DNA from: Dillenia suffruticosa
Taxonomy: Eukaryota; Streptophyta; Magnoliopsida; Dilleniales; Dilleniaceae
Reading direction: 5' to 3'
Length of the DNA stretch: 64,000 nt
NCBI GenBank assembly: GCA_033439265.1
Contig: JAVTVX010000013.1
Location: 3,188,501-3,252,500, forward strand
The notes beneath the pieces are model-generated. The model ran no database searches. It was not told the origin of the DNA and worked only from the letters and a program-made list of their open reading frames with translations. Numbering within the stretch: the stretch's first letter is position 1; each line of letters begins with the position of its first letter. Shown here piece after piece: positions 1-64,000 of the stretch. A program made the translations under genes and the position numbers.

Positions 1-81
1 GGGAACTCTCATATCTGTGTATGTGAACTAAATTGGATTTTTTTGTGTTTGGACTAATTTGGAAATTTTGCTATGGAAAAG

Positions 82-4374
<4,293 letters not shown>

Positions 4375-5452
4375 TGAAAATTATAAATCACACTTCTCTG
4401 TTTACAGAGGTATATCCCGTTACCTTCCTGATTATAATTCCTTTTTTCCCCCTCTTTGGGTGGATGAAATCATTTCTTTATATGCACACGTTGTTCAGGT
4501 GTATGTTTTAGTTTACTCTGGCTTGTGATTACTTTAGCATTAAGAGGCTTTTCCACCATGCACAACAGCTGTATGTGGATTTGATAGTCTTAGTTTCCCA
4601 AATGAAACATGTCAAAAATTATCTTTGGACGCTTGAAAATTCTCTTCCATTCTTGTGAATTCTCTTGTGGAGATATCAAGCTTTTGTATGATGTGTATAA
4701 CAATGTGCATAGGGTGTCTTTCTTCAAGGAAGGAATGCTGATTTATTTGAGTACTTTCATGAAGTTTACCTACGTGGAGTTTATTAACATTGTTTTAAGA
4801 TTAGTGCTAGAATGACTTAAAAAATTAATGACTTCGCAAACTTTGTTATGGTGCGGGTGTATTAATCTCTGAAAAGTGTATAATGGACTCTTTCACCAAC
4901 AACAAAACCATGTCACACTGGATTTTATTGTAAAATTGTTCTTATTTTAGAAGCCTTATGCATTTTGCAAATTAAATAATGGGTATTAAATGAAGTTCCC
5001 CAATCATTCCTCCTTGGAACATGATCTCCAATGTTGAAATTTTAGTATCACATCTGTGATGCATAAAAACCCTTTTGCAGTTATCTGATTTTCAAATTGC
5101 TGTCTGTGAATTGCCAATACTACATGCAGGTTGCAGATATTTGCGCTCGGGTGTTCAATGGGCCATAGGTCCTGATGGCAGGGGAGCTGTTGTGGCATTC
5201 TGGTCATGAATGGAAGTCGGTATTTCCTATTTCCGCGTCTGATCTCGCTTCTGATCTGAATTCTTACCCACTGCACTGTCCTCTGATGCAAAGGAAGAAT
5301 TACCATCGAGTATTGGTGCGGTGCGGACCTTTTCAAACATGATGTGAAATTTTGGTCTATTTATGGCATTTTGAATGAACTGTTGTTGACCAATATTTAA
5401 CGTTAAAGCAAATCAAATTCTGGTTTGTTATCAATCATGTTATAGTCTGGGG

Positions 5453-5495
<43 letters not shown>

Positions 5496-6481
5496 GCAAG
5501 ATCTTACATTGTGTTACAGACATTTGCTTCAATTGTATTTTGATTATTTTTGAGAAATGGCCAATGTTCAAATGGTAAAGCTAAAAAAGAATTGACAGAA
5601 TTTAATATGGTTTTTTTATTAGCTAATTGAAAAAAATGATATCTTTTTAATTTTTCGGCATTAATAAAATAATAGTCTGGCAAATAATTTCTATTCTTTT
5701 TTCTTTTCAATTTTTAATAGATTACAAGTATCAAAATTCATATTTTGTTTCCAAAATACAAAATAAAGATCTATGCCATTTCCCTTCATTGGCCAACCAG
5801 GAATTGCTGAAAATTAGAACAATTGGGCACTCATGATAAGTATTTCCCATTCCAAAATAAGGTCTTTAATGGCAACATCAGATGGATACAAATGAAAATT
5901 TTCAACTTTTGAGACAACCCATCATTTCTATTCTCGGGCAGTTTAATTTCTTTTTAGGCATAATACCTAAATTTAAACATGATAAAACATCAGATAACCA
6001 ATCATTATTAATTTCCCCTAAGTTATATATAATTATTTGCCATAAAAATTAGGAAACTGTATCATGCATGCATATGCTCATTAATTGAAATGGTAATTTC
6101 TGATTGATAATCTGGCTTTTCTATTATTTATTACCATGAATGGATGGCCGAAACACACCGACATATCTGGCAAAGAATTAAATTTCCTAAATTTTCGTTT
6201 TCCTCTCACGTGCATCCTCTTCGACTCCCCCGTTTCCAACATGCAAGATGTCAATTTTATATATATTTCCTCCGTATTGTCAACCCTTTCGATTTCGAAT
6301 CCCCAGTACCATCGGTCCTCTCTCCCTTTCTCTCTCTCCCATTTTTTTTTTTTTTTTTGCCCCGAAAGCAAAGTGCTTTTTGAGAAAAACCCATCATTTA
6401 ATAAGAATTAAGAACTCGTTCGCATTTTCATTGTGAACTCCTCTGTTCTTCCTCCCCTTTTTTTCCTCTGTTTTTGAGACA
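4375..6481. other. PRMT10 3' flank and intergenic DNA
   Basis: Begins with the PRMT10 3' untranslated region. A GC-richer patch at about 5120-5330 could be a further 3' exon, but no coding frame is recognisable. A 38-base T run lies at 5454-5491. The last 200 bases are CT-rich and form the probable promoter and leader of the next gene. Confidence 0.6.
5454..5491. repeat. 38-base poly-T run
   Basis: Uninterrupted T run. It could be the A-tail of a minus-strand retroposed copy, but no recognisable retroposon body adjoins it. Confidence 0.85.
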
Positions 6482-6745
6482 ATGTATAGGCAATCAAGCA
6501 TGTCTGCTAGAGGGTCAGGTGAGTTTCTAATCGACATGTATGGCGCAAATAGGGCTTTAAGAAGCACAGATGATGATGATCAATTGCCGATTTATAGTCT
6601 TGTCGCTGAAGATCATGATACTGATGTGGCCAAGAAGGAACTTCCTGTTCTTCATTCACCGGCAGTTTCCCGAAAAGCTGTTCATTTGATTCCTCTTGTG
6701 ATTTTCCTATGTTTCTTTGTTCTTTGGGTTTTTTCAACCAGGTAA
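6482..6745 (+). CDS. Small single-pass membrane protein, first exon or whole gene; function unknown
   Basis: The open frame encodes 87 residues beginning MYRQSSMSARGSGEF. It has an acidic, hydrophilic N-terminal part (a DDDD run near residue 35) and one strongly hydrophobic C-terminal segment (VHLIPLVIFLCFFVLWVF, about residues 67-84), as in a type II or tail-anchored protein. The ATG follows a long CT-rich leader. The apparent stop TAA is the inside of a near-perfect donor, ACCAG|GTAAAT, so this is probably exon 1 and the protein continues after an intron. I could not identify the next exon in the AT-rich DNA downstream. Plant genomes hold families of short proteins starting MYR with this layout, but I do not recognise a named one. 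Confidence 0.6.
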   Translation: MYRQSSMSARGSGEFLIDMYGANRALRSTDDDDQLPIYSLVAEDHDTDVAKKELPVLHSPAVSRKAVHLIPLVIFLCFFVLWVFSTR

Positions 6746-8684
6746 ATTTCTGGGTTGGGAAAAAAATTTTATTTTTGTTTCGGGTGGTGTTCTTTTTGAG
6801 GTATTTGTGAACCGGACTGATATGGTAGGATCTTGTTAGGAAAGTGGGGAGAATGCGTTTGACATTGTAAAGACGATTTCTGGGTTTTGTGACAAATAAT
6901 TTGGGCCTTTTTTTGTTGGGGGAGGGAGGGAGGGATTTGAGATGAGCTAATGTGTTATTCTCTGATTTTTGAAAAGAGGGAATCAAAGAGAACTTTATTC
7001 AGTATGGTCTCTAATGTTGTGAGTCCTCATTATTCTTTTGGGCCTGAATTTGAATATAATATTATAATTTATTTAATAAAAATAAATAAGAATTATAGTT
7101 AAGAATATAACACTACTTTTATAGATTCCTCGTTATTTTTTTAAAAAATAACTAAAAAAAATGAAGAAATAAAAGTGAATCAAGATGCCGGTTGAAGAAG
7201 AAGAAGAAGAAGAAGGGATTGTCTTGTTAGAAGATGATATATGAAACAGTGAGAGCAATCTTATGGGGAGGATTAACAATTTTAATAAAGCTTGAATTCT
7301 TAGCATTTTAATTAATTAAATATCAGTTAGTTTTTAAATGTATGATAGGAATTTTAATCCATTAAGTATAATCATCGATGCTTGATTTTCTTTTCATTTC
7401 TAAATTTTTAGAATTAGATTTAATCAAATTTAATATAATTACCAGACATTCGTATTTTATAAAATCAAAATTATAATTGGATTATATCTACTAAACTTTC
7501 TATTATTTAATTTTAATTACAATATTACAAAAATACGGTGATTCAGTGATTTTCAACTCAAAAGAAATTCTTTAAATCTGATTCGTTTTCAAAATTAATA
7601 GAGTAAATAGATTTAATTCCTAATTATCCAAGCTCCTTGAAGGATATGAAGCATGGAGTATGGAGTAGGGAAGTAATTGTTTCCATCAGTCTACTGGTGT
7701 AATTTATTATATCAGAAGTTGAAACTTGCTTCTAAGCTATCCCCACGAATAGGGTTGGCAAAGAAGGGAATACGGCTCGCAAATAAAGACTTTGTGATTT
7801 TGAGGTGGAAATGGCATACATAATAGTACTTCGGTTTTGATACACTACGCAATCTTGCATTGCACTTACACAACTGCCAAACGGAACCTGTTTCTTGGGT
7901 CCTTCTCTCTCTCTCTCTCTCTCTCTCTATATCATGTTGTAAACATGCCCCAAAAACTGACCTCCACAGAAAAGACACCATCATCTTATAAGACACCAAT
8001 ACCAAAATTAAATAAAGCATTATAAGTTTCAGAAGTCTTATGGTTAAGGAGACCAAGTTGTTATTGGGTCCTTCAATTGACTGAGAGGCTGCCAAAGAAG
8101 TTTCCGAGTAGTAAACAAGAGTTGTGTTCAACTAATGGTTCTATGACTCGAGCTACTCCTATGGCTTGATCAACTTGTGAAATTATGTTTCTTTGAACCT
8201 TCTTCACAAAATAGCAAAGTTTACATCCTCATTCTTCCATCCATTTGAGCAATTATACAATGAAAATGCAGCTAAATATCCTGCTTAAAAGTATATTTAT
8301 ATAAGACAATTTATGAAGATTAATGTAATCACAACATACAATCATTAAGTTTTGTAGTTGCTTTTCATTCAAGCAAAGATTGATGGATCCCCTAATGCTA
8401 TTTTTTTTAGTACCACGTGTACAAACACTTGTACTCCGAACAAGCTGAGGCCCCCCCCCAAAAGATACGTATTCATTTAATTTTCTTTATTTATTTTGAG
8501 AAATAAAAAATATATATATTTTGAAATCAAACAGGTATGTATTTGATAATTTTTTTTTTTATGTTTTTTCTAATAATGATTGATTTATTTAATAATCATA
8601 AAAAAAATGTTATTTCATGAAACTATAGCTCAAGGGCCCTTAATAAACTCACATCAAAATTATATATTCTCCGTGATTAATTTT

Positions 8685-8850
8685 TTTTAGATTGAATGGT
8701 TTGATATTTTATTTTTTCAATCAGAGATCTCGAATTCGAATTCTAAGAAAAGTAAAAAAAGATTTAGAAGAATTAATCTCTCAAATGGGTTTTATATTAT
8801 TCGAATCAGATTAATAAGATAAACCCTGAATAATGAAAAAAAAAAAATTC
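8685..8850 (+). repeat. SINE-like copy (family of about eight in this window)
   Basis: Has a polymerase III B-box-like block (TCTCGAATTCGAATTCT), the internal block AATTAATCTCTCAAATGGG, the family's ATTCGAATCAGATTAAT stretch and a terminal A run. It matches the reverse complements of the copies at about 35836-35990 and 36548-36712. Confidence 0.6.
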
Positions 8851-9506
8851 TGTGAAGGCACGGGGCATATCGATGACGTTGACATGCTTTGCAAATGCAC
8901 AACTTATGATATGGTACAAAAATTCCCTCCGTGGAAAAAAAAAAAAGAGCCTTAAAAATTATCTTCGCACTCTATCTTTTAACGGAGAAAAACAAAATTA
9001 AAACTCCTAAAAATTAAAAATTTGTGATGAGTCATGCAATTAGATAAGAGTTATCGTTAAGGAGAATGCGGAGTAGAGTATACCCACAAAACTCTTTCAT
9101 AATTTTAAAATACTTTTAGAGATAATTCAAAAAAGAGAAATAAAAAATTATAATAATAATTCAGGTGAAAATACTAAAATAATTTATTTTTATAACATTT
9201 TGAATTTCACATAACAAAGAATAAACGAGAAATTAGAAAAGTAAGTTTATATAAAAATGTGGAAAGATGGTAAGATTTAGGCTGCCTTTGGAAACTATTT
9301 TTAAGATCTTATAGACTTTCCAAAAATATACAATTTCATTATTATAATTTTATTAAATAAGATAAAGATTTTTAATGATTTATCATTTTTAATATGAAAT
9401 TTTAAAATTATAAATCCAAAAATTTATTCAAATATATATATATATATATTACAGAAAACCCTAATTTGTGTTAAGATAATTTAATAAGACAATAAATATA
9501 TATATA

Positions 9507-9509
<3 letters not shown>

Positions 9510-9539
<30 letters not shown>
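9510..9539. repeat. (GT)n microsatellite
   Basis: About 15 GT units following a short TA tract, upstream of the Agenet-ENT gene leader. Confidence 0.9.
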
Positions 9540-9541
<2 letters not shown>

Positions 9542-10521
9542 TTTTGATTTTTTATGAAGGAAAAAAAAAAATGGCAAAGTGAAGTAAGCACCACGCATTG
9601 CAATTCCCTGCCCAACTCAACAAGCTATTCTTGGCAAAGGCAAAAGCATGGCATATTCTCTCTCTCTTATTTACACACGTACGCTTGCACGTTAATATTT
9701 TTGCCAAGAAAATAGAAAATTTAAAACATAACATAAAAAAGCGAAAACAGAAAACAACGCACAAAATAAAAACATTGAGAGAGAGGAGGAGGAGGAGGAG
9801 GAGGGGGAAAAAACAAAGCAAAAAGAAACTCGTGGAAACGAAGGTCAGTCGATTCACATACAAAAGGTTACTAATCTCTCTCTCTATATTTTTTGTGTTT
9901 AATTTTTAATTTTCAGGCGAGTTTCTATTGATTTATTTTCATCTTCTTTTGATTTAGTTTTAAATTGCTTCATATATAGTTTTTTTTTTTTTTTTTTTTA
10001 ATTTCAGTGATTATATGGATTCCGTGTTTATATTAGTCGCTGTTCTATTTTGATTGAAATGCTTCCTCGTGATTGCATTTGGTCGTTTGATTGTTATTTT
10101 CTTTGGTTTTTGGTTTAATTGTGGTTAAAGGTTGGACAGGACTGATGTTTCTGATTTTTTTAGGGTTAGTATTTTTTTTTTAAATTTTTTTCTCAACCTA
10201 ATTAGTGTTTAAATTTGTCAGTATGAGGTCTGAAATTTCTGAAACTTTTTTCCAATTTTTCTGTATGATTCTTGATTTTGCTTGCGATTTGAAAAAAGAT
10301 TTTGAATGTTTAATCCTAAAATCTGGGGGATTTTGAATTTTCCCTAATTTTGCCCTGTGATTCTTTGATTTTGATTTTGATTTTGATTTGATTGATTACT
10401 TAAGTCTAATGTATGATCTAATTGTTTTTCTTAATTGAAATTGGACTGATTATGGAAGATAATTGATTTGTGTGCTTTTGTGATTATGGGGTTTTGCAGA
10501 TAGGGAACTGACAGAAGTACA

Positions 10522-12190
10522 ATGAGATTCAAGAAAGGGAGTAGAGTGGAGGTGTTGAATCGGACTGACATGCCATCAGGTTCATGGCGATGTGGTGAGA
10601 TTGTTTGTGGCAATGGGCATTATTATACTGTCAGATATGATTGGTGTGCTAATGATGGTAATGATGTTGTGCTTGAGAGGGTGCCGAGGAAGGCAATAAG
10701 GCCATGCCCTCCTACACCGGAGGTTTTGGAGGATTGGGTTGTGGGTGATGTGTTGGAGGTGTTTCACAATTTCTCTTGGAAGATGGCGACTCTTTCGAAG
10801 GTTTTGGGGAGGAAGAAATTCATGGTTAGGTTAATCGGTTCTGCTCAGGAGATTAAGGTCAATAGTTTTAACCTAAGAACAAGACTTTCTTGGCAAGCTG
10901 ATGGCTGGATTGTGATTGGCAAGGTATTGCTTTTATGAACTTTGAAGTTATTTTATGATGCTTCTCTCTCTAATCTCCTTAGATTGCACATAACTTCAGA
11001 TTATAGAGTGAGGGTCTTGTGGCAAGCTTTTATTGTTGATATTGTCTTGTTCCAATTTGTTTGTACTTGGAATGAAGTGGTGCATCTGCTTGTCACAGGG
11101 TCTTTGCAAATCAGCGGGAGACTTATGATCCCATAGCTTGTGTCTTAATTTTATATTGGCACGACTTTTGGATTAGATCAGAAGAAATTGTTCCATTTGA
11201 TGTTTTATATGGTCATTCTATGTTTTTGTTAAAATAATCTGGATTATGAATTAAGTTATGCTTCTGTCTGTACTATATGCGCTGAGGAATGCATGCTAAA
11301 AGACGGCATTTTTCTTTTTGTTGTTTACTTGTAGTTATGTTGTTCTCATGCTTGCCATGCAGGGTTTTGGCAGTTGTGAAGATGGGAAGTGCAATGACAG
11401 GTCAACCATGTACAATGTGTGTTCAAGCTCCCAGGTCAAAGAAGCAGATATGAGGATAAAATTGAGAGTGAAGAATGGCGGCTTAGCAGTTGACAAGAAC
11501 ACCCACCTGCAGGATTCACATATTATTTCTTCTAGAACCCTGAAGAGAGGGTCACCTTCATTTGCAGGAGCACCTAAGAAATGTAGAGCAACTGAGAAAG
11601 AGGGGAAGATCAATAGGGTGGGTGCTGTAGATCCATCATCATTGCCTGAAAAGGTAGATGCTGTTGTTTCCTTCCGAGAAATGCTGGATGATAAATACAT
11701 GCATACTTCCTTTATGAACAGAAAAACTGGATTGTCGGAAATGGATCTGGAGAGAGGAAAATCAAATGGTGCTGTTGGGTGTTCTCATGCAATAGACTTA
11801 GAACCTGTTGATGCCGAAAGTGTTTCATGCTCTGTTGGTAGTTGTAGCATCACTAGCCACATTCCTTATAAGTTGGGCCATCATTTTTCAACAGCTCATA
11901 TTGCAGATACCGATAGTCAGTGTAGTGATGCTGAATCTTTTTGCGGTAGGGACCATGAGGAAGAAAATAGTTTCCTTTCCACAAAAGAGGAACTGGAAGC
12001 AGAAATACACAAATTAGAGTTGCATGCTTACCGTAGCACTATAGAGGCATTGCATGCTTCTGGACCCTTAAGTTGGGAAAAAGAAACTATGGTGACTAAC
12101 CTTCGTCTCTTGCTTCACATATCAAATGATGAACATTTGATGGAGCTAAGGAGATTAGTTTCTTTTAATTCCTGCTCCCCCATTGATTGA
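10522..12190 (+). CDS. Agenet (Tudor-like) and ENT domain protein
   Basis: Two coding exons, 10522-10923 and 11363-12190, encode 409 residues. The splice AAG|gtattg to gcag|GGTTTT is GT-AG, phase 0. Residues about 3-65 and 75-132 form a tandem Agenet/Tudor-like pair (KKGSRVEVLN, GSWRCGEIV, YTVRYDW; then WVVGDVLEVFHNFSWKMATL). Agenet domains are plant Tudor-like readers of histone or RNA marks. A low-complexity middle leads to an ENT domain at about 342-402 (HKLELHAYRSTIEALHASG, LSWEKE, LLHISNDEH), the fold first named from EMSY. The order Agenet-then-ENT fits the Arabidopsis At4g32440-type family rather than EMSY-like proteins, which carry ENT first. A 5' untranslated exon probably lies near 9780-9865, with a leader intron ending at gcag 10500. 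An AATAAA lies just after the stop. Likely nuclear; exact target unknown. Confidence 0.9.
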
Positions 12191-15100
12191 GATGAATAAA
12201 AAATGCTTCATAATAATTCCTTCCTTCTCTTGTAGGAAAAAATTTACATTTTCTTGGATTGGTCTTGAACAGTTGTAAGAAGCCGAATTAGATTTCTTGT
12301 TTTCTGTAGCCTATTTGATTTTTCATCTCTAGAAATGTAGATGTGAAATGAATGTACCAAAAATTCTCACAGCAATGAATGTTTTTAATGTTTTCTTTGA
12401 AGATTTCTATCCTTTGTATTGTTTCTGGTAATTAAGTTGTCATTTACGTTCATTTTTGTTTAGTAAATGACTAACTGCCTTTCCTGTCAATTATGGGATT
12501 TAGGTGAAGTATAGCATAGTTTCATCAACATTGACTGATCTATGATGCAATATCTGATCTCTTCAGTGTATCTTTTCTGTGTCCCAGTATCTTGTTTGTA
12601 ATTTTTTTGGTTTCATTCACTTCTGAACTACATTATTCTCTTTTCCGTGGCCTCATGTGACTTATGTTCCTATATGGAAGCTAATTTATTCGCCTCAGAT
12701 ACCTACTAAAGAAAATGAAGAGCAAACTCCTACATCTTTTAAATGTTTGTCTATGATGCATTGCATCTATTTATTGTTTGCTATATTTTCTCACAGCAGC
12801 GTACAAATATGTTCTTTCTCTGTCCATTTTATTTGGATTTTGCTGCCGATAGGTTGACTCCTTGTTGCATTAATGATTTTATGCTCTTTCAAGGTCCTAG
12901 GGGACATAAAGACATTTTTCCATGTTTACATCGAACAACTCCTACTTCTTTTGTCTTTTGTTCCATCCAGATAGGGTTTATGTTATTGCCTTTATTTCCA
13001 ATTCATCAGATTGTGCAAAATACAATTCATAAATCTCGATGATATCATTATCTTGGGGGACCATGATTGTGATATCCTCCATACAAGTTGGCAGCATATA
13101 GATTTTCTCTTGAGTGCAAATATTGATACTTCCCCTATATTTTCAGGGACAAAGAAAGTGGCTTGCTCACCTTGCTTCCAAATGTCTAAAGATGATGTTG
13201 GGATTTGCCAACTTACTCTTGGTGTAGACAATGGGGCAATGCCTGCATCAGATTAGCTACAGATAGGACAATACTCTATGATGAGGCATTGAAGTTAATC
13301 TATTTGTTGGCCTGAGTTTGTCATCCCAGCCCACCTCTGAGCCTTAATTGTCTTTTTCCTGAAGGATGAAGGCCAGACTCTTGTGGCTGCCTTGGGATGC
13401 TTGGAGGCTTGAAAGGTTTGAAAACCTTTCGCTTAATTGCTGCCATCATTGCATCATCTTCTTGCTTTTGTGTGTTTTATTCTCATATCTTTTGCAGTGC
13501 ATTGATCACATGAAAGTATCCTCCTTTTTTCCCCTTCCTAGGGTTGTTTATTTGCATATTATCGTTCTTTGAGGGCTTGATTTTGTCTAGATCGGGAACA
13601 GTTGGTAGCTATTCATTTGTGGTTAGTGTTGTGTATCTTCAAATCTGATGAGGCCCAATTTCTTCTTTTCTTTTTCTTGTCGACAGTCTAATAGTTTGAA
13701 TTCTTTCTTTCTCATCTCAATTGGTTCTGATGCTAAAGAACTAATGGACGCTGAGCGGATAGATGAACGGTTCCTATTTTTGCATGCCTGATACAAAGAT
13801 GATGTATGATCTTTCTCTTAAAGTTTGTACTTTATATCCTTAGCTTGGCACTGAGTGATGGTAACTTCCAAAATCTTCATTTTGGTTGCATGCAAGGTAC
13901 TTTTACTCATCCTGGGTCTTAGATTTGGGTGGTGGGGAGTGGGCCTTCTTCAGATCTTGGAGGTGCTCATCATGATGATGCTTCAGGCTGAAGAGGTTGG
14001 TTGGATGGATGGGGTTTGTGGTTGATTAGAGGGGAGAGAGTGGCTTGATTATCATAAACCATACGCATGAATATATCTCTGTTGGTTTATGTGGAGCAAA
14101 CAAATGCCTATTTTGTGTACTTGAGATGTGTTCTCAATTGATTTGAAGCTGTGTCCAAGGCCCAGAATTATGAATTGGTTTCATGTTGCACGAGCTGACA
14201 GGAATGACCTTTGGCTACTTTAGGATGTAAAGTGGGCAAGTTGGACTTCATCCGGGAAGGGTGAATAAGGATGAAGCTATGTCAAGTGTTGTACTGAGGA
14301 GACTTAGGAAAAGGGATGGCAGAGGATATCTCTAAGCATGGTTGGCTTAATTAACCTTACTCCAATTTTCCCAAAGGTTGATCGTGGAAAGAGTGGAGGA
14401 GATTCCGAGGAGATTCCCACATGTGAGAGTGATCGAAGGGAATATGAGTTTAATGGTTAGATGAAACTTGGTAAAAAGGCCTAGTAAGGAAGGGTGCCGG
14501 AGACTAAATATTTGGTGGCTTTTGTGGTAAGTTTTACTGAACTAGGAGTTTAAAGGTGAAATTTAATTGCATTTCTTATAAGGAGGGTGTTGACAAGGAA
14601 GAATTTTCATGCGGTCTGGAGACCCTCGAAAAAATTGGCTTTTGCTTTGGGAATTGGTTTGTGGAAAATTTGGACTCAAGATATTCTGTACGGCAATGGT
14701 TTATATGAAAAGATCTCTCAAGCAAAGGGGCATATGGGACTGTGGAAGTCTGATTAATTCCTCCACTTGATAGCAAAATCCTTTGAACGTGTATTGCTCA
14801 ATGTCTAGATCACTTTCTTTGAAAAGGTGAAAAGGGAGATAGTGATCGGACGGGAGGAAGTTGGCTAAGAATGGCAAGGGGTTTATGTGACATTGGTTTA
14901 TGTATTTTGAATGAAAAAAATAGTCTGTCCAAAATTGATGGAAGGGTAGGTTGCTTCAAGGGAACATAGGCATCCTATAATTTACTGAAGGAGTTGGAAT
15001 AAATCTGCTTGATATTTCCTTCACCAAGATACATACCTATATACTTGAACTCAACTAATTGTTCCTTAAAATCTCTTATAACTACTTGAATATCCAAATC

Positions 15101-18100
15101 CTATACTACTTCTAACTAATCTTTTATCAAAAGACTTGTTCAAACTAAACAAACTAATGATGCTAATTACCAACTTAATTCATACAATCTTTTAACAGCT
15201 ATCCACATGATCAAGCCACATTATCCAAAGCATTCTTCCACGTAGAAGCCTCTTGCACAACAGCAGGGCAGTAGACTTGCGTGCAACAGTACCACGTTGG
15301 ACATTAATTGTTATAGATTGCGGTAAATATTCTTTCAATTAATGGTCTTTACGGCTGCTTCAAACAGAACTAAATAATGTTTTCCCTCTTAATTATTCTT
15401 TCAATTACTTGGAGGGAGACGAGGGCTCTCTCTTGCTCTCTGTCTCTCTGTCTCTCTCACTTTCCATATGGTTTTCATTTTCGACTTATGCAGAAATTGG
15501 TGGTGCAGTTATTGTTGGACTATCTCTTGGTCACTGTTTCACCTATTTAGGAGCTTTCAGTGATTTTTGCAGGCAAAAAATAAGGTTTCTGGAAGCATCA
15601 AAGTTTGATATATCTTATTTCTTGCCATTATAAAGATCCCTGAAATGGAAATAGCAAGATGGAGATCACTTGTGAAACAATTGGCCATATCCACTGCTTA
15701 TGACATGAGTCAATCACATAATCACCAACCTACACCTGGTAGCAAGCATGGAAAATATGTACGGGTGAATCTTTTCGGTTGTTAAGGCATTGGCTTCTGA
15801 ATTTGTTATATGTTATTGCATGTGTGAATCTAAAATTGACAGTACCGGTAATCTTAGGCTATTTTAAAGCATTTAGTTTGTTTCATTGGTTAATGCTCTT
15901 ATTTGCCGTGTTCTTGTGTTTGTTCTCTTCTTTTGTCCAACTCTATCCTCTGCCTTTGACTTTTTCTTCTGGGTTCTCTGTCGGGATTTCCTTCTTTGGT
16001 GTTAGGCTTGTTTTGATTGTTTTATTTTTGATTTTGTGAAGCGACTCTGGTTTGATTGTTCTTAGCATTTGGCCTTGGTATCTTATTTATTGGGTTTGCC
16101 TGGATTTAGGGTTAGGGGTTGCCTTGTTCCTTTTCATGTGCTGGCTTGGTTGTCATTCTTGTTTATGTTGATAATATTTGGGAAAATTCCAACAAAGTTC
16201 CACTCAAGTTTAAATCATTCCAAGTAAAAAAGAAAAGAAAAATGAAAAATAGTAATAGATGTCATGTTATCCTGACTCCACGATAAAGTAAGGCATATGC
16301 CAACATCTGGATCTATCCCATCTTCATTTAATTTCTGCAAATTCTGCATTTTGACACTAATGGCATAAAGTGGGGGCATAATGAACCCCTGACCAATTTT
16401 GTGATTCTCTCAGGAATTTTTTTGCTTGTTCTCTTGGAAGCTGCTGTACTTCATGTACCCATGGTCTCTTATGCCAGATATTCCCACTGGCTGGAAAAAT
16501 TTCCTGGCGTATCAAAATCCCCATTGAAGCATTTAACAGGACCATGGTGGCTCTCCAAATTCCTCACTTCTGTGAGAAGCATTAATCAGCAGGCTCATTT
16601 TCTGAATGGTACTTGTTGTGTGTTTAAGGAAGTGGAATTTTCGGGCTCCCCTTTGTGCCGTCGAAACATCAGTGCTGATATAATTGACACTCCTTGGTGT
16701 TTGGAAGGGACACACAGAAGGACAGGTCCACTCTGGAAGAGCATGGACTTGTACAGTTGCAAAGCTGTATTCTGCCCACCATTTACAGGTAGAAAATCCG
16801 TGGGCCTGGCGGATTATATAGTCCTGACAGTTCTTGAAGAGATCGAGCAAGATTTTTCCATGGGAAGTCGGGGAATTTTGTTAGCTGATATTATAGTCTT
16901 GCTTGAATGACATTTTGCAAAGCTGCTATATGCCATCTGTTGACTAGTTTGTGCAGCTTAGGAATCGGATAAATCCCAACTACTGAGTTAAAAAGTAAGG
17001 CAATCCCTATTTTGGATTCTTTGCAAATTATTTCCGATTTTGGGAGTTTGACCCACCGTGTCAGTCTATGCAAGTGTGATACTTTTTTTTCACCTGCTAA
17101 AATTTTTAAAGCACCTGATTGGAAAAAAAAAAAAAAAATGGCACCACACCTACTGGTGCCGACGTGGCTGGTTAAACTTCCAAAAACAGAAATAGTTTGT
17201 TAGGGACCCCAAAATAGGGATTCAGATTAGTTTCCTCTTTAACCTTATAATTAGGATTGGGGATCTTCTGGAACTTCCTAAGCTGCTCTAAAATATCATG
17301 TATTGATGGCCTTTCGTTTGTGAAGTAGCTTCGGATAACAAAAAATTTCCATGGCCTTCCAATGGCATTTGCACTATATAATCTGCAAATTAGGAGGAGT
17401 TCCCGTTTTATTAGTATTGAAGTGTTTCTGTAATAACATCGAATCCATATCCTGCTATAATGTATATATACTGAGCCTTGCATCTCCAATTTTCTCTCTT
17501 TACATTTTACCGGGGTTCATCTTGTCCCGAAAGATGTTCTCTTACAAGGTTGCGGGATATTTCTAGTTTTCTAATATACTTCTCTTTAGATTTCGGTCAA
17601 ACAATCTTAACATGGGACTTGAAAAACCTCTTTTGCAGTTCTAATCAACTTGATCATTTCCGATGGCTTTTCATTGTGTAGCATATTCAGTAGGCATAGA
17701 TATTGCAACAAACATTCTACAGGAATGAGCACATAAGATATCTTGCTTCTGAACATCTTAATAGATTCTGTTTCCAGCCTCAGAAATACTTCTTCCCATC
17801 CTTACACCCAGAAAGGCACTTCAGATGATATGAAATCCAATGCTTGGATGACTATATGCTTTGAGATTGAAATTCTGATTTCTCTGTGACATTTTGAGAA
17901 TGTACCTTGTGGATTCAAGTTTCTCGGTTCCAATTCATAGAGAAAATTATCTTTCTTGGAATGCACCTAATCATGATATATTTTTGTATTCAGTAGTACC
18001 ACCTCATGCCAACTTGTTGCCTCCCCCATTCTCCCGTCTTGGATCACCACTCTTCATTGCTACTGCCCACCAGCTACCCACTCTCTGTAGTAGCCATTAA

Positions 18101-20080
18101 CATTTGATATCATATATTGCAGTAAGTAATGATAAATGGAAAATATAGATTTATAGCAATTTTAGATGGTCCATTCAGATTTGGGCTACCGACGGACGTC
18201 CTTTAACCAAATTTCTGAATTTGACTCGCGGTTTGGACATGAAAAAAAGCTATGTTGGGAGGGTAACCCCTTAAATGGGTTACTGCAAGTTCCAAACCGG
18301 ATTAGTTGGAACATAACTACAGATACCGGTCAGTATAGTACAAAAAAAAAAAAAGAAAGAAAGTAAGATTTGGGCTTAATTGAGTCAAGTTTATTGAAAT
18401 TTCATAAGTCTATTGAATTCTTGGAACCAATTCCAAGAATGAATATTAAAACTAAGGAAGATCTTAGGTCCGAAAATTCTAAAGCCTACAACATATTGTT
18501 GCACATTTATTTGGCTTCCACCAAATCTTTGGGCATTGTCTCATCTGCATCCCTTGATTGATGCTCCCATGTGATGATGCTTCCCAACCACCACTTGGGA
18601 AAAGAAAGTGAGGGAGAATTTGCGAGGGTTGGTCTAATGCTCATGTCCTTCTAAACAGTCTAAAACCTTTTGCTTATGTCCGGAGCAGTGACACATTCAC
18701 CAGCGGCAGAAATAAGCCAGCTCAATCTCTTGCCATGAATGGCAACAACAGGCAACATTTTCGCAAACACAACTCTAGATTTAATGTACAACCACAGATT
18801 TAGTTCGCAATGAATTCAACATATAAAAATACACATTTCATGCCTTGAAATAACTCAATGAGCTGGCCTTCTTGAGACTAGATTTCTACTCCTATCCTAT
18901 TCTTGGCATTTACTAAAGACTAGACAGATGCTTTCAAGTTCCCTCTCGTAAGTAGGGTCTCCATGGTACCAAAAAAAAAAGTAGGGGTCTCCATGCTTAC
19001 ATGAAACAACATTTGAAAGGGTAAAAGACAGGAATGAAAAAATTGAATACTATAGTGTTTATTTTATAAGGACCAAAGACATTGTGGGTCTTCAGATTCA
19101 ATCATTTTAATTATTAATTAATTATTAATTTTCATTTTATATAGCTATCTTATCTTTTTCACTTTACGTATTAAAATTACATTGTAATCACAATATCCAT
19201 TCTCTTGGTAGACTGGAGCTAGATAGGGTGGTGATTTTGTCTATTAATGCGGAGACAACGCCCAAATTAATCGAGAAGGCGTGTTAATATTGTAATGACA
19301 ATAGGATTAGGATATGAATTGTTAATAGGGTGAACATAGGTATCAATCAATGATGTAAAAAGAGATCAAGATAGAGGATACCTTTACGCCTCGAGTATGT
19401 GTATGCATGTGTGTATATATATATATATGTACATGTATCATGTCTGTGCCTTTTTTAATAAATCATTATTATTCGTTAATCACGTTATATTCGATTAAAT
19501 TCAATTTAAAACGGATTTGAATCTTAAATAGTAAAACTCTTTTGATATATTTTTTTTATCATGCATAAAATTAGAAATTGAGATGTTATTTAAGAAATAT
19601 CATTCTCCGAAACGGTGAACGAACCACGCATCGGTTATCATGCACGTTTCTATATATTTAATTAGTTGGTTAGTTGATATAATAAAGAAAGAGATGGATA
19701 AGATTAGATGTATTAGCAAATGCAAGTGTAGGTACGTAAATGCAGATTTATATAGCTTGAAATTAAAAATAACTGTGACTATATCTTTATATCTCTTTCA
19801 TATATTTATTATGGTAGAAATTCCTAAAACATTTTGGATAATCCATGTGTTGACCATTGTAACAATAAAGTAATATTGGATGTATCGAATGAATAAAATA
19901 ATATATGTAAACTTATTTTGATTAATTAATTGGATATATATTTAAAATTAGATAAAATATATTAATAATATAATTAAAATTGATTACTAAAACAGCTCGA
20001 TATATAAAATTTAATTGTAATTTTGAAAACAATTATCACAATAATTGCTTGAAATTGATTTGGTAACAACTCATTTGATA
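12191..20080. other. Long stretch without a recognisable gene
   Basis: About 7.9 kb of moderate GC up to about 18.6 kb, then AT-rich. It starts with the Agenet-ENT 3' region. Several short open frames exist (for example 15779-16039, 16401-16910 and, on the minus strand, 17172-17489), but none shows family motifs, and those on opposite strands overlap. It holds one SINE-like copy at about 18155-18362. The block 13.9-15.0 kb looks like decayed coding or transposon sequence, but I could not assign a family. Confidence 0.45.
18155..18362 (+). repeat. SINE-like copy, best preserved 3' half of the family
   Basis: Carries the B-box-like TGAATTTGACTCGC, then GGTAACCCCTTAAATGGG, CCGGATTAGTTGGAAC and TACCGGTCAGTA before an A-rich tail. 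The order and spacing of these blocks recur in the copy at about 25510-25700. The 3' block GGATTAGT(C/T)GGA...TACCGGT recurs in reverse at about 33180-33366 and 58340-58462. Confidence 0.65.
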
Positions 20081-21260
20081 TTAAGCGGAGATAAGGAAGA
20101 ATATATAGACTGCAACCGCCTTTAATGTGCCGCCATATGTCAGCCAAGAAAGAGAGAGAGAGAGAGAGAGATGTCCATCAACAGAGAAGATGTTAGGGAA
20201 AATTAGGTGTCCAAAGACAATTGTAGATAGAGTCACATGGTGAAGGCATGCTTTGGTTCCTTTTGCAAAAGCTTTAACCAAAATTTGGAAGAGAGAGAAA
20301 GTGAGGAGTTCCCCAAAAACCACATGCTTCCACGAGGACCATCAAGGAAGATCCCAAAAAGTAATTACCACAAAAAAAAAAAAAAGCAAAAGTCAAAATC
20401 TCACTTGTTACTTAGATTACAACTTGAAAAGCTCCCAAAACCCATAAAAGTGGGAATTATTAGAGTACCATTCATTGGATGTTATGTTATGACATGACAT
20501 GCAAGTGCTGTTTGCTTTTTTCCTTTGTTGGTATTGTAATGTAATGTAAAAACTAGAGTGGGTTATTGGTGTCTAGGCGTTCCCCTCTGCAAACACTGGT
20601 CTTCCTCTTTTTGGGGCTGTGAGAAATCATTGAACCCTCCGAGTGAGAGCAGAAGGTTCAACAGGGTTAACCTTTTTTCAGGAGGGTACCACCAATAAAG
20701 ATTCACAATGAATTACAAAAGAAGACAAAAGATGTTTAGGAAGAACAAATAATATTTTTTTAGATAATAAATCACACAAAATTTTCCTTTTCTTATTTTG
20801 TTTTTTCAATTCTGCAAATTTTTTTTTTTTTTTTATTTGGAAAACAAAAATCATGCAACTAGGATAACTCTCACTTATAAAATTATTGACCTATGAATTT
20901 AAATTACATAATAAAAATAATTTATTTTATACATCACTGAATAAAACTACTTTGAGTATGATGTCCCGTACAATCCCTCCCTCTGTTAAACCTGTGTTGG
21001 TCTTGTTGAGAAGACTAAATAATGGGACCTTATGGCTTATATATTGAGTAACCTTTTAGCACTCATAAATGTGATAGTACAAAACTGTGTCGAAACCGAA
21101 TAGTGAAAAAAAATATAAATGTACATTACATAGAGAGAGAGAGAGAGAGAGAGATCCGATCCTAAAACTACCAATTTGGCCTAACTCTAATTTTTGGGGA
21201 TAAAGTAATATGGACATAATGGTAATGTCCAAGCTAGAGCCGCGAGAGCTTTTGGGTATA
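20081..21260. other. Intergenic DNA downstream of the P450 gene
   Basis: Contains (GA)n tracts at about 20149-20171 and 21131-21155 and several A/T runs. The last few hundred bases are presumably the P450 3' untranslated region. No gene was recognised. Confidence 0.6.
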
Positions 21261-23991
21261 CTAAGATCCGGAATCTTGAGCCGTTGGATCAGGCAATCGC
21301 GAGAATAAGATCGGTGCACCATGTTGAGGGTAGAGGAGCATAAGGACCGTCGGTGCATGTTGATAGCCAGGGGCCAGACGAAACGAGAACCGTTGGATGA
21401 TGGTCGCAAGCACAACTTTTGCTTGTAAAATTGCTAAATTTTGTCCGATGCATGTTCGAACCCCAAGTCCAAAGGGGATGAAAGCCACCGGGTGCTTGGC
21501 GGCTCGGGCCACCCCATTAGAGAACCGGGCCGGATTGAATTCCGTGACATCTTGGCCCCACAATGCCGGATCATGATGAATGGCTAGGATCGGAATAAGA
21601 AGCTCGGTCCCACATGGGATCCTATACTTCCCTAGCTCCACATCAGCTTTGGCACGCCTGATCGTAGCTATTGTGGGCGGGTAGAGTCTTAGAGACTCAT
21701 TTAGTATCATGCTCAGCTGCACCATCAGAGCATTTCCATCAGAAGTCACTTTTGTTTGAAATGGCAATTATACCCTTAGACCAAGAAGACAAGACAACTT
21801 ACCGTCTTGAGCTTGACAACACCATCCTTGGTGGGAGTGTCACGTGGTCCGCACACCCTCAACACCTCCTCACGCGCCGCGGATTGCCACTTTGGGTGCA
21901 TTGCGAGCAGCACTGTCGTCCACGTCAGCAAATTCGATGTCGTTTGTTTCCCCGCAAAGAAAAAGCTCTTGCACTCTTCCACAATGTCTTGAACCGTGAT
22001 TTTCTCCCCCGATTTCAAACTCCCGGATTTCGATTTCCTTTCCGTTTCCACTTCCATTTCCTTCGTAGCCGCTTTTATCATCAGTCCCAGCAAATCCTTG
22101 GGGCCATTCTCCCAATTCTCGTTGCTTGAATTGGAATTGGATTCTGAATTCTCTTTCCGCCGGTTAATCAGCTTCAACAGTGATTTGTTTATTTCTTTGT
22201 CCAATTTCCAAGAATTCATGTTCCTCTTTGTGGGTAAAAATCTGAAAATTAACATCCTTATCTTTTAGTACTCCTCAAAATAGTAATAGATTTTTCCTCC
22301 TCTTTTTTTTTTGTTACTTCAAAATATTAATAAATTACTAAATTGAAATCCTTATAAAATCTTACAGGATAAAGTAATTTTGTAAAATTTTGATCGGATA
22401 TGTTTGTTCAAAGGGTATTGTATTTTTTTTTTTTTTTTTTTTTAAATTCGTGTACCAGCCATTTCAGAAATTTGAAAATGTAGGATTTCTCATGGAATTG
22501 GTTGAAAAAAATTACCTATAGCCAGGAATGAAAACTTTTCGAAAAGCTTCAGCTGCGAGGACCATTTGTTGGGCTTGTAGTCTAAAAATTGCTTTTCCAT
22601 CTTCATAGCTACTTCCAAATGCAGTTCTTGTAATAACATCTTCTGTCGAAGTCTGGAACCACTCGGAAATTTCAATTTCGACTTCCCCTGAATCGGACAT
22701 TGATGAAATTCTGTCCAACATCTCAATTGCATTCTTTGCCACCGCTGGTACCAACAACTATAACGTCCACAAAAAGGCAGTACATTAGCTTTTGAAAATG
22801 AAAGAAAATAATGGTTTTGAAATGATCAAAACTCACTTTCAGATTCTCCATATGAAAAGCGGGTGTGATGATTTTTCTATGGTGAGCCCATTTTTCACCT
22901 TCTAGGCTTAATAATCCATCACCTTCAAGTTGTTTAACTAATGGGTGTGCCTCATTTTTCTCATAGAATTCGGATTTGGATGCAAAAATTTCCCGGATTA
23001 GGTCTGGATCAGAGACCGTTAGACGAACCGTTGGTCCAAACCATACAAGAAAGGTTGCACCTGAAATTGAACCATACGAGTAATTAACACTAATTAGTAA
23101 TAGAAAACAGACAAAATGTAATTAGAATTTAGGACTAATGATTGCTTTTTTTCGAAGAGAAAAGAAGAGAGATGTAGACGGAAAAAAGGTGAAGCTTTAT
23201 ATCAAACAGGTACCGAAACACAAGTTCAATTAGTTTGTGTCAAGTTTGCAAAAAGAGGAATAAAAGGAAAAGGATGAAAAACTACGTAACAAGCATTGAG
23301 GGGAGAGAGAGAGCGAGAGAAAGTGCAAAGCCAAATGCAAATAGTAGGAAGATGACAACTCAAAACTATACCACTGAACACAAAAGCAAACTTTTTAATC
23401 AGAACTGAAAAGAAACTGCTACAAGTAGATATACATCAAGAACAATTATAAATCCAAAAAGGGTCACTAGTAACCAAACACCCTCAGTCAAAAAATGACA
23501 TTTTAACTAAGACATATTAAAAAAAAAAAAAAAAAACCTAGTTTTTTGACTTTGATCACCGAACTTGAACTTAGTAAAGTCCCCCACAAGGAAGAGAATT
23601 AAAAAGAAAAAATAAGAGGAGGAGGGCAATTATGCTTTTTTTTATGAACCCGTAAGGAGAAGGTCTGAAAAAAAAAGTAGATACAAAAATGAAAACAGAG
23701 AAGTTGAAAAGTACCATAGATTTTCTTCCAATGATGATAGAAGGAAAGAACTCTAGGAAGAATGTTGTGAGAGAGAGGCATAGGTTGAGAAGAAGCCTTC
23801 AACATGAGACTCACAAGTTCCTGAACGTTCCCAATGAAGAATCTGTAAGGGGGTCCTCTGATCCCTTGCTTTGAGAAATGGTCTTCAATCTTTTTGGGTC
23901 TCCACCAGAGCAACACTAGAATTTTCAGCACAAAAAACAAAACAAAGAGAGAGACAACAGATAGCTTAAACCAATAGAACGGTTTATCCAT
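21261..23991 (-). CDS. CYP734A: CYP734A cytochrome P450 (brassinosteroid C-26 hydroxylase type)
   Basis: Members of this family inactivate brassinosteroids (castasterone, brassinolide) by C-26 oxidation. They are anchored in the ER membrane. Five exons in minus order, 23715-23991, 22837-23060, 22516-22757, 21803-22241 and 21261-21716, give 545 residues with all phases consistent and GT-AG introns. The N-terminal anchor (residues about 8-28) is followed by [21 protein letters not shown]. Then come the I-helix AGKQTT (about 344-349), ExxR as ESLR (about 401-404), FNPARF (about 454-459) and the heme loop [11 protein letters not shown] with its cysteine near 483. The run of shared residues is closest to Arabidopsis BAS1 (CYP734A1). 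I chose the ATG at 23991 because it gives BAS1-like spacing to WWRP. An in-frame ATG 42 bases upstream is possible. All catalytic motifs are intact, so the gene looks functional. Confidence 0.95.
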
Positions 23992-24139
23992 GATTTGAAC
24001 TAGCTCTCTTTCTTTCTTTGAAGATGAACACAAGGACTCTGTACTCTACGCAGCGAGGACTAGGACCATATCTCTGCTCTTTCTTTTCTTTCTGATTTTC
24101 TATTGTTGTGTATGTCACCTGTTAGTTAAGGGTGTACAC

Positions 24140-24147
24140 TATTTATA
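24140..24147 (-). promoter_or_regulatory. Probable TATA box of the CYP734A gene
   Basis: Reads TATAAATA on the minus strand about 150 bases before the start codon, a usual plant distance for a leader of about 120 bases. Position and sequence are seen; function is inferred. Confidence 0.55.
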
Positions 24148-24300
24148 CTAGTAGCATAGGCAATACGAGAGAGAGAGAGAGAGAGGGTAGAGATGGATTT
24201 TTCATTTTTTATCCCTTTTTTTGGTTTAAAATTTATTAACAAATTCTAAAAACTATTTTACTACTTTCCTTTCTTTACACCATCACATCCTTTGAGCAGG

Positions 24301-24480
24301 TACTCCCTCCGTCCTATTTAAGCGTGCGTGACTTTATTTATTTTTACTTTTGTCTCACTTGAAATGTAATTTTAAAAAATTAAATAAATATTAATTATAG
24401 TTTTCCAACTTTACCCTTATTATTTTCACTAAACAATCACTCACTCGCTCAACCCAAAAGAATCTGGTCAGTTTAAACTA
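24301..24480 (+). mobile_element. Stowaway-like MITE end, single terminus
   Basis: Starts TACTCCCTCCGTCC, the well-known terminal sequence of Stowaway (Tc1/mariner) MITEs including the TA target. I did not find the opposite terminus (GGACGGAGGGAGTA) within the next few hundred bases, so this is either truncated or a chance match. The right boundary is arbitrary. Confidence 0.4.
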
Positions 24481-25509
24481 AAAATGTTACCTACACGTAT
24501 CAAACACCCAGGATGTTTTGCTAATGTTTATATGCCTAACAAATGTTGATATCATTAAGTCAAGATTTTTGCACTTCATAGAAGAAGCTACACCAGCCAG
24601 GAATGGTTGCTTCAAAATTGAGGACTTGATCAATTAAGCTCCTAATTTTTGGAAATTGGCTTTGGGGTGGGGAAGAAACTTTTTTTTTTTTTTTTAATAA
24701 GGAGATGTAATGAAATGAGATCGAATCAAGAAAGAAATGATAAAAGTGAAAAAATTTTACTATTTGAATTGTCCCTTAAGAACAGTGTGGAAGAAATTTT
24801 GAGAAGACCACCGAAAGAGACCAAATGTTTTCTTCTTTCACATGTTTCTCCATTATTGCTGAGCCCCAAAAGCGACTCTGCTTACTTCTCCACCTTCCCT
24901 CCCATAGTGTCGACATGATTTGAAAAGGATCAAAGTATAAGAAAAACTCAATAATAATTAATTTGAAGAGTCTAATTTGTTTCATAAATGAGTTTTCTTT
25001 TTTTTTTTTTTGATGGGTATGGGAAATTATAGCTCAAGAAAAGAGAAACTACAAAGAAAAACAAAAAAAGTGAAGTTTTTTTTGATATTCTTGTTGCTTG
25101 AATATTTTGAAAATTGAAGTTGACAAAAAGAATAAAATTATTATTTTTCTTGATAATACTCATGGATAGAAACAAACATGTCATTGATTGAAACAAATAT
25201 GGCCTATTTCAAAATCTTACAAAACATATAATTGTAATTTAGTATGCTTTTATGTTTGACATTTCTAGGTACTTATTTGCTACTATTATTATATCATTAG
25301 AAAGATTTGTCCTAAAGTCGAACAATGAACTAACATGTACATACATTATATATAATATGTACATGTACATTGTGGACATATTAAAAGGAAGAAGCTTCTC
25401 TTTGCACTTATTATGTCCTAACTTGAAAGTCAAATTTGAAAAATAAAAAAAAAAAGTCAAAAGGGTAATTTCTCAGAGTAAAATCTTTTAAAATAATATT
25501 CAAAGTTTA

Positions 25510-25700
25510 TCAACGGTGAATTGGTCTAGTAGGATATGACACTAGGTCCTTTAACAAAGATCCCGAGTTCGATTCATTACTTGGACAAGAAGCAGATTAC
25601 GTTGAAATGGTAACCTCTAAATGAATCACTGTAAATCTCATATCAGATTATTCGAAATAGAATTTTGAATATCGATTGATACAATACCTAAAAAAAATAT
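25510..25700 (+). repeat. SINE-like copy
   Basis: Shows tRNA-like internal promoter blocks: an A-box-like GGTGAATTGGTCTAGTAGG and a B-box-like GATCCCGAGTTCGATTC, about 40 bases apart. GGTAACCTCTAAATGAATCA and a terminal A run follow. It is co-linear with the copy at 18155-18362. Confidence 0.65.
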
Positions 25701-27588
25701 ATTCAAAGTTTGAATTTTCATGATTTTTTCAAGTTAAATGTATCCCCAACCCTGGTAAATGTTTCGAAAATCTGAAATTTTTTCAATTTGTTTTAACTAA
25801 TTTCTCACGTGTGAGTGTATTTTGGATTTAGGTGAGATGGTGATTTTTAATCGACCCTTGAGGGCAATGATTATTAACCCATAAACCATGACTCAATCCT
25901 TTGTTGGTTGATTAAAAAAGGGAGAGCTCTCTAATCAAAGATACTCATCATAGCACAAAATCAAAGAAAATTTGATCAAAGATCTCTTCGAAATCTATAG
26001 AAGTCAAATTGCTTGAGATTATACAAATTCATGGTTGATATGAGAGAGAGAGTGTGTCTGATTAGCGTTATGGCTTCAATGGTGTCAAGTCCATTCTACG
26101 ACATCATGTTAACTGATAAAATCAAATCCAATCAGACTTTTAACTCAAGATTAGACATTACTAAAATGATTAATTTACTCAATTCTTTGCAATCTTCAAT
26201 GATTAACAAAAAAAAAATGAGTGCTATAGAATAGTGTAATCATCAATTGCTTTTGACTTAACAATGTCAAAGATAGTGTGGTTTGTGGATAATCCAGAGA
26301 AATTATTTTTCCACAATAAACATATTAATTTGGTTTTTTGTTTAAATTCCTATGTGGACGTAGGTGGTGCCATGGGAGTCTCCTCAAGTAGATAGTCTTG
26401 TGATGTAAGGACAATAGGTTTTGTAAGGTAAAGACATCTACCTTCCCATTTAATGGGCATGAAGGTAGTAAAATTACTTGGAATAATAATTTAGAAAGAA
26501 GAATCCTCCTAATTTAACTCTTTTAAAATAAAGATAATTTTCTTTTATTTTTCATTTGTTTAAAAAAAATTATAAAAACTACAAAAGAGAATAATAAAAA
26601 ATCAATATCAAATCTGAACTAAAATTTAATAGAAGGCATTGGCCTTCAAACAAGAACAATGATACTGGCTTTCATTCCATTTCTTTCGCAAGATCGGAAA
26701 ATCTCAGTTTTGGTTTGATTCTAAACTGTTGGACATATCCATTCTGCATTCTATGATTAACTTCTTGATGGGTTGATTTTCCTTTCAAAACCCTCTTTTT
26801 GTTTTTTGTGTTTTCTAAATATTCATCTTAATTGCTTTATCCATTTTCAAGTATGATGCAAAAAGGTTAAACAAGTTCCAAAATTAGTCTTCTAATTGTC
26901 TTGCGTTTTCTCCACACTCTTCTTGATTGCTTTATGCATTACTCAAAAGTGATGCAAAAAGTATAAACCAGTTTCTAAAATTTGTTTCCCAAGTGTCCCA
27001 AAAAAAAAAGATGATTCGAGAGATGGGGGCACAAAGGGGGTTGTCATTTTGGAACGTTGCCCTTAAATTTTGAGCACATGGAAAAAAAGCTGTCCATTTT
27101 AGGGTCTCTTTCTGTGGCGAAATTTTGCTTTGATTGACCCAACAGTAGGTGCCTACCCAAGGGGTACCCTTCCCTAATCTTTGTCTTAATATAACCAAGA
27201 CATGTTGGGGCGTAGTGTACCGTTAAAAGGGTCCTACAAATAACTTCACTGAGGAACTCAACTCTTTACTAGTTAAAAGGGGTACACCTGATATCTGAAA
27301 CTTGCCTAATATGTAGGGAATTTTGCCATCTCAATAACTAAAACTTGGGTAAGTCTTCTTCAAAAAGGGGTTGGACTCTTTGGGATGTTCTATTATCTCT
27401 GAGCTTTGTAGGATCTGATTGTTCAGTCCTACAAGTGGATATACACGAAGATGAAACAAATAACAAAGAAGAAACAGTGTGTATTGTGAGCGTGTTTAAA
27501 AGGCTATTATGTGGATTATATTCATAATTAAGCATATACCTAGCTATCTGTCTTATGCAATATAAGCATGCTGCAAAATCAAAGTTTT

Positions 27589-27593
27589 GTGGC
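27589..27593. repeat. Target-site duplication of the Copia element, left copy
   Basis: GTGGC immediately before the left LTR, identical to 32337-32341. Confidence 0.95.
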
Positions 27594-27842
27594 TGATAAG
27601 AATTGATTGTGAAAGGAAATGATTTTTTATTGAATCACTTTGTTTTGATACATATATATATATACAAAATTGATATACGTAATTATAAAATACAAAGGAA
27701 TCAATTAAGCAAAGAAAAGGAAAAGAATCAACTAAAAAAGGAAAAGTCAATTAGACAATTAAAGGGAAGGGAATAATGGATGTCAAATCTTGTTCCTATA
27801 ATCAAGTCTTCAATTGATGTTATTTCCTTAATTCTGCTAATA
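27594..27842 (-). repeat. 3' LTR of the Copia element
   Basis: 249 bp, aligned without gaps to the LTR at 32088-32336. On the element's strand it begins TATTAGCAG and ends TTATCA, so the first dinucleotide is TA, not the usual TG. Confidence 0.95.
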
Positions 27843-27856
27843 CTACCCCTCAAGCT
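27843..27856 (-). other. Polypurine tract of the Copia element
   Basis: Reads GCTTGAGGGGTAG on the minus strand directly against the 3' LTR, the expected plus-strand priming site. Confidence 0.75.
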
Positions 27857-30800
27857 GGTGCATGAAGGTCAGGAATGCCCAGCTTGCTTTGAAGAAACAA
27901 AAATTGGTCTTTGCTTATAGCTTTAGTGAAAATGTCAGCCGGCTGATTTGTAGTAGAGATGGCACGTGGTTGAATAATCCCAGCTTCAGACTTTTCACGT
28001 ACAATATGACAATCAATTTCAAGATGCTTGGTACGCTCATGGAAAACCGGATTGGCAGCGATATGACGTGCTGCTTGATTGTCACAATATAGAGGAGTGG
28101 CAGATGATAAAGAGATGCCAAGGTCTCGAAGTAAAGATTGAAGCCAAATGATTTCTCGTGTAGTGGTGGCCATGGCACGATATTCGGCCTCAGCCGAGGA
28201 ATGTGATACAGTCTGTTGCTTTTTACTCTTCCAAGATACCAAACTATGACCAAGAAATATGCAGTATCCTGTAGTTGACCGACGGATTTGAGGACAGCTT
28301 GCCCAATCGGAATCTGAAAAAGCAATAAGCTCTATTGGGCTAGAAGAAGACAATAGAATACCCTGACCTGGAGTTTTCTTTAAATAGCGAAGTAGCCGAT
28401 GAGCAGCATCTAAGTGTGGTTGACGAGGTTGATGCATAAATTGGCTAAGAACATTAACGGCGAATGTAATATCAGGCCGAGTGATAGTCAAGTAGATGAG
28501 ACGACCAACTAAGCGTCGATAAGAGGAGGAATCTTCTAGCAAATTGCCTATAGAGTCGGTAAGCTTGAGATGTTGTTCCATGGGTGTATGAGCAATGCGA
28601 GCCCCCGTGAGGCTAGAATCGGCAAGGAGGTCCATGACATATTTATGTTGTGAGAGATAAATGCCATGAGAAGATCTAGCTATCTCAATACCAAGAAAAT
28701 ACTTGAGAAGGCCAAGATCCTTAATGCGAAAGCGTTGTAATAAGAAAGACTTGATTTGTGATAGAAGCTTGAAATCATTTCCGGTTATGACGATGTCATC
28801 CACATAAACCAAGAGGAAAAGTGAAGACGACCCACGATGGAGACAAAATAGAGAATTATCAGCATGTGATTTTGTGAAACCGGCTTCTAATAAAGTAGCA
28901 GAAAATGTGGCAAACCAATTTCTTCCGGCTTGTTTCAATCCATATAAGGATTTATTAAGCTTGCAAACTAGATGTTTCTCCCCCTGCTGTGGATGGCCGG
29001 GAGGTAAGCACATGTATACTTCCTCTTGCAATGGACCATGTAAGAAAGCATTTTGCACATCAAACTGATAAAGAGGCCATCGTTGAGCAGCAGCAACGGC
29101 TAAAAGGACTCGGACAGTCACCAATTTTGCAACCGGAGCAAATGTATCATGATAATCTACCCCTTCAATTTGGGTATATCCTTTGGCAACCAAGCGTGCC
29201 TTGTAGCGTTCAATGCTTCCATCGGAGTGCCGTTTGATTTTATAGACCCATTTGCATCCAATAGGTTTCTTATCTGGTGGAAGAGGCATAATAGACCATG
29301 TATTTGTTGCTTCAAGGGCATTCAGTTCTGTTTTCATAGCTTCTCGCCACTCAGGTATGTGTACAGCTTAGGTAAATGTTTTGGGTTCTGCAAGAGAGGT
29401 TAGGGCACCAAGAAAAACACAATGTCTAGAAGAGAAACGATGGAAAGAAAGATAGTTTTCCAAAGGATATTTAGTACCTGAAAAAGTTGAAGATGATTGA
29501 TGTTGAACTTGAGAACAATGATAGTCTTGGTATTTCGTCGGAGGGCGAGTCACTCGTTGTAAGCGACGAAGGGGTGTTGTGGAACGTGTAGAGATGGGTT
29601 CAACAGTGGAAGTTGGAGGTGGATAAGTGGAGTCACCGGTGTCGGTTAATGGGAGGGGAAGAACATTGATAGTATCAGTATTAATTGACACTTGCAATTT
29701 GCATGGAAAAATATTTTCATGAAACACGACATCCCTACTCACATAAATTGTTTGAGATTTAATATCAAAAATTTTAAATCCCTTTTGGCCATATGGGTAA
29801 CCAAGAAATATACCTGGTAAAGCACGTGAATCAAATTTATGTTTGGGATAATTGTTTCGACCAAAAACCAAACAGCCAAAAACACGTAAATGGTGATATG
29901 TAGGCATTTTGTGGAACAAAATTTCAAAAGGGGTTTTACCATGAAGGATGGCTGTAGGAGTGCGATTGATAAGATAAGTTGCATTAAGAATACATTCACC
30001 CCAAAATGTTAAAGGTAGGTGAGATTGAAATCGTAAAACTCGTGCAACATTTAGTAAATGACAGTGTTTACGTTCGACAATCCCATTTTGTTGGGGTGTG
30101 TAAGCACAACTATGTTGATGGATGACACCACGGGAATTAAGAAAGTTATTAATGTCATTATTGAAAAATTCTAGTGCATTGTCACTATGCACTTGGCGAA
30201 TGGAAGTATCAAATTGTGTTTTAACCATAGAAAAAAAAATGGCGAATATGGGTAAAGGCTTGGGATTTAAAACGCATCAAATATGTCCAAGTAGAACGTG
30301 AAAAATCATCCACTATTGTGAGAAAATTACGTGCACCAGTAATAGTATGAGTGGAATATGGTCCCCAAATATCGATATGAATTAAATCAAAACAAGATTT
30401 AGAAGAAATAGAGTTATGTGGAAAGGGAAGTCGTGATTGTTTTGCTAAAGGGCAAATCATACAAGTGTATTTAGATAAAAAACTGATACCAGAATCTAAA
30501 CGAGAGAACAAAGGTGAGATATTGGAACTGGGGTGGCCAAGACGACAATGCCATAAGTCTTCTTTGTCTTTTGTAGCAATCGATGACAAAGAAATACTGT
30601 GGTTGAATTTTAGATCAAGGTAGTAAAGACCATCACGTTCTCTTCCCAATCCAATCATCTTCTTCGTTTTCAGGTCCTGAAAAACACAACAGTTTGAGAA
30701 AAAAGTAACAGAACAATTAAGATTTTTTGTGATTTTGCTAATGGATAGGAGGTTGAATTTAAAAGATGGGACATACAAAACTTTATCTAGTGAGAAATCT

Positions 30801-32072
30801 GATGAAAATTTAATAGAACCTAAGTGAGTTACTGGAACAACACTACCATTTGAAGTTTGACAGGTTGGTTGGTATGGCAAGAGGTATCATGTAAGGATTT
30901 TAGATCGTGAGTCATATGATCACTGCATCCAGAATCGATTACCCAAGTGTCATTGTAATGGGAAGAAAAACAAGAAACCATACCTGCCAGGTTAGCTAAA
31001 GGATGAGAATGTGTAGTGTTGTTGGATTGGATTAAGGAGAGAAGTTGCTGTACTTGTTCCTCAGTGAAGGGTAAGCTATGAGAAGAAAATGATGCACTAT
31101 CCGCAGTAGCTGCAACTGGTCGATTATGATTTGGTGCATAATTCTGCTCATGCCGAGAGTGATTTGTTCTCGGTTGGTTGGATGTAACAGAACGCATATC
31201 AGCTTGTTTCTTGCGGCACCACTTCTCAATATGTCCATCTCTTCCACAATAATTACAGTGTTTGTGATGTTTTGATTTATCTTGCCATGGAGAAGGAGAA
31301 TTTTGTCTTCCATGGTGAGCCACGAATGCAGATTGATCTGGTATGGGATTGGATGTAAGTATTGACCTTTGTCGTTCTTCTTGTTGCACAAGCGCACAAG
31401 CGCATAAGCTTGAGCAATAGATGGAAGAAGGTTCATGAGTAAGATTTGACTTCTTACCGATACATATGTATCATTCAAACCCATCAAAAATTGGATAAGA
31501 CGGTCACGCTGCTGGAAAGTGGCGAGTTCTTGAGCAGAACCACAAGTACATGTAGTGGGTGAGTTGTAAATATTAAGCTCATCCCATAGTGTTTTCAAAC
31601 CAGTATAGTAAACGGCAATGGAGTTATTTTGCTGAAGATGGTTAACGATGGTTCGTTGGATTTCAAAAATCCGTGGAGCATTTTGTTGGGAAAAACGATC
31701 TCGAAGATCATGCCATACATCATGGGCTGTCTCCATGAAGATGACGCTGCTTGCAATTTCTTTACTGACTGCATTGAGAAGCCAAGATAATACCATGCTA
31801 TTGCAACGACTCCAAAGGGTGAAGGTGGGTGAACCTGGTTCTGGTTTCACAATCGACCCGTCTAAGAATCCTAATTTGTTCTTTGCCTCAAAAGCCATAG
31901 TAATGGCACGACACCAAGTTGGATAGTTATCTCCAATCAATGGTTGAGAAACTAACATGGTACTTGGATTGTCTGAATGGTGTAAGAAGTATGGTGAGGT
32001 TAGATCTGCTTCAGCCATTGGATTTGACATTACCAAGGAAGAATGAAGCGACTAGGGTTTACAGGTTGAAGA

Positions 32073-32087
32073 CCTGCTCTGATACAA
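32073..32087 (-). other. Primer-binding site of the Copia element
   Basis: Directly after the 5' LTR the minus strand reads TTGTATCAGAGCAGG, close to the standard TGGTATCAGAGC complement of plant initiator tRNA-Met. Confidence 0.9.
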
Positions 32088-32336
32088 TGATAAGAATTGA
32101 TTGTGAAAGGAAATGATTTTCCATTGAATCTCTTTGTTTTGATACATATGTATATATACAAAATTGATATACGTAATTATAAAATACAAAAAAATCAATT
32201 AAGCAAAGAAAAGGAAAAGAATCAACTAAAAAAGGAAAAGTCAATTAGACAATTAAAGGGAAGGGAATAATGGATGTCAAATCTTGTTTCTATAATCAAG
32301 TTTTCAATTGATATTATTTCCTTAATTCTGCTAATA
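32088..32336 (-). repeat. 5' LTR of the Copia element
   Basis: 249 bp, partner of the LTR at 27594-27842. About 96% identity by eye. Confidence 0.95.
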
Positions 32337-32341
32337 GTGGC
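32337..32341. repeat. Target-site duplication of the Copia element, right copy
   Basis: GTGGC immediately after the right LTR. Confidence 0.95.
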
Positions 32342-33179
32342 ATTTATGCGAGAGAATCCCATTACTCTCATCAATAGCCCATGCATGATGTTGCAAAAGG
32401 GAACATATGTACATACACTAGTATTTTTACATACATACATACATATATATATATATATATGTATATGTACATGTATGATGTTAGAATTGAATAGTTGTAG
32501 GAAGATATGAATGAGCCCAGAGAAAGAGTTGAGTATGGTGTGACTTAAATTAGACAAATCACAAAGGCATGCATAAAGAAAAAATATATACAAAAGGGCA
32601 AATGAGGGAAAAAAGGAATTATAAAGAAATAAAGTGTAGCAATCTTACACAAATTTATTTGCAGGTAAAAAAGGACAAAAGAACTCACACAGAGCGCAGA
32701 ATATGCAATCACCACATTACATTGTGTGGAGTTTTCGAAAGTAACCAAAACTATCCAGCCAAGAAAGCCTGCCGCTTGTGATTATTTACACTGTATAAAT
32801 ATAACACATTTTTCTCATTTATTTTTCAAAAATTCTTTTTTTTTTTTTAATGAGAGGGGAGGACTTCTCTCATTAAATTTAATTTATTATTGTAATTCTG
32901 TCGAGATATTGAAAATCAAAATGTTCTATCTTTTTTTAATTAATCTACTCCTAAGTAAGTTAAATTCATAACCTTAGGTTATATTTTTTTTTTATCAAAA
33001 TATTCTCCCCTTTTGTTTGAGTTATTTTATTATTGTTTTTTCTTTTACATAATGTACGATATAAGTCCTAGTTAGCATTAGGTTAAGCATGACCAATTGT
33101 TGGATTCATTAATTTTTTTTCCAAAATCCTTTCTTATGTTATTTCTTTATTTCTTTTTGAGAACAAATTTACTTCCATT

Positions 33180-33366
33180 ATTTTGTTCTAAGATTTTTTT
33201 TATTTGATCACCGGTATTCAAAAATCCGACTAATCCTCTTTGAAGAGCTGTGGGGTCCAATTTAGAGATCGACTCTCTCAACGTCTATTTTTTCTTTTTT
33301 AAAACTCGAACTTGAGATTTTAATTAAAAAAGTTTAGTGTACTACCATTAAACCTCAAGTCGTTGA
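33180..33366 (-). repeat. SINE-like copy
   Basis: On the minus strand: TTTAATGGTAGTACACTAAA, B-box-like TCTCAAGTTCGAGTTTT, GAGAGAGTCGATCTCTAAAT, GGATTAGTCGGA, TACCGGTG, then an A-rich tail. Same block order as the copy at 18155-18362. Confidence 0.65.
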
Positions 33367-33791
33367 TTTGTTCTAAGGCAACGCAGAAAAATCGTAACAA
33401 CCTACAACACATTGAAATTTTTACAAATACTTGATCTCTCTCTCATTTTCTTTTCTACCTTACTTTCTTTATCTTCTCGACATCCTATAGTCCAAGGGAT
33501 AGTAAGAGGAACCAAGACAAATTTGTGAAATTGGAATTGGAAAAATGATTTAGGTACAATGCATTACATAAAATGGGCTTCCACCACATTGCTTGTGGGT
33601 ACTCTTGAGGTGAGAATTGGATTTGATTTGAGATACAAACGATAGATTCAAAGAATTTTTAAAACCACAAGACAATGACATTCAAAAAAAATATGCAAGA
33701 CCTCGAGAAGTAACCGCTTTATAAGCTTGAAATAATTGGCTTTGAAATTTTGGACAAATATTCTCCCAATGGACCTACAACCACAGTGAGC

Positions 33792-33793
<2 letters not shown>

Positions 33794-33828
<35 letters not shown>
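33794..33828. repeat. (GA)n microsatellite
   Basis: About 17 uninterrupted GA units. Confidence 0.9.
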
Positions 33829-33830
<2 letters not shown>

Positions 33831-34861
33831 AGTTGGTAAAGACAAACAAGAAGATATACATTAAGTTAGCTTCTAGGCAAAACACAACCCCACAAGACAT
33901 TAGTGTTCCTTTACTTTGATTTATCTTCAAAATCCATTCCATCCAACTGATATGGATGTCCAGCAACCCCACAACTTTTCGCATTCCTTGGCTTCTGTAA
34001 ATTCGCATGTAATTGTAATTATAGTCTGTTTTCTTAAATGTAAATGTTTTTAAAGAAGAAATGTTTCATTTTTCATGTACGATGTACAAAGAGACGTTAT
34101 TTAATAAATTTTGAAATATAACTAAATATTTTTTGGATATATTTCTACTTATCTTAAATACTGTATTATTATACTCTTTAGGTTTATATTTAAATTTATT
34201 CGCCGATACAAAAGTTTTCAAGAGCAGGAGCAATACCTACACCCCTAGCATCATGATTATCCAAATGAATAGAATAATTTTTAATTATTCTATTTCCTGT
34301 AGAATTCTTTTGAAGATCTTCAAAATCAATTCACCATCTTGAGTCCACAACTTTTGTACCTTGAAGCACCCCCCCCCCTCCAACTGACGGGGACCCAAAC
34401 ATTATCCCAACATTTATCAAGAAAAAAAGAAAATCGGAAAAGATGAATATCATGAGCATTAAAAGTTAAGAATCATAATGATAAAATCAGACATACAAAA
34501 ATTTTATTTGTCATTCAAATTAGAATTAAATATCACCTGAACTTAGATTTAGTTTTAAATTCTCAAATTTTATCTTAAACCTACGATATATTAATATTTT
34601 ATCAATAATCTAATAAAATCGATACAATTATTTCCATCACAAAATATCGTATTAAATTTCGCGATATTTTGAGCACAGAACCCACTTCATGGTTTTACAT
34701 TAAAATATTTTATTTACTATAAATTTAATTTAAATTATAAAATTTGCATCAATAATTACTCCCGACCTGAATGACTTGAAATTAAGAAGGGAAAAGTGGT
34801 ATTTCTTATTTTCGATCTCCCGTACGTAATATTTCTTCAGCTGAGCACAGAGAGAGGGGAA

Positions 34862-34881
34862 GGGGGGGGGGGGGCGGGGGG
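34862..34881. repeat. Poly-G tract
   Basis: Thirteen G, one C and six G inside a GA-rich patch, a possible G-quadruplex site. Such runs are also error-prone in assemblies. Confidence 0.85.
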
Positions 34882-35016
34882 AGAGGATGTACCATTGCTT
34901 GCTGACAAAAACTCAAATCCGTTGGGTAGTGATTCTTTTAAACCATGTTTTCGTCCACGCGATCAGCGGTGTGATCCAGCACAAGCACCTATGAGCAAAT
35001 TGTCAAATCAGAATGA

Positions 35017-35033
35017 GCCACGTGTCATCCAAT
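35017..35033. promoter_or_regulatory. G-box/ABRE-like CACGTG with adjacent CCAAT
   Basis: GCCACGTGTC is followed within a few bases by CCAAT, in a GC-richer island and upstream of a GA-rich leader-like stretch. No gene is visible downstream, so the role is only suggested. Confidence 0.35.
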
Positions 35034-35835
35034 CATTAAAGGCCTCTCAGTGTTCTTCTGTCCACATAACAACACCGGCCTGCTCTTCTCGTTACATCAC
35101 CTCAGAGGCCTGACCCCACTCCCCCAGCCGGTTACCATTTCCATTACACGGCACCCCTCACCTCTGCATTCTTCTCTTTCTTCATAAAATTACTAAATTA
35201 CCCCTGAATTTTTTTATTCCTTATATTTTAGCTTGAGACACGTAGAGAGAGAAAGGGGTGAAAGGGAAGAAGAAAAAAGAGAATCACATGCTTTGTAAAA
35301 CAAGAAACTCAGAAAATAAAAAGAGAAGCAGAAACGGAAGCAGTAGAGCAGCTTTGTTTTTTTTCAAGAACAAAGATAACAACCTCTGGATATTTAAAAA
35401 AAATAAAAAAAAGGGAAGAATCAGAATCACAGAGAGGCAGAGGCAGTCCGTACTTTTTTAGAAGCTCTCGTGAATGGAGTCCCTCCCTCACTCTTTTCCT
35501 CTTTCTTTTTTTACTTTTTCTTTTTCTTTTTTTCTTTTAAATTAGGACTGTTCCATACTCGGAGTTCACAGTGATCTATCATGATCCAATCTCAATGTTT
35601 TTTTTTTTTGTTAATATATATATATATATATATATATATTGTCCGTTCTTCTTTCCAAACATTTCCTATTATTAAATTATACAAACACCAAAAATGTCAC
35701 ATAATTAATGTTTTATATGAAAATAAGGAGGGAGACTATATTCATGCTACTACACATTTCACATTGTGAATACCCCCCCCTCTCTCTCTCTCTCTCTCTA
35801 CTCTCTTTTCGACCGAAGTTCATAGTAGCTTTTCT

Positions 35836-35990
35836 TTTTTTATCATCGATATTCGAGTTTTATCTGTATAATTCGATTCGAGTATTATAGAATCTATTTT
35901 AAAGATTAATTCTCTCAAATTTTTTTTTTCATTCTCAAAGTTTAAATCAAAAATCTCTGATTAAAAAGATAGAGTTACTGATTACTTAAT
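35836..35990 (-). repeat. SINE-like copy
   Basis: On the minus strand it contains TAATCAGAGATTTTTGATTT, GAGAATGAAAAA, AGAGAATTAATCTTTAAAA and a final ATATCGATGATAAA, matching the copies at 8685-8850 and 36548-36712. Confidence 0.55.
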
Positions 35991-36547
35991 CTAAAAGAAT
36001 TTGGTTCATAACAGCTCTTTTTCATCAAGCTACTTAATTTTTTGCAAGCTTTATCTTCTACAGAGTGATAAATGAAAATGTTTCCTTTTCTTTATTCTCC
36101 TTTTTAGGCAGAGTGTATATTTGCAAATATATAATAAAAACTACATAGAAAACAAACCGAATCATTCATAAATAATTTCTCACTTGATTTATTTATTTAA
36201 CTATAAAATCCTATCACATTAAACTCAATTCTCAACTTATTTAACTATAAAAAAAACATTTCAGATGTATAATAATTTTCTCATTTACTTATAAATAAAA
36301 TTTAATTCGGATTATTTCGTTTGAATCATACTTGAAATTAAATATAATTTGAGCTAATTTGGAATTCTTAATTAAGTGACATCAAAAAGTGAAAAAGTTT
36401 GGAGGGTCAAACTTTCTAGGACATGATTTCAAATTCATTGAACAAACAAAGAAATTCAGTCTCGCCTAAAAATAAAATATAATAATAATAATCAAATAAA
36501 AGAAAAGTAGGCAAAGACAATAAAAGAAATACTAACTTTTTTTTATT

Positions 36548-36712
36548 TTTATTATCGATATCTAATTTTTATTTAATTAATTTAGTTTGAATATTATAAA
36601 ATTTATTTTAAGAATTGATTTTTTTAAATATTTTTTTTTTATTTTTAAAATTTAAATTTAAAATATTTGATTAAGAAATAAAGTGATCAATCAGAATTTA
36701 TAGGAATTTGAT
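36548..36712 (-). repeat. SINE-like copy, strongly decayed
   Basis: Co-linear with the copy at 35836-35990 and in the same orientation, only about 560 bases away. Transitions have turned most of its C/G into T/A. Confidence 0.5.
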
Positions 36713-39700
36713 AAAGAAATACTGCTTTGCTAGCACGATTAGTGGCATGTTAAATCAATTGTCTGGGCTGGGCTACTTAGTACCCTAAGAAACCTATATA
36801 AGAAAAAGGCTAGTTTGCTTTTCAGGGGAAAATGACAATTTTTTATTTCAAAAAAAATATATTTTGGTTTTAAGTCACGTCTGTCTATTTTATTGTGGAA
36901 GTGCTACATGGTCCAAAGGAGGATTTTTTTTTTTCTGTGACAAGGAAGAAAAAAAAGTGAAATTCAAATTTGAACTCTTGTTATAAGCAATGAGTTATTT
37001 AAATAATTATTTAAGCTTAAATGCAGATTTAGTTATTGTAATGAATTTAAATAAAATTCTTATTGGCACAAAATATTTTTTTTTTAAAAAAAAGCAATTT
37101 TAATTGGATTGATTTTGAATATTCGGCCAACAGTTTTTCTAATTTGAGAAATTGAGTAAGAGGACAAGTAAAATAGATGCACCTATCAAACATAATTTCA
37201 TTTCCTCGTATGACAATTTTTAATTCATTTTTCCCTTGTTCTTGGATTTCTAAGCAGCGGAAGATAAAGGAGAGATTCAATTCCAATTCTTTAAAAAAAT
37301 AACAGACATGGGACCAATCTAGCAACATGTTTCAACGTAATTTTCATGAAGTTGGGGTTGGGAAAAATAAAAATGAACTAGACATTAATTGTATCATGGA
37401 CCTTCATGTCTAATTTTCATAAATAAATTACTTTTAACTGATGGACAAGCGAGACCAACTTGAGCAAGGTCCCTGTATGTGAATAGAGTAGTTCTCTCTC
37501 CCTCTTCGGTTTTTTTTTTTTTTTTTTTTGTCGGTTACACTAGAATTTGAGCACGATATCATCAGGTTGAGTGAGGGAAAAAAACTGTCCTTGAGGACTC
37601 TCTCTTTCTCTCGTCGTTGCAATGAATTCAGGTTTGTTGGTCTCCTTACATAAGCCATGGATACATGAACATGGGAAGGATAAGGACATGTTCCGAATCT
37701 CACATTGCTCTTCCCATTTACAAGGAAGCACAAGCTCTTATATCAGAAATTGTTTCGAGGAAACTACTTTGCTGTCTGGCGTCTCTCTTTTCGCTCATCC
37801 ATCATTTTGCCTCTACCCCACCATGAGTACTCAATAAATGGTTCCTTGGCCACAAAACGCTTATCCTCACGTGACCGTCATGTGACGTCGAGTTACAAGT
37901 TGTTCATTTTCCAGCCCTACCCCACTCATACTGACAAGCACTCATGAACACTATACATTTGCTACGTAAGTACCCTTTTTGTGGGTATAATACCACATAA
38001 GTATTATTGGGGTATAAGACTACATGAGTATTATAACTAACTGGTGAACCAATCGCCTTACGATAGCACTTTGGTAAGACTCCATCACCGATAGCAGTTG
38101 GTAAACCAAGCATTTCAAAACAAACGAGCCTAATGGAAATGTCTAGTGGGGGTAGCTATGCTGGTGCACCGGCTCCATCCTTCTGCTATGTATATATATA
38201 TTTATGGGCTTGAGCACACGCCCCACCCCACACACCCCCTCCCCCCAAGTTACAGAAACTGATGAGAATTCATTCAATCTATTTGCAGAAGTAGTGTGAC
38301 TTTCAGAGAAAGGGGTGTAAAAACATTTCACCAAAAAAGCGGCATCATCTGTAGGGTCATCACTGAGAGGATGATGACCCCATGAAAGGGAATGAGAAGG
38401 ATTAGATCACTTTGAGTTAAGCCCTAGTAGTGACTTCAATCACCCACCGACATCGAAAGCTACGGTTTGTTGCCTTTAGCACTAAATACCATTGATATGG
38501 CTGGGTCCAGGTTTAGCGTCATTAGCCCCCGAAATTAGGACACGGTCTTTTTTAGACCACCCCACCCTGTGTAAACATGCTGGCAAAGGCTTAGACCAGC
38601 TTTTAATACCCCAATTCTTGGTTGGAATGATGTGGATATGCATAGTGGGCATCAACAGTGAGAGAAGGATCAAGACAGCAACTGAGGCTGTTTGATTTTA
38701 GTCGAGCCGACATGGATGGAGACAGATCTGAGAGCACTCGGAGCCAAGGAAGGCAATCAGGGAGCTAAAATTGTTTGGATATGGCACGCGAACTTTTAGA
38801 AATGTGCTGCTTTAGAGACAAGGGCAAGCGGAGCGTGCATGTACGTAGGAATGCCTGGAGTACAGATGCCCATGTTGAGTTTACATGCAATGAGGAGCAA
38901 AATTAGGGCTTTTGTAGCCTTTATAAACATGGTTCAGAATCAATAAATGACCCTTAAGATTTTAGAGTAACATGATTTATGGAAGACATTTGGAGGAACC
39001 AAATCGCATGGAATAATCAAGAATGAGCACAGTGCTATTTGGAGAATTTGAGCCCGGTTCAACATGGGAGAATTTGAGTTGAGTTCAACTTAAAGTAAAA
39101 GCTCTGTATGCCCCTGGTCTCCTTGAGAACACAATGGCAGGAAATGGTTTCCTCTGGCAAACCACTTTGTTCAACTTTAACAAAAATAACCTCAGCCTGA
39201 ATTGTTTAAGGCTGGCTCTAATTTTTCTACCGAATGCAAGCATGTGTGCTAAAAATACAGACCTGGATCATAAGCAACAACGCATGGAGTATTATTCTCT
39301 TTAGTACATTCTGAGAGTACTTTCATCATATTGTGTATACAATACATGAATGCAGCCCAGAAGGTTTGTATCTGTAATGAACCCAAGCAGATCCTAGGTG
39401 TACCAGTGCACAAACAGAGGGCGTAAACCAGGGATAAGTTGTCTAGTCATGAGTTTAGGACTTGAGAATAAGGATCTTAACAATTTAGCTTCTATAAGGA
39501 TGGTAACTTTTCAGTGCATCCGTCCACCAACGAATACCGTCATAAAAGCACAGAGCAAACAATCCTTCAAAATGCAGACCACATTGGCCTATGATCCTTT
39601 ACAACATATATCCTCAAACACTCCATAAATCCTGATAATGAAATCCTTTGATACGTCCACAAATATATCATAAAAAGGCCCATGCATGGCAACGAGAATG

Positions 39701-39756
39701 TTAGCACGGAAGGCCAGACACGGAGTGAAGGCCATGACTCAAGTTGAAGGAAGCCC

Positions 39757-42700
39757 CTAGTCAAATGCATCATCATCATCATCTGGGAGTGGCTGAGTGG
39801 CGGCTTTAGCAAGCTCAGCTTCATGCCTAAAAGAAACAAACACATCAGAAACGGTAAGAAATTATATCCAAGTCACTGTTCAGCTATGGCAGCTGTTCCC
39901 GGAAAGTGAACATGCACAAGAGGATGGTGCTGTGGAAAGCTTACATTATCAAGTGATTACAATCCTCATTGAAGACGACCCCCAAAAAAAATGTGGTCAA
40001 AGTAACAAACAATATGGACCAGAAAGTTCACCTGACAAGGGCTCTAATGGACCAATGACTCACATTTTCATCATTTGTAAATGCCAGGAAAACTAAAGCC
40101 TATAACAGCCAGCAGGAGAATCAACAGGTTCTCTTGAAAGAAATCCATTCTTTTTCCATTATCTTTCTAATTAATTTAGGGAAACAAAAAGCAGCAGTTT
40201 AGATGTTCCCTGTGTGAAACTTGAAAGCATTTGCATTTTTAAAGGCTTTGAAGTATACAAAAATGGGCATACATCTTACAAATGACCAATTGTCACTTTC
40301 TGTTATGATATTGGTCATTTTCTTTCAAGACAGTTTCAAGCATGCACTGCAAAACAGCATCCTAACTAGGCAGCCAATAATTTAAATGGTTGCTCAGAAG
40401 TCACAGTGTGTAAACATTCTAGCATAATTTAAAGAGCACATAAGGCATCTAGGTACTTACTGTTGCTGAGCAGCCATGTCAATTTGCACCTCTGGAGGGG
40501 CAAGTGCAGGAGATGCCACAAAATGAAGATTAGGATCCCTGAAATCGTCCAAAAAATTATTACACCTTTTCAATGAAAAAATACAGTGGTTATACTATAT
40601 ACTATCTTTCTTACCCTGCCAGTTTTCTGGCAAGATACAAGAAAGGCTTTTCAAAGTTGTAGTTGCTCTTTGCAGAGATCTCATAGTACTGCAAATTTTT
40701 CTTCCTGTGAAATGTGACCTGTTTTGCCTTCACCTGCCTGTTCTTCACATCAACCTTGTTTCCACAAAGAACAATGGGTATATTCTCACAGACACTGAAT
40801 TTTGCATTATAAAGAAATGAATGCCAGGTTAAAACCTTATCAAAAGTTAGATATCTAAGAAAATGAGTCACTGAAATTATTTACAGACCGGCAAAGATCT
40901 CGATGCCATGTTGGGACGTTCTTGTACGTCAGCCTGGCCGTAACGTCAAACATGATGATTGCACATTGCCCATGAATGCTGCATAAAGAAAAACAGATCT
41001 TAGCGATGAATAGGAGTTGAAGGAATTAACTGAAAATCTTTGTAAGGCATATCTCACAATCATTCCAGTCATGTGCCCAAGAAAACTAAAACTGGAAGAA
41101 ATCGTGGAAACCATAAAATTCACAATCAGTATATAAGGGCAACACCATGAGGGGAATAGAGATCCAATGAGAAACCATCGAATCCTTGGTGCATATTCTC
41201 TTCCTTTGCAACATTCGTTAAACTAACTCTCTCACTGAAAAACAAATGAAAATTCTTCTGACTTCCTCCCTCATGGCCATCCCCTTCCACAAATAATTCC
41301 TAGAATATAATCCTTGATTGCAGAAGCTTCAATGTATTCATCTTAGACACTTAACATCCACAAAAGATTCACCAACAACCTCTTCCAAACAGTTCTCGTA
41401 CCAGTACAAGTAGTGATCCAAGATACATATGTTGTTCTTTTCCCATGCCTCCATCCATTCCTTGCATACAATTAAAAATTTTGCATCATAATGAAAGATC
41501 TGATACAACAAAAATCAATGTCGTCACCACATGGAATTCAAAATCAGGAAGCAATTGTCTGCTTAATTTTTTAGCAGTCCTAAGACTTAAAGAGGGGTCA
41601 TCCCAATGCAAGTAGCTTGAAAGAGCAAACCTTGATCTCTCTAGTGCAAATAATACCAATTTGCTTGAGTACATTGAAAATTTGATGGTGGCCATAATTT
41701 TGAAGCACAGGCTCGTCAACATGAAAGCTTTTGCATGGTTCAACTTGTAAATATAGGTTCCATAAGAATGATACAGACCCAAGATTTGGCATACATTAAG
41801 CAGAAGTTTGCAGCAAGAAAACTAGAAAATTGGATAAATTGATTTTGCCTTGGAGGAAATGATGGACCTCTACTTAGAATCATGTCCTAAAAATGAGAGA
41901 ACACATTAGAAGGGACACTAGGCTATGGAACTGAAAGTGGCAAAATATTAGAGATCCTCAGCGCAATCCATCAACCAAGGTGGTAAAAAACAATACGAAG
42001 GTATACTTTGGAAATGCAATAACAATAACCTTGTGCTTTTAAGCTGAACACACACGGATGGAAGGACAACCAAACTACAGCAATAGAGCAATAGGGAGTT
42101 GTTCCTTATGCAGGACAAAGGGAAGAAGATGTGGAATACAGAATAGTGATATAATAGAGCTTTTCAGACATGGAGCCCGAGATAATTTAGCATAAGTTCT
42201 GGTTTGAAGAGTGCCTTTTTTTTATTATTATTACATGGACTCAAGGAACTTAACAATTTATGAAAAAGAGCTATAAGTGCAACATAAGGAATCCACAGCT
42301 GTCCATGTGAACATTGGAAGTAGTGACCACTGGGTCATCTATCCAACTTAGCTTATGATCAAAATGTAACAACATCAAGAAACAAAGGGCTATAAGTACA
42401 ACATCAGGAATCCATCGCTGTCAATGTGAACAGTAGAAGTAGGCATGGCCACAAGGCCATCTATCCAACCTGGCTTATGATTAAAATGTTTAAGATAAAA
42501 GACCAGATCATATAGACAGCACCAGCCAGATAGGTCAGCAGGCCAGGTATCCTTTTCACAAAAAATTAATTATACCAACCACATTATGACATGGTATACA
42601 TGTCAATCATTAAGGAAAAATAAAGAACTGTCTTAGGACGGAAAGAATCCACATCTCCGAGGTCTGCCAAAGAACAAGACACTGAGCTAACTTGTGAGTG

Positions 42701-45457
42701 ACAATGTCAACCATGATCCTCGATCCAACTAAGTGCTTCTCTAACACCCATAGCCTCCGCCACCTTAGGGTGAAAACAAGCTAGCAGTTCTAGGGCACCT
42801 GGCAACTACCAAAGAACCATAACTGACCGACCAAATCCACAATTCACTTTTATCTAATGAACATCGGAATTCTCCCACTTCCAAGGACTAAGCAACATCT
42901 GCTCAATGGAGGGACCACAGGGGCCTCCTACTCCTAAAGGAAAGATCTTTTATTCTGCCACACCAACTCATTACGGCTTGCCCATACAATTGCACAATCC
43001 TCATTTGACAAACTCTGAATCATGAATGATACCCAATTAAAGACATCCATAGCCTCACCCAGCAAGAAGCCAAATTGGCATTGCAACCGACATTCTCTAG
43101 CAAATGGGCAACCAACTAAGATATAGAAGACTGATGCTTCCCCCTTGACACAAAGGACACCAACATTCTCTAGCAAATGGGATGCCCCCAGTTCTTCTCT
43201 TCCTTAGGACATCTGCAGTAGACAATACTTGGTGCAAGCTCGCTGTATTAGATTGTTGATTTTGGGAGGCACTTTGATGCTCCAAATAAGCTAGCTTGTA
43301 AGCACTCTCAACAGAGTATATCCCATCCTCTTTCCCCAGCCAGAAAAAAGAGTCACTCACCCACCTGCGAACATTGCAAAGCTTGTGATCTCTCTCATCA
43401 GAGATTTTGTTAATTAACTCTTAAGTTCCACTGCAAGTGGTGGCCTGACAATAGGTCCGAAACCCAGGTCAAGTTGCCAACAAAGGGATCAACAGAACTA
43501 ACATAAGGATTTGCAATTTACCCAAGGATCATTCCAGATGAACATAGAGTCCCCTACTTCAACCCACCACCCACTACCTTTATTGACTAAGTCTCTTGCC
43601 TCCATAAGCTGTGCAAGTTGAAACTCAGATTACTGCCTAAAGAACTGTCATCTAAAATGCTAGGTTGCAAGGTTAGATTTCCAACAACCCCCACCATCCT
43701 CTCTAAGCTAATCTATCAAGTAATAAGGACAGTGTAAGCAATGCATATTGAATGAATCCAAAACTTAACAATCCTCAGCATGGTCTCACTACTAACTTCT
43801 GTATCAAGCCACACTACTAGATATTACCAGTACAAGCTTTTGGTTGAATGCAGTAGCTCCAAAGAACAACCTTTACAGTCGTGTGTTTTTCCCTTGATAG
43901 AACTAACTCTGAAAATAATTTGAAGCGGTAAATTCGCAGCTGAACTGTGCCAGGTGAAACTCAGAGTACTACCTAAAGAACCATCATCTAAAAAGCTAGG
44001 TTGCAGAGTAAGATTTCAAACTACTCCCACCATCCTATCTAGGCTTATCTATCAAGTAATGAGGACAGTATAAGCAATGCAAATTGAATGAACCCAAAAC
44101 TTGACGATCCTCAGCATAGTCCTACTTCTCACTTCTGTATCAGGCCACCTTCCTAGCTATTAATAGTACTAGTTTTCGGTTCATGCAGTAGCTCCTAACA
44201 ACAACCTTTATAGTCCTATGTTTCTCCCACCATAGAACTAACTCTTCTGATATTTTGAACCATTTAAGTGACCCTCATCCAGTTTTCTAGACTGCTGGCT
44301 CAAAATATCTCATTTCATTGGCCATCCTCTCAAATGTAGGATGCTTTTTCTTTCATAGATCCTTAGCATCTTGCTTACATGAGCACCTCCTTGGTCCATC
44401 TTTTCCTTCTTTTTATTTTACAGAATCTTCATCTCCCTAACCAAACAAATAAATCGATAAAGCTAATTTGATTCAAAATCAAATTTATTAAAGAAATCTC
44501 CCATCTCCCTACAATTGATTTCGTGCCTACCCATAAAAATCTCCCTATTTGATGCAAAATCAAGAAAACCACTTTGTTTTCATAATTGAAGAAAACAAAT
44601 TTTAATGAATTGAGTGGATCTTCAATGAGAGAGAAGAAAAAAAATGATACTTAGAATATTAAAAAAAAAAAAAAAAAAAAAAGATCATAAGATTCATCGT
44701 GCCATAGCAAAAAAGTGATAAAAAAGTGAAGAGAATTGTAACACATACTAGTAACCATCTCTAAGACCACCAAATTTCTCCTGACCAGCAGTATCCCAGC
44801 AATAAAACCTAATCTTTCCGCAGTTGGTGAAAAAGTCTAAGGGATGAACTTCCACTCCAATAGTCGCTATACAAATAAATCCAAACATTAGGAAAAAAAT
44901 AAATAAATAACATAACCGACATAACCCAATAATAGATAATTAAAAGATGATACTCACGTTCATATTTCTTTTCGAATTCTCCGGTAAGATGTCTCTTCAC
45001 AAACGTTGTCTTTCCTGCCACATAAAGTAACATATTCAACAGCAACGTCAAACTCCATTTTTCCTAAACCTTAGCTAGGTCAAAAACCCTAATGTCAGAT
45101 TTCATCACAAAGCACAATCTTGGAGCAATTATTGAAAACAAATCAACGCCAAAAAGTTAAAAATGGGAAACAACAAGATTCAAAATGAAATCGTGAAATG
45201 CAACAAAAACATAGATCGGTAAATTAAGAAAGAAAAAGACGGCAAATGGACAAAGCTTGCTCACTCTAAATAAGACACAGAGAGAGAGAGTTACCGGTTC
45301 CACCATCGCCGACAATGACGAGCTTAAAGCTTGGGTAATCGACTGTTTGCTGATTTGGTAAAGCCTACAAAGAAAAGAAAGTGATCGTGAAGCAGATTGA
45401 AAGAGACTGAACAAAAACCCAAATCCTAAACTCTAGAACTGATCGAACACTTGCCAT
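39757..45457 (-). CDS. RAN: GTP-binding nuclear protein Ran
   Basis: Small GTPase that drives nuclear import and export and spindle assembly. Eight coding segments in minus order: 45455-45457 (the ATG alone), 45295-45364, 44958-45014, 44749-44866, 40889-40978, 40615-40794, 40461-40538 and 39757-39826. Together they encode 221 residues, the length of Arabidopsis RAN1, with consistent phases. Motifs are P-loop GDGGTGKT (20-27), switch [17 protein letters not shown] of switch II, NKVD, SAK and the acidic tail PDDDDDAFD typical of Ran. There is no C-terminal cysteine, as expected for Ran among small GTPases. The only in-frame join of ATG to GCT TTA CCA needs an intron beginning GCAAGT. The other introns begin with GT. 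The 3.8-kb intron 4 carries a decayed LINE. Confidence 0.96.
42690..44280 (-). mobile_element. Decayed L1-type LINE fragment inside a Ran intron
   Basis: On the minus strand, fragments typical of the C-terminal part of plant L1 ORF2 occur in order. First is [25 protein letters not shown], then [12 protein letters not shown], then the zf-RVT signature [20 protein letters not shown] followed by a [16 protein letters not shown] comes next, then an RNase H-like remnant ([17 protein letters not shown] ... HKLAQ). Stops and frame changes are frequent, so it is dead. The reverse transcriptase core and 5' end are absent, as usual for 5'-truncated LINEs. It has the same orientation as Ran. Confidence 0.8.
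43611..44270. repeat. Imperfect tandem duplication, 336-bp unit
   Basis: GAAACTCAGA(T/G)TACT(G/A)CC begins near 43620 and again near 43956. The two units, 43611-43946 and 43947-44270, stay co-linear throughout with scattered differences and small indels. It lies within the LINE remnant. Confidence 0.85.
45365..45454 (-). other. Ran intron 1, GC-AG type, directly after the start codon
   Basis: 90 bp. The minus strand reads ATG|GCAAGTG ... TTTGTAG|GCTTTACC. GCAAGT is the usual donor form of GC-AG introns. The nearest GT donor (at AAGTG) would put the next exon out of frame and lose Ran. The splice is inferred, not observed. Confidence 0.8.
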
Positions 45458-45485
45458 TGGGGTTTTTGTCTTCAGGAGAGTTCCT

Positions 45486-45520
<35 letters not shown>

Positions 45521-45972
45521 GAGAAGAAGAAGAAAAAGAAGAGGGAGAGATCTTTTTAGAACGTTGTGAAGTTAGCTTCAACCTGACGCGATGCCCTTGA
45601 CCGTCTGATTAGAGTCAAAATGCGCCGTTGATTTCCGCTTAAATGAAAAATCGTGGAAAATGAACGCGTTTTCAGTTTTGCACCAACTTAACCGACGTCG
45701 TTACGTACCGTTTTCTATCAGATGAAAACGACGTCGCAGGATTTAATTACGCCCGTTTTCAGTGATTCATGAAAACGCTCTATTTTGACTCTGGGTTCAA
45801 AAGTTGCGCTGCGAAGGCGTGGTTTTTCTTTCAAAAAACGTGTCGTTTAAGTAAAGAAGAAAACATGGGGAAACCAATGAGACAAGAAAATGCAAATTGC
45901 AAACAGCGAAGGCGAGGCCTGTCTTTTGATTCTGGTTCGTCAACAAATTTTTTTCCTCCTTGGAATCTGCTA
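45458..45972. promoter_or_regulatory. Bidirectional promoter region between Ran and the 77-residue protein gene
   Basis: The two start codons are 515 bases apart and point away from each other. On the Ran side, (CT)n as read on the Ran strand (about 45486-45518) lies in its leader. In the middle are two palindromic ACGTCG motifs, CGACGTCGTTA at 45693-45703 and AAAACGACGTCGC at 45725-45737. No TATA box is evident, which fits a housekeeping promoter. Confidence 0.65.
45486..45518. repeat. (GA)n microsatellite in the Ran leader
   Basis: About 16 GA units, read as CT on the Ran strand, about 30 bases before the ATG. Confidence 0.85.
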
Positions 45973-48900
45973 ATGGCGTCGCCTTCCGATCTCTCTACCG
46001 GGTAAGCAAACCTTTCTCTCCCTGTCTCTAATACAGGTCTTTAAGCTGTTTGTTTTCATTGATTCTAGTGTATATTGATGTTTTCTTCGCGTAGGAATGA
46101 AACCTCCTTTCAATTTGTCTCTCTCTCTCTCGCGGATTAAAGTCTTTTTTTTTTGGTTTAGGGAAGCAGCTCTAAGGAAGCAAAACAGGGGAAGTCCGAT
46201 CAAATTTTTGATCCCTCTCCTTTACGCTCCGGTTCTCCCTCTTAGCAAGTCTTCCAATCCAATCCGTATCTATTATTTTTCTCTTGATTTTTCACGTGGG
46301 ATCTGTGCCAATTCAGTCCTCTTGATGGGTTTATTCATATTTGCAGTTAGGATTGCATTTAGAAGGAATCCAGTATTGAGGGATCGTTTGTTCTACGGTA
46401 CATTGGCTGGCGCATTTGCTCATGGATTTTACCTGGTGTATCCTTTTCCCTTATCTTTCTTTTTTGCACATTTCTTTTTCTCTTGACAATAATAATTTTT
46501 GGGAGTAGGCATCAAAATTTTGTTATTGTTTTTCTTTTGTTACTTGGGATAGGACGAGACCTAGGTTGAATTTGTTTTATCTTACGATATTGAATTTTGT
46601 TTGTCTAGTTATTAGGTCCATTGAAAATTCTGCAAGGGATCTAACTGTTTATTGACAACACTCTTGATCATGGTGCATGGAGAAGGAAAGGAACCATGAA
46701 TCTTAAGAGATCAAAAAAGGCAATTTTCATTTTCATGGCCAGAATATTAGTCAGGCAGTCAGGAGATGTAGGGCTCAATTTCTGAATGCAAACTCTTCTT
46801 CCTCAATGAAGGCATAATTAGCTAACATGTTGTTCACCCTGGAGTTTATATGTTTGTTGAGATTAGGCCCAAATTGGTGACCTTTTATGAATTTTTATGT
46901 GTTAGCCCACCTTACACTTTCTCGCAAAAAGCATCATGTTTTCCTTCCCTCCCCTCTTCTAGAAAAATTTAAGTGTTTAGCATATAAACATATTTCTCAT
47001 AGTATAGTATTGTTGACATTAATTCCTCTCTCCTTTTCCCCTTTTCAAACATTTCTTGAGAGTGTGTCTCTCCTTTACCCTTTACAGTATCCAATTGCTG
47101 TATTCAGTAGTTTCTATAAACAGTGTTCATCATACTTAATAGGTACTCTACATGGAAATATATTCCTTATGGTGAGGCAAAGAAATGCCATTGAAGTTGC
47201 TTTGATCAGCTAAAATAACTCTCTAAAGGGAATGGCAGTGCCATGAAAATTTTTTCACACTTTCTTATGATTCCTAGATTGGAATTGGCGTTGCCATCAC
47301 ATATTTTATCTTATTTGATCTTTAAATATTTGCATCCCCTCTTGAAATGTCTCTCTTTATTCTACAGTCTCATTTCTCTCTCTGTTTTTCAACATTCAGA
47401 ATTTCATATAGTGCAGCCCTTATGGGTGCCCTCCACAATAGTAGTTGCCATAGCTGCGCTGTATTAAAGCTCATCAGAGGATTGCTCTCTAGGGTTTTCC
47501 CTGGGAGACTCCCTTATTTTCTCCACCCACACTTATTCTCGTTCGATCTTTCACTTTCTCTCTCTCTCTCTATCCAGTGGCAATGCCAGAAATTTATAAC
47601 GAGGGTGAATTACAACATGCATTTGGGGAGAAAACAACATTTGAGATTATAATTTTATAATTATGTATAATTTTTTTTCCCTTAAAATTTCAGCAAGCAA
47701 TATCCCCCTACCCCCGTATCTATTTATTTGTCTTTGTGGGTGTGTTTATATATTAGACACATCACATTGTGTTATGGATCTTTACCTCTTGGGTTAGATC
47801 TAAATGCTTTGTTAATTCTCATTGTCCACAACTGAGTTGGTAGGAGACATTTCTTTTCCATATTTTCATATTTCCTTTGAAATCGGGTTGCACACATGTA
47901 CTGCTGCTTATGTTCTTGTTGAACAATTTGGGATCTAAAAATTCATGTCATCTTCTTTTTCTCCTCCGTTTAGAGACTCTGTGGCTATAATTGCTTGCCT
48001 TGGCAAGTGCAGAGGTGCTACTTGCCAAAGCTATATGTGGCCTTGAATAATGTAAGGAAATTATTGCCTTCAGATGGTTCAATATGAAATGTAAGGATGC
48101 CAACTATATAACATGGGGTGTGGTTGTTTGTGGCAGACACACTTCATGAACTTTTTGGCTCAACTGTGAACTGGTAGATCTCTATGTCCTGATGGTTTGA
48201 AGTCTATATTTAGATATATTATTGATTGAGAAAGGATGGGTAGGAATGCATTTCTTTCTGCATTTTTTGTTGGAAGTCTATAAAATAAATTTTGAAGATT
48301 TAATAACATAAGCTGCATATATAGATGTGGTCTATGTTTTTCATGAACTATTTATGGGTTTGTCCTTCTGAAGAGTAACTGTTAAGTTTTCTTGGATCAA
48401 AGTCAGATTTTTATACATTGGGTTGATATTATTGAAATGCTCTTAAGGTTTCTGATGCCATGCACTTTGGTGGTGTTTAAGGGACCTCAACCTTCAAGAT
48501 TTCCTCTAGTTTGTCTTATTCTTCTTGTAATGTTTTCCAACTATAGTGAAAATTTCTGGTGGAAAATAGAGGTTGTCTGCAAATTGAAGAATTTTTCTCC
48601 AAAAGGGGTTTAAATTATCATTAACGTCGATTTTTTTTTTTTTTTTTGTGTTGAAAAGTCCATCTAATTTCAATTGAGTCTAACCTCAACTTTCCCAAAC
48701 AAAATCTTTGAAGTTTACAAGTAAATTCAAGTTGCATTTTTAAGAGATGAGCACTGATCCTCTAGGGGCCAGCACCATTTGTGGTTTAGAGCAAGGACAA
48801 AGCGGAGAAATACTGTTAGAATGTTTGAGTGATCATAGAAATTAACCAGCAAAAAGCCAAGCAGCAAGACTATAGCTGTGCAACTGGCTACGTTCTATGA

Positions 48901-49579
48901 TACCAAGTATTTGGCAGCTTAGAAGTCAATGTATACACTGGACTGGTATTGAATAAATGATGGTGCCTAGGAATGTATTTAACTAGACATGGGCAACATA
49001 TTTACAAGAATCGAATAAATGATCCAAATTTTTTAGCATGTTGACCTTTGAAACCATAGCAAGACATGATCCTTAAATTTTGTTTCCCCCTCTTGTTCAT
49101 ATGCTATACCAGCTGGCACACCTGTTTATGCTAGACCAAAAGCGCCTCCCTCCATCAATTAAACAACAAGTCTGCAGATAAATTGGTCAAAGGTTTTGGG
49201 CATCATTTCTAAGGATCTGTTTAGGCAGGACGTGTTAGATTTTGAACTGGTCATCTAACTTGAGTAAATGAAAATTTTAACAGCATGGTTTGTAATGGTG
49301 CTAAGATAGTGAAGGAAGAAAATCTCTTGTTAGAACTGAATTCTGCATGTGACACAAGCCTATTGTATGTGGTTATCCTGAAATAAATTAGAGAAATCAA
49401 AATACACCAAATTATTTACTTATTAAATTTTCTTTTTTTCTTATCTTGTACAAGTATCTTGTTGTTGCATATGAACTTGTTACTGCTGATTTCCGAAATT
49501 GAGACCTCTGCAACTGCTGCTACGGTTTTCCTTAATGAGCATATGCAGAACGGATCTATATGATATTGAAAGCAAGTGA
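45973..49579 (+). CDS. 77-residue two-helix membrane protein, conserved in plants, function unknown
   Basis: Four exons, 45973-46001, 46162-46244, 46347-46437 and 49549-49579, join in frame to a 77-residue protein. It begins MASPSDLSTGEAALRKQ and ends FYLVTDLYDIESK. Two hydrophobic segments (IKFLIPLLYAPVLPLI and LFYGTLAGAFAHGFYLV) flank a basic loop (RRNPVLRDR), suggesting a small hairpin membrane protein. I recall uncharacterised plant proteins with this same core and a DLYD-ESK ending, but no function. The last exon codes only ten residues after a 3.1-kb intron, and its exact in-frame match to that ending supports the model. Intron 2 begins GC. The frame is also open upstream of 45973, but that stretch (from 45769) lies in the promoter/leader and looks non-coding. 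An alternative acceptor at 46094 for exon 2 would insert a CT-repeat peptide and is less likely. Confidence 0.8.
46245..46346 (+). other. GC-AG intron of 102 bp that is open in frame
   Basis: Reads CTTA|GCAAGTCTTCC ... TTTGCAG|TTAGGATT. Removing it restores PLIRIAFRRNPVLRD. Its length is a multiple of three and it holds no stop in the reading frame, so keeping it would add 34 residues without breaking the protein. Confidence 0.7.
46438..49548 (+). other. Intron 3 of the 77-residue protein gene (3.1 kb)
   Basis: GT donor after CTG-GT, acceptor gcag before AACGGATC. It holds a CT tract near 47555-47575 and a T run near 48632. No element ends or second gene were recognised. Confidence 0.7.
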
Positions 49580-50469
49580 ATGTGCACCGCTTGAGATTTC
49601 CAGCTCTTCCTGATGAATTTGTCGATTCATTATGTAGCAGCCAAGATTTGCTTTGACAGAATTTGAGTTGTACCTTTATCGGTCATTCATTATGACTTCC
49701 TTTTTATGTGATTTTTGTTTGAAATGAAATAATAGCCATACATGAGTCAGAAATGCTTTGTTATTGGTGGGAAACTGTGTTTGTTTAGATCATGTACCAC
49801 AGACTTGACCAAATTTTCTGGGAGAAATTCGTTCTGGTTTTTTCATTCATCATAAGTTTTGTCCATGGCTGATTTAATGTAATACGTGATTCCCAATTCC
49901 ACGTCATTGTTACTAAAAGATGTCCTAGGTTATGTCTTCATGATCCAATTGACGCCTTTTTATGTGTTGTTAAGTGACAGTTTCCCGTGTTACTGCCTCT
50001 CACATTGTCTGGTGTTGTGGTTAGATTAGAGAAGCTTCTGGGATTCCAACTCTTCTTGAACTGGTTGGATTTGACTGTATAGGGCATCTTTATTTAGCTT
50101 GTCTTTGTATTCAGGCAAGTCCGCTGGTTTTCTTGGAACAGTCGTCCAGCTTGTTAGGGGATGGATGGATTTCAAGTCTTGCTGGGTATTGGTGAACGCC
50201 TTCGATTGGGGAAGCATTATGAATGAAATCTATGTTTGGCGCTTCGAGTTCCAGACATGTTTTGTGGTACTCACACTATAGGATGACTTGAACCGATTTA
50301 TCACCATTGGTAAGATAACTTGAACCCAGAGGCGTTTATATTTTGTCTTCTGAGATTAAAACCAGAAACATGGTAGAGCCAAAAGAGGACATCCACTAAG
50401 ATTGAAGACGTAAAGCTTTGATCGTTACTATGGACATATAAGATGGAGATTACTGTACCAACGAAAAGT

Positions 50470-50600
50470 TGATGTAATAATATGGAGTATTAGATCTCTT
50501 AATCAAATTTGAGATTCGAAATTTGAGAATGAAAAACATTACGGTGAAAAGTCATCGTCTAAATAGAATTTTCGTAAATACTTAAATTGAATCAATCCAA
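50470..50600 (+). repeat. SINE-like copy
   Basis: Shares TCTTAATCAAATTTGAGATT, then GAGAATGAAAAA, with the reversed copies at 35836-35990 and 36548-36712. Confidence 0.45.
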
Positions 50601-51546
50601 ACATAACTTTATAATGGGAAAGAAAAAATGGAGATTACCGTGGCCCTCTGAGAGTCGAATTTGCAGTTCCTCCGCCAATACATTGGTCGGTCTATCAACA
50701 CCCATGGTATCTATTCAAATTCAACCCAAATCGGGATCGGCTAAACCACTCCACTTGCATATATTTTCCCATTATGTAGGAAAAGCTTCATGTTGTATGA
50801 TAACAGCCGATTGAACAAAAACCCAATAAATCAGAGAAGCCAACCACCCCTCCCCAGAAATTATCACAAAAGTAAAATCTAATTGATTAAAAATTATTAT
50901 TTTTTGTTCAAGTTACGAATCTCCATTCTATTTAGCAATTATTTGAAAGTTCATGAATTAGTAGGCTGGTGGTGACCCAAAATGGTGCCAATGGTGACCC
51001 CAAAAAAATGAATGAGTAGGCAGGTTCAGATTATGTATATGATTTTGGAGGATGAACATTTTTAATTAGCTATTTTTTAAATATATATAAATTAAATAGC
51101 TACAATTCTATTCCAGTGTCTCATGGTAAAGAAGAATGATTAGAGTTATAATCAATAAAATTACAATGTTGGCCAAACAAAAAATGACCAAATTCGGTCT
51201 GATCCAAAACGTATCTCTCTCTCTCTCTCCATTATAATAATGCAATATAAATACAACGCAATCAACGACGAAACTTACGTGATCTCTCTCCACCATCCCT
51301 TAAATCAGTCTCTAAACCAACACGAAGATCTCCCCAACACCCACCTAATCAAATTTTGGTCACGTCAATTACACCCGTGATTCAGACATAAAGGGCCAGT
51401 TCCACTAATCACTCAACCCCCTCCGTCTCTACACGTCATCAGAGAGGGACAACATAATATTCCACGGCATACTCAGACATTATCTTACTTTCTGGATTAT
51501 AACATCATAAACTGCCATGTAATTAATTAATCATAAACTCAAATAA

Positions 51547-51550
<4 letters not shown>

Positions 51551-51592
<42 letters not shown>
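51551..51592. repeat. (GA)n microsatellite, 21 units
   Basis: Uninterrupted; one of the longest dinucleotide tracts in the window. Confidence 0.9.
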
Positions 51593-51595
<3 letters not shown>

Positions 51596-51748
51596 ATTAA
51601 AAAAAAATACCCAACAAAAACCAGGCGACCAAAATTACCCATTGTCTAATTTTCTTGGTTATAAGTTCATATTTCTTCTATATACAAAAAAAGAAAAGAA
51701 GAATACAAATTAGATGCTAATATAAGACAATTAATTGGATCATAAACT

Positions 51749-52150
51749 TCAAGCTTTAGAGCGATAGTTGATCTTGATATCAGAAGCGAGTCTTGAAGCT
51801 ACAGCCGATTGATACATCCTTTCATGAAATGATTCTAACTCCATGTTCATGATCCTGAGCTGCTGTGCTTTTTCTTCAGTGAAGCAACCCGGATTGAATC
51901 GGGTTCTGGTTACAGGGTCGGATTCGGAACTGGACTGTGGCTTCTCGTTGGCCAGAGAGAGGCCGTTGTTGTTGGCGGCGGAGGCGTTGATGTAGTCCGG
52001 ATCGGATGACCACCCTAAGATTGGGGTCCACCAGTTCGGAGAAGACGAGGAGGAGGTTGTCTTGCGGTTAGTCTGATGACCCGATGATGTCGCCGAGACT
52101 CGGATTGTTGTCGCAGGTGGGAAACTGAGAACATTCGTAGCTAAAGCCAT
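51749..52150 (-). CDS. Intronless 133-residue plant protein, function unknown
   Basis: The open frame encodes 133 residues. The first ~40 are rich in Ser, Thr and Ala and poor in acidic residues, as in a plastid transit peptide, although no cleavage site is certain. A Trp-rich block follows (NWWTPILGWSSDPDYI, about residues 39-54), then a polar linker. The C-terminal block TRFNPGCFTEEKAQQLR...HERMYQSAVASRLASDI looks conserved and helical. I recall small plant proteins with the same two blocks but no function. A CT-rich leader (as read on this strand, about 52163-52187) precedes the ATG by about 15 bases. The balanced codon composition and conserved-looking blocks argue for a real gene. Nothing suggests an intron. 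Confidence 0.75.
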   Translation of the reverse strand: MALATNVLSFPPATTIRVSATSSGHQTNRKTTSSSSSPNWWTPILGWSSDPDYINASAANNNGLSLANEKPQSSSESDPVTRTRFNPGCFTEEKAQQLRIMNMELESFHERMYQSAVASRLASDIKINYRSKA

Positions 52151-54273
52151 GTTTCAACAATCAGAGAGAGAGAGAGAGAGAGAGAGAATGAGAAGGATGA
52201 CGATTGTCTTGAAGGGGCTTCGTGGAGGCGTTACTTCCAAGCGTTGAGGGACTTCACACCGAGGGTAGGGGATGGTCTGTTTAAATTATACAGGGCATGC
52301 CTTGCATCAGAGGATTTGAGAATGCGTCGGCAAAGACGCACGTGAATGGGCAGTCACTTATCTCTTTTATTTTGTTTTCTCGAAATTACCCTTTATCATC
52401 AGCCAAAAATGGCTTTCCCATCTCCCATCTTAATATTAAGCTATAATATTATCTCACGCTGTTATTAAACGTGGACTAAAAATAAAAAAATTTAAAATAA
52501 AAATAATTAAGCTTTTTGTAGACTAATGAGATTTACCATATGGAATTTGATAATTTTAATATTTAAGTTTGCAATTTGTGGCATGTTAAATAAATTAAAG
52601 AATATGGATTAAATCAGCAGCCTATTCGACTTTTTTTTTTTTGGGATATGTCTAAAAATGACTGGTTGCATAAATTTAGGAAAAACAAACAGGGCGGTTA
52701 TGGTTGAAATGGTTAAATAAGAAATAGAGGAGGAGATATTTGAGTAATTTCCCGGTTGACGGCATCACGTGAGAGAGAGTCCCACGTTTTTCTTTTTGGA
52801 AATTTTTTTGATTGGATAAGGACGTGATGGCAAAAGTTGGAAGATTGTAATCGGTGAATGACAAGCGTCGTTATCAGATTGTCGCCCGGTGAAATTTCTA
52901 ATTTTGAAGGGAACGGCCAACGGCACCCAAAATGGTATATGCCTTCTTTTTTTTTTTTGGTACAGTGGCTTATGCCTTCTTTGCAAAACCAGGAGCAGGC
53001 CAGTTTGATATGGGCACATGCTATTAGTCCAGACCCAAAAATCACTAGACCAGAAAGAACAGTTGGTAACATTATTGGGCCCAATTAACTTCGGCCCGGC
53101 AGATGGACAGACCAGAACACACCGAATGAGTCCAAACCCACACCAACCAACAGAGAGCGAGTTCATTCGAGCAGGGCAACTCCAAGGCACAAGGTTTAGT
53201 ATCAAGCATCAGCGCTATCACTTCTAAATTCAAGTAAAGATTGTATTCATATGAACTCAAGACTCAATGCCAATAAGCTATAACTCAACTAATACTGTCT
53301 CCCCTTGTAAAAGACTCAAGACTCAATAACAATTAAATATAACTCAATTGATACCATCCCTCTTCGTAAAATCTCAGGTTCAAATCTAAACCAATTAGAA
53401 ATAAACAACTAAACCAACCACTTGAGTAAGGTCATGAGCAAATCAGAAACAGCTCTATTTATTTGCTCTGCAGCCTTACCTAGAGCTGGCCACGGACCTT
53501 TTCTAACATTTATGTAACAAGGCATGAGATTCAAAGACAATATGTATTTTTTTTTTTTACTCAACTATAATAACCTGTGAAATTACTTATATTTCGTGAA
53601 GATTTTAGAAATAACTAGCCTGGACTCCTACGGTGCCAAAAGACTCCCTAACAATCACTCTGACGGCTGAACCTTTCTTTTCATGGGAAAGAGTTTAAGG
53701 CATTCACGCCTTACCACAGCAAAATTTCAAGATCCCTCGAACAATAACTACTTGGCCAAAACCCTTGGTCAACAATATGACAAAAGCTAAATGCAGATCC
53801 TCAAGCAATGTTGCCAAGCATAATGAATGACACATTCCTTTTCAGATCCCTTCCAGATCATTTACCAGAGAATAGATCTGTAAGCATAGCATCACATCTA
53901 CCACAGAGCCAATCAAATGGCACTCATGAATAAAGTGGAATCAAGAAATCACAAAGGGGACACAAAACACATTGGTCGTAAAGATTAATACTATGATCGG
54001 TCAATAACAAAGGGTGACTACATTGCATAATTCATGCACGAGAAAAAACAAACAACTAAATACACAACTATTAGCACAACGGTTGCCTGCAACAACATTA
54101 CGAAATCAGTAGTCCAGTGAAAGCTTTCACATGGAATAAAGTTCTCTGCACTTAATAAAATAGCTCACAGAGGTGCCTTCCTTATAACTAGTCGCACTTA
54201 TTTTGTCCATAAGAAAATATGTTTGTCCGAAATGACTGCATCTGAATTGGCAGCTCCAAGGAAACTAGCAAAA
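52151..54273. other. Intergenic DNA between the 133-residue gene and QCR7
   Basis: Promoter of the 133-residue gene on the left and 3' region of QCR7 on the right. A tRNA-like SINE fragment lies at about 53262-53402, with the phrase CAAGACTCAAT repeated within it. Otherwise nothing was recognised. Confidence 0.5.
53262..53402 (+). repeat. tRNA-like SINE fragment of a second type
   Basis: Contains an A-box-like TATAACTCAATTGATACC and a B-box-like CAGGTTCAAATC about 30 bases later, with a partial internal duplication. It lacks the 3' blocks of the main family. Confidence 0.4.
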
Positions 54274-56985
54274 TCATGGAATCTGGCGCTGATAGAGGGG
54301 CAATGCTCCCAAAGCTTCACGCTCAGCCCTCTCCCTCTTAACCTGCAAGCAATAAAGCTTTTAACCCCTGGAAAAATATGAGATACCTAAAGCAGTTCCT
54401 AGCACCCTGTCTTTCTTATTAGTGGTACAAATGCTTTAAAACCACAATTACAAGAAAAGAGATGGTAACTAAATATTGTTAAGCACAGGCTGAGAGTACT
54501 CAATATAGCTACATCAAAGTAGAGCAGTTTTAGTGCCTGTTTGGCAGGTTTTTTTTACCTTTTCTTCTCTTGATAAGTAGTAGAAATTAATAACTTTTGA
54601 AATAAAATTAAAAGTTCTTTGGTATTTTTACTTTTAAAAATAAACTGATTTCATAACTTTTGAAATAAAGTTAAAAATTAAAAGTTAAAAGTTATAATTA
54701 AAGAAGAAGAGTTCAGATCTGAAGGACATAAAGGTAAATGAATTAAAAGTATGGACATATTTGAAATTTCATATCCTTCAAGTGAGAATATAATTGGAAT
54801 AAAAAGAAATATATTTACTAAAAATATGGCATATAAAAAATAAAGAGAAAAAAAAGCTCCTAGGAGCTCTTTCTTAAAAACTACTTTTTAAATTTTTATT
54901 CATAAAAAAAACTACTTTTAAGGAGAAACGAATTTGTTTAGCAAGGTTTCTCCTCATAAGGAGAAGAGAAGCCGAAAGGAAAAAAAAAGACCTACCAAAC
55001 AGGCACTTAATCAATCACATGACAGCAATACTACAATGAGAATGGATTCAACGGCTACATATAACACACATAATGGAAACAGACCGAGTTTGGGCCAAGG
55101 CACCCCCATCATAACCATACCCAACACTTTCCATGCACATGCCAAAACCGGGTTGGGGATAGGAAATTTTAATAATCTCAACAAAAAGCAAGAAACAGGT
55201 CCAACTGAACAGCCTGGCTAAACCAAGAAAAACCGTTCCCTCTATTTTGCTTCATCTCAAACCCCAAATAAAACCGTGCAACCCAAAGGAAACTCAAATC
55301 TTCCACCAACACAGGAATGAAAAGGCACCTTTAGGATTGGAGGGCTTAATTTCCATGATGTAGATCGTAAAATAGCTCGTGCACCAATAATTGAATTGAA
55401 TCATGAAATGAAAAGGAATATAAAATCTGCTGGCCACTAAAATGAAGTTCACTAATTAAAAAATGATTATAACCCCTATGGAATGACCTTGGACCTTTTA
55501 CTGAACCTACTCTACTTTGATAATCACAATAATGAACAATAAAGTACAAGAAACGGACTAAAAGACGAGGGTTAACTACTGACAGATAAAAATTAATAGC
55601 TAGTATTCACTCACCAGAGCTAGCATGTCCTGAAGATAGCTTCTAAAGGGCGTCTGCAATTTCTGAAAACGAAAACATACAGTAACTCAGTTGACAGTTA
55701 CTACATGGTACTAACAAAAACTAGAAGGCTCTAATTAATCTTCAGACTGGATAAGAAACGGGAAAAGAGTTGGAGACCCATTGATTCATTTTGGATCAAA
55801 TGATTCAAAAGCTCAAATTGAGATTTTAAATGCAGCATCCTCCATAATATAATTCACCCATTTACAATGAAGCAAAATTGAATAATGGTATCCAAACAGT
55901 ACTCCACAATCGTGCAAGATATATAAATCATGTTTTCCATGACATAATGCAAGTCATGATGAGAGCTAAGTTGGGCCAAGTAAATAGAGGTTCAAAGTTT
56001 AAGCTTGAAATTTGGTTCAAGCCAGATTCTTTCAACTAGATGGACTTAGCTTTAAATGAATCCAATGCATTTAAAGGAGCCTAAAAACCATGTTTCTCCT
56101 GGCCTTTTTGGCAGATTGAATGACCGAGGCCAACATGGGCAGCATCAGGAGCTGTTCAAACAGCTTAGTTCATGTCATTTGTCGCCTTTCACATCTCAAT
56201 GAGGTGTAAAAGGCTTCATAGCAGATTGAAACATTGTAACAACCTCGTGATATTTCCAAGTGACAACATAATGCATCTCATGAAGCCAAAATCAAAGTAT
56301 CACGTAGAATCAGTGATAACACAAGTACCAAACCAGGTGCAAAATCAAGCATTGAGAAACAACAGGGGATAAATTTTCATCTCGATGGCCGCAAATAAAC
56401 CAAGCCAAATGATGTTCAAACACAATTCTTTTGCAACCCCATCAATTTTAATTAGGTACAAAAGGGGATCATAGCATATTTAAAATTACATCAAAATTGA
56501 GCCCATTTCACGACAGAGTGAGTAATAGGGTTATAACCTGGGCCTAGGGTTTCAAAACACAAGTAGCAATCCAACACTCACTCAAGCATAAAAAAATAAT
56601 AACAAAGAAATTGCGAAGCAAATCGGAGACCGATTTGAATGAAGAAATCAACTAACCTGAAGATCTTCGGGGAGATACTCGTGCTTCATAGAGAGATCCA
56701 TAGCGCGCTTGAGACGCTGGTTCCTCGCATCGACCACTTCGCGAGGAAGACGATTCAATGCCTCCTTAATGTCCAAGTCGTAGTAAGGGTCGTAGAGATC
56801 GTCATAACGAAGCCCTAATAGATTCAAACAATCAGCACAAAATCAGATTGAGAAACTGAGAGAGAGAGAGAGAGAGAAACCCTAGACGGACCGTAACGGC
56901 GAAGACGTTCCGTGACGGCTTTACAGTGCATAGCAGCTAGAAAGTTCTTCTTCGGATCCAAGAAGTTCTGCAGAAACGACCCCAT
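54274..56985 (-). CDS. QCR7: Cytochrome b-c1 complex subunit 7 (14-kDa subunit of complex III)
   Basis: Subunit of mitochondrial ubiquinol-cytochrome c reductase, on the matrix side of the inner membrane, needed for complex assembly. Four exons in minus order, 56892-56985, 56657-56814, 55615-55662 and 54274-54342, give 122 residues with consistent phases and GT-AG splices. The protein runs MGSFLQNFLDPKKNFLAAMH, then LRYDDLYDPYYDLDIKEALN, LPREVVDARNQRLKRAMDLS, MKHEYLPEDLQ, TPFRSYLQDMLALVKRE and a final ALPLYQRQIP. This matches plant QCR7 along its whole length and in size. No cleavable presequence is expected for this family. Intron 3 carries a Tourist-like MITE. Site II-type motifs lie upstream. 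Confidence 0.96.
54533..55006. mobile_element. Tourist-like (PIF/Harbinger) MITE in QCR7 intron 3
   Basis: 474 bp. The terminal inverted repeats start GTGCCTGTTTGG(C/T)AGGT at both ends and are flanked by TTA on each side (54530-54532 and 55007-55009). A TTA duplication with a GxGCCTGTTTGG-type end is the hallmark of Tourist-like MITEs. The interior is AT-rich, with no coding capacity. Confidence 0.85.
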
Positions 56986-57139
56986 TCCCCTCTCTCTCTC
57001 TCTCTCTCGTGGTGTGGAAGAATCGAGAGGACTTGTCTCGGGCGAACCTGATTATAGGTTTGGCTAAGGAGATCAAAGGAAATGTGGCGTGATGGCAATT
57101 TATAGCGACAGATTTGGGTCGTTCGATCGGTCATTCCCC

Positions 57140-57212
57140 AACGACGTCGTTTCAAATCGAAATGCTGGGGCCCATTTAAACGTGTTGGAATAATCTTGGG
57201 CCCAAGGCCCAA
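57140..57212 (-). promoter_or_regulatory. Site II-type and ACGACGTCGT motifs upstream of QCR7
   Basis: Reading toward QCR7 there are TGGGCC cores near 57170-57175 and 57207-57212, and one on the other strand near 57197-57202. The palindrome AACGACGTCGTTT is at 57140-57152. TGGGC(C/T) site II elements are known to recur in promoters of plant respiratory-chain genes. Function here is inferred. Confidence 0.55.
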
Positions 57213-57954
57213 CGTGACATGGTTGAGTTATGTTAAGCTTGTGTACGAAAATGGAAGTTTACCCAATGATTTTCCCGTAACATTGCACAAGCGAAGGAAA
57301 GCAACAAACAGCTCACTTCATCGTTGGGCCTACGTATCAGCAAAAGGGAAGAGAGAGAGAGAGAGAGAGATAAAATTTGTGTCATTGCTTAATAGGGTGA
57401 GAGAGATCAAAAGGCTACGGTGGAGAAGGGAGAAAAATCGTAAACAATAGGAGAAGGGAGTGGTGTTTCCTTGCAAATTGTGTTCTTTTTGCACTTGTTA
57501 ATGGTTGAGGTTGAGGTTGTATTAGATTAAGTTGTACCCATCACTAAAATGGTTTGTCCAGTGACTATGCCAAAAAATAATTCATGATTTTAAAATCATG
57601 ACTTCATGTCCTAATAACAGGAAAAAAAATTGCAAAAATATTTTCAAATTTTTAAAAATTTTAAAGAAATTTACAACTTTCTCACACTTTATTGAATTCA
57701 ACCCAAAAGCAGTAAACGTTGTTCAAAGTTTAAAGCAAGCATTTCATAATAAATTGGCCCTTATGGTAACTTTAAAACATGTAGCCAACACTTCCACTCT
57801 TCTCTGCCCTTTTGCTCTTTCTCTATCCTTCTGCCTAAGTTCAAATAGTGAGTTTTCTCAATTTTACTAAAACGGTATATAGAAATGTATTAGTACTATT
57901 ATTTTTAATTCAATAGAAAATGTGAGCTTATTACTGTACTAATTAGTTGAGAGT

Positions 57955-58045
57955 GGTATATAACAAAAGCACAAAAAACTATGACATTAGATTATAAGTT
58001 TGAAGCCTCTCCCCTCCTTGAAAACCCCATAATAAAAAAGAGAGA
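57955..58045 (+). repeat. Possible tRNA-derived SINE fragment
   Basis: A B-box-like AAGTTTGAAGCCTC is followed by CCCCTCCTTG and an A-rich end. Short and isolated, so weak. Confidence 0.3.
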
Positions 58046-58339
58046 GAGACCTTTGTTTCGAATGACGATTTAATGCCCCACATCAAAACGACATAGTTTT
58101 TTATTTTTAGGAAGAAACACATCTAAGAGTAGGTTGTCGAATGACAAAATTTTTTCTCGGCAGCAAAAGTAAACTTCTTTTTCTCCGAAACGATGTAGTT
58201 GGAGAACTAAAAGTGCATGCATCTCAATGTGGTTCCCCAACACGAATTCCCCAAGCAAATGGGCTTGGCCTAATCTAATGGGTTATTATTGAAAGGCCGG
58301 GCCCAGATCAAATGATAGTAGGTGGGAACACACTATTGC

Positions 58340-58462
58340 CTTTTTTTTTTTCCACCCACCGGTATCCGATCATTATTTAACTAATCCGATCTGAATACTA
58401 TAAACTCATTAAGGAGTTGACTATCTCAAATCTCATTTTTCATTTCCATGGCTAAAACCAAG
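58340..58462 (-). repeat. SINE-like copy, 3' part
   Basis: On the minus strand: GATTTGAGATAGTCAACTCC, CAGATCGGATTAGTTAAA, GGATACCGGTGGGTGG, then an A run. It shares the terminal blocks of the copies at 18155 and 33180. Confidence 0.6.
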
Positions 58463-58912
58463 ACCGATAGGTCCCCAAGGGGATAAGCTGGTGGTCACAA
58501 TCTCCCTTATCCAACTCTGAGATCCAAGATTCTAATGCTTATGTAACAAAATAAAACCATAATCGATAGTTAAAGAAGTACAATGCTCTACCAATACACT
58601 TATAGGAGCTTGGTGGAACAAGCTATTGTAGTGAAACACAATAATCTACTACATAATCACATTACATTACACAGGACTTACATTAGTAATGTCCCAAAAT
58701 CTTACGCATAACAAATTTAGATAGTAGAACAATTACTATTATTTTTTGTTATGTCAAGATTTAAACTCGAAATCATTTTAAAAGATAAAGATTATAATTA
58801 TTAAATTGTCCTTTTGAGAAGTAAAGCAATTATTCATGGCTTCATTCAGGGTATTATCTCGTCTACAAACTCATCGATCGCGCCAAATTATTGGATTTTG
58901 CTAACTTTAAAG

Positions 58913-59288
58913 CAATGTTATTAAAATCGGACCGAACTGTCGGTTCAACCATGAATCGAGGTTGAACTGTCGGTTTTAAAAAACCACGGTCTAGGGTAAA
59001 AACCTAAAAAAATATTTTTTTAAGATTTTTTAATTTTTTTTAATTTCTATGAGATATGAGACTATCAATTTTTGATATTATGATTTTAAATTATTTTTAT
59101 ATGACTTTATAATTTAGTTATTTAGTTTTTAATTATCAATATGAGTTTTAAAAGTAATTATTGATTATATATATATTTAATTATTATTAAAAAATCAGCA
59201 GTTCGACCATATTGATCCACGGTTTAATCGGTTTAATCATATTTTTAAATTTTATGAGTCAATACACGATACGATTCTGATAACATTG
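58913..59288. mobile_element. hAT-type MITE
   Basis: 376 bp beginning CAATGTTATTAAAATCG and ending in its inverted partner (reverse complement CAATGTTATCAGAATCG). Flanks CTTTAAAG (58905-58912) and TTTTAAAG (59289-59296) are an 8-bp target duplication with one mismatch. CAATG ends and 8-bp duplications are typical of hAT elements. The interior is AT-rich with degenerate GGTTTAATCGGTTTAATC-like motifs and no coding frame. Confidence 0.85.
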
Positions 59289-59296
59289 TTTTAAAG

Positions 59297-60244
59297 TAAA
59301 AAATTGTGGTCCTTCCCAAAGGTATTGTATTATCCTTTTTGGTCAATTTTGTGAAATTATTATTAGTTCAGATGTTCACACCTACAAGACTTATCGGGCC
59401 CACAAATTCACGGGCCTAGGCCTTGTAGAGTTACTGGAGTAAGACAACGTCATCTTGGCAGCATCCTGGATTCTTTCATTCGTTGAAATCATGTAGAAGA
59501 TCTATTGATTTTTTTCGAGATTCATATTTAATTATTGTGACATTGATAGAAGCCGTTGAATTTGATAAAACACCATGTTTGAGCCAGTTTGCAAGAAAAT
59601 GACTATGATTATCAGTGAAAATGCACTTTCATTATTCTAACATTATAATAATAAATAACATTCTCTATCGATATAAATTGACTTAACTGAATATGAAATT
59701 GAGTATCTTTAAACATGACTGAAATTCGACTTCTGTTGAAAGTATCGAGTTTTTATGTGTATAGAGCGTTTCCCTTTGAGAGACCCACTCTCCAAAAAGG
59801 ATCATTGTAGTGATCGATTTGGATTAATCGAGATAAAATCTCATATACCAAGGTGTCCAAGATATGGTAAAAATAATAATAATAATAATAATAATAAATA
59901 ACATTCTCTCTCTCTCACTCCCCCCCTCTCTCTCTCTCTCTCTCTCCACAGTATAAATCCAAGTAAGTCGGGTGTTGTGGGATAGGTCTATTCACTAGGG
60001 CTTCGTTTTTGATTTATTTTGTTAACATTTCTCTGGTTTATTAATAAGATTATCACGCTTTACAAAAAAAAGAAAGAAAAGTTTTTTTTTCCCCTTGGAT
60101 GAAAAAAAAAACAAAAATATGTTATAAATTCTAGAAAATTTAAGTCGATCTCCCATATATGAGATAGAAACATATATATATGATACTAATATTACTATTA
60201 GTAATAGTTTTTATATATCAATATTACAATGTGAAAATATCACA
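59297..60244. other. Intergenic DNA with microsatellites
   Basis: Holds an (AAT)n tract at about 59875-59896 and a CT-rich tract at about 59904-59947. No gene was recognised. Confidence 0.6.
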
Positions 60245-62056
60245 TATTTAAAAAAATATTTAAGTTTAGAATCTTATATTTATGTACACATCCCAATTTA
60301 TATAAATATTCATTTTTGTAACTTTATTAGGCACAGATAATATACATATAAGAGAATAAAATATTTCTCTTTCTCTTTATTTTCTTCTTCTTTATTAGTA
60401 TTTTTTTAATTTATAACACGTTATCAGTACGAAATTCTGTCTATTTGAGCATGAAATTCTCACAAACGAAAAATAAGATTTCATAGTATCAATTTTCTAT
60501 AATTTTTATTTATTATTTTATATAAAAATTTTATTGAATATTATAGTTTTTTCAAAATGGTTACAATTTAATCTTATTTTCCATATCATAAAAAGAATTA
60601 CCATAGTTTTGTTATATTTGTTGTTTAATAATCTTATTATTAATTAAGTATATAGGTTGGAAACAAAATTTTGCAGGTTACAGGTTCAAAGGTCTTTTAT
60701 AAGACGAATATTTGATATAACACCGCCACATATTTAATTAATAAGTTTTCATTAAAATATATATGTATATATTTATTTTCATCACTTGTTATATTTGATA
60801 ATATTGTATATTGTGAAATTTAAATTTGTGACTCTCGATATTATGGGAAAGAATTATTTATCATGAGTGTTAGATATTATAATATGGCTAAATATAATGG
60901 ATTTTGAAAATATCATTAAAATAATTTGAAAAAATAATAATAATAGAAAAGAATAACCACTTGAAAATGGTTGCTTTTTTGATCGAAAAGTTTTGCAAAA
61001 ATATTATTAGAAAAAATATGATAGAAAATTCTCTATTTTTCATGTCTTAAATTTGCTCCTATAGTAGTGGTATTGAAAAGGGGGATTAAAAATATTTTAA
61101 ATTGATTTTATATCCCATTGTGACTGAATGAAATATTATTGATGAAAATCATGAAACTCGATCTACTATTCCTAGTCCATTCCATGAAACGAATACGATT
61201 ATATATTGTTACGAATATGAAAGAAATCATAATTGTAATAATTATTGTGATTATGCAAATTTATCAAATTATCAGAAGTGGTCATGTAAATTCATTAAAC
61301 CATTGGAAGTGAAAAAATCATGATAAAATTTATCAAACTACCAGAAGCAGAAAAATCATGATGAAAAATATGACAAAAAAATATGAAAAATATTAATTGA
61401 TTCAATGATTTTTTTCTTTTTATCAATTTATAATTATTTTTATTACACCAAATGATCACCAGAAGTGGTTGTGACTTTTGTCGTGATCGTGACCAAGAAC
61501 GAAATCATTATAACGATATTAGTAAATATGGGTCATCAAATTGAAATAACAAATATCACTATCAGAAATGGGACAATAATGAAAAAAACAAAATAAGTTC
61601 TCAAAGAACTTTGAGAATATCATGAAATCAATAAAACGTGAGAAAGATAAATGTCTTATTGATAGTATTGCGATATATATAATACTCAAAATAAGAATTA
61701 TTTCTCCTACTAGAAGTTGAGAGAAACAACTGTTAATATCATAAGTGACAGTGTAAAATTAATTGAAAGCTCAAGTAGAGCACAAATATGTCTCTTTGAG
61801 GGAAAAATTGATCACTTGATTAGCGATGAATGATGGAGACATGTCTATGGCATCATTACGCATATTATATTAAAAGATAAAAAATATTTTTCTTATATAC
61901 ACATTCCAATTTATATATATTTTAATTTGTATAAATACTCATTTTATAATTTTATTAGATACAGACAATACACATATAAGAGAATAAAAACTCTCTCTAT
62001 TTTTTTCCCTCTCTTTATTTTCTTATTATTTATTAGTATTATTTTAATTTACAACA
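60245..62056 (+). mobile_element. Degenerate LTR-retrotransposon remnant, old fossil
   Basis: About 1.8 kb bounded by two co-linear direct repeats (about 60245-60418 and 61871-62056). Both contain CATATAAGAGAATAAAA and TTATTAGTATT and end AATTTA(T/C)AACA. After the left repeat comes CGTTATCAGTACGA, resembling a primer-binding region seen next to some plant Copia LTRs. The interior is strongly AT-rich with only vague gag-like traces, much too short for a full element. The repeats are clearly more diverged than those of the 27.6-kb element, so it is older. It is thoroughly broken. LTR outer limits and family are uncertain. Confidence 0.5.
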
Positions 62057-62833
62057 AAATAAAAGCTAAAAGCAGATATTACAAATTTCAATCCAAATAC
62101 GTTGAGAATATTCTAAGACCCATAATGGGCAATATTCCTTTTACAATAATTCTCTCTCCTTTGTCGTGTACGTTCCTATTTAGCATATGCCATGCCATTT
62201 TTTTCTGGAACACAACCTTGAATCCCTGGGAATGAATCGTACAAAGTTTCTAATCACAACATAAGCCCAGAATACTATCAACTAAATTATTTAAAATCAA
62301 AATTTTGATTGTTTGTCACGTGATAATTGATTTTTTCTTTTTTTCCCGACCTTATATCAAAAAAATTGAACACAATACATTTTTTGAGGATATCCCATCA
62401 TCTCTTTCTTTGAATTATCAAAACTCCAAAAAAAAAAAAAAGACCGCATCGCGTTCTTAGTGATCAAGAGAGAACACATTTAGAAGCAGCTACACAAATT
62501 CCTTGATATTTGATATCACGTTAAGGCAATTAAGTTTTAAAATAATAATTATGAGTGAAATTGAATATTTATAAGTAACCCCAAAAAAAAAAAAAAAGTT
62601 TTGTAATACTACGTTATGACATTGCTCCCCTTTCACTCCCTCCATTCTTTTTACCAAACCCAAAACAGGGAAATCTTTCCGACCACTATGCATCTTCTAA
62701 ACCAAGTATCTAACTTCCAGGGCATGGCCAATTTTTTCCCAGAAGGCAAAGGAAAAGAAATCAAGAAGAGAAAAGTTAAAAAGGATGAGATAATGAAGCA
62801 GCCTTTGATTAATGACTACAACAGAGGTTAGGT
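62057..62833. other. AT-rich spacer
   Basis: No gene or element ends recognised. Contains short A runs near 62429 and 62583. Confidence 0.55.
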
Positions 62834-62843
62834 TAAGAATGAG
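62834..62843. repeat. Target-site duplication, left copy
   Basis: TAAGAATGAG, identical to 63744-63753. Confidence 0.85.
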
Positions 62844-63743
62844 GAGTCATGTACCAAAATAACCTAAAAAAAAAAATATTTTTTAAAATAACTCCACTCG
62901 AAAAATATTTCCCCAAATAACCCAAATTTATCGGGAGTTAGAGACGCGACACACTGTATCGCGTTTTCAACCCGCGACAACCCGGAGAGAGAGGAGAGAG
63001 AGAGAGAAGAGAGAGAGAGGAGTCCGCGAGGGAGGGAGAGAGGGGAGGAGAGCGGCGGGGGGGTCCGCCGGGGGGAGGGGGCTGGCGGCGGGCGGCGGAG
63101 GGGGGAAGGAGAGAGAGAGAAGGAGGCTGCGGGGGGCAGAGGGGGGAAGGAGAGAGAGAGGGGAGGGGGGGAAGAAGAGAGAGAGGGAGGGCCGCGGGGG
63201 GCGGAGGGGGGAGGGAGAGAGAGAGGGAGGCTGCGGGGGGGGGAGGGAGAGAGAGAGAGGGAGGGCCGCGGGGGGTGGAGGGGGGAGGAGAGAGACACAG
63301 CGGCTCTCCTCCCCCCTCCGCGGCTCTCCCTCTCTCTCTCCTTCCCCCCCTCCACCGCCCGCCGCCAGCCCCCCTCCCCTCTCTCTCTCTCCTTCCCCCC
63401 TCCGCCCCCCCGCGGCCCTCCCTCTCTCTCTCCCTCCCCCCCTCCGCCCCCCCCGCGGCCCTCCCCCTCTCTCTCCTTCCCCCCTCCGCCGCCCGCCGCC
63501 AGCCTCCTCCCCCTGGCGGACCCCCCGCTGCTCTCCTCCCCTCTCTCCCTCCCCCCGCGGACTCCTCTCTCTCTCTCTTCTCTCTCTCTCTCCTCTCTCT
63601 CTCTGGATTGTCGCGGGTCGAAGACGCGACACAGTGTGTCGCGTCTCCAACTCTCGATAAATTTGAGTTATTTGGGGAAATATTTTTCGGGTGGGGTTGT
63701 TTTAAAAAATATTTTTTTTTGGGGTTATTTTGGTACATGGCTC
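62844..63743. mobile_element. 900-bp palindromic Mutator-like non-autonomous element
   Basis: Begins GAGTCATGTACCAAAATAAC, and the right end's reverse complement begins GAGCCATGTACCAAAATAAC. It is flanked on both sides by TAAGAATGAG (62834-62843 and 63744-63753), a perfect 10-bp target duplication, as in Mutator-like elements (usually 9-11 bp). The inverted arms do not stop at a terminal repeat. They continue through a G/A-rich left half and C/T-rich right half to a centre near 63294, so the whole element is one hairpin-capable palindrome. There is no transposase; open frames here are low-complexity artefacts. Confidence 0.85.
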
Positions 63744-63753
63744 TAAGAATGAG
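63744..63753. repeat. Target-site duplication, right copy
   Basis: TAAGAATGAG, identical to 62834-62843. Confidence 0.85.
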
Positions 63754-64000
63754 ACTCCCGAGGCCTTTTGCTTTACAAAAGTTCACGGTTCTCACGCAAG
63801 ATTCCAAAGTAAAAAAAGGGGTGATCATGTGCATTCATGCATTATTTTCGGTAGAAAGAGAACATGCTACTCTACTGACTAGAGAGGCTTGTACTATTAA
63901 ACTCGTGAAACAATCGATTTTTCAATATATCAATATATTAAGATGGAGATTTTATACGGAAAATTAAAAAAGAAAGAAATATATGTATACATATAGACGG

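Follow-up and report, generated by a model that had tools for sequence, protein, structure and literature searches.

The window (the whole 64,000-nucleotide stretch of Dillenia suffruticosa DNA that was analysed) contains, close to its end, an element of exactly 900 bp at 62844-63743, the limits given by an initial annotation made from the letters alone. It is flanked by a 10-bp target-site duplication, TAAGAATGAG, also noted there, whose left (62834-62843) and right (63744-63753) copies match perfectly. The tips are GAGTCATGTACC at the left and, read inward, GAGCCATGTACC at the other end; on the basis of tips, duplication and arms, the whole is annotated here as a non-autonomous Foldback-type MULE. 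Its outer terminal inverted repeats are AT-rich and close to the ~140 bp first estimated: about 137 bp at the left (A arm, 62844-62980, forward strand) and about 136 bp at the right (B arm, 63608-63743, reverse strand), with 90% identity in an alignment of 62844-62983 with 63743-63605. At the inner end of the left outer repeat lies a nested, imperfect, CpG-rich palindrome of 53 bp (62928-62980), which has a counterpart in the right one (63608-63660). These two stretches match each other both as a direct repeat (75%, family D11) and as inverted partners (I1), and many other copies of the element have self-inverted matches at the same position.

Inside the outer repeats, the A arm continues as tandem G/A-rich modules (62981-63292, forward strand; 89% purine over 310 bp) and the B arm as tandem C/T-rich modules (63304-63607, reverse strand; 12% purine over 290 bp); the tandem arrays found there include periods of 42-43 bp, in the B arm, and of 92 bp. 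The core is therefore purine-rich, but not the “almost pure” G/A of the first description. Its composition is indeed far from that of its surroundings: its GC fraction is 0.74, whereas 2-kb blocks of the window range from 0.22 to 0.46, the highest value being that of the block with the element. The arms are separated only by an 11-base loop, AGACACAGCGG (63293-63303, forward strand), which lies in an exact match to a 26-base centre common to the family and is the true centre of the palindrome, previously placed near 63294. Aligned over their whole length, the arms agree at 392 positions, differ at 26 and have gaps at 64 (93.8% identity over aligned bases, 81.3% with gaps counted), so that the inverted arms are real and “near-perfect” is somewhat too strong a term for them. 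A single DNA strand is predicted to fold end to end, at -478.4 kcal/mol; 20 dinucleotide-shuffled sequences average -196.4 +/- 6.9 (z -40.8). Both hallmarks of Foldback elements are present: end repeats that make up nearly the whole element, and a composite structure in which an outer 137 bp is followed by tandem inner modules, here G/A-rich.

Open frames inside the element were taken to be by-products of low-complexity sequence. Across the window, Rfam gave no match at its gathering thresholds and ARAGORN found no tRNA. Just before the insertion, at 62697-62843, a short open stretch appears exon-like by eye and runs into a GT, so the element may, judging from the letters, sit at the start of an intron. 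Elsewhere in the window are the remains of a Ty1/copia-type retrotransposon (27850-32051, minus strand), with RVT_2, integrase-region and gag domains in separate frames, and a frame with an ENT domain (PF03735; 11300-12190) that is probably part of a host gene.

Other copies were sought in the genome from which the window comes (596,357,000 bases, or 596 Mb, in 37 contigs). A similarity search with window positions 62800-63300, in which the best 40 of 884 candidates were scored, gave at least 117 matches, mostly inverted arm pairs about 1 kb apart. The exact tip pattern, which is independent of the core, occurs at 57 sites (30 forward and 27 reverse, against 0 and 0 for the reversed control); these, the window's two included, fall into 45 loci, 41 of which hold G/A-C/T hairpins. 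Among the remaining four, L048 is a hairpin interrupted by a nested insert, L049 is a deletion derivative of 265 bp, L056 has a single recognisable end and L063 lacks the B core. Once loci found by similarity are added there are 57 loci in all (56 and the window), or 55 two-ended copies when two with one recognisable end (L043, L056) are left out; a paired core is present in 52 of the 55. The question raised at the outset, of whether there are other copies in the host and how many keep the core, is thereby answered: there are dozens, and nearly all do.

The tip occurs at 469 sites when up to two mismatches are allowed (control 2). Eleven one-mismatch tips, picked by eye from the tips listed and lying outside the loci already in hand, included eight of the G/A hairpin family (L068-L071, L073, L094, L097 and L098; L068 and L097 truncated), one different foldback (L072) and two of something else (L095, L096). 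At L096:183-1200, the similar tip leads into pyrimidine-rich DNA that can pair, over about 85 bp, with purine-rich DNA farther along, in a polarity reversed relative to the main family. At least 60 copies of the G/A family have thus been seen, and by tip count there are perhaps up to about 230. Nearly all of the two-ended copies (53 of the 55) are 689-1471 bp long, few of them below 800, with the other two at 265 and 4085 bp. MITEs are defined as elements under about 600-800 bp with short ends, and by their sizes these copies are something else. The longest, L048, was considered as an autonomous member and rejected: its 4,085 bp are a hairpin with an LTR-like insert (at about L048:1742-4683, with TG...CA ends and CCGGG on either side). 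Outside the plant, the tip pattern had 0 matches in IMG/VR viral contigs and one among GTDB genome contigs, in a Bacteroidetes MAG (L065), where the surrounding 1.4 kb has no end repeat or hairpin and the match was put down to chance.

The centre of the hairpin is as widespread as its tips. Together with shoulders of nine and six bases, the loop (26 bases in all) is found at 84 sites with at most two mismatches, 56 of them exact, against 0 for the control. Some copies carry two loops (for example at C10:10638677 and 10638762), in the same orientation in some of them; in one hairpin copy (L026, G000:C12:12195838-12195952) two loops lie 89 bases apart in opposite orientation. The loop is asymmetric, and 49 of the 55 copies can be oriented by it; the six without a recognisable loop are L023, L029, L042, L049, L053 and L060. 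Arm lengths were compared in 48 copies, the 49 less L048. These are all under 2 kb; the A arm exceeds the B arm in 35 of them, and a greater length of one arm is not accompanied by a greater length of the other (r = -0.28). Five copies with at least three loop edits (L018, L046, L057, L061, L063), which are counted in the arm-length sample, were left out of the tests of arm distance, for which 44 elements remain, or 43 for core similarity, from which L048 was additionally left out.

Insertion has left the mark expected of a MULE, a target duplication of around 9-11 bp. Perfect duplications of 8-11 bp flank 37 of the 55 two-ended copies (22 of 9 bp, 11 of 10, three of 8 and one of 11, so that 33 of the 37 are 9 or 10 bp) and are absent from the other 18; with flanks swapped between copies, one perfect duplication was obtained in 2000. 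The duplicated sequences vary between loci and none, by eye, is a (TA)n run, so the preference for TA microsatellites that marks the MuTAnT family is not seen here. The joined flanks of the window element match only the window locus itself, and accordingly no empty paralogue was found.

Which element could have supplied the transposase? A search for the MULE domain PF10551, in which the best 150 of 737 candidates were scored, led to an 8,117-bp (8.1-kb) Mutator-like element with long open frames (L066, at G000:C24:932695-940811), with tips GAGTGATGTACC / GAGAAATGTACC and a duplication GCAAATCGCC. One stop-free frame encodes a protein of 868 aa with PF10551 (58.6 bits, cut-off 27.6), PF03108 and SWIM domains; a second, separate from the transposase frame and on the same strand, encodes 482 aa with a plant mobile domain (PMD; PF10536, 293.7 bits). 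The consensus of the hairpins' outer repeat, from 44 elements, matches one end of this PMD-MULE at 78% over 138 positions (consensus 1-137, E 1e-27) and the other at 79-80% over 108-113 positions (consensus 25/30-137), L066 itself having 79% over 113 at this end. Eight young copies of the PMD-MULE were checked: all eight have the related outer repeat at both ends, thus joining the hairpins' ends to an element coding for a MULE transposase, and all eight have perfect 9-10-bp duplications. The tips are GAGTGATGTACC / GAGAAATGTACC in seven of them; in the eighth, one end reads GGGTGATGTACC instead. An older, ninth copy differs in its tips, and its duplication contains one mismatch. The transposase itself is present in at least 15 full-length, stop-free copies with 99-100% identity among the 55 matches listed, and on this sequence evidence the PMD-MULE family is young and was probably active recently.

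The autonomous MULE “with the same ~140-bp ends” that the initial annotation proposed to look for has, then, been found in part: the outer repeat is related, at 78% identity, without being the same, and the inner repeat differs. The inner end repeats of the PMD-MULE are tandem CpG-rich palindromes, unlike the hairpin core, and only the outer domain is common to both. Within it, an exact block of at least 21 bases is common to PMD-MULE ends and 36 of the 55 hairpin copies (24 bases in the window copy, 25 at most), and for most of these 36 it lies in the run GAAAAATATTTCCCCAAATAACCC, a candidate transposase binding site. MULEs of other groups were compared as well: one (L067) was rejected as a partner after the repeat proved absent from 8.5 kb around it, and the surroundings of L090/L091 likewise lack it; the control is a weak one, covering surroundings rather than located ends. 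With the surroundings of two other groups compared and 150 of 737 candidates scored, other MULE families are hardly ruled out.

Taken together, the target duplications, the family copies and the related MULE ends bear out the first reading of the window element as a full hairpin with Mutator-type ends that moved as a unit. It is very probably a copy of a non-autonomous Foldback-type MULE family that derives from one ancestral hairpin and was moved in trans. The transposase of the PMD-MULE family, or of its ancestor, would, to judge from the ends, recognise the tips together with the conserved subterminal sequence, move the hairpin and leave the 9-10-bp duplication. Because the copies share an asymmetric loop, the G/A palindrome itself probably arose once, by an inverted duplication whose junction became that loop. 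As copies spread, the tandem modules of each arm would have grown and shrunk by slippage or unequal exchange, and the uncorrelated arm lengths fit such an independent gain and loss in each arm. The purine core is most likely passenger DNA. Counting against the PMD-MULE as helper, its ends and those of the hairpins are only 78-80% identical. The hairpin copies are old, with outer repeats on average 8.3% from their consensus (88 arms); the helper copies, by contrast, are young, so the present transposase may not be the one that mobilised the hairpins.

A different possibility, rather unlikely though not negligible, is that gene conversion between the two arms of a hairpin keeps them similar, so that the structure is actively maintained and not only inherited. 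The distance between the two arms of an element is 0.126, compared with 0.137 for shuffled pairings, and only 3 of 5000 shuffles were as low (44 elements); the similarity of the two arms' cores was exceeded in 15 of 10000 shuffles (43 elements). There are two tip subfamilies, with T or A at position 4, and the arms of an element agree on the subfamily in 37 of 44 cases, whereas in all eight young PMD-MULE copies checked the two ends differ, one with T and the other with A. Within subfamilies, however, the effect vanishes for T (3848 of 10000 shuffles) and is modest for A (46 of 10000), and the stretch next to the loop gives no signal (1142, 758 and 2590 of 5000). Compared between copies, moreover, cores are more alike within an arm type (A-A 0.421, B-B 0.433) than across types (A-B 0.403), and a founder with equal arms would explain much of the signal. 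These distance tests are weak. The Galileo paper (PMC3573991), in the passages searched, gave nothing on gene conversion or TIR growth.

It has also to be asked whether the hairpins act on the PMD-MULE rather than merely riding on it: long-hairpin transcripts might be diced to small RNAs that silence it in trans through the shared end sequence, in the manner of Mu killer. The predicted end-to-end fold and the exact block of at least 21 bases shared by 36 of the 55 copies are what such a mechanism would call for. There is a precedent in maize, where Mu killer is reported to carry MuDR end sequence and has been proposed as a source of hairpin RNA (PMC3440606), and long MULE ends have been linked to siRNAs (PMC6446971). 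On the other side, the shared stretch lies where transposase binding is expected, which would account for its conservation, and at least 15 intact, near-identical copies mean that the PMD-MULE was not silenced throughout. This reading is accordingly improbable. So, to the same degree, is its extension by analogy, in which the PMD-MULE lineage would repeatedly make near-loopless hairpins that serve as natural “Mu killers” genome-wide, their small RNAs targeting the 21-25-base end block. Should a hairpin be transcribed, its small RNAs could reach the PMD-MULE.

Could the hairpins have arisen many times, through separate inverted duplications at loci into which a single-armed element had inserted? 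Ends of this type do seem to have given rise to hairpins on two or more occasions, as seen at the different foldback met among the one-mismatch tips: L072:777-2032 is a hairpin of about 1.26 kb with a similar tip and an unrelated, modular core unlike the G/A core, 487 of 584 aligned arm bases being identical (83%); its 9-bp duplication has one mismatch. For the G/A family, independent events would be expected to give differing junctions, and such events are contradicted by the same asymmetric 26-base centre, common to both tip subfamilies, at its 84 sites; many origins within that family are therefore highly improbable. Finally, although G/A-rich palindromes are hard to assemble, an assembly artefact or a simple-repeat expansion without any transposon has almost no chance of being the explanation, given the same structure and loop at dozens of loci, perfect target duplications that differ from locus to locus and an outer repeat shared with a coding element.

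A copy of a Foldback-type MULE family with one ancestral hairpin, moved in trans, remains the preferred reading, and in this light the initial description of the element as unusual needs dividing: Foldback-type MULEs that are almost entirely inverted repeat have been described already (MuTAnT and FARE, with Tm1 as a further case), and what is distinctive is the purine core, the tiny loop and the second, unrelated hairpin core on similar tips. Composite repeats that contain tandem motifs are a feature of Foldback elements (PMC3169594), most of which are considered to be Mutator elements (PMC4079207). Their coding partners can be missing, as for Tetris, where none is reported (PMC4079207); here, the presence in the same genome of a young, apparently intact PMD-MULE with related ends makes both cross-mobilisation and hairpin-RNA silencing directly testable. 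The long, nearly loopless purine-rich palindromes at dozens of loci also offer natural examples for work on the tolerance of such structures.

Among the systems compared, the closest in design is MuTAnT/AutoMuTAnT of Medicago truncatula (PMC4486113), according to the sections of its description drawn on here. MuTAnT is likewise a non-autonomous MULE with modular long end repeats, 218 foldback copies and a coding partner in the genome; it differs in its size as first described (292 bp, with 144-bp repeats) and in its TA-microsatellite targets, and those sections mention no purine-rich core. FARE of Arabidopsis (Windsor and Waddell 2000), as cited in the same source, is a Foldback with long palindromic ends that is now placed among MULEs. 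Tm1 of root-knot nematodes has multi-domain composite end repeats with tandem motifs, 9-bp duplications and both small and coding members, but it is a nematode element with a Phantom-subclass-like transposase and motifs of ~14 bp, some members having a histone-hairpin region between the repeats (PMC3169594). Tetris of Drosophila virilis is a foldback with tandem repeats in its end repeats and 8-10-bp duplications, proposed to be Mutator; it is an animal element with 220-bp internal repeats and no coding partner found (PMC4079207). MULEs with tandem ends (PMC3310237) show end duplication of another kind.

PMD-carrying MULEs are also known (PMC5418596, PMC6446971), and the helper candidate resembles them in combining a transposase with a PMD, in its 9-10-bp duplications and in its end repeats of a few hundred bp. 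What these reports describe, in the portions consulted, are PMD fusions or PMDs that are often antisense, whereas here the PMD has a frame of its own, which runs in the same direction as that of the transposase; a further difference is that a Foldback satellite family has the outer end repeat in common with this PMD-MULE. No paper was found by searching published text for the tip letters, and no such purine core is described in the foldback and hairpin MULE literature, as judged mostly from titles and the beginnings of abstracts. A hairpin element that hitch-hikes on the transposase of another is thus of a kind already known from these systems; the purine-rich middle of the window element is unusual.
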